From assembly GCF_019635465.1 (NCBI RefSeq), contig NZ_JAHBZK010000001.1, positions 1 through 64,000 on the forward strand: DNA of 64,000 nt, in the 5' to 3' direction. The notes under the pieces were generated by a model. The model had not been told where the DNA came from and did not search any database. It was given only the letters and a program-made list of their open reading frames with translations. Both the position numbers and the translations under genes were made by a program. Origin of the DNA: Hydrogenophaga sp. (GTDB taxonomy: Bacteria > Pseudomonadota > Gammaproteobacteria > Burkholderiales > Burkholderiaceae_C). Below, in pieces: positions 1-64,000 of the stretch. The first letter of the stretch is position 1. Each line of letters opens with the position of its first letter.

Positions 1-1254
<1,254 letters not shown>

Positions 1255-1316
1255 GACTCTTTCCTTCAATCGTTAATGGTTATGCGGCGCGGGCAGGTCA
1301 GGGCCTTGAAACCCGG

Positions 1317-1847
1317 TCAGGCCGTGAGGGCCATCTTCATCTGTTCCAGGCGGGCCTTGACCGAGGTGTCGAGCACCTCGTCGCCGACCACCACACGAAT
1401 GCCGCCAATCAACTCGGGCTGCACTTCGACCTGGACATTGAGCTTGCGTTCGAAGCGCTTCTCCAGCACGGCGGCCAGATCGGCCAGCGAAGCCGCCTCG
1501 ACAGGGAAGGCGCTGTAGACCGTCGCGTCCGAGGAGCCTTGCTGCGCGTTCTTGAGCGCGCGGAACTGGCTCGCAATCTCGGGCAGCGCCGTCAAGCGGC
1601 CATTGTCGAGGACCGTGCGCAGGAAGTTCTGGCCAGCCGTCGGCAGCGGGGTCTTCAGCACGCCGGCGATCAGATCGAACACCTGCTGCGTCGACGCTTT
1701 CGGGTTGTCGGCGAATTGCAGCAGTTGATCGTCAGCGGCGACAACAGCCAGGGCATCGAGCCAGGCTGCCGTTGCGGCTGCGTCCTGGCCACATGCCTTG
1801 AACAGCGCTTCCGCGTAGGGGCGGGCAATGGTGGCGATTTCGGCCAT
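1317..1847 (-). CDS. atpH: ATP synthase F1 subunit delta
   Basis: Delta subunit (176 aa, usual family length) that joins the peripheral stalk to the top of the F1 head. It starts [16 protein letters not shown], the typical N-terminal helix of the OSCP/delta family, and ends with the conserved [20 protein letters not shown] segment. It lies 62 bases before atpA and 21 bases after atpF in the same transcription unit. Confidence 0.97.
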
Positions 1848-1868
1848 GGGTCGTTCCTGTGGGCTCGA

Positions 1869-2339
1869 TCAGAGCTCGGTCTTGAGGCGGCTGAGCAGGT
1901 CAGCGTGCACGCCGGCGTTGACTTCCTTGCGCAGGATCTGTTCGGCACCTTTGACGGCCAGCACAGCCACTTGTTCGCGCAGCGATTCACGCGCCTTGAC
2001 CACCTGCTGATCAGCCTCCTGGCGCGCAGCGGCCACGATCTTGGCGGCCTCGTCGTTCGCGCGGGCCTTGGCCTCTTCGATGATGGTTTGCGCACGGCGC
2101 TCGGCATCGGCCAGACGGGTCGCCGATTCGTCGCGCGATTTGCTCAACTCGGCTTCGACACGCTGATTGGCCGCGGCCAGCTCGGTCTTTGCCTTTTCGG
2201 AGGCCGCCAGGCCTTCGGAAATCTTCAGCGCGCGCTCATCCAGGGCCTTGGCGATCGGTGGCCAGATGAACTTCATCGTGAACCAGATCAGGATCGCAAA
2301 GACGATGGCCTGCGCAAAGAGGGTTGCATTGATGTTCAT
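1869..2339 (-). CDS. atpF: ATP synthase F0 subunit b
   Basis: Peripheral-stalk b subunit (156 aa). One N-terminal membrane segment (about residues 5-25) is followed by a long charged Ala/Glu/Arg coiled-coil region, the standard architecture for a dimerising stator arm. It sits between atpE and atpH as in other proteobacterial atp operons; the 119-base gap to atpE has no gene. Confidence 0.97.
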
Positions 2340-2458
2340 CGCAACGCCTTTCTGTGTGGACTAAATGGGATACACACCGACCACCGTGAACGGGGACAGG
2401 CAGACATCAGTTCAAAGCGAACCGCGTGCCAACCTGCCCCACGGGGCCGACCAACCAA

Positions 2459-3651
<1,193 letters not shown>

Positions 3652-3675
3652 TTGTGTGCACCAATGCGCAGAGCG

Positions 3676-4191
3676 TCAACCGTTTGCATGCGGTCTGCGG
3701 GCCTGGAGCAACGCCCCGAACCAGTAGACCTTGAGAACCAACACCAGCCCGACCAGCAACCCGATCCAGTTCGGCTCCGGCAGGATCCAGACCGCCGCGG
3801 CCAGAAGAGCCACCGACAGCAAGACCTTGACGCCTTCCCAGAACAGGAAACCGACCAGTGCAGCCTGCGCAAAGCCCGACAACAGCCGGGACAGAGCGCT
3901 GGAGGTGAGTCCGTAGGCCATCAAGGCCGACGGAATGGCCACCGCCGCCGCACCGTAGAGCACCGACACCGCCAAAGCCCCCGACTGCCAAAGCAATCCG
4001 GCGGCCAGGGCAGCGAGCAGGCCCACGAGCCACTGCACCCCCACCAGCCGCCAAAGGGATAACTTTGGCTGGCCAGCGCGCCACTGCTGCGCCTGTTCAC
4101 GCGTCAGCGGCTTGAATTCGGGTTCTTGCACCCCATCTTCCTGTTCATCTGTCCACTGCGATGTCGGCTGGGCTGGGAGCATGGTCGACAT
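3676..4191 (-). CDS. atpI: ATP synthase subunit I (AtpI-like)
   Basis: Small membrane protein at the head of the atp operon, thought in this family to help assemble the c ring. The chosen start MSTMLPAQPTSQW gives 171 aa; it has a GAAAG site about 12 bases upstream. The open frame extends another 19 codons (to 4248), but that part overlaps the probable transcription start. Four hydrophobic segments follow an acidic N-terminal region. Sequence conservation of AtpI is low, so position in the operon is the main support. Confidence 0.85.
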   Translation of the reverse strand: MSTMLPAQPTSQWTDEQEDGVQEPEFKPLTREQAQQWRAGQPKLSLWRLVGVQWLVGLLAALAAGLLWQSGALAVSVLYGAAAVAIPSALMAYGLTSSALSRLLSGFAQAALVGFLFWEGVKVLLSVALLAAAVWILPEPNWIGLLVGLVLVLKVYWFGALLQARRPHANG

Positions 4192-4250
4192 CGCGATCGG
4201 TGGTCTTTCGACAGACAAATGGCAGGCGGGTCCGGGTCGCAAAGCCATTG

Positions 4251-4281
4251 ATTATACGTAGAAACCCCAAAGCGCCGTCAA
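4251..4281 (-). promoter_or_regulatory. Probable promoter of the atp operon
   Basis: On the minus strand TTGACG (4281-4276) and a perfect TATAAT (4256-4251) are separated by 19 bases. Transcription would start near 4245, giving a leader of about 54 bases before atpI. The spacing is longer than the ideal 17, but both boxes are close to the sigma-70 consensus. Confidence 0.55.
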
Positions 4282-4331
4282 GGCGCGCGGGTCGGGGAGC
4301 GCCTGCGCCAGCCCGGTTCGATAATTCCGCG

Positions 4332-5210
4332 ATGAACACACCCCAGCTACCCGATTCGCTTTGTTACCTCGACGGCGAATACAGCGCGCTCAGAGACGCT
4401 CGTGTGAGCGTTCTGGACCGCGGCTTCATCTTCGGTGACGGCGTCTACGAAGTGCTTCCGGTCTACGGCGGCAAGATTTTTCGCTTCGCGGAGCACATGG
4501 CGCGCCTGGACCGCTCGCTGGGTGAGCTGCGAATCGCCAACCCCCACTCGCGCGATGAATGGCTGGCGATCGCGCGCCGCCTCATTGCCGATCAAAGCGA
4601 CCGCGGCGCACGCGATCAGCTGATCTACCTGCAAATCACCCGCGGCGTGGCGTTGCGCGACCACGTGATGCCCCAGGGCCTGACGCCGACCGTGTTCGCC
4701 ATGGCCAGCGCGATGAAGCCGCCCTCTGCCGAGCAGCGTGCACAAGGTGTGGCCTGCGTCACGGCGGATGACTTCAGATGGCAGAAGGCTCACATCAAGA
4801 GCACCAGCCTGCTCGGCGCCGTGTTTGCCCGGCAAATCAGTGCCGACGTGGGCGCAGTCGAGACCGTGATGTTCCGCGACGGTTTTCTGAGTGAAGCGGC
4901 TGCCAGCAACGTCTGGGTGGTGCGTGATGGCAAGGTACTGGGCACACCCAACGACAACCTTGTGCTCGAAGGCATTCGATACGGATTGATCGAGTCGATC
5001 TGTGCCGCCGAGGGCATCCCTTTCGAACTGCGGCGCATCACCCGTGAAGAGGTGGCCAGCGCCGACGAGGTGTTTCTGTCCTCCGCCACCAAGGAGGTGC
5101 TCGCCGTCACCACACTGGACGGTCAGCCAGTGGGCAATGGCCGACCCGGGCCCGTGGTAGCCCGCCTGCACGCCGCTTACCAACGCGCGATCGCCGAGCA
5201 GTCGATCTGA
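4332..5210 (+). CDS. D-amino acid aminotransferase (class IV PLP enzyme)
   Basis: PLP-dependent aminotransferase of fold type IV (292 aa), probably D-alanine:2-oxoglutarate transaminase. Visible family features are DRGFIFGDGVYE near residues 33-44, the PLP lysine K156 in AHIKSTSLL, and ASNVWVVRDG. In related bacteria this gene sits beside dacA and the DUF493-lipB-lipA genes; here the last three follow directly. A branched-chain or 4-amino-4-deoxychorismate enzyme is the alternative within the fold. There is no Shine-Dalgarno site; a GATAAT box at 4320-4325 would place the transcript start on the ATG itself. Confidence 0.88.
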   Translation: MNTPQLPDSLCYLDGEYSALRDARVSVLDRGFIFGDGVYEVLPVYGGKIFRFAEHMARLDRSLGELRIANPHSRDEWLAIARRLIADQSDRGARDQLIYLQITRGVALRDHVMPQGLTPTVFAMASAMKPPSAEQRAQGVACVTADDFRWQKAHIKSTSLLGAVFARQISADVGAVETVMFRDGFLSEAAASNVWVVRDGKVLGTPNDNLVLEGIRYGLIESICAAEGIPFELRRITREEVASADEVFLSSATKEVLAVTTLDGQPVGNGRPGPVVARLHAAYQRAIAEQSI

Positions 5211-5218
5211 GACTAGCC

Positions 5219-5503
5219 ATGAATTTGCCACCCGACATTCCGCCCGAGCAATCGCTCATCACCTACCCCACGCATTTCCCTATCAAGGTCATGGGCGAAA
5301 ACGTGGAAGGATTTGCCGAGGCCATCGTCAAAATTGCGCTCGCCTTCGACCCTGACTTCGACCCCGCCACGCTCGAGCATCGCCCCAGCAAGGCCGGCAA
5401 CTACCTGGGGCTGACGGTCACCGTGCGTGTCACGTCGCGCGAGCACCTGGACGAGGTCTACCGCACCTTGACCACCCACCCCATGGTCAAAGTGGTGCTG
5501 TAA
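5219..5503 (+). CDS. DUF493 / YbeD family protein
   Basis: Small ferredoxin-like-fold protein (94 aa) of the YbeD/HP0495 family, recognised from its compact size, the motif [11 protein letters not shown] and its place immediately before lipB. The biochemical role is not firmly known; constant linkage with lipoate genes suggests a part in lipoate metabolism or its control. It starts 8 bases after the aminotransferase stop, so it is cotranscribed. Confidence 0.9.
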
Positions 5504-5510
5504 CGGCACG

Positions 5511-6218
5511 GTGACCCCGGTGACGATTGCGACGCGCTGGCTCGGCCAGGTTGACTACCTGCCGATCTATGAAGCCATGCAGGCCTTCACGGCCCTGCGA
5601 ACCCCGGACACGCCCGACGAGCTCTGGATTTGTGAACACCCGCCCGTCTTCACACAAGGCCTGGCCGGGCGGGAAGACCACCTGTTGGCTCCCGGCGACA
5701 TTGCGGTGGTCGCCACCAACCGCGGCGGCCAGGTGACCTTCCACGGGCCGGGCCAGGTGGTGGCCTATCCACTGATTGACTTGCAACGCGCGGGCTACTT
5801 CGTGAAGGAATACGTCTACCGCATCGAGGAAGCGGTGATCCGAACGCTGGATCACTTCGGCGTGACCGGCCACCGCGTGGCCGGCGCGCCCGGCATTTAT
5901 GTGCGGCTGGACGATCCGGCCAGCCACGCCCGCCTGCCCCAGGCCCCAGGACGGCGAGAGCCAGGCAGCCCGCCCCCGGAGCCCGTGTTTGACGGCTTGG
6001 GCAAGATCGCCGCGCTGGGCATCAAAGTCAGCCGCCATTGCACGTACCACGGCGTGGCACTCAATGTGGCCATGGACCTGCAACCCTTCCAGCGCATCAA
6101 CCCTTGCGGCTATGCCGGCCTGCAAACGGTCGACCTTTCTACAATCGGCGTCACCGCTTCCTGGGACGAAGCGGCCCGGGTGCTGACGCAGCACCTCGCC
6201 GTGCTGCTGCGGCCCTGA
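5511..6218 (+). CDS. lipB: Octanoyl-ACP:protein N-octanoyltransferase
   Basis: LipB moves the octanoyl group from acyl carrier protein to lipoyl domains of 2-oxoacid dehydrogenases and GcvH. Visible: [16 protein letters not shown], the lysine in [11 protein letters not shown] and the catalytic Cys177 in [13 protein letters not shown]. The start is GTG, 7 bases after the previous stop. Compared with the usual form there is an extra Pro/Arg-rich loop of roughly 28 residues between GAPGIYV and the catalytic lysine. It is 235 aa long. Confidence 0.96.
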
Positions 6219-6233
6219 CCGTCCCCATCCGCC

Positions 6234-7193
6234 ATGAGCACCACCTACGACCCCACCGCCAAGCAAAAGAGCCAGGCCAAGACCGCGCGCATTCCGATCA
6301 AGATCGTGCCGGCTGAAACGCTCAAGAAGCCGGAGTGGATCCGGGTCAAGGCGGGCAGCCCCACCACGCGCTTCTACGAGATCAAGGACATCCTGCGCAG
6401 CAACAAGCTGGTCACGGTGTGTGAAGAAGCCAGCTGCCCCAACATCGGTGAGTGTTTCGGCAAGGGCACGGCCACGTTCATGATCATGGGCGACAAGTGC
6501 ACCCGCCGTTGCCCGTTCTGCGACGTTGGTCACGGCCGCCCCGACCCGCTCGACACCGACGAGCCGGTCAATCTGGCCAAGACCATTGCGCAGCTCAAGC
6601 TCAAGTACGTGGTGATCACCAGCGTCGACCGCGACGACCTGCGCGACGGTGGAGCTGGCCACTTTGTGGAATGCATCCGCAAGACCCGCGAGCTCTCGCC
6701 CGAGACGACCATCGAGGTGCTGGTGCCCGACTTCCGCGGTCGCGATGATCGCGCGCTCGACATCCTCAAGGCCGCGCCGCCGGATGTGATGAACCACAAC
6801 CTGGAGACGGTGCCACGCCTGTACAAGGAAGCGCGACCGGGCTCCGACTACGCATTCAGCCTGAACCTGCTCAAGAAGTTCAAGGCCCTGTTTCCGCAGG
6901 TGCCCACCAAGAGCGGGCTCATGGTCGGCCTGGGCGAGACCGATGAAGAAATCCTGCAGGTCATGCAGGACATGCGCGCGCACGGCATCGACATGCTCAC
7001 GATCGGGCAGTACCTCGCGCCCAGCGGGCACCACCTGCCGGTGCGGCGTTACGTGCACCCGGACACCTTCAAAATGTTCGAGGCCAAGGCCTACGAGATG
7101 GGTTTCACCCACGCCGCCGTGGGCGCCATGGTGCGCAGCAGCTACCACGCAGACCAGCAGGCTCATGGCGTGCTCGAGGCGCTGGCCAAATGA
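6234..7193 (+). CDS. lipA: Lipoyl synthase (radical SAM)
   Basis: LipA inserts two sulfurs into protein-bound octanoyl groups. Both iron-sulfur clusters are represented: the auxiliary cluster set C63-C68-C74 ([12 protein letters not shown]) and the radical-SAM set C89-C93-C96 (CTRRCPFC). Length 319 aa is normal. It follows lipB by 15 bases, completing the lipoate assembly pair. Confidence 0.98.
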
Positions 7194-7194
7194 C

Positions 7195-7890
7195 ATGGGC
7201 ACGTCCGGGCACGACCACATCGGTGTGCGGGCCTATGGGGCATCGCCCGGCAGCCATGCCCACGATCACTTCCAGATCCTGATCGGCCTCGAGGGCGTCC
7301 TCGAGCTGGAGGTAGCCGGCCACGGCCAACGCATTGGACCGGGCATCGGGTGCGTGGTCAGGCCCGGCGATCGACACGACTTCGAATCCAGCCTGGGCGC
7401 GCGCTGCCTGGTGCTGGACAGCCACGACGAAGGCTGGGCGCGCGCGCCTGGCACACCCAGCAGTGCAACAGTTGCCCTGGCGAGCTACCTGGCTGAGGCC
7501 TGCGAAAGGGCCCTGCCCCGCGCGCAAACCCTGGGGCCAGCCCTGTTGCTGGAAAGCTGGTTGCCCGCAGCCTCCGCAGTCATCCCCGCCACGCGACCAC
7601 GCCGTGCGATCGACTGGATCGCACTGAGCACGTGGGCGCGCGCGCGTTGGTCGACGGCGCCGCTGGCTGTGGCCGACCTGGCCGCCCAGACGCACCTGAG
7701 CCCGGCGCAGTTCGCCGCGCGCTGCCGCCAGGAGCTTGGACAGAGCACCCAGCAATGGCTGCGCAACCTGCAGCTGGACCATGCCCAGGCATTGCGGCGT
7801 CAGGGCAGCAGCGTGGCCGAGGCCGCGCGCCTCAGCGGCTACCGCTCGCCCTCCGCGCTCACCGCTGCCTTGCGGCGCCGGGGACGCTGA
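7195..7890 (+). CDS. AraC-family transcriptional regulator
   Basis: 231 aa with an N-terminal cupin-like half (His-rich start GSHAHDHFQ, then a beta-rich region ending VRPGDRHDF) and a C-terminal double helix-turn-helix (about residues 145-230) typical of AraC/XylS proteins. The ATG lies directly after the lipA stop, so it may ride on the same transcript. The ligand is unknown; control of the following exporter gene is a guess from position. Confidence 0.82.
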   Translation: MGTSGHDHIGVRAYGASPGSHAHDHFQILIGLEGVLELEVAGHGQRIGPGIGCVVRPGDRHDFESSLGARCLVLDSHDEGWARAPGTPSSATVALASYLAEACERALPRAQTLGPALLLESWLPAASAVIPATRPRRAIDWIALSTWARARWSTAPLAVADLAAQTHLSPAQFAARCRQELGQSTQQWLRNLQLDHAQALRRQGSSVAEAARLSGYRSPSALTAALRRRGR

Positions 7891-7950
7891 CACCTGTCGC
7901 GCGACGACAGACATGCGTTGGACGCCGACGCCAGCGGCGATGATCGCCGC

Positions 7951-8790
7951 ATGTCCACCGCCAACCTGTTCGCCATCGGCGCCATCGCTCTATGGGCCTC
8001 ATTGGCCGCCCTGGGCGTTGCGCTCACCCATGTACCGCCCTTTCTGCTGACCGGGCTCGGACTGCTGGTGGGCAGTCTGATCGCGCTGCCGTTGTCGCGC
8101 TTTGACTGGCGCCAGTGGCGCATACCCTTCGGCACGCTGGCGATCGGCGTCTATGGGTTGTTCGGCTTTCACTTTCTGTTGTTCATCGCCCTGCGCCACG
8201 CACCACCCGTGCAGGCCAACCTGGTGAACTACCTCTGGCCGCTGGGCATCGTGGTGATGGCGCCGCTGTTTCTGCCGGGGGTGCGCCTGACGGTGCGCCA
8301 CGTGGTGGCGGCACTGGTGGGGTTTGCCGGCGCCGCGCTGGCCATCCTCGGCACAGCTGGCGAGGCTCGCGCCACCTGGGCCTGGGGCTACCTGCCGGCG
8401 CTGGGCTCGGCCTTCATCTGGGCGAGCTACTCGCTGCTGACCAAGCGGGTGCGCGCCTTCCCCACCGCAGCGATCGGCAGCTTCGCCGCCGTCTCGGGCC
8501 TGCTGTCGCTGGGCTGCCATGCCCTGCTGGAACCGGCGGTGACGCTGAGCGCCAAAGACATGGCCTTGATTGCGCTGCTGGGCCTGGGCCCGCTGGGTGG
8601 TGCGTTTTTTCTGTGGGACGCCGCACTCAAGCGCGGGGACGCGCGGCAGATCGGCGTGTTGAGCTTTCTCACGCCTTTGCTGTCGACCCTCACCCTGCTG
8701 GCGATGCGTGCCGAAATGCCCACCCCATCGATCGCACTCGCTGCCGCCATGATCATTGGCGCCGCGGTGGTCGCCACCCGGCAACGCTGA
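7951..8790 (+). CDS. EamA/DMT-family exporter (YddG-like)
   Basis: Integral membrane protein of 279 aa with about ten hydrophobic segments in two repeated EamA halves, as in drug/metabolite transporters. The segment NLVNYLWPLGIVVMAPL is like that of the aromatic amino acid exporter YddG. The likely start is the ATG at 7951; the frame is open a few codons further upstream. Substrate is not determinable from sequence. Confidence 0.85.
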   Translation: MSTANLFAIGAIALWASLAALGVALTHVPPFLLTGLGLLVGSLIALPLSRFDWRQWRIPFGTLAIGVYGLFGFHFLLFIALRHAPPVQANLVNYLWPLGIVVMAPLFLPGVRLTVRHVVAALVGFAGAALAILGTAGEARATWAWGYLPALGSAFIWASYSLLTKRVRAFPTAAIGSFAAVSGLLSLGCHALLEPAVTLSAKDMALIALLGLGPLGGAFFLWDAALKRGDARQIGVLSFLTPLLSTLTLLAMRAEMPTPSIALAAAMIIGAAVVATRQR

Positions 8791-8799
8791 GCGGCGGGC

Positions 8800-10548
8800 T
8801 CAGTCCGCCAGCAAGGCGGCGGGCTCTTCGGCGTTCAACACTTCCTGCGCCCAGGCCGCCAGCTTGCTGGTGTCGCTGCGCAGGATCTGCTGCTTGACCG
8901 CCAGGATCTGCGACGGGTGCATCGAGAAGCTGCGCAGACCCAGACCCAGCAGCAGTCGCGTCATGGTCACGTCGCCGGCCATTTCGCCGCACACGCTCAC
9001 GCCCCGCCCCTGCGCGTTGGCCTGGGCAATGGTGTTGGCCACCAGGTGCAGCACCGCCGGGTGCAAGGGGTCGTAGAGGTGGGCCACCGCCTCATCGGCC
9101 CGATCGATGGCCAGCGTGTACTGGATGAGGTCGTTGGTGCCGATCGACAGGAAATCGAAGTGCCGCAGGAACAGCGGAATGGTGAGTGCCGCAGCCGGCA
9201 CCTCGATCATGGCGCCCAGCCGGACCGGGCCATGCGCCACACCCGCTGCATCAAGTTGCTCTCTGGCCTTGGCCACCAGCTGCAGCGTCTGACGAATCTC
9301 GGCGCCGTGCGCCAGCATCGGGATGAGCAGGTTCACCGGCCCATGCGCCGCGGCGCGAAGAATGGCGCGCAGCTGGGCGAGAAACATCGACGGGTCGGCC
9401 AGGCTCCATCGAATGGCGCGCAGACCGAGTGCCGGGTTGAGGTGGTCGTCGCTGCGGGACGCGGCGCGATCCAGCGGTTTGTCGGCCCCCACGTCCACCG
9501 TGCGGATGGTGACGGGCAAGCCCTGCATGCCCTCGACGGCGCGCAGGTAGGCGCGGTACTGCTCTTCCTCGTCGGGCGTCTGCCCCTCGCGGCCCATGAA
9601 CAGAAATTCGCTGCGGAACAGACCCACGCCCATGGCACCGGCCTTGATGGCGGCCACCGTGTCGTCGGGCTGTTCGATGTTGGCCAGCAGCTCGATCTTC
9701 TGACCGTCCAGCGTGACCGCCGGCGTGTGCTGCAGGCGCGAAAGCTTCTCGCGCTCGATCTCGCCCTGGCGGCGCTTGAAGCCGTACTCTGCCAGCACGA
9801 TGGGCGATGGATCGACCACCACCACGCCGGCGTCACCGTCGATGATGACCCAGTCGTCCTGGCGGATGAGGTGACTGGCCGAGCGCGCGCCCACCACCGC
9901 GGGGATGTCCATGCTGCGCGCAACGATGGCGGTGTGGCTGGTCTTGCCGCCCACGTCGGTCACGAAGCCGGCAAACACGCTTTGCTTGAACTGCAACATG
10001 TCGGCCGGCGACAGGTCGTGCGCGATCAGCACCAGTGGGTCTTCGCTGTCGCGTCGCGCCGGATCAACCACGCCCGCCGCGGCCATGGGCGAGGTCTCGC
10101 CGCGCATCACACGCAGCATGCGATCGACCACCTGTTCGAGGTCGGCCTTGCGCTCGCGCAGGTACGGGTCTTCCATCTCGTCGAACTGCCGCGAGATGAC
10201 CTCCAGCTGGGTGGTCAGCGCCCACTCGGCGTTGTAGTGGCGATCGACCACCCAGTGCCGCACCCCTGCAGACAACTGCTCGTCCTGCAGCAGCATCAGG
10301 TGCACGTCGAGCACCGCCGTGAGTTCGGGGTGCGCATCGGCCGGGCCCATCTCGGCCAGGCTCTTCTGTACCCGCGCAATGTCGTCCGAGACGGCCACCC
10401 GCGCGCGGCGCAGGCGTTCGAGCTCGGCCTCGGTCTCTTCGGCCGGCACCAGGTAGTGCGCCACGTCAATGCGGCTGGCCGCCACGATTACCGCCCGCCC
10501 AATGGCCACGCCACGGGACACCGCGAGACCGTGCACTGCGAACGTCAT
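8800..10548 (-). CDS. ptsI: Phosphoenolpyruvate-protein phosphotransferase (PTS enzyme I)
   Basis: Enzyme I takes phosphate from PEP and passes it to HPr. The chosen start MTFAVHGLAVSRGVAIG gives 582 aa, normal for EI; the upstream open frame runs through an intergenic repeat and is not coding. The phospho-acceptor histidine is H206 in GGKTSHTAIVARS; the PEP-binding barrel follows (SIGTNDLIQYTLAIDR). It is downstream of ptsH, separated by a duplicated 77-bp repeat. Confidence 0.96.
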   Translation of the reverse strand: MTFAVHGLAVSRGVAIGRAVIVAASRIDVAHYLVPAEETEAELERLRRARVAVSDDIARVQKSLAEMGPADAHPELTAVLDVHLMLLQDEQLSAGVRHWVVDRHYNAEWALTTQLEVISRQFDEMEDPYLRERKADLEQVVDRMLRVMRGETSPMAAAGVVDPARRDSEDPLVLIAHDLSPADMLQFKQSVFAGFVTDVGGKTSHTAIVARSMDIPAVVGARSASHLIRQDDWVIIDGDAGVVVVDPSPIVLAEYGFKRRQGEIEREKLSRLQHTPAVTLDGQKIELLANIEQPDDTVAAIKAGAMGVGLFRSEFLFMGREGQTPDEEEQYRAYLRAVEGMQGLPVTIRTVDVGADKPLDRAASRSDDHLNPALGLRAIRWSLADPSMFLAQLRAILRAAAHGPVNLLIPMLAHGAEIRQTLQLVAKAREQLDAAGVAHGPVRLGAMIEVPAAALTIPLFLRHFDFLSIGTNDLIQYTLAIDRADEAVAHLYDPLHPAVLHLVANTIAQANAQGRGVSVCGEMAGDVTMTRLLLGLGLRSFSMHPSQILAVKQQILRSDTSKLAAWAQEVLNAEEPAALLAD

Positions 10549-10550
10549 GT

Positions 10551-10708
10551 TTCGCCGCCGGGCCGCCCCAAGGTGAAGCAACCCACTCGTGAAACAGCAA
10601 CCCGCGCAGCGGTGGAACGCGGGGGCCGCGTTTCGCCGCCGGGCCGCCCCAAGGCGAAACAGCCCCCCAGGGGGGCAGCGACCCGCGCAGCGGCGGAGCG
10701 TGGGGGCC
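10551..10708. repeat. Two tandem copies of a 77-bp GC-rich intergenic repeat
   Basis: Copy 1 is 10551-10627 and copy 2 is 10632-10708; both are 77 bases long, begin TTCGCCGCCGGGCCGCCCCA and end GGGGGCC. They differ mainly in the middle third. They fill the ptsH-ptsI gap. Similar elements are, from memory, scattered between genes in Comamonadaceae; function unknown. Confidence 0.8.
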
Positions 10709-10711
10709 TCA

Positions 10712-10981
10712 TCACTCGCCTTCGCCGAACTTGTCGTTGATGAGCGCCAGCAGCGCATCCATGGCGACTTGTTCGTCCGCCCCATTGATCTCGATGTCGA
10801 CCGTGCTGCCGATGCCGGCGGCCAGCATCATCACGCCCATGATGCTCTTGGCATTGACACGCCGTTCACCTCGCGACATCCAGACCTCGCTGGCAAAACT
10901 GCCGGCCAGCTTGGTGAGCTTGGCCGAGGCGCGGGCGTGAAGGCCCAGCTTATTGCTGATGGTCACGGTGGTCTTGATCAT
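10712..10981 (-). CDS. ptsH: Phosphocarrier protein HPr
   Basis: HPr (89 aa) carries phosphate from enzyme I to EIIA proteins. Phospho-site His15 in GLHARAS and the regulatory Ser46 in KSIMGVMM are both present, so control by an HPr kinase is possible. The first 32 bases overlap the end of the upstream EIIA gene, indicating translational coupling. Confidence 0.97.
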   Translation of the reverse strand: MIKTTVTISNKLGLHARASAKLTKLAGSFASEVWMSRGERRVNAKSIMGVMMLAAGIGSTVDIEINGADEQVAMDALLALINDKFGEGE

Positions 10982-11396
10982 GCGTGGCTCGTCTGGCCTG
11001 GTTTTGTGGGGCGGTCACGGCCACCTGCATCACGCCCTGGGTGGCACCGATCAGGGCACGCGAGATCAGCGCGTCGAGCGATTCGTGCCGGTAGCTCACG
11101 GTGCGCAGCAGCATGGGCAGGTTCACCCCGGTGATGAGCTTGCTGCGCACGCCGTCAATGAGTTTTTGCGCCACGTTGCAGGGCGTGGCGCCGAACACGT
11201 CGGTCACCACCAGCGTCTGCGGTCGGGCCATCTGCGTGAGCAGCAGGCGCGCCTGCGCCAGCGTTTCTTCGGGCGGCACATTGGGCTGAACGTCCAGTGC
11301 TACCACGGCCTCGTGCGCGTCGGGAAAGACATGCAGCACGCACTGCCGCAAGGCCGAAGCCAGCGGGGCGTGCGCGATCAGCAGGATGCCGTTCAT
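10950..11396 (-). CDS. PTS EIIA component, mannose type
   Basis: 148-aa EIIA-Man-like domain protein, phospho-acceptor His9 in MNGILLIAHAPLASAL; also VVTDVFGATPCNVA typical of the family. It lacks attached IIB/IIC domains and no permease gene is near, so it probably acts in regulation rather than sugar uptake (inference from the family in betaproteobacteria). It overlaps the MFS gene by 4 bases and ptsH by 32. Confidence 0.9.
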   Translation of the reverse strand: MNGILLIAHAPLASALRQCVLHVFPDAHEAVVALDVQPNVPPEETLAQARLLLTQMARPQTLVVTDVFGATPCNVAQKLIDGVRSKLITGVNLPMLLRTVSYRHESLDALISRALIGATQGVMQVAVTAPQNQARRATHDQDHRDHQQ

Positions 11397-12682
11397 GCGC
11401 GCAGTGTAGCGGCGCGATCGCGTTCGATACGCCGCCAGCCGCGCCAGAACGCGCCATAGGCCGCGACGCCGCACAAGCCAAACACCGCCACGGCGGCTCG
11501 GTAACTGTCCGCCTGGCCCAACCCGGCATGGCCGAACGCATCGATGGCGAGCCCGATACCCCACTGCAACACAAACACCCCGCCGAAAATGACCAGATTG
11601 AACGCCGAGAGCGCACGCCCTGCCGCGTGCAGCGGCAAGGCCATGGCCACCGCGGGCTGCGACAGCGAGACAAAGGTCGAGCTGACGCAGAACAGCGCCC
11701 ACATCAGCCAGCCGGCCTGTGCGCCCATGACCACGATGGCCAGCAACACCAGCAGGCTGATGGGCAGGCCCCAGCCAATCAGCGTCTCGGGCCGCCAGCC
11801 GTGCCGGGCAAGGTGCGGGTTGACCACGCCCCAGGTCCAGAACGCGCACAACATGCTGAGATTGATGGCAAACAGGCCGGCCGCGGCTTCTGCCGGTGTG
11901 TGCCCGCCCACGTTGACCATCCAGGGGCCGGCCCACAGGGTCTGGATGGCCACCATGCCGCCATAGTTCACGAACCCCACGGGCAACATGGTCCGGAAGT
12001 AGGGGTTGCGCCAGATCTGGCGGTAGTCGACCGCCTCGGGCACCGGTGCACCGGGTTCTTCGTCCGGCGCGGCTACACCCTGGCGCCAGGGCGGCAGCGT
12101 CCACGCCGAGACGCCCATGGCCACCACGATGAGCACGGCCAGCAGCCAGAACAGCCCGCGCCAACCCAACACCGGCATAAGCCACTGCACCGGCAGCGTC
12201 GCGGCCACCATGCCCATGGAGCCGGTCATCAGCATCCAGGAGTTGGCGCGCAGCTGAACCGACGGCGTGAACCACCGCCGGAACCCGGTCAGCGGCGCCA
12301 TCAGGCAGGCACTCAGCCCCATGCCGGTCAGCACCCGCGCAGCCAGCAGCCCGGTGAAGCTGTGGGCAGCGGCAAACGCCACGCAACCGATCACGGCGAC
12401 GCCCAGAAAAGCGAGCAGCACCTGCTTGGGCCCGTGGCGGTCCAGCCAACGCCCCAGGGGCAGCTGGGTCAGCGCAAAACCGAAAAAGTACCCACCCGCC
12501 AACAACCCCAGGTCCCCAGGCGATAGCAGCAGCTCCGCACTGAGCGTGGGCGACAGGGTGGCGGTGATGGCACGCACCAGCGCCGACAGGAAGTAGGTGA
12601 CCGCGAACACCAGAAACACCAGCACCACCGCCTGGCTCCCCAGGCGCTCGTCGTGCGGTGGCGTGGCTCGCGGATCGGTCAT
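11393..12682 (-). CDS. MFS transporter
   Basis: 429 aa with about twelve membrane segments. The loop between segments 2 and 3 carries GRWLDRHGPKQV, the MFS signature, and ARVLTGMGLS is seen in segment 4. It overlaps the lipoprotein gene upstream and the EIIA gene downstream by 4 bases each. The substrate is unknown. Confidence 0.88.
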   Translation of the reverse strand: MTDPRATPPHDERLGSQAVVLVFLVFAVTYFLSALVRAITATLSPTLSAELLLSPGDLGLLAGGYFFGFALTQLPLGRWLDRHGPKQVLLAFLGVAVIGCVAFAAAHSFTGLLAARVLTGMGLSACLMAPLTGFRRWFTPSVQLRANSWMLMTGSMGMVAATLPVQWLMPVLGWRGLFWLLAVLIVVAMGVSAWTLPPWRQGVAAPDEEPGAPVPEAVDYRQIWRNPYFRTMLPVGFVNYGGMVAIQTLWAGPWMVNVGGHTPAEAAAGLFAINLSMLCAFWTWGVVNPHLARHGWRPETLIGWGLPISLLVLLAIVVMGAQAGWLMWALFCVSSTFVSLSQPAVAMALPLHAAGRALSAFNLVIFGGVFVLQWGIGLAIDAFGHAGLGQADSYRAAVAVFGLCGVAAYGAFWRGWRRIERDRAATLRA

Positions 12683-13212
12683 GGCAGCCGCAAGCCGTCA
12701 ACAAAGGCCGCGAGCGCAGCGGCGTCCATGCGCTGGCCGTACACCGCCGCCTGAAACACCACGGAACCGTGCGTGAAGTGCACGGCGCGCATGTCGACCG
12801 AACCACCCTGGGGATCGACACCCGTGACCTGCAGGCCCAGCGACTGCTCGGCACCCGGCACCTGGACAACCCACTGCACCGCCGGCTCGTCGACGCGCGC
12901 GACATCGACGCGCACGCCCGCCAGACTGGCACGGCGCCAACCACTCAGCGATGGCGGGACGCGCACGGCATCGCCCACATCGGCCCAGGCCAGCGCGAAG
13001 GTCAGGCCGCCTGTCTCGCACGAGCGCATCTGCAGCCGGGTGGGCAGGCCGCCCAAGGGCACCTCGCGCTCGCCCGCGTCGGGCTTGCAGGGCATCAATG
13101 CCTCCAGGGGGGTGCCATCCACCGGCACGCTGCGCCAGTTGAACGTGGGACTGCAAGCGGCCAGCAGCGGCAATGCCAGCACGAACGAGAGCAAAGGGTG
13201 TGGAGAGGGCAT
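12679..13212 (-). CDS. Hypothetical lipoprotein
   Basis: 177 aa, no recognised family. The N-terminus is a lipoprotein signal peptide: hydrophobic core then LLAACSPT, with the lipobox cysteine at residue 20. The mature part is a soluble domain with two further cysteines (in MPCKPDAG and MRSCETGG) that could form a disulfide. It is the first gene of the unit leading to the MFS, EIIA and HPr genes. Periplasmic or outer-membrane location is inferred. Confidence 0.7.
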   Translation of the reverse strand: MPSPHPLLSFVLALPLLAACSPTFNWRSVPVDGTPLEALMPCKPDAGEREVPLGGLPTRLQMRSCETGGLTFALAWADVGDAVRVPPSLSGWRRASLAGVRVDVARVDEPAVQWVVQVPGAEQSLGLQVTGVDPQGGSVDMRAVHFTHGSVVFQAAVYGQRMDAAALAAFVDGLRLP

Positions 13213-13281
13213 GGAAACAATGGGGCGGCGGACTCGCCGCCGTGACAGCGCGGACGCATCGGGCTCGCGCACAATCCACGC

Positions 13282-14547
13282 ATGAATGCTCTCGATGGTA
13301 TCCGCGTCCTGGACTGCTCGCGCGTGCTCGCCGGGCCCTGGTGCACGCAAACGCTCGCCGACCTGGGCGCCGATGTGGTCAAGGTCGAACGCCCTCGCAG
13401 CCCGGGTCACCCCGGCGGCGACGACACGCGCGGCTGGGGTCCGCCGTTTCTGCGGGGCCGCGATGGGCAGGACACCGCCGAGGCCGCCTATTACCTGGGT
13501 GCCAATCGCAACAAGCGCTCCATCACCTGCGATCTGTCGGTGCCTGACGGGCAAGCGCTGATTCGCGAGCTGGCCACCAAGGCCAACGTGTTTGTCGAGA
13601 ACTACAAGGTGGGCGACATGGCCCGCTACGGCCTGGACTTCCCCACGCTGCAGCAGATCAACCCGCGCCTTGTGTACTGCTCCATCACCGGCTTTGGGCA
13701 GACCGGCCCCTACAAGGACCGCGCCGGCTACGACTACGCCGTGCAAGGCATGGGCGGCCTGATGAGCATCACCGGCGAACGCGACGATCTGCCCGGCGGC
13801 GGGCCGCAGAAGGTGGGTGTGGCGGTGGCCGACCTGTTCACCGGGCTGTATGCCACCGTTGCCATCCAGGCCGCATTGCGGCACGCGGAGCACACCGGCC
13901 AGGGCCAACACGTCGACATGGCCCTGCTCGACACCCAGGTGGCCATGCTGGCCAACCTGGGCGCCAACTACCTGGTGCGCGGGCGCGAGGACGGCAAGGT
14001 GCCGGGCCGCGCGGGCAACGCGCACGCCAACATCGTGCCGTACCAGGTGTTCGAAGTGGCGCCCGATGCCAGCGGTCATGCGCAGCACATCATCCTGGCC
14101 GTGGGCAATGACGGGCAGTTCGCCCGCTTTTGCCAGGTGGCGGGACGGCCCGAGATCGCGGCCGACGAGCGCTTCGCGCTCAACCAGAACCGGGTGCGCC
14201 ACCGCACAGTGCTGGTGCCAATGCTGGAGGCGATCCTCAAGTCGCGCGGCAAGGCCGATTGGCTCACCGCGCTGGAAGCGGCCAAGGTGCCCTGTGGCCC
14301 CATCAACGATCTGGCCGAGGTGTTTGCCGACCCGCACGTGCGCGAGCGGCAGATGGTGCACACCTGGCAGCACCCGCTGGCCGACAGCATCGAGCTGGTG
14401 GCCAGCCCAATCAAGATGAGCGCCACGCCCGTGCGCAACGACCTGCCACCGCCCTTGCTCGGTCAGCACACCGACGAGGTGTTGGCCGAGTGGATCGGTG
14501 CCGATTCACAGCGCCTGACGCAACTTCGGGACGCCGGCGCCATCTGA
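13282..14547 (+). CDS. CaiB/BaiF family (class III) CoA-transferase
   Basis: 421 aa. It starts MNALDGIRVLDCSRVLAGPW, the typical start of family III CoA-transferases, and has ADVVKVERP, FVENYKVGDMARYGLDF and YCSITGFGQTGPY. The conserved acidic position is Asp212 in HVDMALLD. The acyl-CoA pair is unknown. The gene is divergent from the lipoprotein-MFS unit. Confidence 0.92.
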   Translation: MNALDGIRVLDCSRVLAGPWCTQTLADLGADVVKVERPRSPGHPGGDDTRGWGPPFLRGRDGQDTAEAAYYLGANRNKRSITCDLSVPDGQALIRELATKANVFVENYKVGDMARYGLDFPTLQQINPRLVYCSITGFGQTGPYKDRAGYDYAVQGMGGLMSITGERDDLPGGGPQKVGVAVADLFTGLYATVAIQAALRHAEHTGQGQHVDMALLDTQVAMLANLGANYLVRGREDGKVPGRAGNAHANIVPYQVFEVAPDASGHAQHIILAVGNDGQFARFCQVAGRPEIAADERFALNQNRVRHRTVLVPMLEAILKSRGKADWLTALEAAKVPCGPINDLAEVFADPHVRERQMVHTWQHPLADSIELVASPIKMSATPVRNDLPPPLLGQHTDEVLAEWIGADSQRLTQLRDAGAI

Positions 14548-14555
14548 GTCTCAAC

Positions 14556-14960
14556 ATGGCCTACCAACCCCTGCCCACCCCCGCCTCGCTGCGCGCCACC
14601 GCCCAGGCTGCCGCCGAGCGCGGCCAGCCCCTCGTGGTCATGACGACCTTGCAGGGCTGCGTGTACTGCGAGCTGGTGCGCAACAGCTACCTGCACCCCT
14701 TCATGCGCGAGGGCAAGGCCATCGCCGTGCAACTGGACGTGCAGGACCGTGCGACGGCAATCCAGGGCTTTGATGGCAGCACCACGTCGCCGGCGTCGCT
14801 GGCGCAGGCCTGGAAGGCGCGCTTCACCCCCACGGTGATGTTCTTCGGCCCCGACGGGCGCGAGCTGGCGGAGCGGTTGGTCGGTGTGGCGTCGGCCGAC
14901 TACTACGGCCAATATCTCGAGCAACGCCTGGAGACCGCTCAGCGGGCCATCAAACGCTAG
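14556..14960 (+). CDS. Thioredoxin-fold protein
   Basis: 134-aa thioredoxin-like protein with the redox motif GCVYC near residues 34-38 and the cis-proline region FTPTVMFFGPDGRE. No clear signal peptide is seen, so a cytoplasmic location is likely. It starts 9 bases after the CoA-transferase stop. SoxW-like or thioredoxin_7-like proteins are the nearest types; partner unknown. Confidence 0.78.
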   Translation: MAYQPLPTPASLRATAQAAAERGQPLVVMTTLQGCVYCELVRNSYLHPFMREGKAIAVQLDVQDRATAIQGFDGSTTSPASLAQAWKARFTPTVMFFGPDGRELAERLVGVASADYYGQYLEQRLETAQRAIKR

Positions 14961-14967
14961 CAGGCAC

Positions 14968-15672
14968 TCACTTGAGAGCGCCAAACACCTTCTTGAGAAT
15001 GGCGCTGCCGGTGCCCACCGGGTCCTGGCGGATCTTGCGCTCCTCGTCGCCAATGATGGTGTACAGCCCGTCGAGCGACTTGCCGGTGACATAGCGCTCG
15101 ACATTGGCGTCGGCGGGGTTGACCAGCCCCAGGCCCGAGGCCTTCTCAGCCACCCGGTTGTAGCTGCGCGCCAGGCCGACCTTCTGGGTAGTCTGGGTCA
15201 CCACCGGCAGAAATTTTTCGCCCAGGGGTTCACGCGTCTTGGCCGCAAAGAACTGGGTGACCGAGTCGTCCCCGCCGCCCAGGATGTTCTTGGCGTCGGT
15301 CACGCTCATGGACTTCACGGCACCCACCAGCAAGTCCTTGCCCAGCGGCACCGCCTGCTCGGCCGCCCGGTTCATGCCGGTCACCAGCTCATCCACACGC
15401 TTGCCCTGGCCCGCGAACCGCAGGAACTTGGCGGCGTCCTCCAGATAGCCGGGCAACGGAATCCGAACTTTCGGGTTGCCAAGGAATCCATCGGTCTTGC
15501 CCAGCAGTGCCACGGCGGCCAGGGCGCCCTTTTCCAGGGCGGTCCGGATACCGTTGGTGGCGTCGCGGTCGGTCAGGTCGGCGATGGACAGCGCCCAGGC
15601 TTGCCGATGGGCTGCGACAATCAGGCCCCCCAGGCTGCTGGCGATCAAGATTTGAAACTGACGGCGGTACAT
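14968..15672 (-). CDS. DUF4197 domain-containing exported protein
   Basis: 234 aa with an N-terminal signal peptide (Arg-rich start then a hydrophobic core ending AWA) and a helix-rich body matching DUF4197: ATNGIRTALEKGA, FLGNPKVRIPLP and the C-terminal LDGLYTIIGDEERKIRQDP. Function of the family is not known. It is convergent with the thioredoxin-fold gene, their stops being 8 bases apart. Confidence 0.85.
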   Translation of the reverse strand: MYRRQFQILIASSLGGLIVAAHRQAWALSIADLTDRDATNGIRTALEKGALAAVALLGKTDGFLGNPKVRIPLPGYLEDAAKFLRFAGQGKRVDELVTGMNRAAEQAVPLGKDLLVGAVKSMSVTDAKNILGGGDDSVTQFFAAKTREPLGEKFLPVVTQTTQKVGLARSYNRVAEKASGLGLVNPADANVERYVTGKSLDGLYTIIGDEERKIRQDPVGTGSAILKKVFGALK

Positions 15673-15711
15673 GGACGGGCTCCCGTGAATGCAATGAGCC
15701 AGGGACTTTAG

Positions 15712-16248
15712 ATGGCGAACCGTGAGATGACAAACACAAACGCATTGGGCACACCGCGCCGCACCGTGCTGGGTGCCGGCGTGGCGCTGGGCGCCACCGC
15801 CTTGCTGGGTCTGGCGGGTTGTGCCGGGCGGGAAGACGCCCCCGACTCCACCTTCGTGCTGCTGGACGGGCAGCAGCTGCGCACTGCCGACCTGCGCGGC
15901 AAGGTCACGCTGGTGAACTTCTGGGCCACCACCTGCGTGACCTGCGTGAAGGAAATGCCCGCCTTGGTGGCCACGCACCAGAAGTTTGCCGACCGCGGCT
16001 ACGAGACCCTGGCAGTGGCCATGAGCTACGACCCACCGGCATGGGTCGTCAACTTTGCGCAATCGCGCCAGCTGCCCTTCAAGGTGGCGCTGGACAACAC
16101 CGGGCAGATCGCCCAGGCCTGGGGCGATGTGCAACTCACACCGACCACCTACCTGCTGGACAAGCAAGGCCAGATCGTCAAACGCTATGTGGGCGAACCT
16201 GAAGCCGAGGCCTTGCACGCGCTGATCGAAAAGCTGCTGAACACCTGA
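15712..16248 (+). CDS. TlpA-like thiol-disulfide oxidoreductase lipoprotein
   Basis: 178 aa. After RRTVLGAG comes a hydrophobic stretch and the lipobox L34-A35-G36-C37, so it is probably a membrane-anchored periplasmic protein. The redoxin domain has the active site C75-V-T-C78 and LTPTTYLLD with the cis-proline. Such proteins reduce disulfides, often during cytochrome c maturation; cytochrome c' lies next door, convergent. A second ATG at 15727 is possible. Confidence 0.85.
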   Translation: MANREMTNTNALGTPRRTVLGAGVALGATALLGLAGCAGREDAPDSTFVLLDGQQLRTADLRGKVTLVNFWATTCVTCVKEMPALVATHQKFADRGYETLAVAMSYDPPAWVVNFAQSRQLPFKVALDNTGQIAQAWGDVQLTPTTYLLDKQGQIVKRYVGEPEAEALHALIEKLLNT

Positions 16249-16260
16249 AGGGCAGCGCCC

Positions 16261-16294
16261 ACAAAAAAGGCCGGATCGTTCCGGCCTTTTTTGT
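16261..16294. terminator. Bidirectional intrinsic terminator
   Basis: Perfect hairpin AAAAAAGGCCGG / CCGGCCTTTTTT with loop ATCGTT. It has a T run on both strands and lies between the convergent TlpA-like and cytochrome c' genes, so it can end both transcripts. Confidence 0.93.
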
Positions 16295-16317
16295 CTCTGC
16301 ACAGAAGCGCCCCAGGG

Positions 16318-16770
16318 TCAACGACCTCTGAAATCGTCGTGGCACGCCTTGCAGCTGGCACCCGCCGCACCGAAGGCGGTCTTGATGGCGTCCAGGTTTC
16401 CGGTCTTGGCCGCCGCGTTGAGCTTGGCGACCTCACCCTGCATCTTCTCGGCTGCGGCCTTGAATTTGGCTGGCTCGCTCCAGACTTCGGGCAGTGCGCG
16501 GGTCTCCCCCTTGTCGGTGCCCGGGCCGAAGCCTTCCCAAGGCAACTTGCTCATGGTCTCCACCAGGGCGGCGCTGTCGGCAGCCAGTTTGGGGTCGAAG
16601 GGCATACGGCCATTGGCCATTGCACCGATGCGACCGAAATGGGTGGCCATGACCGTGAGCGCTGCCTTGCGGTACTTGATGGCGTCCTCGGGCTTCTGGA
16701 ACTGGGCCCAGGCCGGGGCGGCCAGGGTGCCGACGGCCAGCGCCAGCGCAAGTGGTGCAATCAACTTCAT
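16318..16770 (-). CDS. Cytochrome c' (class II)
   Basis: 150-aa periplasmic haem protein: signal peptide MKLIAPLALALAVGTLAAPAWA, a four-helix-bundle body and a single haem site CKACH near the C-terminus, as in cytochrome c'. Such proteins bind NO or transfer electrons. It is divergent from a cytochrome b gene, a pairing often seen. The start at 16770 has GGAG upstream; the frame is open to 16935 but that part is the divergent spacer. Confidence 0.93.
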   Translation of the reverse strand: MKLIAPLALALAVGTLAAPAWAQFQKPEDAIKYRKAALTVMATHFGRIGAMANGRMPFDPKLAADSAALVETMSKLPWEGFGPGTDKGETRALPEVWSEPAKFKAAAEKMQGEVAKLNAAAKTGNLDAIKTAFGAAGASCKACHDDFRGR

Positions 16771-16903
16771 GGGATCTCCTGGGGGTTGATGGGGTGTCCG
16801 GCTCGTGGGCCGGCGCTCAATGAGCCGAACCGTTGGACCAAAGTTCCAAAGGAACCCGCAGGGTTTTACCCGATCCATGGACACTTCGAGGCCGGAGGCC
16901 ACC

Positions 16904-17575
16904 ATGCACACAGTTCGTATCTGGGATCTGCCCACCCGTTTGTTTCACTGGTCGCTGGCGATTTGCGTCGTGGCGCTGGTGGTCACCGGCAGCGTTGGCG
17001 GCGCCTGGATGGAATGGCACCTGCGGCTGGGCTACACCGCCTTCACGCTCCTGTTGTTCCGCCTGGTCTGGGGTTTCGTGGGCGGGCATTGGTCGCGCTT
17101 TGGGGCCTTCCTCTACAGCCCCTCTTCCTTGGTTGCGCACTTGCGCGGCCGTTCGCCGCTTGTCCACACGGCCGGGCACAGTCCGCTGGGCGCGCTGTCT
17201 GTGTTTGCCCTGCTGCTTCTGCTGGCGGTGCAAGTGGGCACTGGTCTGGTCAGCGACGACGAGATAGCCACGTTCGGTCCGCTGGTCCGGTTGGTGTCCG
17301 GCGACACCGTGGCCGCCGCGACCGGCTACCACAAGGAGGTAGGCAAGCTCATCGTTTTGGTGCTCGTCGGCTTGCATGTCCTGGCGATCATTTTCTACAA
17401 GCTGGTCAAACGCGAAGCGTTGACCAAGGCCATGCTCACTGGCGACAAGCAACTCCCCCAAGGGCTGACCTCGGCTCGCGATACGGTGGCAACGCGCCTG
17501 ACGGCGCTGGTGGTTCTGGCCGGGTGTGCAGGTGTCGTCTGGTGGGTGGTCGGGCTGGGCGCGACCGGCTTCTGA
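16904..17575 (+). CDS. Cytochrome b561-type membrane protein
   Basis: 223-aa di-haem membrane cytochrome b (Ni-hydrogenase b/CybB-type): starts MHTVRIWDLPTRLFHWSL, has about four membrane segments and histidines in segments and near HKEVGKLIVLVLVGLHVLA that can ligate haem. A GGAGG site 5-9 bases before the ATG at 16904 fixes the start. It may pass electrons to the divergently encoded cytochrome c'. Confidence 0.88.
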   Translation: MHTVRIWDLPTRLFHWSLAICVVALVVTGSVGGAWMEWHLRLGYTAFTLLLFRLVWGFVGGHWSRFGAFLYSPSSLVAHLRGRSPLVHTAGHSPLGALSVFALLLLLAVQVGTGLVSDDEIATFGPLVRLVSGDTVAAATGYHKEVGKLIVLVLVGLHVLAIIFYKLVKREALTKAMLTGDKQLPQGLTSARDTVATRLTALVVLAGCAGVVWWVVGLGATGF

Positions 17576-17631
17576 TTTCCCCTCGCTTATAGTGGGCGCC
17601 TCCAGCACCGGACCGGACCGCTCCTTCACCG

Positions 17632-18132
17632 ATGACCGACCCCACCGCCTCCGCCGCCATCGAGCTGCGTCTGGTTGAGTCTGCGCAAGACATCGAAGCC
17701 GTGCGAGCGCTGTTTCTGGACTATCAGGCGTCGCTTGACATCGACCTTTGCTTCCAGGACTTTGAGCATGAGGTCGCCCACCTGCCCGGCGACTATGCGC
17801 CCCCCGCTGGCGCACTGCTGCTGGCCCTGGTGGATGGCGCCTCCGCTGGCTGTTGTGGGTTGCGGGCGTTGCACAACAGCGATCACCTCAACGCCTGCGA
17901 AATGAAGCGCCTGTTTGTGCGGCCGGCGTTCCGGGGCTTCGGGCTGGGTCGCCAGCTGGTTGACCGCATCCTCACGCTCGCCCAGATCGCTGGGTACACG
18001 ACCATGCTGCTCGACACCCTGTCCGACATGGAGGCCGCTCGTGCGCTCTATCAGGAGGCGGGGTTTGTGGAGGTCGCTCCCTACTATCACAACCCGATCC
18101 CTGGGGCGCATTACCTCAAGGTCGAGCTCTGA
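17632..18132 (+). CDS. GNAT family N-acetyltransferase
   Basis: 166 aa with the acetyl-CoA binding signature: MKRLFVRPAFRGFGLGRQLVD (R/Q-x-x-G-x-G/A pattern) and later LYQEAGFVEVAPYYHNP. Substrate unknown. It is followed by a hairpin that separates it from the convergent peroxiredoxin. Confidence 0.9.
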   Translation: MTDPTASAAIELRLVESAQDIEAVRALFLDYQASLDIDLCFQDFEHEVAHLPGDYAPPAGALLLALVDGASAGCCGLRALHNSDHLNACEMKRLFVRPAFRGFGLGRQLVDRILTLAQIAGYTTMLLDTLSDMEAARALYQEAGFVEVAPYYHNPIPGAHYLKVEL

Positions 18133-18155
18133 GGTGGCGGTTGGATTGCGGTAGC

Positions 18156-18182
18156 AAAAAGGCCGCGGATGTCGCGGCCTTT
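18156..18182 (-). terminator. Intrinsic terminator after the peroxiredoxin gene
   Basis: Stem AAAGGCCGCG / CGCGGCCTTT with a 5-base loop. On the minus strand it is followed by five T, so it best serves the peroxiredoxin gene; on the plus strand it may weakly end the GNAT transcript. Confidence 0.8.
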
Positions 18183-18210
18183 GCATGATTCCTGACGCTC
18201 AAACAAGTCG

Positions 18211-18720
18211 TCAAAGAGCCTTTGCTTGAGCGAGCAAGGTGCCCGCGTCGCTCACTTCGAATTTGCCAGGTGCCTCGATGTTGAGTGACTTGACCACACC
18301 GTCTTTGACCAGCATCGAGTAGCGATTGCTGCGCAGACCCATGCCCCGTGCGGCCAGATCCAGGGTCAGCCCCGTTGCCTTGGTGAAGTCTGCGCTGCCG
18401 TCGCCCAGCATGCGGACAATGCCAGCCGACTTTTGATCGCGCGCCCAGGCACCCATCACGAACGCGTCGTTGACGCTGACGCACCAGATCTCGTCGACCC
18501 CTGCCGCCTTGAAATCACCGGCATGCTGCACAAAGCCCGGCACGTGCTTCGCTGAGCAAGTGGGGGTGAAAGCACCTGGGAGAGCGAAGATGGCAATCGT
18601 CTTGCCTGCGCTCGCCTTCTGCACATCCACCGGGTTGGGCCCGATGCTGCAACCATTGCCTTCGACTTCGCTGTATTCCATCAGGGTGCCGGCGGGCAGT
18701 TGGTCTCCGACCTTGATCAT
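18211..18720 (-). CDS. Peroxiredoxin (Prx5 type)
   Basis: 169-aa thiol peroxidase. The peroxidatic cysteine is Cys55 in PGAFTPTCSAKHVPG, the Prx5/AhpE-like signature; the enzyme reduces peroxides using glutathione or thioredoxin-type donors. It stands where rplN would be expected after rpsQ, but a strong terminator upstream and its own GGAGT site show it is an independent gene. Confidence 0.92.
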   Translation of the reverse strand: MIKVGDQLPAGTLMEYSEVEGNGCSIGPNPVDVQKASAGKTIAIFALPGAFTPTCSAKHVPGFVQHAGDFKAAGVDEIWCVSVNDAFVMGAWARDQKSAGIVRMLGDGSADFTKATGLTLDLAARGMGLRSNRYSMLVKDGVVKSLNIEAPGKFEVSDAGTLLAQAKAL

Positions 18721-18752
18721 GGTGACTCCTCGTGGTTGGTGGATGCACAAAC

Positions 18753-18784
18753 AAAAAAGCGACCGAATTGTCGGTCGCTTTTTT
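18753..18784 (-). terminator. Strong intrinsic terminator ending the S10 ribosomal cluster
   Basis: Perfect 14-bp stem AAAAAAGCGACCGA / TCGGTCGCTTTTTT with loop ATTG, 30 bases after the rpsQ stop. It can work in both directions, but on the minus strand it closes the ribosomal-protein operon. Confidence 0.93.
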
Positions 18785-18814
18785 GAAGCGTGTCGCCCAG
18801 GGGTCGAAAGGGAC

Positions 18815-19084
18815 TCAGACGATCGCGGCTTTTTGCACCAGACGGCTGGCCACCCAGTTCTTGGTCTTGGAGATCGGGCGGCTCTCGGTGATCTCGATCA
18901 GGTCACCCAGCTTGTACTCGCCGGTCTCGTCATGGGCGTGGTACTTGCTGGACTTGATCACGATCTTGTCGTAGATAGGGTGCTTGACGCGGCGTTCAAC
19001 CAGGACCGTCACGGTCTTGGCACGCTTGTCACTCACCACCTTGCCGACCAGGGTGCGCTTGAGGGCGGGTTTGGCTTCGGTCAT
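18815..19084 (-). CDS. rpsQ: 30S ribosomal protein S17
   Basis: 89 aa starting [20 protein letters not shown]; the ATG at 19084 has GGAG upstream, whereas a start five codons earlier would overlap rpmC. Conserved [13 protein letters not shown] is present. It is the last gene of this ribosomal cluster. Confidence 0.97.
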
Positions 19085-19095
19085 GGTTCGCTCCT

Positions 19096-19296
19096 TCACT
19101 TGGCGGCGGTGCGCTGCTTCTCGGCCAGGATGGTCTTGGCACGAGCGATCGCACGGCGGGTGTCGCCCAGCGTGGCGGTGTTGTTGAGTTGTTGCGTGGC
19201 CTTCTGCATGCGAAGACCGAAATGGGCCTTCTGCAGCGATTTCACTTCGGCTTCCAGGCCGGCCACATCCTTCTGGCGCAGTTCAGCAGATTTCAT
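19096..19296 (-). CDS. rpmC: 50S ribosomal protein L29
   Basis: 66-aa helical protein near the exit tunnel of the large subunit. It starts [18 protein letters not shown] and has the [14 protein letters not shown] segment of L29. It lies between rplP and rpsQ in the standard order. Confidence 0.97.
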
Positions 19297-19312
19297 TGCG
19301 TGTTCTCCTGAA

Positions 19313-19729
19313 TCACTGACCCAGCATGCGCGTCACGAACGTGGTGCGCAGGGGAAGTTTGGCGGCAGCCAGGGCAAAGGCCTCGCGAGCGAGTTGCTCG
19401 GGCACGCCCACGATTTCATACAGCACCTTGCCGGGCTGGATTTCGGCAACGTAGTACTCGACCGAGCCCTTGCCGTTGCCCATACGGACTTCGGCGGGCT
19501 TTTGCGAGATTGGCTTGTCGGGGAACACGCGGATCCAGATGCGGCCGCCACGCTTGACGTGACGGGAGATCGCGCGACGCGCGGCCTCGATCTGGCGCGC
19601 GGTCAGACGGCCGCGGTCGGTGGATTTCAGACCGAAATCGCCAAAAGCCACGGTGGCGCCACTGGTGGCGACGCCGGTGTTACGGCCTTTGTGCTCCTTG
19701 CGGTACTTGCGACGAGCAGGTTGCAACAT
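19313..19729 (-). CDS. rplP: 50S ribosomal protein L16
   Basis: 138 aa, starting [17 protein letters not shown]; conserved [20 protein letters not shown] and [15 protein letters not shown] are present. L16 helps form the tRNA-binding site of the large subunit. The start is 2 bases from the rpsC stop, so translation is coupled. Confidence 0.98.
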
Positions 19730-19731
19730 GC

Positions 19732-20610
19732 TTATTCTCCTTTGCCGTCCGCAGCTGCAGGTGCGGGTGCGTCTTTGCGAACGCGCTTAACGGCGGGTTT
19801 GGTGTCACCACCCGTGGCTTCGGCAGGCTTGTCGCTGCCATCGGCCGGAGCGGCGTTGGTGCCACGGCGCACAGCGGCACGGGCGGTCGGGCCAGCCGGA
19901 CGCTCGGTGCGTTCGCGACGCGGGCCGCGCGGGCGGCGCTCTTCTTCCGGACGGGGCTCGGCCACGACCGGGGCATCATTGCGGCCCAGGGTGTCGCCTT
20001 TGTAGACCCACACCTTGACGCCGATGACGCCGTAGGTAGTCTTGGCTTCAGAGGTGCCGTAGTCGATGTCGGCGCGGAGGGTGTGCAGCGGCACACGGCC
20101 TTCGCGGTACCACTCGGTACGGGCGATCTCGATGCCGTTCAGACGACCGGCGCTCATGATCTTGATGCCTTGGGCACCCAGACGCATGGCGTTCTGCATC
20201 GCGCGCTTCATGGCGCGACGGAACATGATGCGCTTCTCGAGCTGCTGGGTGATGGAGTCGGCGATCAGCTTGGCATCGATTTCAGGCTTGCGCACTTCCT
20301 CGATGTTGACGGCCACCGGCACGCCCAGCTTGACCGCGAGGTCCTTCTTCAGCTTTTCGATGTCCTCGCCCTTCTTGCCGATCACCACGCCCGGACGCGC
20401 CGAGTAGATGGTGATGCGGGCGTTCTTGGCGGGGCGCTCGATGACGACGCGCGAGACCGCAGCGTTCTTCAGCTTGCCCTTGAGGTACTCACGCACCTTG
20501 ATGTCTTCGGCCAGCATGCCCGCGAAGTCGCGGTTGCTGGCGTACCAGCGGCTGGCCCAGTTGCGCGAGACGGCCAGGCGGAAGCCGGTCGGGTTGATTT
20601 TCTGTCCCAT
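19732..20610 (-). CDS. rpsC: 30S ribosomal protein S3, with long C-terminal tail
   Basis: 292 aa beginning [18 protein letters not shown], with the KH domain ([17 protein letters not shown]) and the S3 C-terminal domain. After about residue 215 there is a tail of roughly 75 residues rich in Arg, Pro, Ala and Lys with no globular look, longer than the tail of the E. coli protein (233 aa in all). Similar but shorter tails occur in related betaproteobacteria. Confidence 0.97.
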
Positions 20611-20623
20611 GTTCCTGTGCCTC

Positions 20624-20959
20624 TCAGTTGCCGACCGTCACGTAGATGTGACACGTGGGTTTGCTGATGCGGTTGCCACGGCCTTTGGCGCGGGCCTCGA
20701 ATCGCTTGAGCGTCGTGCCTTGCTCGACGTAGATCGTCTTCACGCGCAGTTCATCGATGTCGGCACCGTCGTTGTGCTCGGCATTGGCGATGGCGGATTC
20801 GAGGGCCTTCTTCACGATGCCAGCGGCCTTCTTCTGCGTGAAGGTCAGGATGTTGAGCGCCTGGTCGACCTTCTTGCCACGAATCAGGTCGGCCACGAGG
20901 CGGCCTTTGTCCACCGACAGGCGCACGCCGCGGACGACAGAGCGGGTTTCCGTACTCAT
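20624..20959 (-). CDS. rplV: 50S ribosomal protein L22
   Basis: 111 aa; conserved [21 protein letters not shown] and the beta-hairpin region ending [14 protein letters not shown]-like (here [16 protein letters not shown]) that lines the exit tunnel. It sits between rpsS and rpsC in normal order. Confidence 0.97.
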
Positions 20960-20968
20960 GGTGTTTCC

Positions 20969-21244
20969 TTACTTCTTGGCTTTCTTGTCGCCCGGATGAC
21001 CCTTGTAGGTACGGGTCAGGGAGAACTCGCCGAGCTTGTGACCGACCATCTGGTCGGTGATGTACACCGGCACGTGCTGCTTGCCGTTGTGCACGGCAAT
21101 GGTCAGACCGATGAACTCGGGCAGGATCATGGAACGGCGCGACCAGGTCTTGACCGGTTTCTTGTCCTTGTTGGCCTGGGCCTTCTCGACCTTGGCCATC
21201 AGGTGATGGTCGACGAAGGGGCCTTTTTTGAGAGAGCGAGTCAT
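20969..21244 (-). CDS. rpsS: 30S ribosomal protein S19
   Basis: 91 aa, starting [20 protein letters not shown] with [21 protein letters not shown] and [17 protein letters not shown], all standard S19 features. It binds the head of the small subunit. It lies 12 bases after rplB. Confidence 0.98.
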
Positions 21245-21256
21245 TTCGTCAACCCC

Positions 21257-22081
21257 TTACTTCTTGCGACGCGACACGATCATGTTCTGCGTGCGGCGGT
21301 TGTTGCGGGTGCGGTAACCCTTGGTGAGGTTGCCCCACGGATCCACCGGCGCGCGACCTTCGCCCGTCTTACCTTCACCACCACCATGCGGGTGGTCGAT
21401 CGGGTTCATGGCGGTACCGCGAACGGTCGGACGGATGCCCATGTGGCGCTTGGCACCGGCCTTGCCGATCTGGCGCAGGCTGTGCTCGGTGTTCGACACC
21501 TCACCGATGGTGGCGCGGCAGTCGACGTGGATCTTGCGAACCTCGCCCGAGCGCATGCGGACCTGGGCGTAGATGCCTTCGCGAGCCAGCAGCACGGCGG
21601 AGGCACCAGCGGAGCGCGCAATCTGCGCGCCCTTGCCCACTTGCAGTTCGATGCAGTGAATGGTCGAACCCACCGGGATGTTGCGGATCGGCAGGGTGTT
21701 GCCCACACGGATCGGCGACTCAGAGCCGGACATCAGGGTCGCGCCCACTTCCACGCCACGCGGCGCGATGATGTAGCGACGCTCACCGTCGGCATAGCAC
21801 AGCAGCGCAATGTGCGCGGTGCGGTTCGGGTCGTACTCGATGCGCTCGACCTTGGCCGGAATGTTGTCCTTGTTGCGACGGAAGTCGACGACACGGTAAT
21901 GGTGCTTGGCACCGCCACCCTTGTGACGCGTGGTGATGTGACCGTTGTTGTTGCGGCCCGACTTCTGGTGCTGGGGTTCCAGCAGCGGCGCGTAGCCCGC
22001 ACCTTTGTGCAGGGTTTCGCGCGTGACCTTCACCATGCCGCGACGGCCTGGTGAAGTCGGTTTCATCTTGATGACAGCCAT
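21257..22081 (-). CDS. rplB: 50S ribosomal protein L2
   Basis: 274 aa, starting [16 protein letters not shown]; conserved [16 protein letters not shown] and the C-terminal [15 protein letters not shown] needed for peptidyl-transferase assembly. Two bases separate it from rplW. A long open frame on the opposite strand here is only a codon-bias shadow. Confidence 0.98.
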
Positions 22082-22083
22082 GA

Positions 22084-22398
22084 TTACGCGGCCTCCCCAC
22101 CGAAGTTGAGCTCTTGACCCGGCATCAGCGTCACGTAGGCTTTGCGCACGTGATCGCGGCGGCCGATGGTCTTGCCGAAGCGCTTGACCTTGCCCTTCTG
22201 GTTGAGCACGGAGACGTCCTTGACCTCGACCTTGAACATCAGCTCGACAGCGGCTTTGATCTCGGGCTTGGTGGCATCGCGCAGCACTTTGAACAGCACG
22301 GCGTTGGATTTTTCTGCCGCCATGGTGGCTTTCTCGGACACGATCGGTGCCACGAGAACCTGCATCAGGCGACCTTCGTCGAATTGGGCGGTGCTCAT
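22084..22398 (-). CDS. rplW: 50S ribosomal protein L23
   Basis: 104 aa with [20 protein letters not shown] and [19 protein letters not shown], typical of L23, which docks trigger factor and SRP at the tunnel exit. It overlaps the rplD stop by 4 bases. Confidence 0.97.
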
Positions 22399-23018
22399 GC
22401 GAACATCTCCTTGAGCTGGTCGATCGCCGCCTTGGTGACGATCACTTGCTTGTAATGCACCAGCGACAGCGGGTCGGCGTAACGGGGCTCGACCACCAGC
22501 ACATTGACCAGGTTGCGCGAGGCCAGGTACAGGTTTTCGTCGACCTCATCGGCGATCACGAGCACCGACGACTTCAGGTTCATGGCCTTGAACTTGTCGG
22601 CCAACTGCTTGGTCTTGGGCGAGTCGACCTTGATCGACTCCACTACAGCCAGGCGGCCTTCACGAACCAGCTGCGAGAAGATGGAGGCCATGCCAGCGCG
22701 GTACATCTTCTTGTTCAGCTTCTGGCTGAAGTTTTCGTCAGGGCTGTTCGGGAAGGTGCGTCCGCCCCCACGCCACAACGGCGAGGACGTCATACCGGCG
22801 CGAGCGCGACCGGTGCCCTTTTGCTTGAACGGCTTCTTGGTCGAGTGCTTGACCATCTGACGGTCTTTTTGAGCACGCGTACCTTGGCGAGCGTTGGCCT
22901 GATAGGCCACCACGAGTTGGTGAATCAGGGCTTCGTTGTAGTCGCGACCAAAGACGGTCTCGGGCACGTCCAGCTTGGACGCAGCCTGACCCTGGTCATT
23001 GAGGAGTTCAACTTGCAT
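22395..23018 (-). CDS. rplD: 50S ribosomal protein L4
   Basis: 207 aa. The tunnel loop [25 protein letters not shown] is visible (residues about 60-85). In enteric bacteria L4 also represses its own S10 operon; whether that holds here is unknown. The ATG overlaps the rplC stop by one base. Confidence 0.97.
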
Positions 23019-23692
23019 CAGTTCGCTCCTTTGGCGGCCTTGGCCTTGACGGCGGGACGCACGGTCACGAAGCCGCCCTTGGCACCGGGCACGGCGCCAC
23101 GGATCATCAGCAGTTGACGGGCTTCATCAACACGCACGATGTCCAGGTTCTGAATGGTTTTGGTGACGTCGCCCAGATGGCCCGTCATCTTCTTGCCCGG
23201 GAACACACGGCCCGGATCCTGCGCCATCGAGATGGAGCCAGGAACGTTGTGCGAGCGGCTGTTACCGTGCGAGGCGCGCTGCGAACCGAAGTTGTGGCGC
23301 TTGATGGTGCCAGCAAAGCCTTTACCGATCGAAGTGCCTTGCACATCGACCTTCTGGCCTGCGGCGAAGAGGACATTCGCTGCCACAACGGCGCCCGGCT
23401 GGTACTGGGCAGCAACGTCGGCGGCAACGCGGAATTCCTGAATGATTTCGCCTGCTTCGGCACCTGCTTTGGCGAGGTGGCCGGCGACCGGCTTGGCCAC
23501 ACGCGAGGCGCGACGCTTGCCGAAAGTGACCTGCAGGGCGTCATAGCCATCGTTGGCCTGGGTCTTGACCTGGGTGACGCGGTTGTTCGACACGTCGACC
23601 ACCGTGACAGGCACGGCGTCCCCGTCGTCGGTGAACAGGCGCATCATGCCCACCTTGCGGCCCAACAACCCGAGGGAGTTGCTCAGACTCAT
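23018..23692 (-). CDS. rplC: 50S ribosomal protein L3
   Basis: 224 aa from the start [20 protein letters not shown]; the frame is open to 23770 but the extension has no family match. Conserved [20 protein letters not shown] and [16 protein letters not shown] are present. A 181-base gap with a hairpin separates it from rpsJ, unlike the tight spacing of the other genes. Confidence 0.97.
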
Positions 23693-23804
23693 TGTTTTCT
23701 CCGTTCCCGACTGCAATTGGCCGGGGCTGATGGTGCAAGGCCTGGGGCCTTGCGCGATACGTCGCCTCATTGGGCAACGCCACGAAACTCCGGCCAGAAG
23801 CCGG

Positions 23805-23833
23805 AAAGCCCGCCAGTATAGCCGGCGGGCTTT
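23805..23833 (-). promoter_or_regulatory. Hairpin between rpsJ and rplC with a -10-like loop
   Basis: 10-bp stem AAAGCCCGCC / GGCGGGCTTT, loop AGTATAGCC. On the minus strand the stem is followed by only TTT then CC, so it is a weak terminator or attenuator. The loop and stem edge read TATACT on the minus strand (23820-23815), with TTGCAG 17 bases upstream, a possible promoter for rplC onward. Confidence 0.5.
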
Positions 23834-23873
23834 GGATCTGCAAGCGCCGCCGGGCGGCAGCGCATGAAACTGC

Positions 23874-24188
23874 TTACTGCAGCTTGATTTCGACGTCGAC
23901 GCCAGCAGGCAGGTCGAGCTTCATGAGTGCGTCAACCGTCTTGTCAGTCGGGTCGACGATGTCCATGAGGCGCTGGTGCGTACGGATCTCGAACTGGTCG
24001 CGGCTGGTCTTGTTGACGTGCGGCGAGCGCAGGATATCGAAGCGCTTCATGCGCGTCGGCAAGGGCACCGGGCCCTTGACGATGGCGCCCGTGCGCTTGG
24101 CGGTGTCAACGATTTCGGCGGCCGAGGTGTCGATCAGCTTGTAGTCGAAGGCCTTGAGGCGGATGCGGATCTTTTGCTTGGTGGACAT
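23874..24188 (-). CDS. rpsJ: 30S ribosomal protein S10 (NusE)
   Basis: 104 aa, starting [51 protein letters not shown] is the conserved core. S10 also acts with NusB in antitermination. It follows tuf by 12 bases. Confidence 0.98.
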
Positions 24189-24200
24189 GGTGGCCGCTCC

Positions 24201-25391
<1,191 letters not shown>

Positions 25392-25500
25392 GTCGATTCC
25401 TTCAAAAAGAACAACGCCCGTGTTGCGGTTTTAGGTCTGCACGCCACTGCTGATTCCCCCCGCACGGGCACAGGGAGGCGTGACGTCGCAGACCAACTGA

Positions 25501-25530
25501 AAAAACGAGCCGGCCTGGAAGGGTCGGCCC
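25501..25530 (-). terminator. Imperfect hairpin with T run after fusA
   Basis: On the minus strand GCCGACC / GGCCGGC form a stem with one A-C mismatch and a 6-base loop, followed by TCG and six T. It could be a partial terminator that lowers readthrough from fusA into tuf; the weak stem leaves doubt. Confidence 0.4.
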
Positions 25531-25537
25531 ATCGAAC

Positions 25538-27640
25538 TTATTTGGCGCGTGCAGCGACGATGGCTTCGGACACATTGCGCGGCGCTTCCGCGTAGTGCTT
25601 GAATTCCATCGTATAGGTGGCACGACCCTGCGACATCGAGCGCAGCGTGGTGGAGTAGCCGAACATTTCGGACAGCGGCACTTCGGCCTTGATGGCCTTG
25701 CCGCCACCGACCATATCCTCCATACCCTGCACCATGCCGCGACGGCTGGACAAGTCGCCCATCACGTTGCCGGCGTAGTCTTCAGGCGTCTCGACTTCCA
25801 CGGCCATCATGGGCTCGAGGATGACGGGGTTGGCCTTCTTGCAGCCTTCCTTGAAGCCGAAGATGGCGGCCATCTTGAACGCCTGCTCGGACGAGTCCAC
25901 GTCGTGGTACGAGCCGAAGTGCAGCGTGACCTTGACGTCGACCACCGGGAAGCCGGCCAGCACGCCGCTGTTGAGGGCTTCGATCACGCCCTTCTCAACG
26001 GCCGGGATGTATTCACGCGGCACCACGCCACCCTTGATGGCATCGACGAACTCGAAGCCTTTGCCGGCCTCGTTGGGCTCGACCTTGAACACGACGTGAC
26101 CGTATTGGCCCTTACCGCCCGACTGACGCACGAACTTGCCTTCGGCCTCATCGACCGTCTTGCGGATGGTTTCACGGTAGGCCACTTGCGGCTTGCCCAC
26201 GTTGGCTTCCACACCGAACTCGCGCTTCATACGGTCGACGATGATCTCCAGGTGCAGCTCGCCCATACCGGCGATGATGGTCTGGCCGGATTCTTCGTCG
26301 GTCTTCACACGGAAGGACGGATCTTCGGAAGCCAGGCGTTGCAGCGCAATACCCATCTTCTCCTGGTCGGCCTTGGTCTTGGGCTCCACAGCCTGCGCGA
26401 TCACGGGCTCGGGGAAAACCATGCGCTCCAGCATGATGACGGCTTCGGGATCGCACAAGGTCTCACCCGTGGTCACGTCCTTGAGGCCCACGCAGGCAGC
26501 GATGTCACCAGCGCGAATTTCTTCGACTTCCTGGCGGTTGTTGGCGTGCATCTGCACGATACGACCGATGCGCTCCTTCTTGCCCTTGACCGGGTTGAAC
26601 ACGGAGTCGCCCTTCTTGAGGACGCCCGAGTACACACGCACGAACGTGAGCTGGCCCACGTACGGGTCGGTCATCAGCTTGAACGCCAGCGCTGACAGCT
26701 TTTCTTCATCGGCGGCCTTGCGCGAGGTCGGTGCCTCGTTCTCGTCGGTACCACCCACGGGCGGGATGTCCACCGGCGAGGGCAGGAAGTCGATCACGGC
26801 GTCGAGCATGCGCTGCACACCCTTGTTCTTGAACGCGGTGCCGCAAAGCATCGGCTGGATTTCCGTCGCGAGCGTGCGCGTGCGGATGCCCAGCTTGATT
26901 TCTTCCTCGGTGAGATCACCCTCCTCGAGGTACTTGTTCATGAGCTCTTCGCTGGCTTCGGCCGCGGCCTCGACCATCTTTTCGCGCCACTCCTTGGCCG
27001 ACTCGACGAGCTCGGCCGGGATGTCCTGGTACTCGAACTTCATGCCTTGCGAGGCTTCGTCCCAGATGATGGCTTTCATCTTGAGCAGGTCGACCACGCC
27101 CTTGAAGTTGTCTTCAGCGCCGATGGGAATCACCACAGGAACCGGGTTGGCCTTCAGACGCAGGCGCATCTGGTCATAGACCTTGAAGAAGTTGGCACCG
27201 GTGCGGTCCATCTTGTTCACGAAGGCCAGACGCGGCACTTTGTATTTGTTGGCCTGGCGCCAGACGGTTTCCGACTGGGGCTGCACGCCACCCACGGCGC
27301 AGTACACCATGCACGCACCGTCGAGCACTCGCATGGAACGCTCCACCTCGATGGTGAAGTCCACGTGGCCGGGGGTGTCGATGATGTTGAAACGGTGCTC
27401 GGGGTAGGACAGGTCCATACCCTTCCAGAAGCAGGTGGTGGCGGCGGACGTAATCGTGATACCACGCTCCTGCTCCTGTTCCATCCAGTCCATGGTGGCG
27501 GCGCCGTCGTGCACTTCACCGATCTTGTGGTTCACGCCGGTATAGAACAGGATGCGCTCGGTCGTCGTGGTCTTGCCAGCGTCGATGTGCGCGGAAATGC
27601 CGATGTTGCGGTAACGCTCGAGAGGCGTGGTGCGGGCCAT
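25538..27640 (-). CDS. fusA: Elongation factor G
   Basis: 700-aa translocase GTPase. The G domain begins [31 protein letters not shown] with switch [10 protein letters not shown] and NKMDR. Domain IV is recognised from [11 protein letters not shown]. Full family length. The 89-base gap to rpsG holds an 8-bp inverted repeat (27661-27694, GAGCCCGC arms) of unknown role. Confidence 0.98.
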
Positions 27641-27729
27641 GGAAATACTCCGGAAAGGTTCGAGCCCGCCACCCCATCACAGGGCTTGCGGGCTCTCGGG
27701 TCAGGTTGATCGGAAGACTAACTGCCGAA

Positions 27730-28200
27730 TCAGAAGCGGAAATGACTGAAGGCCTTGTTGGCCTCGGCCATGCGGTGCACTTCGTCGCGACGCTTCATGG
27801 CGCCGCCGCGGCCTTCGGTGGCCTCGATCAGTTCGTTGGCCAGGCGCATGGCCATGGACTTCTCGCTGCGCTTCTTGGCGGCCTCCTTGATCCAGCGCAT
27901 CGACAGCGCGAGACGGCGGACGGGACGCACCTCGACCGGCACCTGGTAGTTGGCGCCACCCACACGGCGGCTCTTGACTTCCACCATGGGTTTGACGTTG
28001 TTGATGGCCACCGAGAAGATTTCCAGCGGGTCCTTGCCCGACTTCTTCTCGATCTGCTCGAACGCGCCATAGATGATGCGCTCGGCCACGGCCTTTTTGC
28101 CGCCTTGCATGATCACGTTCATGAACTTGGCGACTTCGACATTGCCGAACTTGGGATCCGGCAGGATTTCACGTTTAGGGACTTCGCGACGACGGGGCAT
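27730..28200 (-). CDS. rpsG: 30S ribosomal protein S7
   Basis: 156 aa, starting [21 protein letters not shown]7 nucleates assembly of the small-subunit head. The 152-base rpsL-rpsG spacer contains a small hairpin GACCTT-TGTTC-AAGGTC at 28285-28301; in E. coli S7 binds the equivalent spacer, but no such site can be proved here. Confidence 0.98.
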
Positions 28201-28352
28201 GATTCACCTCTTGCTTCAGTTGATGTCCGGACGTCCTTGTTGATCCGAACACCCCGCAGACCCATCAGGAGCCTGCACTTACTCGACCTTTGTTCAAGGT
28301 CACTACGCCAGCCAGCACGTCAAGCCGGTGGCACCTTTGATTCAGAAGCCGA

Positions 28353-28730
28353 TCAGGCTTTCTTGGGGCGCTTGGCGCCGTACTTGGAGCGCGACTGCTT
28401 GCGGTCTTTCACGCCTTGCAGGTCAAGCGAGCCGCGAACGATGTGGTAGCGCACACCCGGCAAGTCCTTGACACGACCGCCGCGCACGAGCACGACCGAG
28501 TGCTCTTGCAGGTTGTGGCCCTCACCCCCGATGTAGGAGATGACTTCGAAGCCGTTGGTCAAGCGGACTTTGGCCACCTTGCGAAGTGCCGAGTTCGGCT
28601 TCTTCGGCGTGGTGGTGTACACGCGGGTGCAAACACCGCGACGCTGCGGCGAGTTCTCCATGGCCGGGCTCTTGGATTTGGTCTTTTCGACCTCCCGGCC
28701 TTGGCGCACGAGTTGGTTGATGGTTGGCAT
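28353..28730 (-). CDS. rpsL: 30S ribosomal protein S12
   Basis: 125 aa, starting [13 protein letters not shown]. The two decoding loops are intact: [15 protein letters not shown] and [17 protein letters not shown], the places where streptomycin-resistance changes occur; both look wild type. First gene of the str cluster. Confidence 0.98.
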
Positions 28731-28792
28731 TGAAAACGTCCCTAAACGTTTGAAAACAGCGAAGCCTTCCGGAAAATTCCGAAAAGCCCGCT

Positions 28793-28822
28793 AGTGTAGC
28801 ACTCGCCGAAGTTGCGTGGCAA
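28793..28822 (-). promoter_or_regulatory. Probable promoter of the str (rpsL) operon
   Basis: Minus strand TTGCCA (28822-28817), 18-base spacer, TACACT (28798-28793). The boxes match the sigma-70 consensus at 5 and 4 of 6 positions. The start would be near 28786, about 56 bases before rpsL. Confidence 0.5.
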
Positions 28823-28848
28823 GCCGCGACCTGGTTCGCAACGGCTAT

Positions 28849-30030
28849 CTACTGAATCCAGAGGCGAACGGCATCCCAGGCCCGGCCGAAAATGCCCGCC
28901 TCTTCCACGGTCTCCAGCACAGTGAGTGGAACCTCCACCACCGGCTGCCCCGCGGCTGTCGTCACCCGCAAAGTCCCGAGCGCCTGGCCCTTTTGAAGCG
29001 GCGCGACCAATGGCTCCGGGCGAACGACCTCAGACTTCAGACGAGCTCCCTCGCCAGCCGGAACGGAAACGACCACCCCCTCGGTACGCCCCAGCTTCAC
29101 CGTGTCGGCCTTGCCCTTCCAGATCCGCGGCTCGGCGGCGGCCTGATTGGCGCCCAGCAATCGCACCGTATCGAATGCGGTGTAACCCCAGTTGAGCAAC
29201 TTCTGCGATTCCGCCGCTCGTGCATTTTCACTGGTGGCCCCCAGCATCACAGACAACAGCCGACGTTGACCTGCGGCTCCGTCGCCCAATCCCGGCACCG
29301 GGCGTCGGGCGGTCGCCACCAGGCAATAGCCTGCCGCATCGGTGTGCCCGGTCTTGAGGCCATCCACCGTTGGGTCCCGAAACAGCAGGAGGTTGCGATT
29401 GGTATCGTTGGTCGCCGGTGTACCTGGATACCGATACCGCTGAATGGCGTAGTACCCCACGTATTGAGGGAAATCGTTCATGAGGCGCGACGCCAGTGTT
29501 GCGAGGTCGCGCGCCGTGGTGGTGTGGCCAGCTTCGGTCAGCCCCTCAGGATTGCGGTAGCCAGTCGCGTTCATGCCCAAGGCCTTGGCCTGCTGATTCA
29601 TCAGCTCCACGAATCGCTCCACCGTGCCCCCCACGCCTTCGGCCAGGGCAACAGTTGCGTCATTGCCCGACTGCACGATCATGCCTTTGATCAGGTCTTC
29701 GACCGGAACCTGCATGCGGGGATCGATGAACATGCGCGAGCCAGGCATCTTCCAGGCACGCTCGCTGACGCCGAAGGTCTGTTGCAATGAAATCTTGCCA
29801 GCACGCAAGGCATCGAACACCAGGTAAGCCGTCATGAGCTTGGTCAGCGACGCCGGCTCCACCAAGGCATCCGGGTCTTTGCTGGCCAGGACTTGACCAG
29901 TCGTGACATCCAACAACAAGTAGGCACGCGCGGCTATCTCGGGAGGCTGCGGCATTTGAGCGGCAGCCGGCAGTGCGACACCCAGGCAAAGTGCAAGGCC
30001 GACAACGGCCGAGCGAAGGCGATTGATCAA
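28849..30030 (-). CDS. dacA: D-alanyl-D-alanine carboxypeptidase (PBP5/6, DacA/DacC type)
   Basis: 393-aa low-molecular-weight penicillin-binding protein that trims peptidoglycan pentapeptides. Signal peptide ends AAAQM; active-site motifs S-L-T-K (in EPASLTKLM), SGN (VQSGNDA) and KTG (GLKTGHTDAAG) are all intact. The C-terminal end AGIFGRAWDAVRLWIQ is an amphipathic membrane anchor. In related genomes it neighbours the D-amino acid aminotransferase; here they are 24 kb apart. Confidence 0.95.
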   Translation of the reverse strand: MINRLRSAVVGLALCLGVALPAAAQMPQPPEIAARAYLLLDVTTGQVLASKDPDALVEPASLTKLMTAYLVFDALRAGKISLQQTFGVSERAWKMPGSRMFIDPRMQVPVEDLIKGMIVQSGNDATVALAEGVGGTVERFVELMNQQAKALGMNATGYRNPEGLTEAGHTTTARDLATLASRLMNDFPQYVGYYAIQRYRYPGTPATNDTNRNLLLFRDPTVDGLKTGHTDAAGYCLVATARRPVPGLGDGAAGQRRLLSVMLGATSENARAAESQKLLNWGYTAFDTVRLLGANQAAAEPRIWKGKADTVKLGRTEGVVVSVPAGEGARLKSEVVRPEPLVAPLQKGQALGTLRVTTAAGQPVVEVPLTVLETVEEAGIFGRAWDAVRLWIQ

Positions 30031-30063
30031 AACAGAATCCTCATGTTGAAAAGGTTGCGAGCG

Positions 30064-30690
30064 TCAGGCGATCAAATGGCGTCGAACCAACTCTCGCAAC
30101 AAAGGCAGTTGCCCATGAAAGAAATGACCGCCGCCAGGGACCACCGTCACTGGCAGTGACTGCGGGCGGGCCCAGTCCATGGTGGTCGACAGCGGCACGG
30201 TGTCATCTTGCTCGCCATGAACGATCAGTGTTTGCGGCCTGAGTTCCTCGGGCACCTCTGCAACGGCAAATCGGCTGGTGGCCGTCCCGATCAGCACCAC
30301 ATGGGTCAGATCGCGCCCTTGATCATGCAGGCGCCGCACGGCATGAGAGGTGACAAATGCGCCAAACGAAAAGCCTGCCAAAACCAGAGGGCCGCCCCCC
30401 GCTTCAGCGGCAACCACAGACAGCAAGTCATCCAGTTCGCCGCGCCCTTCGTCATATGCCCCTTCGCTGGCACCAATACCGCGAAAGTTGAAGCGAACAG
30501 CCCGCCGACCCGACAGCACGGCGGCTCGAGCCAGCGTCTGCACCACCTTGTTGGTCATGGTGCCACCGAACTGAGGGTGGGGATGGGCAATCACCGCCAC
30601 CCCTGCGGCAGCCGACTCCGGCGTGTCAACGGCAACTTCCAGGGCCCCGGCAGGGCCTGATATCAGTCGCGTCTCGGATGTCGCAGCCAC
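30064..30690 (-). CDS. Alpha/beta hydrolase
   Basis: 208 aa. Early motif HPHPQFGGTMTNKVV gives the oxyanion region, RFNFRGIGASEG is typical, and the nucleophile elbow is GFSFG (serine). The acid and base are likely in VHGEQDDTVP and GGGHFFHG. Substrate unknown; it resembles dienelactone-hydrolase-like cytoplasmic esterases. It is 2 bases from the ferredoxin gene upstream. Confidence 0.85.
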   Translation of the reverse strand: MAATSETRLISGPAGALEVAVDTPESAAAGVAVIAHPHPQFGGTMTNKVVQTLARAAVLSGRRAVRFNFRGIGASEGAYDEGRGELDDLLSVVAAEAGGGPLVLAGFSFGAFVTSHAVRRLHDQGRDLTHVVLIGTATSRFAVAEVPEELRPQTLIVHGEQDDTVPLSTTMDWARPQSLPVTVVPGGGHFFHGQLPLLRELVRRHLIA

Positions 30691-30691
30691 G

Positions 30692-31039
30692 TTATCGACC
30701 GACGTCGGGCGCCAAACGCAAGCGCTCGACGACCACGCCGTCTCGCAGATGGGAGCTCACGATCTCATCGACATCGGCCGCATCCACAAACGAGTACCAA
30801 ACGGCCTCCGGGTATACCACGGCAACCGGCCCACCTGCGCATCGGTCCAGGCACCCCGCTCGGTTCACCCGCACCCCGCCGGGCCCGAGCAAGCCCATCG
30901 ACTTGGCCAGCGACTTGCAGCGCGCAAACGCGTCTTCGGCTTTGTGGTCGCCGCAGCTCGGCTCACCGCCATCACGCTGGTTGAGGCAAAAGAAGATGTG
31001 GCGTCGGTAGTACGACGTGGCTTGGACTGGCTCAGACAT
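30692..31039 (-). CDS. Thioredoxin-like [2Fe-2S] ferredoxin
   Basis: 115 aa. Cysteines in HIFFCLNQRDGG, EPSCGDH, and the pair GCLDRCAGGPVAVVYPEA match the thioredoxin-fold 2Fe-2S ferredoxins. Electron-transfer partner unknown. It is tightly linked to the hydrolase (2 bases) and the VanZ-like gene (10 bases). Confidence 0.85.
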   Translation of the reverse strand: MSEPVQATSYYRRHIFFCLNQRDGGEPSCGDHKAEDAFARCKSLAKSMGLLGPGGVRVNRAGCLDRCAGGPVAVVYPEAVWYSFVDAADVDEIVSSHLRDGVVVERLRLAPDVGR

Positions 31040-31048
31040 CGGGCGATT

Positions 31049-32158
31049 TTAGGCCGGCAGACGATCTCTACCGGGTGAGCGCGCCAGCGCGCCCAAGCCA
31101 TACACGATGGCAGCAAAGGGCCAGATCCAGGACAGCCACTGCGACAAACCATGGAAGCGAATGAACCGTCCTTGCTCCCAGATCTCAACCGACTGCGCAA
31201 AGTAGGGCACTTCGGGCGCCCTGTTGAGGACAGCCAGGGACACCCCCAAACACATCAGCATGATGGCCAGACACAAGCGCCTGGGTAGGAACGCCAACAC
31301 CAAGGCCGCGCAAAACGCCACCACGACGCCAGCCTGAACGGGCTCCGTTGCCCAGGACCACGCGTGCGTGGGACCATAGGTCAGCGCCCCTGACAGCCCA
31401 CCCACGCCCAAGGCAGCCAAGAAAAATGCCGCAGCGAACACCAGGCGGCGCCACCAAATGCGAAGGTCGCCAAACGCCATCAATAAAGGCGCCAACAGCC
31501 CAAGAGCGACACAAAACGCCTCGGTCAGCGGGCTCAAGGGATCGTTCGAAACCCCTTGTTCGGGCAGCCAATACATGAATGGGGTGTCCCACCACCATTC
31601 ACCCAGCGTTTCGGCAACCCGGTCCCATACCTGACCGAGCCCGAATGGAACCGCCAACGGATAAAGCAAAGCCAAAGGCCACAACGCCACCAGCACCAAG
31701 CTGCCATACGCGCTCGCACCAAACCAACTTTCGCGCCACTGCGTCCAGCGCCGGACCATGCCGGTTTGGTCCAGGAAAACGGCCAGGAGAACGCCAACCA
31801 AAGCACCACCTGAATTCAGCAAAAAGTCCACGTTCGATGGGACGCGCGCCAACAGATAGGTTTGCGTGCTTTCGACGGCAGCCGACAGCACGGCAGGCAT
31901 CAACAGACCCAACCACCAGACGCCACTGCGCCAGCCCAGGCGCATCGCGCCAAGTGCCAATAGAAGGCCCAAGGGCATGTACCCAGCGAAGTTGGCCCCA
32001 ACATCAAACGCCGTCCAATACTGTGGCCACGGTGCCAGCAGCCAGGACCAGGGATCGACACCCTGAATGCGCCATCCTGAAAAAGGATAGAGGCTCGCGT
32101 AGCCGATCAAGGCGGCGTAGAGCACCGCCAGTGGCCAGGCCGACGACCTTACGACCAT
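31049..32158 (-). CDS. VanZ-like membrane protein
   Basis: 369 aa with about ten hydrophobic segments. The first half matches VanZ: YPFSGWRIQG, FDVGANFAGYMPLGLLLALG and NVDFLLNSGGALVGV. The role of VanZ proteins outside vancomycin/teicoplanin resistance is unclear. It sits between the HemJ-like gene (12 bases) and the ferredoxin gene. Confidence 0.82.
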   Translation of the reverse strand: MVVRSSAWPLAVLYAALIGYASLYPFSGWRIQGVDPWSWLLAPWPQYWTAFDVGANFAGYMPLGLLLALGAMRLGWRSGVWWLGLLMPAVLSAAVESTQTYLLARVPSNVDFLLNSGGALVGVLLAVFLDQTGMVRRWTQWRESWFGASAYGSLVLVALWPLALLYPLAVPFGLGQVWDRVAETLGEWWWDTPFMYWLPEQGVSNDPLSPLTEAFCVALGLLAPLLMAFGDLRIWWRRLVFAAAFFLAALGVGGLSGALTYGPTHAWSWATEPVQAGVVVAFCAALVLAFLPRRLCLAIMLMCLGVSLAVLNRAPEVPYFAQSVEIWEQGRFIRFHGLSQWLSWIWPFAAIVYGLGALARSPGRDRLPA

Positions 32159-32170
32159 TCGTCCAAAGCC

Positions 32171-32593
32171 TCAGAGCGGCTTGACCACCGCCAGCACAAC
32201 CGCCGCCAGCAAGAGCAGCACCGGCACTTCGTTGAACCAGCGATACCAAAGGTGCCCGCGACGGTCGCTCCCAACTTCAAAGCGCTTTAGCAAGCGTGCG
32301 CAGGCGTGGTGGTACCCCACCACCAGCAGTACCACCACCAGCTTGACATGCAGCCAGCCCGCACCCCGCCCGACACCAAACCCCAGCCACAGCCACACCC
32401 CAAACCCTATCGCCGGCGCAGCCAGCAAGGTCGTGAACCGCAACAGTTTGCGCGCCATGAGAAGCAGTCTTTCTCGCTCGGCCACGCTCTCCGGAGGCAC
32501 CATCGCCAGGTTCACATAAATGCGCGGCAGATAAAACAAGCCAGCAAACCAGCTGGCCACAAACACGATATGGAAGGCTTTGACCCAGAGCAT
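32171..32593 (-). CDS. hemJ: HemJ / CopD-family membrane protein
   Basis: 140 aa, four hydrophobic segments, start MLWVKAFHIVFVASWFAGLFYLPR: this opening, with a conserved early histidine, is the hallmark of HemJ, the protoporphyrinogen IX oxidase that depends on no known flavin. Databases often call such proteins 'CopD family'. The chosen ATG at 32593 fits the family length; the frame is open to 32698 across a terminator, which is not coding. Confidence 0.78.
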   Translation of the reverse strand: MLWVKAFHIVFVASWFAGLFYLPRIYVNLAMVPPESVAERERLLLMARKLLRFTTLLAAPAIGFGVWLWLGFGVGRGAGWLHVKLVVVLLVVGYHHACARLLKRFEVGSDRRGHLWYRWFNEVPVLLLLAAVVLAVVKPL

Positions 32594-32646
32594 CGGGCCA
32601 GTGTAAGACGCCTGGCTTGTCCACACTCTGCGCGCAACGCATGGAC

Positions 32647-32749
32647 AAAAAAAACCCGGCACAGGGCCGGGTTTGGAAGCCTTTTTGCTGTCACACACTA
32701 AGGCACCCGCTCAGGGAGGAAAAGCGGGGAGAGCCTTGCGGCTCCCGCC
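32647..32749 (-). ncRNA. Candidate 103-nt small RNA or hemJ leader
   Basis: A promoter at 32753-32781 would start a transcript near 32749-32747 that ends in a strong intrinsic terminator with eight T at 32654-32647. The RNA opens with a stem GCGGG-AGCC-GCAA-GGCT...CCCGC capped by a GCAA loop. An alternative stem CCCGCT / AGCGGG would place a CCUCCC stretch, able to pair with Shine-Dalgarno sites, in an 11-base loop; the two stems share CCCGC and exclude each other. No coding frame explains it. It may be a free small RNA or an attenuating leader of hemJ, whose ATG lies 54 bases beyond. Confidence 0.6.
32652..32673 (-). terminator. Intrinsic terminator upstream of hemJ
   Basis: 9-bp stem AAACCCGGC / GCCGGGTTT, loop ACAGG. 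The T run follows only on the minus strand, so it ends a minus-strand transcript that starts upstream of hemJ. Confidence 0.88.
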
Positions 32750-32752
32750 AAA

Positions 32753-32781
32753 ATCATAGCGCATATGAAGAACAGAACCAA
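32753..32781 (-). promoter_or_regulatory. Probable promoter of the small RNA candidate
   Basis: Minus strand TTGGTT (32781-32776), exactly 17 bases, TATGAT (32758-32753). The -10 box matches the sigma-70 consensus at 5 of 6 positions and the -35 at 3 of 6, which would suit an activated promoter. Confidence 0.5.
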
Positions 32782-32785
32782 GCTC

Positions 32786-32807
32786 CCCCTGTTAGATTTG
32801 ACAGGGG
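32786..32807. promoter_or_regulatory. 22-bp dyad next to the small RNA promoter
   Basis: Perfect 7-bp arms CCCCTGT and ACAGGGG with an 8-base spacer. Its centre lies about 48 bases upstream of the predicted small RNA start, a position used by activators. It could bind a dimeric regulator; none is identified. Confidence 0.4.
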
Positions 32808-33026
32808 AACTTCGACAAGAATGTCACGACATGGCAGGCGAGCTGGGCGCCGAGACTTTTCATGGTCTCCATGTGCGACTGCCTGCCGAGCAAACCAGCC
32901 TACAGCCAGGCGCTGCGCCAGCTGGCCAACAAGTGTCCGTGGAGTGATGTTCCCGACAGCGAGGGGGCCCTCGCCGGCATCTGAGGCAAAGGTACCGAGG
33001 GAGATGTGACGTGCCAGCGGGCCGCT

Positions 33027-33419
33027 TCAAGCGGCAAGCTTCTCAAGTCTGGCCAAAGACGTTGAGAAGTCGCTGTGCTCGCGCGTGCCTTGGCGCAGAA
33101 ATTCGTTGATGGCATCGCGTCGCTCGATGGCAACGTCGGCCACACGGTCAGAGCCCTTCTTGTACTCGCCCACTTTGATGAGGAGTTCCACCTCTTCGTA
33201 CTTGGCGAGAAGCTCACGCACGCGCGCAGCGGCAGCCTTGTGCTTTGGCGCAACCAGCGCGTTCATGACCCTGGAGGCCGAGGCCAGGACGTCGATCGCC
33301 GGGTAGTGGTTGGCCGCACCCAACTTCCGGGACAGAACAATGTGCCCATCCAGAATGGAGCGCGTTTCGTCGGCAACGGGCTCCGTCATGTCGTCGCCCT
33401 CTACAAGTACGGTGTAGAC
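33027..33419 (-). pseudogene. 3' remnant of a type III secretion / flagellar-type ATPase (SctN/FliI family)
   Basis: About 130 residues match the C-terminal third of SctN/YscN/FliI ATPases: [38 protein letters not shown] and [20 protein letters not shown]. The Walker A and B parts are missing, since upstream of 33419 the frame reads unrelated residues ([17 protein letters not shown]) up to 33470. No other secretion genes are near. It is probably the leftover of a deleted or transferred cluster. No frameshift is seen in the remaining part, which suggests a recent event. Confidence 0.8.
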
Positions 33420-33554
33420 CGGATGACCAACCAACGGTCGGTTCGGCTGAACAGTGGTGAAAGCGGACAAACGCGTGCGGCGTCATTGGCGTGCCAGGCC
33501 AGCGCCGCGCCGGCGAGAGGCCCTCCCGGCAAGCAGGTGGGAGACGCCAGCGCG

Positions 33555-34313
33555 TCAGCGCCGCGCCGACTGACAGCTCGCGCTCGTCTGGGCGAGCGTT
33601 CGAGCGCGATCGAGGCGTTCGGCCAGATCAGGGTGTGTGTCGGCCAGCGGAATGAGCGCGGAGTAGCTGCCTGGCGCGTGCAGCTTGGCCAGGGCGGTCG
33701 CCATGGCTTGCGGGGGGCGACCGGTCAGGCACAGCAACGCAATGGCGCGCTCATCGGCCTCCAGTTCCTGGTGTTGCAAGGTGAGCGCGGCGCTCCGGGC
33801 CAGCGGCGAGCTCGGGTTGAAGGACTCTCGCGCGAGCAGGGCGCGCATCTGCTCCACACCGTCGGGTGCTTGCTCCAGCGCCGACATGAGCGCACACACC
33901 TCGCCGAGCCCGTCGCGCGCCTCGATGTGAGCCAGTTCGTGCGCCAACACGGCGGCCAGTTCGTTGTCATCCAGGCCGAGGCGGCTGTCCCACAGCGCAC
34001 TGGTCAGGATCACCAGGCCGTGGTCGGTGGCATAGGCGTTGGGCTCGCGGTCGACAAAGCCGATCAGGTGAACGGCCGGCCCCCGACGCAAGCGCTCGGA
34101 TGCAGCGACGAGCGAGCGCAAGGTGGCGTGCAAGGACAGGGGCGCGGGCACCGGCTTGCCCTCAGCGACCATGTCGCTGATCTGCACTTCGTCCAGGTGG
34201 CGCTGCTCGTCGGCCCACGCCCGGTTGCGCATGCAGCGCTCGGCATCGGCGGCGATTGCCGATACACAAGTCAGCCCCAGCAGCACAACGAACAAACGTG
34301 ATATACGGTTCAT
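33555..34313 (-). CDS. Periplasmic M48-family metallopeptidase
   Basis: 252 aa, start MNRISRLFVVLLG with GGAG 9 bases upstream; signal peptide ends AIAA. The zinc motif HELAH is at residues 125-129 and the third ligand is likely in QELEADERA. It is a single-domain M48 protease without the TPR tail of BepA. Position: divergent from the TRAP genes, next to the secretion-ATPase remnant. Role in envelope protein quality control is inferred. Confidence 0.85.
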   Translation of the reverse strand: MNRISRLFVVLLGLTCVSAIAADAERCMRNRAWADEQRHLDEVQISDMVAEGKPVPAPLSLHATLRSLVAASERLRRGPAVHLIGFVDREPNAYATDHGLVILTSALWDSRLGLDDNELAAVLAHELAHIEARDGLGEVCALMSALEQAPDGVEQMRALLARESFNPSSPLARSAALTLQHQELEADERAIALLCLTGRPPQAMATALAKLHAPGSYSALIPLADTHPDLAERLDRARTLAQTSASCQSARR

Positions 34314-34644
34314 ACCGTTTCTCCGATGCATCCTTGTACGCCGGCATCGGACGAAGCACCACCCGGGTTCACTCCACGGCGCCAATGGATCGACAGACGG
34401 TGATGGGTGATCGCATGAACGCCCCGGCCTGCCAGGGCGGTGCAAGGGCACCACGGCGATGCAAACGCGCCTCGGTCATGCACCAAAACTGGAAGCATGC
34501 AAACTAACTAGTACCTTGGTTCGCAAGCTGAGCGCATCGGCAGGCGTGGCACGGGTGGCACGGGGTTTGCGGAAGGGGGTGTTCATCGCCTTGGCAGCGC
34601 AGCCCGCTTGCCGCCATCGCCCACATCCCGACTGGAGTCTTTGC
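34314..34644. other. Divergent intergenic region, no gene seen
   Basis: 331 bases between the M48 peptidase (minus) and dctP (plus). Open frames here are short and lack ribosome binding sites. It must hold both promoters, but no convincing -35/-10 pair was found. The ACTAGT-centred stretch near 34505-34512 is the only small palindrome noticed. Confidence 0.5.
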
Positions 34645-35730
34645 ATGTCTTTGATCCGACGCCAATTCCTCACGCGCGCCGCCATCGCCACCAGCGTGGT
34701 CGGCGCCCCCGCGCTCGCCAACGCCCAGAGCGCCAAGTTCAACTGGAAGATGACCAGCGCCTACGGCAAAGGCTCGCCCTTCTACATGGACGGTCCCGGC
34801 AGCGCGACCGATCTGGCCAAGCGCATTCGCGAGATGTCCGACGGGCGCCTGAACATCCAGGTGTTCGGTGCTGGCGAGCTGATCCCGGCCTTCGAAGGCT
34901 TTGACGCGGTGCGCGCCGGCACGGTGGAGATGAACCACGCCAACAGCTACTTCTGGACTGGCAAGACCTTTGCCGCGCAGTACTTCACCGCCGTGCCTTT
35001 CGGCATGAACTTTCAGGGCATGAACGGCTGGCTCTACGACGGCGGCGGCATCGACCTGTGGAACGAGGTGTACGCGCCCTTCGGCATGGTGGCCATGCCT
35101 TGCGGCAATACCGGCGTGCAGATGACCGGCTGGTTCAAGAAGGAGATCAAGTCGGTCGCCGACTTCAAGGGCCTGAAGATGCGCATCCCCGGCCTGGCCG
35201 GCAAAGTCTACGCCAGCCTGGGTGTCGACGTGAAGGTGTTGCCGGGTGGTGAGATCTTCCCGGCGCTCGAGCGCGGCGTGATCGATGCGGCCGAATTCGT
35301 CGGCCCGTTCCAGGACCGTCGCCTGGGCCTGCAAAAAGCCGCAAAGTTCTACTACACCACCGGCTGGCACGAACCGGCAACCGTGTCCGAACTGCTCATC
35401 AACAAGGCCGCCTGGGACAAGCTGCCCAAGGACCTGCAGGCCATCGTGTCCAACGCCGCCGCGGCCTGCAACGTCATCAGCGAAGCCTGGTGCCAGAAGG
35501 CCAACTCGGAGGCGATGGACGACCTGGTGAAGAACCAGGGCGTGGTGGCGCGTCCGCTGCCCGACGACGTGATCAAGGCGCTCAAGACCGAGACCGACAA
35601 GGTGCTGGCCGACGCCACCAAGGACCCGATGGTCAAGAAGGTGCACGACTCGTACTTCGCCTTCAAGTCCAAGTACGACCGCTGGAGTGAAACCAGCGAA
35701 GAGGCCTACCACCTCAAAGTGCGCGGCTGA
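34645..35730 (+). CDS. TRAP transporter substrate-binding protein (DctP family)
   Basis: 361 aa periplasmic binding protein. Signal begins MSLIRRQFLTRAAIATS, with Arg-Arg and processing near ANAQ, Tat-like. Family motif: GMKMRIPGLAGKVYASLGV (here GLKMRIPG), then GEIFPALERGVIDAAEFVGP. It binds an organic acid for uptake by the DctQM proteins encoded next. A GGAG site precedes the ATG at 34645. Confidence 0.93.
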   Translation: MSLIRRQFLTRAAIATSVVGAPALANAQSAKFNWKMTSAYGKGSPFYMDGPGSATDLAKRIREMSDGRLNIQVFGAGELIPAFEGFDAVRAGTVEMNHANSYFWTGKTFAAQYFTAVPFGMNFQGMNGWLYDGGGIDLWNEVYAPFGMVAMPCGNTGVQMTGWFKKEIKSVADFKGLKMRIPGLAGKVYASLGVDVKVLPGGEIFPALERGVIDAAEFVGPFQDRRLGLQKAAKFYYTTGWHEPATVSELLINKAAWDKLPKDLQAIVSNAAAACNVISEAWCQKANSEAMDDLVKNQGVVARPLPDDVIKALKTETDKVLADATKDPMVKKVHDSYFAFKSKYDRWSETSEEAYHLKVRG

Positions 35731-35744
35731 GCCGGAGAAGGTTG

Positions 35745-36269
35745 ATGATCAAGCGCCTGCGGTCCGCCGCTGGCGCGATCGAGCGCGTGATCGACCGCTG
35801 TGGCGATCTCAGCGCGTGGATCGCGCTGCTCATGATCGGCCTGGTGGCCACCAACGTGGTGCTGCGCTACAGCTTCAGCCTGGGCTCGGTGTGGGCGCAG
35901 GAGCTGGAGTGGCACTTGCTGGCCGCGCTCATCCTCTTCGGCATGGGCTACGCCTTGCAGCGTGGCGACAACGTGCGGGTCGACATCTTCTATGCGCGCT
36001 ATTCGCCCGGTGTGCGGCGCGTGGTCGACATCGTCTCGGCGCTGCTGCTGATTGCCATCGCGCTGGCGTTCATCCACCTCTCGTTGCGCTACGTCGGCCA
36101 GGCCTGGTCGATCAATGAGCAGTCGCCCGACCCGGGTGGCATCGCCTACCGCTGGGCGCTGAAGGCGCTGATTCCGCTGGGCTACGGGCTGCTGGTGCTG
36201 CAGCAACTGGCGCACCTGGTGCGCCTGCTGACGCCAACCGAACACGACGCGGAGCGCCCCGGTGTTTGA
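35745..36269 (+). CDS. TRAP transporter small permease subunit (DctQ family)
   Basis: 174 aa, four membrane segments, with VVLRYSFSLGSVWAQELEWHL as the family marker. GGAGAAGG precedes ATGATC; the ATG at 35745 is preferred to the TTG just before it. It follows dctP by 14 bases and overlaps dctM by 8. Confidence 0.92.
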   Translation: MIKRLRSAAGAIERVIDRCGDLSAWIALLMIGLVATNVVLRYSFSLGSVWAQELEWHLLAALILFGMGYALQRGDNVRVDIFYARYSPGVRRVVDIVSALLLIAIALAFIHLSLRYVGQAWSINEQSPDPGGIAYRWALKALIPLGYGLLVLQQLAHLVRLLTPTEHDAERPGV

Positions 36270-37587
36270 GCCACAGACCTACGCCCTGCTGATGCTGGGC
36301 GGCTTTTTCGTGATGCTGATGATCGGCGTGCCGGTGGCGGTGAGCATCGCCACCGTGGGCTTCGTCTTCGGCTACCTGGGCTTCGGCGACATCCTGTTCA
36401 ACCTGCTGCCCGCGCGCCTGTTCGGCGTCGTCAGCGGCTACCAGTGGATGGCGATCCCGCTGTTCGTTTTCATGGGCGTGATGCTGGAGAAGTCGCGTCT
36501 GGCCGACGACCTGCTCGACGTCATCGGCCACCTCGCGGGCGGTGTGCGCGGCGGCATGGCGGTGGGCATCGTGCTCTTTGGTGTGCTCATGGGCGCCACC
36601 ACCGGCATCGTCGGCGCCACCGTCATCACGCTGGGCCTGCTCACGTTGCCCACGCTGATCCGTCGCGGGCACCACCCGGCGCTGGCCAGTGGCCTGATCT
36701 GCGCGTCGGGCACGCTGGGCCAGATCATTCCACCCAGCCTGATCCTGATCCTGCTCTCGGACATCATGCAGCTGTCGGTGGGCACGCTGTTCGCCGCCGC
36801 GGTGGGGCCGGGTCTGCTGCTGGCCGGTGTGTACATCGCCTTCCTGTTGCTGGTGGGCTGGCTCAAGCCCAACCTGCTGCCACCTCTGCCCGAGGACGAA
36901 CGCAACCAGGTGTCCTCGCGCGAACTGGCCTGGCGCGTGCTCAAGGTGGTGCTGCCCCCCATCGGCCTGGTGGTGTCGGTGCTGGGCTCCATCGTGGGCG
37001 GCATCGCGGCCCCCACCGAAGCCGCGTCGATGGGCGCGGTGGGCGCGGTGCTGATCACCGTGATCGCCCGCCGCTTCAGCTGGGCCACGCTCAAGGCCAC
37101 CGCACTGGAGACCAGCAAGATCACCGCCATCATGATGTTCATCCTCATGCTGGCGCAGGTCTTCGCCCTGTCGTTTCGGGGCCTGCACGGCGAGTCGCTG
37201 ATCGAGGAGATGTTCGAGCGTCTGCCCGGGGGCACGCACACCGCCATCTGGTTCATGCTGGCGATCGTCTTCGTGCTGGGCTTCTTCATCGAATGGGTGG
37301 AGATCAGCTACATCGCGGTGCCGCTGTTCCTGCCCATCCTCATCAACCTGGGCGCCGACCCGGTGTGGCTGGCGATGCTGATCACGCTCAACCTGCAGTC
37401 GAGCTTTCTCACACCGCCGTTTGGCTGGGCGCTGTTCTATCTGAAGGGCGTGGCGCCACCGGGTGTGCGCATTCAGGACATCTACCTCGGCGTGATCCCC
37501 TTCATCGCCATGCAGGCCCTGGCCCTGGTGCTGCTCTATCTGTTTCCGCAGATCGCACTGTGGCTGCCCAAGGCGATCGGCTGGTAG
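36262..37587 (+). CDS. TRAP transporter large permease subunit (DctM family)
   Basis: 441 aa, about twelve membrane segments. It starts with GTG. Conserved: PLFVFMGVMLEKS, GATTGIVGATVITLG, ASGTLGQIIPPSLILI and SSFLTPPFGWALFYLKG. It couples the sodium or proton gradient to uptake of the solute bound by DctP. Confidence 0.94.
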   Translation: MFEPQTYALLMLGGFFVMLMIGVPVAVSIATVGFVFGYLGFGDILFNLLPARLFGVVSGYQWMAIPLFVFMGVMLEKSRLADDLLDVIGHLAGGVRGGMAVGIVLFGVLMGATTGIVGATVITLGLLTLPTLIRRGHHPALASGLICASGTLGQIIPPSLILILLSDIMQLSVGTLFAAAVGPGLLLAGVYIAFLLLVGWLKPNLLPPLPEDERNQVSSRELAWRVLKVVLPPIGLVVSVLGSIVGGIAAPTEAASMGAVGAVLITVIARRFSWATLKATALETSKITAIMMFILMLAQVFALSFRGLHGESLIEEMFERLPGGTHTAIWFMLAIVFVLGFFIEWVEISYIAVPLFLPILINLGADPVWLAMLITLNLQSSFLTPPFGWALFYLKGVAPPGVRIQDIYLGVIPFIAMQALALVLLYLFPQIALWLPKAIGW

Positions 37588-37663
37588 CGCAAGGCAAAGC
37601 TCCGCAGCGGCCGATGCGACACTCGCGCCTTTGCACCACAACACAGCGTCAGGAGACGTCGGG

Positions 37664-39253
37664 ATGATTCATACCTTGCGAGCGGTGGGCGGCATGGCCG
37701 TGGCGCCACACCACCTGGCGGCACAGGCCGCGCGCGACGTGCTGCGCGACGGCGGCAACGCCATCGAGGCCATGGTGGCCGCCGCCGCCGCCATCGCCGT
37801 CGTCTACCCGCACATGAACGCCATCGGCGGCGACGGCTTCTGGGTGATCCACGAGCCCGGCCAGGCCCCGGTGGCCATCGAGGCCTGCGGACCCGCTGCC
37901 CAGCAAGCCACGCCGGCGTTCTACGCAGGCCTGGAACGCATCCCGTCGCGCGGGCCGACGGCGGCGCTGACCGTGGCCGGCACCATCAGCGGCTGGGCAC
38001 GTGCGCTGGAAGTGTCGGCCCGCTGGGGCGGCGCGCTGGACCTGCCACGGCTGCTGGCCGACGCCATCCGCCACGCGCGCGACGGCATCGCCGTCACCGC
38101 CAGCCAGGCCGGGCTCACGCGCGACAAGCTGGGCGACGGCCTGGGCGACGCACCCGGCTTTCGCGACACCTACCTCATCAAGGGCCAACTGCCCCAGACC
38201 GGCCAGCTGCTGCGCCAGCCCGCCCTGGCCGACACCCTGCACCACCTGGCCACGCGCGGCCTCGACGACTTCTACCGCGGCGAACTCGGCGCGCGCATCG
38301 GCGCCGCCCTGCAACGCGTGGGCAGCCCGGTCGCTGCCGCCGACCTCTCGGACTACCAGGCCAGGCTGGTCGAGCCGCTGGCGGTGCGCCTGCACGACAG
38401 CACCGTCTACAACCTGCCGCCGCCCACGCAAGGCCTGTCCACGCTGATGATCCTGGGCCTGTTCGACCAGCTCGGCGTGCGCGATGGCGAAGGCTTTGCC
38501 CACCTGCATGGTCTGGTCGAAGCCACCAAGCGTGCCTTTCGCGTGCGCGATCGCATCGTCACCGACCCCGAGCACCTGCCCGAGGACCCACGCGGCTACC
38601 TGCAGCCCGCACGGCTGGCCGAACTGGCGCGCGACATCGAAGCGCAACGCGCGCTGCCCTGGCCCGAACCCAGCGCCGCGGGCGACACCATCTGGATGGG
38701 CACCATCGACCGCGAGGGCCGCGCGGTCAGCTTCATCCAGAGCGTGTACTGGGAGTTCGGCTCGGGCGTGGTGCTCGATGGCCTGGGCATCTGCTGGCAG
38801 AACCGCGGCACCAGCTTCTCGCTCGACCCGGCCGCGCTCAACACCTTGCAGCCCGGGCGCAAACCGTTCCACACGCTCAACCCGTCGATGGCGCTGTTCG
38901 ACGATGGGCGCGTGATGCCCTTCGGCACCATGGGCGGCGAAGGACAGCCGCAGACGCAGGCCGCCGTGTTCACCCGCTACGCGCGCTTCGGTCAGCCGCT
39001 GCAGCAGGCCGTCAGCGCGCCGCGCTGGCTGCTGGGCCGCACCTGGGGCGCCACCAGCACGTCGCTCAAGCTCGAGAACCGCTTCGACCCGGCACTGGTG
39101 CAGACCCTGGCCGACGCCGGTCACGTGGTGGAAGTGTTGCCCGAGGGTTTCAGCGACACCATGGGTCACGCCGGTGCGCTGGTGCGCCACGCCGACGGTC
39201 TGATGGAGGGTGCGAGCGATCCGCGCAGCGACGGCGCGGTGGCCGCGGTCTGA
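37664..39253 (+). CDS. Gamma-glutamyltransferase family protein
   Basis: 529 aa Ntn-hydrolase fold enzyme. GGNAIEAMVAAAAAIAVVYPHMNAIGGDGF is typical of the large subunit; the self-cleavage/catalytic threonine is probably Thr342 in AGDTIWMGTIDREG, and GTMGGEGQPQTQ is near the end. No signal peptide is evident, so it may work in the cytoplasm. AGGAGA lies 8 bases before the ATG. It follows the TRAP genes by 76 bases, suggesting that the transporter brings in its substrate. Confidence 0.9.
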   Translation: MIHTLRAVGGMAVAPHHLAAQAARDVLRDGGNAIEAMVAAAAAIAVVYPHMNAIGGDGFWVIHEPGQAPVAIEACGPAAQQATPAFYAGLERIPSRGPTAALTVAGTISGWARALEVSARWGGALDLPRLLADAIRHARDGIAVTASQAGLTRDKLGDGLGDAPGFRDTYLIKGQLPQTGQLLRQPALADTLHHLATRGLDDFYRGELGARIGAALQRVGSPVAAADLSDYQARLVEPLAVRLHDSTVYNLPPPTQGLSTLMILGLFDQLGVRDGEGFAHLHGLVEATKRAFRVRDRIVTDPEHLPEDPRGYLQPARLAELARDIEAQRALPWPEPSAAGDTIWMGTIDREGRAVSFIQSVYWEFGSGVVLDGLGICWQNRGTSFSLDPAALNTLQPGRKPFHTLNPSMALFDDGRVMPFGTMGGEGQPQTQAAVFTRYARFGQPLQQAVSAPRWLLGRTWGATSTSLKLENRFDPALVQTLADAGHVVEVLPEGFSDTMGHAGALVRHADGLMEGASDPRSDGAVAAV

Positions 39254-39276
39254 CCGTGGCCTGACCGCGCAAGGCT

Positions 39277-40554
39277 TCAGCGCAGGCGCTGCACCTCGAG
39301 CGCGCTCACGCCACCGGCCTGGTTGCCCCAGGCCTGGCGCACATAGCTGGCCACGGCCGCAACCTCGGCGTCGCTGAGCAAGCTGCGAAACGGCGGCATG
39401 CCCCAGGGCTGAGGGTGTGCGCTGGTGCTGGCACCAAAGCCACCGTCCAGCACCCAACGCACCAGGTTCACCGGCGCCGCCTGCGTCACCACGCGGTTGC
39501 CCGCCAGCGGCGGCCAGGCCCAAGGGCCGTTGAGGGACGCGCCCTCGGCCCAGGTGCCCTCGCCGTTGCTGCCGTGGCACTGGGCGCAACGGTCCTTGTA
39601 GAGCAAGGCGCCGGCTTGCAGCACGCTGGGCTCGGCGGGTTTGTCCTCGCGCGGGGTGGTCTCGCGCGGCAAGGCCCTGAGGTAGCTGGCCATGGCCAGC
39701 AGCTGCGCCTCGGGCAGGTGTTGCGTGCCGTCGCGCACCACCTCGGCCATGGGCCCGGCAGCGCTGGCGTGGCCATTGCGGCCATCGCGCAGCAGGGCCA
39801 GCACGTCGTCGACCGACCAGTCCTGCACGCCCGCTTCCTTGGGGTCGCGCAGGGACGGCGCCCACCAATGGCCATCGGGCATGAGACCGCCACCCAACGC
39901 CTGCCCCGGGCTCTCCAGCGGCCCGGGCGCTCGGTGGCAAGCGGCGCAGTGGGCCACGCCCTGCACCCACCAGGCGCCCTGCGCCACCGGGTCCGCAGCC
40001 GATGGCTCGGGCACAGGCTCGGCCGGTTGAAAGAACAGGGCGCGCCAGGCCGCCAGCGCCAAGGGCTGGTCGTAGGGGAAACGCAGGTGGTGTGGCTCGC
40101 GCGGTCGGTCCACCGGGGGCAGCGTGCGCAGGTAGACGAACAAGGCGTCGGTGTCGCTGCGCGGCAGGCGCGTGGTGTGCAGGTAAGGGAACGCCGGGTA
40201 CAACAAGCGCCCGTCGTGCGACTGCCCCTGGTGCAGGGCGCGGTGGAACTGCGCCGCCGTCCAGTCGCCCAGCCCGCTGGTGTGCGGCGTGAGGTTGCTG
40301 CTGACGATGGCGCCAAAGCGCGTCTGCACCGCGTGGCCGCCGGCCCAGGGCGCACCAGCGCGTGCCGTGTGGCACGCCATGCAGTTGCCCGCGCTGGCCA
40401 GCAGGCGACCGCGCTCGACCAGCGCCGGCGTGGCCACCGGCTCGGGCCCGGCGTCCAGCGGCGCAGGTCGCAGGGTCATCCACACGCGCACCGCAAAGAC
40501 GCCCATGGCCAGCAACAGCACCACGGCCAGACCCCACAGCACACGGCGCGTCAT
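39277..40554 (-). CDS. Tri-haem cytochrome c (dehydrogenase cytochrome-subunit type)
   Basis: 425 aa. One N-terminal membrane anchor (residues 5-26), then three cytochrome c domains with haem sites CMACH, CAACH and CAQCH. This layout is that of the cytochrome subunit of membrane alcohol, aldehyde or gluconate dehydrogenases, but no dehydrogenase gene adjoins. It overlaps the upstream di-haem cytochrome gene by 4 bases. Confidence 0.88.
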   Translation of the reverse strand: MTRRVLWGLAVVLLLAMGVFAVRVWMTLRPAPLDAGPEPVATPALVERGRLLASAGNCMACHTARAGAPWAGGHAVQTRFGAIVSSNLTPHTSGLGDWTAAQFHRALHQGQSHDGRLLYPAFPYLHTTRLPRSDTDALFVYLRTLPPVDRPREPHHLRFPYDQPLALAAWRALFFQPAEPVPEPSAADPVAQGAWWVQGVAHCAACHRAPGPLESPGQALGGGLMPDGHWWAPSLRDPKEAGVQDWSVDDVLALLRDGRNGHASAAGPMAEVVRDGTQHLPEAQLLAMASYLRALPRETTPREDKPAEPSVLQAGALLYKDRCAQCHGSNGEGTWAEGASLNGPWAWPPLAGNRVVTQAAPVNLVRWVLDGGFGASTSAHPQPWGMPPFRSLLSDAEVAAVASYVRQAWGNQAGGVSALEVQRLR

Positions 40555-41270
40555 CGCACACCCCCGAGATCGCTGCCACACGCAAGCGGCAGCGGCGCCG
40601 GCAGCCGATCGGCCGGCTTGGCGTCGGTCGGCACCGGTTGTGCGGCCAGCCAGCTGGCCACGGCGCTCACATCGGCGCCGTCGAGCTTGCGCGCAATGTC
40701 GCGCATGCAGTCGGGTGCGCTGGCGTGTCGCAAGCCGTTTTGCCAGCCGCCAAGCTGTCCGACCAGGTAATCGCGCGGCAGACCCAGCAAACCGGGGATG
40801 GCCGGCTTCACGCCGGTCATGCGCTCGCCGTGGCAGCTGCTGCAGGCCGGCAGGCCGCGCGAGGCATCGCCCACGCGCACCAGCTGCTCGCCGCGCGCGC
40901 GTTGCGCGGGCGTGCCCTGCGCCTCGGCCGGGGGTGGGTAGGGCAACTCCAGCGAGGCAAAGTAGGCCGCAATGGCGCCCAGGTAGGCGTCGTCCAGGTG
41001 GTCCAGCAACGAGGCCATGCCCACCGCCTGGCGCCGACCCGCCTGGAAGTGCCGCAACTGGTTGTGCAGGTAGCCGGCCGGCTTGCCCGCGATGCGCGGA
41101 AAGTAGCCGTCGGGTGTGGCCCGGCCTTGCTTGCCGTGGCAGGCGGTGCAGGCCAGCACCCGGTTGGCCAGGGTGTCGGCTGCGCGTTGGGGCGTGGGGG
41201 GTGTCTGCGCCTGGGCACTGTGGGCCAGCAGCGCCAGCACCAGGCAAGACCATCGGATCAGGGTTCGCAT
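40551..41270 (-). CDS. Di-haem cytochrome c (c4-like)
   Basis: 239-aa periplasmic protein; signal peptide ends AQAQT. Two c-type domains with CTACH and CSSCH, and methionine-ligand regions such as AVGMASLLDHL. Cytochromes c4 hand electrons to terminal oxidases. Translationally coupled to the tri-haem gene, so the two probably form one electron path. Confidence 0.88.
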   Translation of the reverse strand: MRTLIRWSCLVLALLAHSAQAQTPPTPQRAADTLANRVLACTACHGKQGRATPDGYFPRIAGKPAGYLHNQLRHFQAGRRQAVGMASLLDHLDDAYLGAIAAYFASLELPYPPPAEAQGTPAQRARGEQLVRVGDASRGLPACSSCHGERMTGVKPAIPGLLGLPRDYLVGQLGGWQNGLRHASAPDCMRDIARKLDGADVSAVASWLAAQPVPTDAKPADRLPAPLPLACGSDLGGVR

Positions 41271-41322
41271 GTCGCCGCCGACGCTAACACAGCGGCCGCC
41301 ATGCTCTGCACAATGGGCGCCC

Positions 41323-41562
41323 ATGTCCGAACCCATCGACCCCACCCGCTGCCCGCTGTGCGGCGGCGACAACCGCTGCGCCATGGAGCTGGAGAAAGCC
41401 ACCGGCCAGCCGCAACCGGCTTGCTGGTGCGTCGACGAGACCTTCACCCCCGAACTGCTGGCCAGGGTGCCGGCCGCCGCCAAGGGCAGCGCCTGCCTGT
41501 GCATGGCCTGCGTGCGCGCCGCCCTGGACGCGGCCCGCCGCGACGCCTCGCAACAACCCTGA
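41323..41562 (+). CDS. Cysteine-rich CWC family protein
   Basis: 79 aa. Eight cysteines including CPLCGGDNRC, CWCVDE and CLCMACV define the family, which probably binds zinc. Function unknown. Start ATG at 41323; the divergent cytochrome genes begin 52 bases away. Confidence 0.82.
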   Translation: MSEPIDPTRCPLCGGDNRCAMELEKATGQPQPACWCVDETFTPELLARVPAAAKGSACLCMACVRAALDAARRDASQQP

Positions 41563-41628
41563 GGCCCCGCACCACGGGCAGCATGCCTATGATCGGGGCC
41601 GCGGCGCCTTCGAGCAGCGCCCGCCCGC

Positions 41629-43125
41629 ATGAGCACACCACCCACCCCCGACGACACCAGCCTGGCCGCGCTGCGCGCGCGCTATGGCGAACGCTACCGC
41701 TGGCTGCTGCTGCTGGCGGTGATGGTGGGCACCATGGCGTCGATCATGTCCTCGACCATCGTCAACGTGGCCATCCCCGACATGAGCCAGCACTTCACGC
41801 TGGGCCAGGAGCGCGCGCAGTGGGTGACCTCGGGTTTCATGGCGGCCATGACCGTGTCCATGCTGACCACGCCCTGGCTGCTGGCGCGCTATGGCTATCG
41901 CACCACCTTCTCGGGCTGCATGTGGCTCTTGCTCATCGGCGGCACCGCTGGCGGCCTGGCCAACCACTTTCCGCTGGTGCTGGCCGCGCGCGTGGCCGAG
42001 GGCCTGGCGGCCGGCGTGGTGCAGCCGATCCCCGCCATCATCATCCTGCGCGCCTTCGAGCCCAACGAGCAGGGCCGCGCCAGCGGCATCTTCGGCATGG
42101 GCGTGGTGCTGGCGCCGGCCATCGGACCCAGCGTCGGCGGCGTGCTGGTCGACCTGTTCGGCTGGCGCTCGATCTTCTTCATGGTCGTGCCCTTTTGCAT
42201 TGCCTGCCTGTGGATGGCGCGCAAGATCATCCCGACCACGGCCCCCGGTGGCGGCGCCGCCAACCCCGACGGCGCGGCGCTGGACTGGCGTGGCCTGTTG
42301 CTGGCCGCCGCCGGCACGCTGTGCCTGCTCAACGGCCTGGTGGAACTGCAAGGGGGCACCGCCGCCACCGCAGTGGCCCTGATCGCCCTGGCGGCGGCGC
42401 TGCTGGTGGTCTTCATCTGGCTGGAGCGGCGCATGCTCAAGCGCCGCCAGCACCACCAGGGCGTGGACCCGCTCATGAACCTGAGCCTGTTTCGCGACCG
42501 GCGCTTCGCCATGGGCAGCGTGGTGGCCTTCACCTATGGCGTGGCGCTGTTCGGCTCGACCTACCTGCTGCCGGTCTACATGCTGATGGGGCTGGGCCTG
42601 TCGGCCTCATACGTGGGCACCATCCTGCTGCCGGCCGGGCTGGTGCTGGCCATCACCATCGCCGTCGTCGGGCGCCTGGCCGACCGCCAACCCACGCACC
42701 GGCTGGTGAGCATCGGCGTGCTGCTGCTGGCGGCCTCGTTCGCGCTCATGCTCACCATCGACATCGACCACGCGCCGCGCATCATTCCGCTGCTGGTGCT
42801 GTGGGCCATCCTGGGGCGCATCGGGCTGGGCTTCATCCTGCCCTCGCTCAACATCGGCGCCATGCGCGGCATCGATCGCACCCACATCCCGCAAGGCTCC
42901 AGCGTCATCAACTTCCTGCGCATGCTGGGTGGCGCGGCCGGCGTGAGCCTGTGCGGCATCTTTCTGGAGTGGCGGGTGGCCGCGCACGGTGCGACGCTGG
43001 ACACCACCAGCACCTCGCCGCAGCGGGTGGCCGCCTTCGACGAAACCTTCCTGCTGCTGGCGGTCATCTGCGCGCTGGCACTGCTGGCCGCCATGCGCCT
43101 GAAGCCGGCGCGCGACGCACAATAG
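41629..43125 (+). CDS. MFS transporter, DHA2 (EmrB/QacA) type
   Basis: 498 aa with about fourteen membrane segments, as in drug:H+ antiporter family 2. Motifs: MSSTIVNVAIPDMSQHF, GFMAAMTVSM, and the antiporter motif C region GVVLAPAIGPSVGGVLVDLFGWRSIF. Probably exports toxic organic compounds; it has no linked EmrA-type periplasmic partner. Confidence 0.9.
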   Translation: MSTPPTPDDTSLAALRARYGERYRWLLLLAVMVGTMASIMSSTIVNVAIPDMSQHFTLGQERAQWVTSGFMAAMTVSMLTTPWLLARYGYRTTFSGCMWLLLIGGTAGGLANHFPLVLAARVAEGLAAGVVQPIPAIIILRAFEPNEQGRASGIFGMGVVLAPAIGPSVGGVLVDLFGWRSIFFMVVPFCIACLWMARKIIPTTAPGGGAANPDGAALDWRGLLLAAAGTLCLLNGLVELQGGTAATAVALIALAAALLVVFIWLERRMLKRRQHHQGVDPLMNLSLFRDRRFAMGSVVAFTYGVALFGSTYLLPVYMLMGLGLSASYVGTILLPAGLVLAITIAVVGRLADRQPTHRLVSIGVLLLAASFALMLTIDIDHAPRIIPLLVLWAILGRIGLGFILPSLNIGAMRGIDRTHIPQGSSVINFLRMLGGAAGVSLCGIFLEWRVAAHGATLDTTSTSPQRVAAFDETFLLLAVICALALLAAMRLKPARDAQ

Positions 43126-43130
43126 CCGCC

Positions 43131-43895
43131 ATGTGCCAACTGCTCGGCCTCAACTGCGCCACCCCGACCGACGCCACCTTCAGCTTCACCGGGTTTCGCG
43201 AACGCGGGGGCCACACCGACCACCACGCCGATGGCTGGGGCATCGCCTTCTTCGAGGGCAAGGGCCTGCGGCTGTTCCTCGATCACCAGAGCGCGGCCGA
43301 GTCGCCCATGGCGCAGTTCCTGCAGGCCTACCCACTCAAGAGCCGCAACATCATTGCCCACGTGCGCAAGGCCACGATCGGCGAAGTGGCGCTCGAGAAC
43401 GCCCACCCATTCGTGCGCGAACTGTGGGGGCGGCAATGGGTGTTCGCGCATAACGGCGACCTCAAGGACTACGAGCCGCATCTGCACGCCCACTTCCGAC
43501 CGGTGGGCACCACCGACAGTGAGCGCGCCTTTTGCTGGCTGATGCAGGAGCTGCACAAGTCGCACGCCGCCCTGCCCAGCGTTCACGAGCTCGGCCACAC
43601 GCTGCGCGAACTGATTCCGCAGGTCACGCCCTACGGCAGCTTCAACTTCCTGCTCTCCAATGGCGAAGCGCTGTGGGCACACTGCAGCACCCACCTGCAC
43701 TGGCTGGTGCGCCAACACCCCTTCCAGCAGGCCACGCTCAAGGACTGCGACTGGACCGTGGACTTCGCCTCCGTGAACCAGCCGGGCGACCGCGCGGCCG
43801 TCATCGTCACCACACCACTCACCAGCGACGAAGCCTGGACCGCCTTTGCGCCAGGCGAGCTCAAAGTGTTCGTCGACGGTGTGGCCATCGAATAG
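43131..43895 (+). CDS. Class II glutamine amidotransferase (YafJ-like)
   Basis: 254 aa. Catalytic Cys2 directly after the start Met (MCQLLGLNC), GWGIAFFEGKG, RKATIGEVALENAHPF and FAHNGDL are the GATase II features. It has no synthase domain, so the ammonia acceptor is unknown. It starts 5 bases after the MFS stop. The frame stays open far upstream, but only the Cys2 start makes an active enzyme. Confidence 0.93.
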   Translation: MCQLLGLNCATPTDATFSFTGFRERGGHTDHHADGWGIAFFEGKGLRLFLDHQSAAESPMAQFLQAYPLKSRNIIAHVRKATIGEVALENAHPFVRELWGRQWVFAHNGDLKDYEPHLHAHFRPVGTTDSERAFCWLMQELHKSHAALPSVHELGHTLRELIPQVTPYGSFNFLLSNGEALWAHCSTHLHWLVRQHPFQQATLKDCDWTVDFASVNQPGDRAAVIVTTPLTSDEAWTAFAPGELKVFVDGVAIE

Positions 43896-44017
43896 TGCCC
43901 AAGGCAGCGTCCCCGGGCCAACCCTGATGCCCGGGCGACGCGCCGGGGTACCCCCCCAGACTATCATCCCGCGGTGCCCTTCGGGGCTCGCTGCGTACAC
44001 CAACACCGGAGACAACC

Positions 44018-45043
44018 ATGCAACGACGCCATTTGATCGCCGGCGGCATCGCCGCCGCGACCCTGCCCAGCTTCAGCTTTGCGCAGGGCCTGGAAAAGCC
44101 CAAGGCCACCATCGCCGTGGGCGGCAAGAACCTCTTCTATTACCTGCCGCTCACCATTGCCGAGCAGTTGGGCTACTTCAAGGACGAGGGCCTGGACCTG
44201 ACCATCGTCGACTTCGCCGGTGGCTCGCGCGCCTTGCAGGCCGTGGTGGGAGGCAGTGCCGACGTGGTCTCGGGCGCCTTCGAGCACACCATCAACATGC
44301 AGTTCAAGGGTCAGCCCATGCGCGCCTTCGTGCTGCAGGGCGCGGCACCGCAGATCGTGCTGGGCATCAACCCCAAGACCATGCCCAACTTCAAGAGCGT
44401 GGCCGACCTCAAGGGCAAGAAGATCGGCGTGACCGCGCCGGGCAGCTCGACCAACGTCATGGCCAACTACGTGCTGGCCGGTGCGGGCCTCAAGCCCAGT
44501 GACGTGAGCTTCGTCGGCGTGGGCGCGAGCAACGGTGCCGTGGCCGCCATGCGCGCCGGCCAGATCGACGCCATCAGCAACCTCGACCCGGTGATCACGC
44601 TGCTGCAGCGGTCAGGCGACCTCAAGATCGTGGCCGACACGCGCAATGTGAAAGAGGCCGAAAAGATCTTCGGCGGCCCCATGCCGGCCGGCTGCCTGTA
44701 CTGCCCGCAGGCCTTCATCGACAAGAACCCGAACACGGTGCAGGCCATGGCCAATGCCATGGTGCGCGCGGACAAGTGGATCCAGCAGGCCGGCCCCGGC
44801 GACATCATCAAAGTGGTGCCCGAGAGCTACCTGCTGGGCGACCGCGCCATCTACATCGACGGCTTCCTGGCGGCGCAGAAAGCGCTCTCGCCGGACGGCA
44901 TGTTCCCAGCCAAGGGCGCCGAGACCGCGCTCAAGGCGCTGTCCAGCGTCGACGCCAAGATCGCCGAGGCCAAGCTCGACCTGGGCGCGGTGTTCACCAA
45001 CAACTTCGCGCAAAAGGCCAACGCCAAGTACCCGAAGGGATGA
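44018..45043 (+). CDS. ABC transporter substrate-binding protein (nitrate/sulfonate/taurine type)
   Basis: 341 aa of the NMT1/SsuA/TauA family. Signal MQRRHLIAGGIAAATLP ends SFAQ. Typical: FYYLPLTIAEQLGYFKDEGLDL, FAGGSRALQAVVGGSADV and LKGKKIGVTAPGSST. First gene of a complete importer; exact ligand unknown (sulfonate, nitrate, pyrimidine precursor or similar). Confidence 0.92.
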   Translation: MQRRHLIAGGIAAATLPSFSFAQGLEKPKATIAVGGKNLFYYLPLTIAEQLGYFKDEGLDLTIVDFAGGSRALQAVVGGSADVVSGAFEHTINMQFKGQPMRAFVLQGAAPQIVLGINPKTMPNFKSVADLKGKKIGVTAPGSSTNVMANYVLAGAGLKPSDVSFVGVGASNGAVAAMRAGQIDAISNLDPVITLLQRSGDLKIVADTRNVKEAEKIFGGPMPAGCLYCPQAFIDKNPNTVQAMANAMVRADKWIQQAGPGDIIKVVPESYLLGDRAIYIDGFLAAQKALSPDGMFPAKGAETALKALSSVDAKIAEAKLDLGAVFTNNFAQKANAKYPKG

Positions 45044-45044
45044 C

Positions 45045-45857
45045 ATGACCGCGGCGATCGAACTGCAGGACGTTGCCTGCACCTTCATCAGCAAGGACGC
45101 ACCCGGCCAGCGCTACACGGCGGTGGACGAAGTGAACCTCACGGTGGGGGCGGGCGAGTTCGTCAGCGTGGTGGGGCCCACCGGCTGCGGCAAGAGCACC
45201 TTGCTCAACGTCGCGGCCGGTCTGCTCGAACCCAGCAAGGGCAGCGCGCGCATCTTTGGCGAGCCACTCAGCGGCATCAACGCGCGCGCGGGCTACATGT
45301 TCCAGGCCGAAAGCCTGATGCCCTGGCGCACCGCCTTGCAAAACGTCATGGCGGGCCTGCAGTTCCGCGGTGCCAGCGACGCCGATGCGCGCGAGCAGGC
45401 CGACGCCTGGTTGCGCCGCGTCGGCCTGGGCGGCTTTGGCGACCGCTACCCGCACCAGATGAGTGGTGGCATGCGCAAGCGCGCCTCGCTGGCGCAGACC
45501 CTGGTGCTCGACCCCGACATCATCCTGATGGACGAGCCCTTCTCGGCACTCGACATCCAGACCCGCCAGCTGATGGAGAACGAAGTCCTGCAGCTGTGGG
45601 CCGAAAAGAAAAAGGCGGTGCTGTTCATCACGCACGACCTGGACGAAGCCATCGCCATGAGCGATCGCGTGGTGGTGATGTCAGCCGGCCCGGCCAGTCG
45701 CCCCATCGGCGACTTCAGCATCGACATGCCGCGCCCCCGCGACGTGGCCGAGGTCAAGACCACGCCACGTTTTCTGGAGCTGCACGCCGCCATCTGGGCC
45801 GTGCTGCGCGACGAGGTGCTCAAGGGCTACCAGCAACAACTGCAGAAAGCGGCCTGA
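45045..45857 (+). CDS. ABC transporter ATP-binding protein
   Basis: 270 aa. Walker A GPTGCGKST (about residues 44-52), Q-loop in FQAESLMPWRT, signature MSGGMRKRASLAQ, Walker B IILMDEPFSALD and switch His in FITHDLDEA. The LSGGQ position reads MSGGM, as usual in SsuB/TauB proteins. Its ATG follows the previous stop by 1 base. Confidence 0.95.
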   Translation: MTAAIELQDVACTFISKDAPGQRYTAVDEVNLTVGAGEFVSVVGPTGCGKSTLLNVAAGLLEPSKGSARIFGEPLSGINARAGYMFQAESLMPWRTALQNVMAGLQFRGASDADAREQADAWLRRVGLGGFGDRYPHQMSGGMRKRASLAQTLVLDPDIILMDEPFSALDIQTRQLMENEVLQLWAEKKKAVLFITHDLDEAIAMSDRVVVMSAGPASRPIGDFSIDMPRPRDVAEVKTTPRFLELHAAIWAVLRDEVLKGYQQQLQKAA

Positions 45858-45863
45858 TCGCGC

Positions 45864-46691
45864 ATGTGGAACCTCATCAAACCTCGGCAGGGCAACTTGC
45901 GCCTGTGGCAGCTGGCGCTGCTGGCGCTCATCTTCGTCTTCTGGCACCTCATGACCGCGCCCGGTGTGGTGCCGCCCTTCATGTTCGACAACGACCGCCA
46001 GGCGGCGTTCTTCTTTGGCGAGCCGCTGAAGATCTTCGCGCGCATCTGGGCCTGGTTCGTGGGTGACGCCGACATCTACGTGCACCTGTGGGTCACCCTG
46101 GCCGAGACCGTCATGGCCTTCGGCATCGGCGCGGTGTTCGGCCTGGCCGGTGGCTTGTGGCTGGCGCTCTCGCCCATGGCCTCGGCCATCCTGGAGCCCT
46201 ACATCAAGGCGCTCAACGCCATGCCCCGCATCATCCTGGCGCCGATCTTTGCCGTATGGTTCGGCCTGGGCATGGGCTCCAAGGTCGCGCTCGGCGTCAC
46301 GCTGGTGTTCTTCATCGTGTTCTTCAACGTCTACCAGGGCGTGAAGGAAGTCAGCCCCGTGGTGCTGGCCAACGCCCGCATGCTGGGCGCCAACCAGCGC
46401 CAGCTGCTGCGCCACGTGTACCTGCCCAGCGCCACCAGCTGGGTGTTCAGCTCGCTGCACACCAGCGTGGGCCTGGCCTTCGTCGGCGCCGTGGTCGGCG
46501 AATACCTGGGGTCGGCCCAGGGCGTGGGCTACCTGATCCTGCAGGCCGAAGGCCAGTTCGACATCAACACCGTGATGGCCGGCATCCTGGTGCTCACCAG
46601 CTTCGCGCTGGCGCTCGACGCAGCGGTGGGCCGCATCGAAAAGGGCCTGATGAAGTGGCAGCCCAAGGCGGGCGAGACGGAAAAACTGTAG
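45864..46691 (+). CDS. ABC transporter permease
   Basis: 275 aa, about six membrane segments; the EAA loop is NARMLGANQRQLLRHVYLPSA. It completes the importer (binding protein, ATPase, permease) and starts 6 bases after the ATPase gene. BPD_transp_1-type permease of the SsuC/TauC group. Confidence 0.93.
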   Translation: MWNLIKPRQGNLRLWQLALLALIFVFWHLMTAPGVVPPFMFDNDRQAAFFFGEPLKIFARIWAWFVGDADIYVHLWVTLAETVMAFGIGAVFGLAGGLWLALSPMASAILEPYIKALNAMPRIILAPIFAVWFGLGMGSKVALGVTLVFFIVFFNVYQGVKEVSPVVLANARMLGANQRQLLRHVYLPSATSWVFSSLHTSVGLAFVGAVVGEYLGSAQGVGYLILQAEGQFDINTVMAGILVLTSFALALDAAVGRIEKGLMKWQPKAGETEKL

Positions 46692-46767
46692 CCAGGGCTG
46701 TTCTTCGGAGCCTCAGATACCCCAACCCGTTATCCCCAGGCGCGCTGCCTAGCATGCGGGTCCATTC

Positions 46768-46804
46768 GGGGGCACCGTCGACCCCTGAAGGCACATCAGG
46801 GGAG
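46768..46804 (+). promoter_or_regulatory. Leader hairpins covering the deaminase ribosome binding site
   Basis: Perfect hairpin CCCCTGA (46782-46788), loop AGGCACA, TCAGGGG (46796-46802). The 3' arm contains most of the Shine-Dalgarno AGGGGAG, which ends 5 bases before the ATG. A GGGGG run at 46768-46772 can instead pair with the same CCCC and free the site. This gives two exclusive states. No clear promoter was found in the 118-base gap. Confidence 0.55.
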
Positions 46805-46809
46805 ACACC

Positions 46810-48426
46810 ATGGCCACCGCGCTGAAAGCCGTCAGCAAAGAACACAAGGCACCACCCGCAAGCGATCTGTTTGCGGGCGCATCCACCCGGGATGTCCTCG
46901 GGTCCACCCACACCGACGAACTGGTGATTGCCCTGTGCGGCCCCATCGGCTCACCCTTGCACGAGGTGGCCGACAAGTTGCGGGACATGCTGCGCAGCAC
47001 GTTTTCCTACGAGGCTTGCCGGGTGGTTCGGCTGAGCCAGTTCATCGAGGAACACGCCAAGCGCGCCAGTCGCTCCATCCCGGACACGCCAGCCGAACGC
47101 CGCCACGCCCTGATCGATATTGGTGACGAGATGCGCAGCGTCTACGGCGCCAGCGTGTTGGCCGAGCTGGCGGTGCACGAAATCCGGGTCGATCGGGAGC
47201 TGAACGCGCGGGACCAGCAAACACGCCAGTACCTGCCCCGCCGCGCCTGCCACATCATTGACTCAATCAAAAACCAACAGGAGCTTGAACTGCTGCGCAC
47301 CGTGTACCGCGAGGCGCTGTACGTCGTCGGTGTGTTCGCCCCGGTCAGCGCACGCGAGCAGTCCTTGCGCACCCAGGGCCTGGACAACGCGGCCATTGCC
47401 ATGCTGATGGACCGCGACTCGGGCGAAGAGCGCGACGACGGTCAGACCGTGCAGGAGACTTTCCCGCAGTGCGATTTCTTCTTGCGCATGGACACCAACA
47501 CCGAGACCCAGTTGCGCGCACGCGTCGAGCGCTTCCTGCATCTGGTACTGGGCACGCAAGTCATCACACCGACGCGGGCCGAGACCGCCATGTATGCCGC
47601 CGCGTCGGCGGCCAGCAACTCGGCCTGCCTGTCGCGCCAGGTGGGCGCTGCCGTCACTGACCAGGAAGGCGAAGTCCTTGCCATTGGATGGAACGATGTG
47701 CCGCGCGCGTTTGGCGATCTCTATGTCAGCGAGGTGGCTCGAGCGGGCGGCACGGGCAGTGCGGGCGAAGATCTGCGGTGCTGGAACTTCGGTGGCAAGT
47801 GCTACAACGACGAGGAGAAGGACCTCCTCGCCGGGCATGTGGTGGACGCGCTGGGTGATCTGGTCACGGCGGGGCACCGCCAGGCGGCACTCGACCGCGT
47901 GAAGGGCAACCGAAAACTTCGGGGTTTGATCGAGTTCTCACGCTCGATCCATGCAGAGATGCACGCCATCCTCACCGCACTGCGCCAGAAGGGAGACCGC
48001 GTTCGTGGCGGCAAGTTGTTCGTCACCACCTACCCCTGCCATTCGTGCGCGCGCCACATCATTGCCGCCGGCATCACGGAGGTTTACTACATCGAACCCT
48101 ACAAGAAGAGTCTGGCCATCCGGCTGCACGGCGATGCCATGACCGAAAGTGAGGAGGCCAGCGACAAAGTCCGTTTGCTGCCCTACGACGGCGTGGCGCC
48201 CACCCGTTTCCTGAGTCTGTTCAAGATGAAACCCGACTCGCGCAAGCGCAACGGCAAAGTTATCCGCCTCGCACCGGATCAGGGAACACCCAAGGCCGAG
48301 AAGAGCCTGGAAGCCTTGCCGGCCCTGGAGGCCTTGGTCGTAGAATCCCTGCGGCGCAAGAGCCTGGTGGAAGACCCATCACCCGGAGACGCAAACCATG
48401 AAGATTCAGGTCCAACTCCCGCTTGA
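46810..48426 (+). CDS. Anti-phage dCTP/dCMP deaminase (AvcD/DCD-like)
   Basis: 538-aa two-domain protein. The N-terminal domain (about 35-250) looks like a nucleotide/nucleoside kinase P-loop domain but its loop reads GPIGSP at residues 44-49, without the usual Lys. The C-terminal domain has the zinc site of cytidine deaminases: H381-A-E383 and P409-C410-x-x-C413. This combination is that of the defence deaminases that destroy dCTP/dCMP when phage infects (AvcD in Vibrio). Catalytic residues are intact. A basic, Pro-containing tail of about 50 residues follows. The known systems are held off by an RNA antitoxin; the leader here is short and structured. A 71-aa gene overlaps the 3' end. A simple metabolic dCMP deaminase is much shorter, so that alternative is unlikely. 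Confidence 0.88.
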   Translation: MATALKAVSKEHKAPPASDLFAGASTRDVLGSTHTDELVIALCGPIGSPLHEVADKLRDMLRSTFSYEACRVVRLSQFIEEHAKRASRSIPDTPAERRHALIDIGDEMRSVYGASVLAELAVHEIRVDRELNARDQQTRQYLPRRACHIIDSIKNQQELELLRTVYREALYVVGVFAPVSAREQSLRTQGLDNAAIAMLMDRDSGEERDDGQTVQETFPQCDFFLRMDTNTETQLRARVERFLHLVLGTQVITPTRAETAMYAAASAASNSACLSRQVGAAVTDQEGEVLAIGWNDVPRAFGDLYVSEVARAGGTGSAGEDLRCWNFGGKCYNDEEKDLLAGHVVDALGDLVTAGHRQAALDRVKGNRKLRGLIEFSRSIHAEMHAILTALRQKGDRVRGGKLFVTTYPCHSCARHIIAAGITEVYYIEPYKKSLAIRLHGDAMTESEEASDKVRLLPYDGVAPTRFLSLFKMKPDSRKRNGKVIRLAPDQGTPKAEKSLEALPALEALVVESLRRKSLVEDPSPGDANHEDSGPTPA

Positions 48427-48613
48427 TTTTTCCGCCCACGACGGCGTCGAGCCACAGCCTCGCCACACGGCCCGTGTCGTCGATCTGGGTGTCGAGCGAG
48501 AGGCCCGGCAACGTCGCCGGATGGCACGCGCCTACGCCGACATCGCCGAATCGGTTCGCCATCTGACCGAATCCTCCCGACGCGGCGCCACCACGCTCAG
48601 CCGCGGCAAGTGA
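48398..48613 (+). CDS. Small basic protein coupled to the deaminase gene
   Basis: 71 aa, no family recognised. It starts inside the last 29 bases of the deaminase gene and has its own GGAG 9 bases before the ATG, so it is translated from the same mRNA. The first half is MKIQVQLPLDF, then a charged stretch ending in an Arg-rich helix (EREARQRRRMARAYADI) and a polar tail. It may be an accessory or control protein of the deaminase; that is inference from overlap only. Confidence 0.7.
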   Translation: MKIQVQLPLDFSAHDGVEPQPRHTARVVDLGVEREARQRRRMARAYADIAESVRHLTESSRRGATTLSRGK

Positions 48614-48813
48614 CCCCGGGTGACGTCGTGACTGTGTCGAGATCGTCACGACCTGACCGAACAACCTCTCCCGGCGCATCCAAGCCGTCGGACAATGCGC
48701 CACATGCAGGCGCATGCCTCCCTTCCTCCAGCCGCTGACCGTTCCGCTTCTCGGGCGCGTGCGTTGACGCGCCCGACGCCCTTGGGTGTCGGTCACACCC
48801 AGGTGGAGGGCGC
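48614..48813. other. Gene-free spacer with three dyads
   Basis: 200 bases between the small gene and the TonB-like gene. Three perfect inverted repeats: GTCGTGAC / GTCACGAC (48625-48652), CGGGCGCGT / ACGCGCCCG with 6-base loop (48752-48775) and GGGTGT / ACACCC (48784-48800). None has a T run, so they are not classical terminators. A GGAGG site at the end serves the next gene. Confidence 0.6.
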
Positions 48814-50697
48814 TTGACCTCTCAGGAGACCGGCACAAACACCAGGCCGCTGACTGAGCGCCAGCCCATGCTGGCCTTGCCGCCCTCGTTGGCGCGCCGC
48901 TGGCACCGCGGTCTGTGGTGGCGATCGGAGCCCAAACGGCTCAGCACGGCCACCGTGCTGTCGCTGCTGGCGCACGCGCTGCTGCTCAGCCTGAGTTTCG
49001 GTGGTCAGGGCCTGGGCCTTCCCGGATTGGGGCTGCCCTGGAACGAGCGTCGCGCAGAGGTTCCCGATGCGGCCTCGCCAAGCGCTTCCGCGGACACCGC
49101 CACCGCGGGCGATCGCGCGCTCACCACCACGCCCGCAAACCCCACGACGTCGACGCAACGCAGCGCCTCGCCAGCAGGACGGCCAGGCGCCCTGTCGGTA
49201 CTGGACTACGCCGAGTTGCAGGCGCGACGCGAAGCCGCCGCGAAACGCGAGGCCGCGCGCATCGCCGCCCTGGAGGCCGAGGCCAGGCGCCAGGCCGCCG
49301 CCCGACGCGAGGCCGCACGCCAGGAGGCACGGCGCCAAGAGGCCATTCGCCAGGCGGCTGCCGCCAAGGCGCAGGCCGCGCGTCAGCGCGCGGCGCAACA
49401 AGCAGCTCAAAAGGCAGCTCAACGGGCCGCCGAGCAACTCGCCAGGCAGCAGGCAGCGGCGGAGCGGGCACTGGCCGAGCAGCTGGCTACTGCACGACAA
49501 GCCGAAGCTGCGCGCGCCGAGACCGAACGCGTAGCGCTCGCACAGCAGGAGGCGCAACGCCAGGCCGCTGCTCAAGCAGAGGCCGCCCGCACCGAGGCTG
49601 AGCAACAAGCACTCGTGCAGCAGGAGGCGCAACGCCAGGAAGCGGCGCGACAAGCCACCGCACAAGCCGAAACAACGCGTGCCGAAGCCGAGCGACAAGC
49701 GCTTGCACAACAGGAGGCTCAGCGACAGGAGGCAGCACGACAGGCCGCCGCACAAGCAGACGCTGCGCGTGCCGAGGCCGAGCGACAAGCCCTCGCGCAG
49801 CAGGAAGCCCAACGCCAGGAGGCAGCACGACAGGCCGCCGCGCAAGCCGAAGCAGCGCGTGCCGAAGCCGAGCGACAAGCCCTCGCGCAGCAGGAAGCGC
49901 AACGCCAGGAGGCGGCGCGACAAGCCGCCGCACACGCCGAAGTAGCGCGTGCCGAAGCCGAGCGACAAGCGCTTGCACAACAGGAGGCTCAGCGACAGGA
50001 GGCAGCACGACAGGCCGCCGCGCATCAAGCCGCAAGCCAGCGCGCGGCTGACGCGGCTGCTGCCAGTGCAGCGGCCGCTCGTGCGGCCACCAACTCAACC
50101 AGCGCTGCCGGCTCCGCCACCCAGAGCGCGTCGACAACCACCGCCACCGGCGCTCCCACAGCGCCTGCGGGCACGCCAGGCAACACGCCCAGCTCAGCCA
50201 ATGGCCAGGACACCGCTGCCGCGGATGCCGCCTACGAGGCCCTGCGCGAGGAGCGCTTGCGCGCCATTGGGCGCCAGTTGATGGAAGAAGCCGCCCAACG
50301 CGAGGCCGAAGAAGCCGCCGCGCAGCGCAATCCCCAGGCCAGCCCGCTCAGGCGCGTGCGCCTGTTCGGCCGCGCCCACGCCAACCCCGACCTCGTGCGC
50401 TACGCCGAGGCCTGGGCCTGGAAGATCCAGCGCAACATGACCATCGACTTGGTGCGCCCGCTCATCCAGCAGCCGCACAGCGACCCGGTGGTGCGCGTTG
50501 CCGTGCGCAGCGACGGCACGGTGGAGTCCGTGACGTTCGAGCGCTCCAGCGGCCTGCCCGCACTGGACCAGGCGATTCAGCGCATCGTATACAGCCAGGC
50601 CGCCTACGAGCGCTTTCCGGCGGGCCTGGCCAATCAGTACGACGTGATCGAAATCCGCCGCAGCTGGCACTTCGATGTCGCCGTGCGTCTCTACTGA
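48814..50697 (+). CDS. TonB/TolA-like energy-transducing protein with repeat coiled coil
   Basis: 627 aa. A cytoplasmic start is followed by one membrane segment (about residues 47-70), a long Ala/Arg/Gln/Glu-rich region (150-420) predicted as helical coil, a Ser/Thr/Ala linker and a C-terminal TonB-like domain (about 535-627) with VVRVAVRSDGTVESVTFERSSG and a final EIRRSWHFDVAVRLY. The TTG start at 48814 is chosen because GGAGG lies 7 bases upstream; the ATG at 48868 has no such site. No ExbB/ExbD or receptor gene adjoins. TolA is the closest layout, TonB the closest C-terminal domain. Confidence 0.8.
   Translation: MTSQETGTNTRPLTERQPMLALPPSLARRWHRGLWWRSEPKRLSTATVLSLLAHALLLSLSFGGQGLGLPGLGLPWNERRAEVPDAASPSASADTATAGDRALTTTPANPTTSTQRSASPAGRPGALSVLDYAELQARREAAAKREAARIAALEAEARRQAAARREAARQEARRQEAIRQAAAAKAQAARQRAAQQAAQKAAQRAAEQLARQQAAAERALAEQLATARQAEAARAETERVALAQQEAQRQAAAQAEAARTEAEQQALVQQEAQRQEAARQATAQAETTRAEAERQALAQQEAQRQEAARQAAAQADAARAEAERQALAQQEAQRQEAARQAAAQAEAARAEAERQALAQQEAQRQEAARQAAAHAEVARAEAERQALAQQEAQRQEAARQAAAHQAASQRAADAAAASAAAARAATNSTSAAGSATQSASTTTATGAPTAPAGTPGNTPSSANGQDTAAADAAYEALREERLRAIGRQLMEEAAQREAEEAAAQRNPQASPLRRVRLFGRAHANPDLVRYAEAWAWKIQRNMTIDLVRPLIQQPHSDPVVRVAVRSDGTVESVTFERSSGLPALDQAIQRIVYSQAAYERFPAGLANQYDVIEIRRSWHFDVAVRLY
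49573..50022 (+). repeat. Five tandem 90-bp repeats within the TonB-like gene
   Basis: Five units of exactly 90 bases (30 aa each) beginning at 49573, 49663, 49753, 49843 and 49933, preceded by a 75-base partial unit at 49498. The consensus is RAEAERQALAQQEAQRQEA framed by Ala/Gln. Units differ by silent and conservative changes, so they are not brand new copies. Confidence 0.92.
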
Positions 50698-50724
50698 CTG
50701 AGCGCCATTCCCGGCTGAGCGCTT

Positions 50725-51132
50725 TTACTGACGCCCGGCGTCGAACACCGGGTCGAGCTCCACCTGCAATGCCGTCGCCAGGTGGTTGGTTTTGGCCGCG
50801 AGACCGATGATGGCCATCAACTCGGCGTGCTGCGCACCACTCATGCCCTTGGCGCGCGCGGCCGCGGTGTGGGAGTGCACGCAATAGCCGCACCCATTGG
50901 CCACCGACACGGCGATGTAAATCAATTCTTTGGTCAGTGGGTCCAGCGTCGATGGCGTGGCCATCAGTCGCTTGACCTCGGCCCAGGTGGTCTCCAGCAA
51001 GGTCGGGTCAAAGGCCAGGGCCTGCCAGAGGTTGTTGACGAAGTCGGTTTTGCGGGTGGCGCGGATATCGTCGAACACCGCCTTCACGCGGGGATCGGAT
51101 TGCGAATCTTTGATGGGGGCGACGGTGCTCAT
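50725..51132 (-). CDS. Carboxymuconolactone decarboxylase / AhpD-like protein
   Basis: 135 aa. The motif NGCGYCVHSHTAAARAKG, with a CxxC-type pair and following His, is that of AhpD-like alkylhydroperoxidase proteins rather than true decarboxylases. Probably a peroxide-linked redox protein. It lies 19 bases after gshB, so it may be cotranscribed with glutathione synthesis. Confidence 0.88.
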   Translation of the reverse strand: MSTVAPIKDSQSDPRVKAVFDDIRATRKTDFVNNLWQALAFDPTLLETTWAEVKRLMATPSTLDPLTKELIYIAVSVANGCGYCVHSHTAAARAKGMSGAQHAELMAIIGLAAKTNHLATALQVELDPVFDAGRQ

Positions 51133-51151
51133 GGAAGTGACCTCCTGGGTG

Positions 51152-52102
51152 TCAGGCCATCGCTGCTTCGAGCGCGTCCACGAACATCGCCGGCACGTCG
51201 AAGCCGGTCTGCTGCTGGATCTCCTGGAAGCAGGTCGGGCTGGTGACGTTGATCTCGGTCACGCGGTTGCCGATCATGTCCAGCCCCACCAGCAACAGGC
51301 CACGCGCGGCCAGTACGGGCGCCATGGCTTCGGCCACGGCGCGGTCTTCGTCCCGCAGGGGCTGCGCCACGCCTTTGCCGCCCGCGGCCAGGTTGCCGCG
51401 CACCTCGGTGCCTTGCGGAATGCGCGCCAGCACAAAGGGCGCCACCTGGCCACCGATGAGCAGCAGGCGTTTGTCGCCTTGAACGATCTCGGGCAGGTAG
51501 CGCTGCACCATCACGCTGGTGGCGCCGCCCTGGTTGAGGGTCTCGACGATCGCGCCCAGGTTCAGGCCGTCGTCGCGCACGCGGAAGATGCCCATGCCGC
51601 CCATGCCGTCCAACGGCTTGAGGATCACGTCGCGGTGTTCGGCGTGAAAGGCGCGCACGTCGTCCGCCGAACGCGTGACCAGCGTGGGCGGCGCGTACTG
51701 CGGAAATTCCATCAGCGCCAGCTTCTCGGGGTGGTCGCGCAAGGCCGCAGGCTTGTTGAAAACGCGCGCGCCTTCGCGCTCGGCCTGCTCCAGCAAATGC
51801 GTGGCGTAGAAGAACTCGCTGTCAAAGGGCGGGTCCTTGCGCATGAGCACGGCGTCAAAGCCGGCCAATGCTTCACGGCCTTCGGCGGTGACGTCGAACC
51901 AATGGTCGAGCGCGCCGGTGAGGCGGATGTGTCGCAGCTGTGCCGTGACCCGGCCACCGCTCACCCACTGCATCTGGCGCGGCTCACAGGCCGCCAACGT
52001 GTGGCCACGCCGCTGCAGCTCGCGCATCATGGCGAAGGTTGTGTCCTTGTAGGTCTTGAAGGCTTCGAGGGGGTCGGCAACGACCAGGATTTTTTTGCTC
52101 AT
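51152..52102 (-). CDS. gshB: Glutathione synthetase
   Basis: 316-aa ATP-grasp ligase adding glycine to gamma-glutamylcysteine. Starts MSKKILVVADPLEAFKTYKD; conserved MRKDPPFDSEFFYATHLL, KPLDGMGGMGIFRV and EINVTSPTCFQEI. It overlaps the BenE gene by 4 bases. gshA is 4.6 kb upstream on the same strand, separated by kup and benE. Confidence 0.97.
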   Translation of the reverse strand: MSKKILVVADPLEAFKTYKDTTFAMMRELQRRGHTLAACEPRQMQWVSGGRVTAQLRHIRLTGALDHWFDVTAEGREALAGFDAVLMRKDPPFDSEFFYATHLLEQAEREGARVFNKPAALRDHPEKLALMEFPQYAPPTLVTRSADDVRAFHAEHRDVILKPLDGMGGMGIFRVRDDGLNLGAIVETLNQGGATSVMVQRYLPEIVQGDKRLLLIGGQVAPFVLARIPQGTEVRGNLAAGGKGVAQPLRDEDRAVAEAMAPVLAARGLLLVGLDMIGNRVTEINVTSPTCFQEIQQQTGFDVPAMFVDALEAAMA

Positions 52103-53289
52103 GAACGGAGGTCTTTCTTCGCGAGGCGGTACTGTTGCACAAAGAGCGCGACAGCGCCGGCCACCACCCCCCAAAAGGCCGAGCCGATGCCGGCAATCAC
52201 CACACCGCTGAGCGTGACCAGAAAGGTGATGAGCGCGGCCTCGCGGTGACGGTCTTCCTGCAGCGCGGCGTTCAAACCGCTGCCGATGCTGCCCAGCAGC
52301 GCGATGCCGGCAATGGCCATGACAAGTTCGCGGGGAAACGCGATCAGCAAACCGGTGACCAATGCACCCACCAGGCCAATGGCCACGTACAGCGCGCCGC
52401 ACACCACCGCAGCGGTGTAGCGCTTGTGGCGATCGGGGTGCGCCTCGGGCCCCATGCAGATCGCCGCGGTGATGGCCGACAGGTTGAGCGCAAACGCACC
52501 GAAGGGCGCCAGCACCAGGGTGGCGATGCCGGTGACGGTGAGGATGCGCGAGATCGGCATGTCGTAGCCCGCCGCGCGAATGGCCGCCACGCCCGGCAGG
52601 TTCTGCGAGGCCATGGTGACGATGAACAGCGGCAACGCCAGGCTGGTGAAGGCCGCCAGCGTGAAGCTGGGCGCGGTGAACACCGGCACCGCCCATTCGA
52701 GCCGCAGTGCGCCGGCGTTGAAGCGGCCATCGATCACCACCTGTGCCACCCCCGCCAGCAGGGTGAGCACCACCGCGTAGCGCGGCGCCACGCGGCGCGC
52801 CAGCAAATACACCAGCAGCATCAGCACCACCAGCACCAACGCGGTCTGCGCAGCACCGAAGGCCTGCAGACCGAAGCGCGCCAGCACGCCGGCCAGCAAG
52901 GCTGCGGCAATCGGCATGGGGATGCGGTTCATCACGCGCTCGAACCAGCCGGTGGCGCCCGCCAGCGTGATGAGCGCGCCGCACACCAGAAAGGCGCCGA
53001 TGGCCTCGGGCATGGAGAAGCCCCCCGCCACCCCGGCACTCGCCAGCACCGCCGCGCCCGGCGTGCTCCAGGCCACCATCACCGGTTGGCGCAGCACCAG
53101 CGACGGAATGGCCGAACACAGGCCCATGCCCAGGCCGAGCGCCCACATCCACGATGTGATCTGCGCCGGCGTGGCGCCAAAGGCCTGCGCGGCCTGGAAC
53201 ACGATGGCCACCGAACTGGTGAAGCCCACCAGCACCGCCACGAAGCCGGCGGTGGCGGCCGACACACTCAGATCACGGAAGAATCGCAT
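52099..53289 (-). CDS. benE: Benzoate/H+ symporter family protein (BenE)
   Basis: 396 aa with about twelve membrane segments. Conserved parts: TPGAAVLASAG, MNRIPMPIAAALLAGVLARFG and ASQNLPGVAAIRAAGYDMP. No benzoate-degradation genes are near, so the real substrate may differ. It is translationally coupled to gshB. Confidence 0.9.
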   Translation of the reverse strand: MRFFRDLSVSAATAGFVAVLVGFTSSVAIVFQAAQAFGATPAQITSWMWALGLGMGLCSAIPSLVLRQPVMVAWSTPGAAVLASAGVAGGFSMPEAIGAFLVCGALITLAGATGWFERVMNRIPMPIAAALLAGVLARFGLQAFGAAQTALVLVVLMLLVYLLARRVAPRYAVVLTLLAGVAQVVIDGRFNAGALRLEWAVPVFTAPSFTLAAFTSLALPLFIVTMASQNLPGVAAIRAAGYDMPISRILTVTGIATLVLAPFGAFALNLSAITAAICMGPEAHPDRHKRYTAAVVCGALYVAIGLVGALVTGLLIAFPRELVMAIAGIALLGSIGSGLNAALQEDRHREAALITFLVTLSGVVIAGIGSAFWGVVAGAVALFVQQYRLAKKDLRS

Positions 53290-53342
53290 CGCGCGATTCT
53301 GCTGGACCCGGGCAACCCGCGCAGTGGCGGGGTCAGGTGGCG

Positions 53343-53387
53343 CTAGGGCCTGTTCACACTATTTTTCCAAGTGCGAACGGGCCCTAG
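53343..53387. repeat. 45-bp near-perfect palindrome between kup and benE
   Basis: Arms CTAGGGCC / GGCCCTAG continue through one G-T pair to GTTC / GAAC, then one mismatch and CAC / GTG, closing an 11-base loop with five T. The kup stop codon lies in one arm. It looks like a REP-type dispersed palindrome and could also act as a terminator or mRNA stabiliser. Confidence 0.7.
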
Positions 53388-55255
53388 ATCTCGACCTTTG
53401 ACCCCAGCTCGATCACCGAGTTGGCCGGCAGGTTCAGGAAGGCCGCTGCGCCGGCGGCGTTGTGGTGCATCGCGGCAAACAGCTTTTCGCGCCACGGCGC
53501 CATGCCACTGCCCAGCGTGGGCGTGACCACATCGCGCGACAGGAAGTAGCTGGTGGTCATCGGCTCGATCTCGCAGCCGCGCAGGCGCAGGGGTTCCAGC
53601 GCAGCGGGCACATCGGGATCGTTCTTGAAGCCGTAGTGAATGGTCACGGCCCAGCAGTCGTGGCCCAGCGACTCGACCTGCAGCCGGTCGTTGAGGCCGA
53701 TCCAGGGCACCTCGTGCGAGCGCACAGTGACGAACAGGTTCTGCTCGTGCAGCACCTTGTTGTGCTTGAGGTTGTGCAGCAAGGCGTTGGGCACCACGTC
53801 GGCCTCGGCGGTCAGGAACACCGCCACACCGGCCACCCGCACGGGCGGCTCGACGAACACGGCGTCCAGAAAACCCCGCAGCTCCAGCGCGTCGGCGTGC
53901 TGCGCCTCGGACATCAGGCCGCGACCCCGCTTCCAGGTGATCATGAGCATGAACACGGCACCGCCAATGGCCAGCGGGAACCAGCCGCCCTCGAACAGCT
54001 TGAGCATGTTCGAGCTGAAGAAGGCCAGGTCGACCACGAAGAACAGGCCGGTGGCGCCGATGCACAGCCACAGCGGGTACTTCCAGCCAAAGCGGATGAC
54101 GAAGAAGGTCAGCGTGGTGGTGATGAGCATGTCCAGCGTGACGGCGATGCCGTACGCCGAGGCCAGGTTGCTCGACGACTTGAACATCACCACCGCCAGC
54201 ACGATGGCGGTGAACAGGGCCCAGTTCACGAACGGGATGTAGATCTGGCCGGTGTCACGCACGCTGGTGTGGCGCAGGTTCAGGCGCGGCAGGTAGCCCA
54301 GCTGGATGGCCTGCTTGGTGACGCTGAACGCGCCCGAGATCAGCGCCTGCGACGCGATCACCGTGGCCATGGTGGCCAGCGCCACCAGCGGCACCAACGC
54401 CCAGGTGGGCGCCATGCGAAAGAACGGGTTGCTCACCGCAGTAGGGTCGGCCAGCAGCAAGGCGCCTTGACCGAAGTAATTCAGCGTGAGGCAGGGCATG
54501 ACGACCGAGAACCAGGCCAGGCGGATCGGCTTCTTGCCGAAATGGCCCATGTCGGCGTACAGCGCCTCGGCGCCGGTCACGCACAGCACCACCGCGCCCA
54601 GGATGATGAAAGTGGTGCCCGGTTGCTGCCACATGAAACGCAGCGCATGGTGCGGGCTGAGCGCCGCCAGGATTTCGGGGTGGGTCACGATGTGCGAGAC
54701 GCCCAGCACCGCCACCGAGACAAACCACACCAGCGTGATGGGCCCGAAGAAGCGACCGATGCCACCGGTGCCGCGCTTTTGCACGGCGAACAGCACCAGC
54801 AGCACCACCAGCGTCAGCGGGATCACGTACCTGTGCAGCGCGGGCGAGATCACCGTCAGACCCTCGACCGCCGACAGCACCGAAATGGCCGGTGTGATGA
54901 CGCCGTCGCCATAGAACAGCGAGGTGCCGAAGATGCCGATCACCATGAGCGCGCGCCGCACCCGGGGCTTGTCGTTGACCGCATTGGCCGCCAGCGCCAG
55001 CATGGCGATCAGCCCGCCCTCGCCCGCGTTGTCGGCGCGCAGCACCAGCACCACGTACTTGAGCGAGACGATGGTCGTCAGCGTCCAGAAGATGATCGAC
55101 AGGACGCCATAGACGTTGGCGTGCGTGAAGGGAACGTGGCCGGATCCAAAGATCTCTTTGACGGCGTACAGCACGCTGGTGCCGATGTCGCCGTAGACCA
55201 CACCGATGGCGCCCAGCGTGAGGGCGGCCAGCGAAGAGGGAGCTCGGGAGTTCAA
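53384..55255 (-). CDS. kup: Low-affinity potassium transporter Kup
   Basis: About 623 aa from a TTG codon, giving [26 protein letters not shown] after the Met, which matches the family start and length. No ATG exists upstream; GTG codons at 55348/55345 would give 654 aa but would cover a 10-bp inverted repeat (CCCGGCGCAG, 55287-55331) that looks like leader. About twelve membrane segments then a C-terminal cytosolic domain. K+/H+ symport. Confidence 0.92.
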
Positions 55256-55424
55256 AACCGATGCCCCGCCATCCGATTCAGATCGACCCGGCGCAGGGCG
55301 TGTATTCAGGAACGCGCGATTCTGCGCCGGGGCGTCGCGACGCACCACCGGGCAAGGTCTCTAGGCCGTGCATTGCCCTCGGGAATCGTGAATTTTGTTG
55401 CGCCGCAGCAACCACAACCCCGCG

Positions 55425-56717
55425 TCAATCGAGGTTTTCGGCTTCGGGGTCGGTCGCTTCGAGCTCGTAGCTGGCCGCGAGCATGGCCAGTCGGCCGATG
55501 ACGCCGTACATGTAGAAGCGGTTGGGCACGCTGGCCCCCGGTTTGGCGCCGGGCTGGGGCAGTTGCGCGCTCTGCTCGAACGCCAGCGGCACGAAGCTGG
55601 AGCCCGGTGCGTTGAGGTTCTCGTCGACGCTGCGGTCGGCGTGCACGCGGTAGAAGCCGCCCACCACATAGCGGTCCATCATGTAGACCACCGGCTCGGC
55701 CACGGCGCTGTTGATGCGCTCGTTGGTGAGCACGCCCTCCTGGATGATCACCTCCGACACCGCCTGCCCTGCCTGCACCGTCGCCATGTGGGCCTTGGCC
55801 TTGGGTGTGAGTTTGTCCAGGTCCTTGACGTCGCGCACGGTCATGATGCCCATGCCGCCCGTGCCGTTGTCGGCCTTGATGACCACGAACGGCTTTTCGT
55901 TGATGCCGTATTCCTTGTACTTGCGCCGCACTTTGGTCAGCAGCGCGTCGGTGTTGCTGCGCAGGCATTCCATGCCTTCGTCGGCGTTGAAGTCGACATG
56001 GCCGCACTGGCTGAACATGGGGTTGATCAGCCACGGGTCCATGCCCAGCAGCTTGCCGAAGCGTTTGGACACCTCCTCGTAGGCCTTGAAGTGCGTGCTC
56101 TTGCGCCGCGTGGGCCAGCCGGCGTGCAGCGGCGGCAGCAGGTACTGCTCGTGCAGGTCTTCGAGAATGCCCGGCACACCGGCCGAGAGGTCGTTGTTGA
56201 GCAGGATGGTGCAGGGGTCGAAGTTCTTGAGACCGAGCCGGCGGCGGCTGCGCTGCAGCGGCTCCAGCACCACGTGGCTGCCATCGGGCAGGTCGATGGT
56301 GGTGGGCTCGGTCACCTCGTTGGACAGCGAGCCCAGACGCACGTTGAGACCGGCCATGTAGAAGATCTTCTGCAGCGTGGCCAGGTTGCTCAGGTAGAAC
56401 GTGTCGCGCACGTTCTCGGGCACCAGCAGCAGGTTCTTGGCCTCGGGGCAGATCTTCTCGATCGCCGCCATGGCCGCCTGCACCGCCAGCGGCATCATCT
56501 CGGGCGTAAGGTGGTTCCAGCCGCCGGGGTAGAGGTTGGTGTCCACCGGCGCCAGCTTGAAGCCGGCGTTGCGCACATCCACCGAGCTGTAGAACGGCGG
56601 CGTGTGCTCCATCCACTCCAGGCGGAACCAGCGCTCGATCACCGGCGTGGATTCGAGGATGCGCTGCTCGAGCTCGTTGATCGGGCCGGTCAGGGCGGTG
56701 ACGAGGTGGGGGACCAT
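55425..56717 (-). CDS. gshA: Glutamate-cysteine ligase (betaproteobacterial type)
   Basis: 430 aa. It is the GshA form found in betaproteobacteria and acidithiobacilli, not the enteric type: TPPFYSSVDVRNAGFKLAPVDTN, NNDLSAGVPGIL, KADNGTGGMGIMTV. It makes gamma-glutamylcysteine for the gshB product. kup follows after 169 bases. Confidence 0.94.
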   Translation of the reverse strand: MVPHLVTALTGPINELEQRILESTPVIERWFRLEWMEHTPPFYSSVDVRNAGFKLAPVDTNLYPGGWNHLTPEMMPLAVQAAMAAIEKICPEAKNLLLVPENVRDTFYLSNLATLQKIFYMAGLNVRLGSLSNEVTEPTTIDLPDGSHVVLEPLQRSRRRLGLKNFDPCTILLNNDLSAGVPGILEDLHEQYLLPPLHAGWPTRRKSTHFKAYEEVSKRFGKLLGMDPWLINPMFSQCGHVDFNADEGMECLRSNTDALLTKVRRKYKEYGINEKPFVVIKADNGTGGMGIMTVRDVKDLDKLTPKAKAHMATVQAGQAVSEVIIQEGVLTNERINSAVAEPVVYMMDRYVVGGFYRVHADRSVDENLNAPGSSFVPLAFEQSAQLPQPGAKPGASVPNRFYMYGVIGRLAMLAASYELEATDPEAENLD

Positions 56718-56798
56718 GGCGAAGCGGTGGCGGTGTCGCGGAGGACGGCCAGTGTAATTGGGGCGGATGTCAGCGGTTGCAAGCCCCCATCCGGCAGA

Positions 56799-57974
56799 TC
56801 AATCGGCGCTGCGGGCAACCCGGGTTGACAGCGCCGCGCCCAACCGGGCGAAGGCACGCCGATACGCGCCTCGGCGGCGTTCGCCAACCTGCGCCACCGC
56901 CAGCGTCAGCAGCAGCGTGCCGGCCAGCACGCCCGCATTGCCCAGCCAGCCGGCCCGGTGCACACCCAGGGCCTGCGCAAAGACCAGCGCCGGGAAATGC
57001 ATCAGGTAGAAGCTGAAGCTGTGGTCCGCCAGCCAGCGGATGACCCGCGTCAGCCCCTCAGGCCAGGTCCAGCGCAGGTGGGCGCAGCCGGTGAGCACCA
57101 TGGCGAACAGCAGCGCCACCGCGTAGTCCGGGAACACGTGCACCGTGGAGCCGCCATCGAACGGCCACCCGCTGGCCTCACTGACCCAGGCATAGGCTGC
57201 GCGCGAGAGTCCATCCAACGCGTTGCGCCATCCGGTCACCAGCAGCAGCGCGTAGCCGCCCGCGCCCGCCAGCACCCACCCCGCTGCGGCAACGGGGCCG
57301 ATCCGCCAGGTGGTCACCCGACGGCTGAGCAGCACCCCCAGCCACCACAGCGGCAGCAACATGAGCATCCAGGGCCCCATGGCCACCAGCAGCACGGCCA
57401 CGCCCAGCCAGCGCCAGGCGCCACGGGCAAACATGCACACGCCAAAGAGCAGGTAGTACCAGACCTCGTAGGCCAGCGACCAGTAGGGCAGCACGGTGAA
57501 AGGCTGGGTCACACCGAGCCAGCCCTCGCCCAGGAACAGCCAGTGCCGTACGAACTGGCGCCATGCCCCGTCGTATTTCCAGAGGTAGTCCGCGTAGGGC
57601 GCCGCCGACAGCTGCTGGCCCAGCAGGTCCAGCGCGAGGGCCACCACCAGGGCGGGCAGCGCAACCGAGTAAACGCGCGACAGACGCGCCAGGGCGTAGT
57701 CGCCCGCGCTGGCGTGGCGATCACGGGTGGTGGCAGCAATCACGAAGCCGGACAACACGAAGAAGGCAATCACCGCGTCGTCGGCCGACCGCCACCAGGT
57801 CAGCGACAGCGCCGATGGCGTCACCTCCAGCAGCACGGCGTGCCCCACGTACACCATGAAAGCAGCGATCACGCGCGCCAGGTCGAGCCAGGTCGACAGA
57901 CCCGGCGCAATTGCGGCCGTGCGCGGGGCCACAGCGACTCCCGCGCGTGCGTCTGCGCGATGGGCGTCGTTCAT
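56799..57974 (-). CDS. Acyltransferase 3 family membrane protein
   Basis: 391 aa, about ten membrane segments. Near the start is YVGHAVLLE with the family histidine; FFVLSGFVIAATTRDR and YWSLAYEVWYYLLF are typical of OafA-like acyltransferases that modify surface sugars. GGAGG precedes the ATG at 57974, which overlaps the VOC gene stop by 4 bases. Confidence 0.88.
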   Translation of the reverse strand: MNDAHRADARAGVAVAPRTAAIAPGLSTWLDLARVIAAFMVYVGHAVLLEVTPSALSLTWWRSADDAVIAFFVLSGFVIAATTRDRHASAGDYALARLSRVYSVALPALVVALALDLLGQQLSAAPYADYLWKYDGAWRQFVRHWLFLGEGWLGVTQPFTVLPYWSLAYEVWYYLLFGVCMFARGAWRWLGVAVLLVAMGPWMLMLLPLWWLGVLLSRRVTTWRIGPVAAAGWVLAGAGGYALLLVTGWRNALDGLSRAAYAWVSEASGWPFDGGSTVHVFPDYAVALLFAMVLTGCAHLRWTWPEGLTRVIRWLADHSFSFYLMHFPALVFAQALGVHRAGWLGNAGVLAGTLLLTLAVAQVGERRRGAYRRAFARLGAALSTRVARSAD

Positions 57975-58393
57975 CCGAGCGCCTCCGTCGTCTGACCCCG
58001 GCACACGGCCGCCAGCTTGTGCCCGTCCGGGTCGCGCACATAGGCGGCGTAAAAGTCGGGGTTGTATTGCAGGCGCAGCCCAGGCTCGCCCTCGCTGCTT
58101 CCGCCATGGGTCAGGGCCGCGGCGTGGAAGTCGCGCACCTGCTGCCAGCTGCCGGCCTTGAATGCCACCATGCTGCCGTTGGCGACGCCAGCGGGCTGAC
58201 CATCGAACGGCTGGCACAACCACAGCGCCACCTCGACGCGGCCTTCATCTCGGTACGCGCCCCAGCCGATCCAGCCCTCGTCTTCTTCGCCCGGCGTGTG
58301 GCAGCGCTGGTGACCCAGCGCGCCCATCACCGCATCGTAGAAGCGCGCCGCGCGAGCAAGATCGTGGGTGCCGAGCGTGACGTAGGTGAACAC
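57971..58393 (-). CDS. VOC family (glyoxalase-like) protein
   Basis: 140 aa, GTG start with GGAG 6 bases upstream, MFTYVTLGTHDLARAARFYDAVM. The C-terminal YAAYVRDPDGHKLAAV is the usual VOC end. A glyoxalase/dioxygenase-fold protein of unknown substrate. Confidence 0.87.
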   Translation of the reverse strand: MFTYVTLGTHDLARAARFYDAVMGALGHQRCHTPGEEDEGWIGWGAYRDEGRVEVALWLCQPFDGQPAGVANGSMVAFKAGSWQQVRDFHAAALTHGGSSEGEPGLRLQYNPDFYAAYVRDPDGHKLAAVCRGQTTEALG

Positions 58394-58407
58394 CCGCTGC
58401 TCCGCCG

Positions 58408-58794
58408 TCAGTGCGCGCCCTTGAGGGCCGTCACCTCGATCTCGATGCGCATGCGCGGGTCGGCCAGGCCGGCAGAGATCATCATCGCGGCGGGACGCAC
58501 CTCGCCAAAGTAGCGCTTGAGCACCGGCCAGGTCTTGGGGAATTCGCCGCCGTCGGGCAGCACGTAGGTCACCCGCACCACGTCGCGCAGGCTGGCCCCG
58601 GCCTGCGCCAGCGCGGCGGTAATGTTGCGAAAGCACTGGTCGGTCTGCGTTTCGATGTCGGGCGCGATGCTCATGTCGCTGTAATCGAAGCCGGTGGTGC
58701 CCGAGACGAACACCCAGTCGCCCTGCACCACGGCGCGCGAGTAGCCCATCTCTGCCTCGAAGGTCGAACCCGAGCTGATCAAGGTGCGCGCCAT
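58408..58794 (-). CDS. RidA family protein
   Basis: 128 aa. Typical RidA/YjgF features: VSGTTGFDYSD, QTDQCFRNITAALAQAGAS, and the end RIEIEVTALKG. Members remove reactive enamine/imine intermediates. It starts 1 base after the DUF1304 gene stop region. Confidence 0.9.
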   Translation of the reverse strand: MARTLISSGSTFEAEMGYSRAVVQGDWVFVSGTTGFDYSDMSIAPDIETQTDQCFRNITAALAQAGASLRDVVRVTYVLPDGGEFPKTWPVLKRYFGEVRPAAMMISAGLADPRMRIEIEVTALKGAH

Positions 58795-58795
58795 C

Positions 58796-59173
<378 letters not shown>

Positions 59174-59192
59174 CGGGCAAGGAGCCCGATCA

Positions 59193-59681
59193 TCACATCA
59201 CCGACTGCCCCAGCGCCAGCCCGACGCCAAGCAGCCCCACAGCCGCCGCGCCGAGCGCGGTGCGCACGTGGTTCCAGCGCAGCCAGTCGCGCACATAGGC
59301 GGGCCAGGCCTCGGCGGCCTCGGCGGGCGAGCGGCGCGCCAGCTGGTTGTTCAAGGGCACGTTGAAGACGATGGTCACGCCCCAGGGCCCGACGAGGTAG
59401 ACGATGGCGCCGGCCAGCAGCCAAGCCGAATCGGCGCCCACCCCATGCCAGACCGCCAGCAGCGCCAGGGCCAGGCACAGCAGCGCAGTGCCCAGAAAGG
59501 GCAGCATGAAGAGCGGGCGGATGATCAGCACGTTGATGCGCTGCATGACCGCCATGCCGGCGGCCGGCGGCAGCTCCTGCAGGGCGCGCATCACCACCAA
59601 CGAGAACGCAAACAGCAGGCCCGTGACCAGGCCCGCGCCCACCAGGGTGAGCACCACAACGGCATCGAGCAGCGACAACAT
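59193..59681 (-). CDS. DUF1772 / anthrone oxygenase family membrane protein
   Basis: 162 aa, four hydrophobic segments. AGLVTGLLFAFSLVVMRAL, MQRINVLIIRPLFM and NVPLNNQLAR with RWNHVRTALG fit DUF1772. Real activity in bacteria unproven. Confidence 0.85.
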   Translation of the reverse strand: MLSLLDAVVVLTLVGAGLVTGLLFAFSLVVMRALQELPPAAGMAVMQRINVLIIRPLFMLPFLGTALLCLALALLAVWHGVGADSAWLLAGAIVYLVGPWGVTIVFNVPLNNQLARRSPAEAAEAWPAYVRDWLRWNHVRTALGAAAVGLLGVGLALGQSVM

Positions 59682-59720
59682 GGGCCGATCATGCCGCGAG
59701 GAGCGGCATGGGCCAGTTAC

Positions 59721-60308
59721 TCAGGTGACGTGCGCGAGTGCCGCGCGAACCCGTTGCTGCAGAACGGGCACCAGATCGGCCTCGAACCAGGGATGGCGTG
59801 CCAGCCAGCGGTTGTTGGTGGGGCTGGGATGGGGCAACACCAGGGTGCTGTCGATGCCGATGGCCTGTTGGCGCACGGCGTCCGTCAGCCGGGTCTCGCC
59901 CGGCAGGTGCCAGGCCAGCGCGTAGCGCCCGATGACCAGCGTCAGGCGCAGCTTGGTCAGGCCGCCCAGCAAGGCCTGGCGCCAGCGCGGCGCGCACTCG
60001 GGGCGGGGCGGGGCATCGCCCGAACGCGCAGCGCCGGGGTAACAGAAGCCCATGGGCAGGATGGCCACCTGCGCCGGGTCGTAGAAGGTGGGGTCGGACA
60101 ACCCCAGCCAGCGCCGCAGGCGATCGCCACTGGCGTCGTCGAACGGCACGCCAGTGTCATGAACCCGCCGCCCCGGCGCCTGCGCTGCGATCAGCAGTCG
60201 CGCCGAGGGGTGCCACTGCAGCACCGGGCGCGGACCCAGTGGCAAGTGCGCAGCGCACAAGGTGCAGGCCCGCACCTCGGTGAGCAGTTGATGCACGCCA
60301 GCCGTCAC
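59721..60308 (-). CDS. Uracil-DNA glycosylase family protein
   Basis: 195 aa, GTG start overlapping the DUF488 stop by 4 bases. The fold is that of UDG-like proteins: LLIAAQAPGRRVHDTGVPFDDASGDRLRRWLG and the end motif VLPHPSPTNNRWL. An early CTLC segment lacks the full four-cysteine cluster set of family 4/5 enzymes. Repair activity is not certain. Confidence 0.83.
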   Translation of the reverse strand: MTAGVHQLLTEVRACTLCAAHLPLGPRPVLQWHPSARLLIAAQAPGRRVHDTGVPFDDASGDRLRRWLGLSDPTFYDPAQVAILPMGFCYPGAARSGDAPPRPECAPRWRQALLGGLTKLRLTLVIGRYALAWHLPGETRLTDAVRQQAIGIDSTLVLPHPSPTNNRWLARHPWFEADLVPVLQQRVRAALAHVT

Positions 60309-60694
60309 GGCGCCAGCCGGGCACCCGCGGCCACCAGCAGCTCGCGCAGTACCGAGCGGTGGCAATGCGATTCGTCTTCGCAATAGCAGCCCACCGAAAA
60401 ATCGCTCTGGTGCGACAAGGCCGCCAGCAGACCGATGCTGTGGCTGGCCTCGGGCCGTGCCATCTCGGCGCGGTAATGCCGCACGAACGCGGCCCAGTCG
60501 GCGGGCGTGGCGGCCTGCTGGCCCAGCTTCATGGTCTCCAGGCTCGGCGCCAGATTGGGAAACCACACGTCGTACCAGTTCTGGCGCGCGAATTCGCTTT
60601 TGGGCACGCCGCGGGGTGGGCGGCGAACGGTGCCGATGCGCAAGCCTTCGTTGGCGAGTCGGTCGGTGCCCAGACGAACCACGCGAACCACCAT
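60305..60694 (-). CDS. DUF488 family protein
   Basis: 129 aa. GCYCEDESHCHRSVLRELL is the DUF488 signature; GTVRRPPRGVPKSEFA near the start. The ATG at 60694 has GGAG 7 bases upstream. Function unknown. Confidence 0.88.
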   Translation of the reverse strand: MVVRVVRLGTDRLANEGLRIGTVRRPPRGVPKSEFARQNWYDVWFPNLAPSLETMKLGQQAATPADWAAFVRHYRAEMARPEASHSIGLLAALSHQSDFSVGCYCEDESHCHRSVLRELLVAAGARLAP

Positions 60695-60713
60695 GGCCAA
60701 TCTCCTTGTTGAA

Positions 60714-61304
60714 TCAGGACGACAGCGCGCGCCGCTGCTCGCGGCCGATCACCTGCGGTGCCACCAGCGGCGCCAGCGTGCCCGGCCGAAAGAACGGGCT
60801 CTCGCGGTAGCGCCCACTCAGCCGCTCGGGCACCACGTTGCGCAGGATCTTGAACATGGCGCGCGCCAGGGCGAGCGGCGAGCGCGGTACCGGCCCGCGG
60901 GCGCCCTGGGTGTTGACCGCCACCACGTCGGCGCCGAAGCTGGCCGCCATCGCTGCGTCATCACCGGGCAGGCAGCGGCGCAACAAACCGACATAGGGCA
61001 GGCGCGGGTCGCGCGGTGTGTTGCCGATGGGTGTGTGGCAGCAGGCGGTGTACCAGCGCAGCAGGCCGCGCTCGCTCAAGGACATGCAGCGCAGCTGATC
61101 AAGGCCAGCGGTGAACACCACATATCGCGGGCGCGTGGCCACCACTTCGGTGCCGCCCAGCGCGTCCAGTGTGTCGGCCGGATCACCCAGAAAGCGGGCG
61201 AAGGCCTGGCAGTCGCGGCAGTAGCACACGGCGCGGCCCGCGCTGCGCGTGGCCTCCACCCGGCCTTGCACCGCCCCACACGCGCAGCGCAGCGGGTGGT
61301 TCAT
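60714..61304 (-). CDS. DUF6151 / GFA-like zinc-binding protein
   Basis: 196 aa. The first part CACGAVQGRV ... CYCRDCQAFARFLG resembles glutathione-dependent formaldehyde-activating (GFA/CENP-V) zinc domains, and WYTACCHTPIGNT supplies more cysteines. The C-terminal half is unique to DUF6151. It lies 7 bases after proA. Confidence 0.82.
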   Translation of the reverse strand: MNHPLRCACGAVQGRVEATRSAGRAVCYCRDCQAFARFLGDPADTLDALGGTEVVATRPRYVVFTAGLDQLRCMSLSERGLLRWYTACCHTPIGNTPRDPRLPYVGLLRRCLPGDDAAMAASFGADVVAVNTQGARGPVPRSPLALARAMFKILRNVVPERLSGRYRESPFFRPGTLAPLVAPQVIGREQRRALSS

Positions 61305-61311
61305 GGCGGTG

Positions 61312-62592
61312 TCAGCCGCGCACCTCGCCCTCGCCCAGCACCACGTACTTGAGCGAGGTCAGGCCTTCGACGCCCACCGGGCCGCGGGCGTGGAACTTGT
61401 CGGTGCTGATGCCGATTTCAGCGCCCAGCCCGTACTCGAAGCCATCGGCGAAACGCGTGCTGGTGTTGACCATCACGCTGGCCGAGTCGACCTCGCGCAG
61501 AAAGCGCTGGGCGTGCACGTGGTTGGTGGTGAGGATGGCGTCGGTGTGGTGGCTGCTGTAGCGGTTGATGTGGGCGATGGCTTCGTCCACCCCGTTCACC
61601 AGCCGCACGCTGACGATGGGCGCGAGGTATTCCTCGTACCAGTCCTGTTCGCTGGCATCGACCAGCTTCGCACCGGCCACACTGCTCAGCAGCGCCTTGC
61701 TCTCGCCGCACACGCGCATCTCGACGCCCTTGGCCGCGAACACGGCACCGATTTTCGGCAGGAAGTCGGCCGCCACACCGCGCGCCACCAGCAGGCTCTC
61801 GGTGGCGTTGCAGGGGCTGTACTTCTGGGTCTTGGCGTTGTCGGTCACCTTGACCGCCAGCGCGATGTCGCAGGGGTCGTCCACATAGGTGTGGCAGTTG
61901 CCGTCCAGGTGCTTGATGACGGGCACCTTGGCCTCGGCGCTGATGCGTTCGATCAGGCCCTTGCCGCCACGCGGAATGATGACGTCCACGTACTGGGGCA
62001 TGGCGATGAGCTGGCCCACGGCGGCGCGGTCGGTGGTGGGCACCAGCTGCACCGCGTCGGCGGGCAGGCCGGCGTCGGTGAGGGCGCGCTGCACCAGCGC
62101 CGCCAGCGCGCGGTTGGATTCGATGGCCTCGGAGCCGCCGCGCAGGATGGCGGCGTTGCCGCTCTTGATGGCCAGCGACGCGGCCTCGATGGTCACGTTG
62201 GGTCGGCTCTCGTAGATCATGCCGAACACGCCGATGGGCACACGCATCTGCCCCACGCGGATGCCGCTGGGCATCTGCTTCATGCCCGAGATCTCGCCAA
62301 TGATGTCGGCCATGGCGGCCAGCTGCTCGCAGCCCTGGGCGCAGGTCTCGATCACTTTGGGCGTGAGCTTGAGGCGATCCACCATGGGCTCGGCCAGGCC
62401 GTTGGTGCGCGCACGCTCAAGGTCTTTGGCGTTCTCCACCTGCAACGGCTGCACCTGCTCGCGCAACAGCGCTGCCAGGCGGCGCAGCGCCTGTTGCTTG
62501 GTCGCCGCCGAGGCCTTGGCCATCAGCCGCGACGCCGCCAGGGCCTGCTGCCCCAGGGTGTGCATGAGTTCGGTGGTGTTGGTCGCGTTCAT
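61312..62592 (-). CDS. proA: Gamma-glutamyl phosphate reductase
   Basis: 426 aa, second step of proline synthesis. Start [14 protein letters not shown]. Catalytic Cys in [27 protein letters not shown] and the end [16 protein letters not shown] are typical. proB is not adjacent. Confidence 0.97.
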
Positions 62593-62667
62593 GGGGCGGG
62601 ATTGTCTCACCGGGGGTGGTTTTGCGCGCTGGCGCGGCCCGGTACCCTGGGTCGCCAGGCGGGCGGA

Positions 62668-63708
62668 TCAGGGCGCCACGCCGAGGTGGCGGCGCATGAA
62701 CGCCACCACCTTCTGCCGAACCTCGGCCACGGCGCGCGGCCGGTCAAAGCCGGGCGGGTCGCCGATGAGGGCCTTGAGTTCGTCCGAGGGCAGCGGGGGC
62801 AAGGGGTCCAGCAGCGCGCCATGCCCACCCTTGGGCAGATCCAGCAGCAGCTCGCAGCGCGGCGCGCAGGCCGCCAGCACGGCATCGCCGTGGTAGCGCG
62901 GCACCAGCCAGCGGTCGCGCCCGGCGGTGATGATGCCCAGCGCGGTGCGCGGCTGCGCCAGCGAGGCGGGGTCGAAATCCACCGCGAAGGGCACGCCGGC
63001 CACCACCGCGGTGATGCGCTTGTCTTCGTGCTGGTACCAGCTCGTGTCGTCGAGCTTGAAGCGGTTGACGGTTTGCACCACCCACATCTTGATGCCGTCG
63101 AAACTGCCGCCGCTCAGCGACGTGGCCGGGCCCGCGCAGGCGTGGTAGTCGGCCTGCAGGTGCTGCAGGCAGTGTTCTTTCAGCCGCGCAGGTGACCAGC
63201 GGCCGCCGGCCAGCGTGAGCGCGGTGTGACCGCCCGCCGACATGCCGAACATGCCCACGCGGTTGACGTCGAAACGGCCCCGGAAGCGGGGCTCGGCCTG
63301 CAACCGGTCGATGGCGGCCGAGACCTCGGCGGGTCGGCGACGCCAGCTCGGCGGCCCGGGGTCGCTGCTGTCGTTGGCGTTGTCGCGCAGGTGCTCGGGC
63401 ACGGCGACCACGAACCCCGCCGCCACCAGTGCCCGGGCCAGGCCGGTGTGCACCCAGGGCGAGGCCGGCGAGCCGTGCGAGATCACCACCAGGCGGCCCA
63501 CGCCCGGTGCCGGCGCGGCGTCCATCGCCGCCTCGAAGCGAAAGCTGCCGCGCTCGATCGTGGCCTCGGTGGCCGCCGCCGGGTAGAACACCACGACCGG
63601 GCCGGAGGTCGCATCGGCCGGCAGTTCGGCCATGCCCATCGCGGCCTGTGCGCCGAGCGAGATCGCCCAGGCCGCCAGCGCCACCGTGATTCGCCAAATC
63701 CAAGCCAT
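62668..63708 (-). CDS. Exported alpha/beta hydrolase (dienelactone hydrolase/PAF-AH-like)
   Basis: 346 aa; signal peptide ends GAQAAMG. Nucleophile elbow GMSAGG (GMFGMSAGGHTAL), ISHGSPASPW as oxyanion region and KGGHGALLDP with the likely base. Extracytoplasmic esterase of unknown substrate. Divergent from the MarR gene, which may control it. Confidence 0.85.
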   Translation of the reverse strand: MAWIWRITVALAAWAISLGAQAAMGMAELPADATSGPVVVFYPAAATEATIERGSFRFEAAMDAAPAPGVGRLVVISHGSPASPWVHTGLARALVAAGFVVAVPEHLRDNANDSSDPGPPSWRRRPAEVSAAIDRLQAEPRFRGRFDVNRVGMFGMSAGGHTALTLAGGRWSPARLKEHCLQHLQADYHACAGPATSLSGGSFDGIKMWVVQTVNRFKLDDTSWYQHEDKRITAVVAGVPFAVDFDPASLAQPRTALGIITAGRDRWLVPRYHGDAVLAACAPRCELLLDLPKGGHGALLDPLPPLPSDELKALIGDPPGFDRPRAVAEVRQKVVAFMRRHLGVAP

Positions 63709-63802
63709 CGCAACCTCCGCAAGACCCTGCTGGGAAGGCCGTCATTGTGGGCCGATGTGTGGGTCGGAAGGGGCTCGCGTGATTTAATGCCTGGTCAATA
63801 GT

Positions 63803-63812
63803 TGCCTAGGCA
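63803..63812. promoter_or_regulatory. MarR-type operator palindrome
   Basis: Perfect palindrome TGCCTAGGCA inside TAGTTGCCTAGGCAGTT, 16 bases before the marR ATG. Sites of the form TTGCC-TA-GGCAA are known for several MarR proteins, so self-control is likely. Confidence 0.55.
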
Positions 63813-63827
63813 GTTAAATTAGCACCC

Positions 63828-64000
63828 ATGAAATCCCCCCCCTCTGCGACCCCGGACCGCGCCGGACCGCCGCCCAGTTTCTACCGACCCGATGACTATC
63901 GCCCCGAGAACTCGATCGGGCGCCTGGTGCGCAGCCTGCTCGTGCTGATGTCCACCGAGGTCGAGCGCGGCATGGCCCCGCTGGGCCTGACCGACGCCCA
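63828..64000 (+). CDS. MarR-family transcriptional regulator (5' part, cut by window edge)
   Basis: 57 codons are present: a Pro-rich start, then SIGRLVRSLLVLMSTEVERGMAPLGLTDAQ, which matches the first helices of MarR winged-helix dimers. The DNA-binding part is outside the window. Start ATG at 63828. Confidence 0.82.
   Translation, partial: MKSPPSATPDRAGPPPSFYRPDDYRPENSIGRLVRSLLVLMSTEVERGMAPLGLTDA

Follow-up and report, generated by a model that had tools for sequence, protein, structure and literature searches.

The question raised by this locus is whether a putative nucleotide-depleting defence enzyme acts by itself or is governed by a partner encoded beside it. The window, the whole stretch of 64,000 nucleotides analysed here, carries on its forward strand an ORF (46810..48426) that is open across all 538 aa and joins an adenylate-kinase-like N-terminal domain to a dCMP/dCTP-deaminase C-terminal domain. 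The initial annotation had assigned its product to the AvcD/DCD type of defence deaminases, an assignment borne out by profile searches, in which the protein scored 458.6 bits against the NCBIfam model of anti-phage dCTP deaminases (NF041025), above the curated whole-protein cut-off of 400, and 533 bits against the PADLOC dCTPase model. The zinc site matched Pfam PF00383 well above chance (E 2e-17), and the proposed comparison with plain metabolic enzymes came out on the same side, with only 48 bits against the curated model of the dCMP-deaminase-like ComEB, far below its cut-off of 219.45. All motif positions named earlier recur in the translation, namely the lysine-less P-loop-like motif GPIGSP at residues 44-49 (46939..46956) and a complete zinc deaminase site consisting of HAE at residues 381-383 (47950..47958) and PCHSC at residues 409-413 (48034..48048), all on the forward strand. 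Across 18 aligned deaminases, G47, H381, A382, E383, P409, C410, and C413 are invariant. A P-loop without lysine is normal in the clade (GPIGSD, GFIGTD, TPIGSF, and similar forms in relatives), indicating that its absence is not decay in the window copy. In addition, a structural model of a relative (L048, 56% identical to the window deaminase) matched adenylate-kinase-like and dCMP deaminase PDB structures in Foldseek, the best match being an adenylate-kinase-related protein, in agreement with an N-terminal kinase-like domain; no solved two-domain family member was present among the best 50 of 996 Foldseek matches or among 14 sequence matches. With kinase-like and deaminase domains, an intact zinc site, and scores above cut-off, the product of 46810..48426 is, as judged from its sequence, an anti-phage dCTP deaminase and adds one member to an established family, and deamination of dCTP/dCMP, as in AvcD, would be expected of it from family membership. 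Among the homologues, three from one family of the window's order (L031-L033) have longer frames of 738-765 aa.

The genomic setting agrees with the earlier statement that no further defence genes lie nearby, since PADLOC recognised none among seven neighbouring proteins. Its only matches there (mad3, mad8, and AriA, all to an ABC ATPase) were read as generic ATPase similarity and rejected as a defence system, the protein matching Pfam ABC_tran and belonging to a transporter operon. Upstream of the deaminase gene, this operon encodes a substrate-binding protein, the ABC ATPase, and a permease, and downstream lie a TonB/TolA-like gene, a carboxymuconolactone-decarboxylase-family gene, and a gshB-like gene (neighbours assigned by Pfam for six proteins, the gshB label by translation). 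The TonB/TolA-like protein (48814-50697) has a C-terminal Pfam TonB_2 domain and a 90-base repeat present in roughly five and a half copies. Mobile-element marks were looked for through tRNAs, none of which occurs in the window, and through the Pfam matches of the six neighbours.

The description of these surroundings as a housekeeping region stands except for the interval between the transporter operon and gshB, which is variable. In ten sibling stretches beside the permease, both flanks are present in six, with an interval of 1.1-1.9 kb compared with 4.5 kb in the window; the remaining four gave a permease match only (three stretches) or ended at a contig end (one). No match for the TonB-like tail, the carboxymuconolactone gene, or the small partner described below was found by tblastn in the ten stretches, and an ORF resembling SMR-type transporters, as judged from its translation, occupies four of the five sibling intervals translated (L071, L073, L077, and L079). 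The shorter sibling intervals with other content thus mark the permease-gshB interval as a small variable spot, in which no marked G+C shift was detected. The deaminase was found in its own genome alone among 60 genomes searched, its own included, and in none of 35 same-genus genomes (G001-G035), some of them incomplete. The nearest relative found in a species-genome scan resides in a Hydrogenophaga MAG (L005; deaminase 82% identical), and the lack of common upstream DNA between this relative and the window fits gene transfer.

What did not hold up is the claim that the deaminase stands alone. A small partner ORF of 71 aa (48398..48613, forward strand) begins 29 bases inside the 3' end of the deaminase gene and is conserved in the deaminase clade; a ribosome-binding-site-like GGAG (48385..48388) lies 9 bases 5' of its ATG. 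Its translation contains QLPLDF at residues 6-11 (48413..48430), the conserved block VVDL (48476..48487), and a C-terminal stretch reading YADIAESVRHL (48533..48565), all on the forward strand. QLPLDF and the overlapping QVQLPL both fit the consensus for binding to the sliding clamp, Q-aliphatic-x-[L/M]-[F/L] or Q-aliphatic-x-[L/M]-x-[F/L], as given in the accessible portion of PMC13254535, and this match suggests that the motif may bind DnaN (the beta clamp). The arrangement, with the enzyme first and the two genes overlapping, fits type II toxin-antitoxin systems, here on sequence evidence, and the partner is probably translationally coupled to the deaminase gene. No family in PADLOC, NCBIfam, Pfam, or PHROGs was matched by more than one of 23 partners at E 0.1, and no described partner with a clamp motif or clade-wide linkage was found in the literature searched, which was covered by titles and abstract starts and included few subscription papers. 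The deaminase family is already known; what appears to be new is the partner together with the motif it carries and its linkage to the deaminase across the clade. The NF041025 and PADLOC dCTPase models cover the deaminase alone, whereas the window clade adds a small gene that overlaps the 3' end or lies near it.

The small ORF might be an untranslated artefact of overlapping frames, and it could be taken as a hint in that direction that NCBI annotates no gene at the partner site of an E. coli prophage copy, although the ORF is intact there, and that the partner is not listed for a Pantoea copy in the incomplete PLSDB table. The E. coli and Pantoea partners differ at a single residue, and their genes by three additional silent codon changes. 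An artefact is nonetheless very improbable, as the motif is conserved in three phyla and the partner starts, across loci, in each of the three possible frames with respect to the deaminase, a pattern not expected of a by-product of one overlapping frame, and pN is below pS in six of seven pairs of relatives. Five computable pairs gave dN/dS values of 0.25-0.45, with dS high in some of them; L006/L024 was saturated, and L019/L023, at 1.59, showed no purifying selection. By its conservation, the partner gene is a real ORF beside the deaminase gene.

Conservation within the partner is concentrated at a few positions. In an alignment of 23 partners, leaving out L014 (no QL motif) and L016 (interrupted deaminase frame), Q is present in all 23 and the following L in 21, then comes a V/I-V/I-x-L block, represented by VVDL in the window, and a C-terminal I is retained in 20 of 22. 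Between the window and L005, the partners are 36% identical and the deaminases 82%. Modelling of the L048 read-through protein gave very low pLDDT around the motif (blocks of 28-43), followed by a helix at residues 557-601, with pLDDT blocks of 75-86 from residue 571 onwards; separate partners aligned wrongly onto the deaminase domain and were therefore left out of the read-through alignments (A3 and A4). The N-terminal motif region is thus probably disordered as modelled, and the YADIAESVRHL stretch may, by inference from the same model, be helical and constitute the deaminase-binding part.

The linkage between the motif and this deaminase branch was quantified at several levels of stringency. 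Among 20 relatives inspected (L005-L024, returned by the species-genome scan with six query peptides, which favours near relatives), 18 have a small ORF that starts at most some 40 bases away from the deaminase stop and contains Q[L/I]-x-[L/F/M]-x-hydrophobic or QLDLF, the latter being the five-letter form carried by L011; the small ORF of L018 reads QTQIIF, and that of L014 lacks a QL motif. This loose form, located in an ORF of 40-110 aa, occurs in 23 of 25 scored clade rows (deaminase at least 39% identical), in none of 37 other scored deaminase rows, and in none of 411 control genes, 211 of which have some small ORF. Since the loose form was defined after the first loci had been viewed, the published consensus and a set of viral contigs serve as checks. 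The strict consensus is fitted by 14 of the 25 clade rows, none of the 37 other deaminase loci, and one of the 411 control genes. It is missed by 10 of 24 distinct clade loci, owing to F at position 4, V or I at position 6, or the lack of a motif, and eight of these ten still fit the loose form. These counts concern homologous loci, which are not independent trials, and are given with no P value. The clade comprises 26 rows, one of which (L019, partner reading QLKFNF) is cut by a contig end and unscored; L010 and L027 are one sequence and both belong to the 25, L084 repeats L048, L052 and L068 are too short to score, and the length filter causes the larger partners of L042 and L043 to count as lacking the motif.

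The scan of viral contigs with the deaminase alignment returned 37 loci, 34 of which were scored over the first 80 residues of ORFs of up to 260 aa. Seven loci are at least 41% identical, one of them being L048 again, and all six new ones carry the motif: L083, L085, L087, L088, and L086 (QLSLDF) in the published form and L105 (QLDFVF) in the loose form. The remaining 27 scored loci share less than 39% identity, and only two of them gave a match: a small ORF with QLSFNF in L089 and a larger ORF with QALLF in L109.

Phylogenetic analysis places the small partner in a single branch. In a quick tree of 58 deaminases (omitting L016, L027, L039, L052, L067, L068, L070, and V. cholerae AvcD), the 24 with a small downstream ORF, including the window deaminase, form one clade (SH-aLRT 97) that spans Pseudomonadota, Bacteroidota, and Myxococcota, with the motif in 22 members and lacking in L014 and L018. 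The plasmid/Vibrio branch, which contains the ETEC H10407 p58 copy (L041), presumably the ETEC gene tested in the AvcID study, is separate (SH-aLRT 100); the likeness to AvcD drawn at the outset is hence one of homologous family and not of clade. Four rows, of which two come from alphaproteobacterial plasmids, form a third clade (SH-aLRT 100) whose downstream protein is of another kind. Such larger proteins, of 172-217 aa, were found at eight loci, four in the third clade (L042, L043, L059, and L062) and four outside the tree (L067, L108, L109, and L110), and they differ from the small partner in size and sequence. Those of L042 (L042:4128-4646) and L043 (L043:4063-4602) have a clamp-motif-like sequence before an unnamed domain and no match in Pfam. 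The sequences preceding the shared domain are QLSLF in L042, QLSFNL in L043, QPLLF in L062, QPLLL in L067, QGLLF in L108, QALLF in L109, and QGMLF in L110, with none in L059, so that the strict consensus is fitted by two of the eight (QLSLF and QALLF).

These motif data bear on a conservative explanation, according to which the locus encodes a plain anti-phage dCTP deaminase with an ordinary protein antitoxin whose motif binds a target other than DnaN, for instance the deaminase itself. The N-terminal position of the motif and its occurrence beside these deaminases only are compatible with such a role, but the fit to the clamp consensus, including the QLDLF of L011 and the QLSLF of the larger L042 partner, is not what it would lead one to expect, and we consider this explanation improbable.

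The best-described relative provides a guide to regulation. AvcID is a type III toxin-antitoxin system of V. cholerae, V. parahaemolyticus, and ETEC with a homologous deaminase as the toxin, L041 being 32% identical to the window deaminase. According to the accessible part of PMC10511110, AvcD is kept inactive by an RNA antitoxin, AvcI, which is unstable and lost once the phage stops host transcription. An off-switch would therefore be expected for the window deaminase too. However, the window deaminase belongs to a different clade (with the ETEC H10407 p58 copy as the stand-in for AvcD), has a downstream protein partner where AvcI, in the same portion of that source, is an RNA, and has no upstream sequence found in common with its nearest relatives. 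An Rfam search for upstream RNAs gave two matches only, both unrelated and far below the gathering score. Within 250 bases upstream, no common DNA was detected for window/L005, window/L022, L005/L022, or L012/L028, and common stretches were found in three of seven clade pairs (L019/L023, 141 bases; L006/L024, 45; L008/L009, 31), several start codons in this comparison resting on a longest-frame choice that may be off; within the AvcD-type branch, only one of six pairs has upstream DNA in common. By analogy with AvcD, the small partner is most likely the off-switch of this deaminase clade.

We tentatively favour, at somewhat less than an even chance, the view that the two genes form a defence module, with the partner, as both off-switch and sensor, tying the deaminase to the replication clamp. 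The partner N-terminus, probably disordered, would bind DnaN through its putative motif, and the C-terminal helix would probably bind the deaminase. In a healthy cell, the partner engaged with host clamps would keep the deaminase quiet; should a phage take over, strip, or inhibit the clamp or replisome of the host, partner and deaminase would be released and the deaminase would become active, converting dCTP/dCMP into dUTP/dUMP (an activity expected from its family) and starving phage DNA synthesis. From the clamp motif it would seem that the partner senses the state of the replisome, and we infer binding of the helix to the deaminase, restraint rather than targeting, and the trigger from the combined evidence. 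The larger kind of partner, of different size and sequence and also with QLSLF, QALLF, and similar motifs, counts in favour of this module. Against it count the ten of 24 distinct clade loci that miss the strict consensus, the exceptions L014 and L018, the lack of purifying selection in L019/L023 and the high dS of several other pairs, the small fraction of larger partners that fit the strict consensus (two of eight), and the prospect of an upstream RNA antitoxin, some upstream DNA being common to three of the seven clade pairs.

The main rival is that the partner is a targeting subunit that anchors the deaminase to fork-bound clamps, causing a local drain of dCTP at the sites where phage DNA that uses the host clamp is being copied. 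The same motif and operon evidence, and the occurrence of clamp-like motifs on two different partner types, would suit it equally. Nevertheless, dCTP diffuses freely, and on this reasoning a local drain would be hard to sustain. The partner is moreover small, fast-changing, overlapping, and downstream, with 56% identity between L006 and L024 compared with 91% for their deaminases, which gives it an antitoxin-like character, as genes with these properties are more typical of antitoxins. Targeting is therefore unlikely, albeit a serious contender.

Known clamp-binding proteins offer both precedents and contrasts. The clamp motif of Hda is QLSLPL. Pol III, RecB, and Hda resemble the window partner in a five- or six-residue Q-aliphatic-x-L/M-(x)-F/L motif (available part of PMC13254535), but they are replication and repair proteins outside any phage-defence operon. 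Another parallel is SocAB of Caulobacter, in which a toxin-antitoxin protein, SocB, reaches the sliding clamp through a motif of this type, as stated in the consulted portion of PMC9690074. SocB, however, is itself the replication-blocking toxin, whereas in the window the motif belongs to the putative partner of an enzyme that acts on the nucleotide pool. The SocB precedent (PMC9690074, in the same portion), together with an N-terminal motif in a probably disordered stretch, raises the possibility that the partner is a clamp poison that blocks the clamp cleft and halts phage and host DNA synthesis alongside dCTP depletion. The overlap with the deaminase gene points instead to a role tied to the deaminase, and a partner HMM built from 23 partners found no standalone copies in 229 class genomes, the HMM being weak for so variable a protein; a clamp poison thus seems more doubtful still. 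The single weak HMM match besides the own locus fell among Tat genes and was dismissed as false.

Under the preferred module, a clamp-docking protein partner would represent a second, different way to quiet a nucleotide-destroying defence enzyme, and would tie the trigger of defence to DNA replication. The data suggest that this deaminase branch is wired to the replication machinery. It is plausible, although less likely than not, that the whole branch is under the control of an undescribed family of clamp-docking proteins, such that phage action on the host replisome triggers nucleotide depletion. If so, two kinds of partner in two deaminase clades with clamp-like motifs would mean that clamp-guarding recurs in nucleotide-depleting immunity, and defence-system models, at present confined to the deaminase, would gain a second component.

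Several further copies illustrate the settings in which these genes occur. On a Rhizobium plasmid (L039:2501-4118), a copy is annotated as two overlapping genes, a hypothetical protein and a deaminase, followed by a TIR-domain gene. The region comprising deaminase and partner is present in seven of 5,426 E. coli genomes. The genes dicB, YdaT, hokD, and rem surround the pair in the chromosome of E. coli SJC33 (L120:5001-6856) and mark its setting as a prophage. In four E. coli genomes (L121:3001-4639; H56-H59), the place of the deaminase is annotated as two proteins, with overlapping frames in L121; the deaminase there is probably broken by a frameshift, and the L121 partner is intact.
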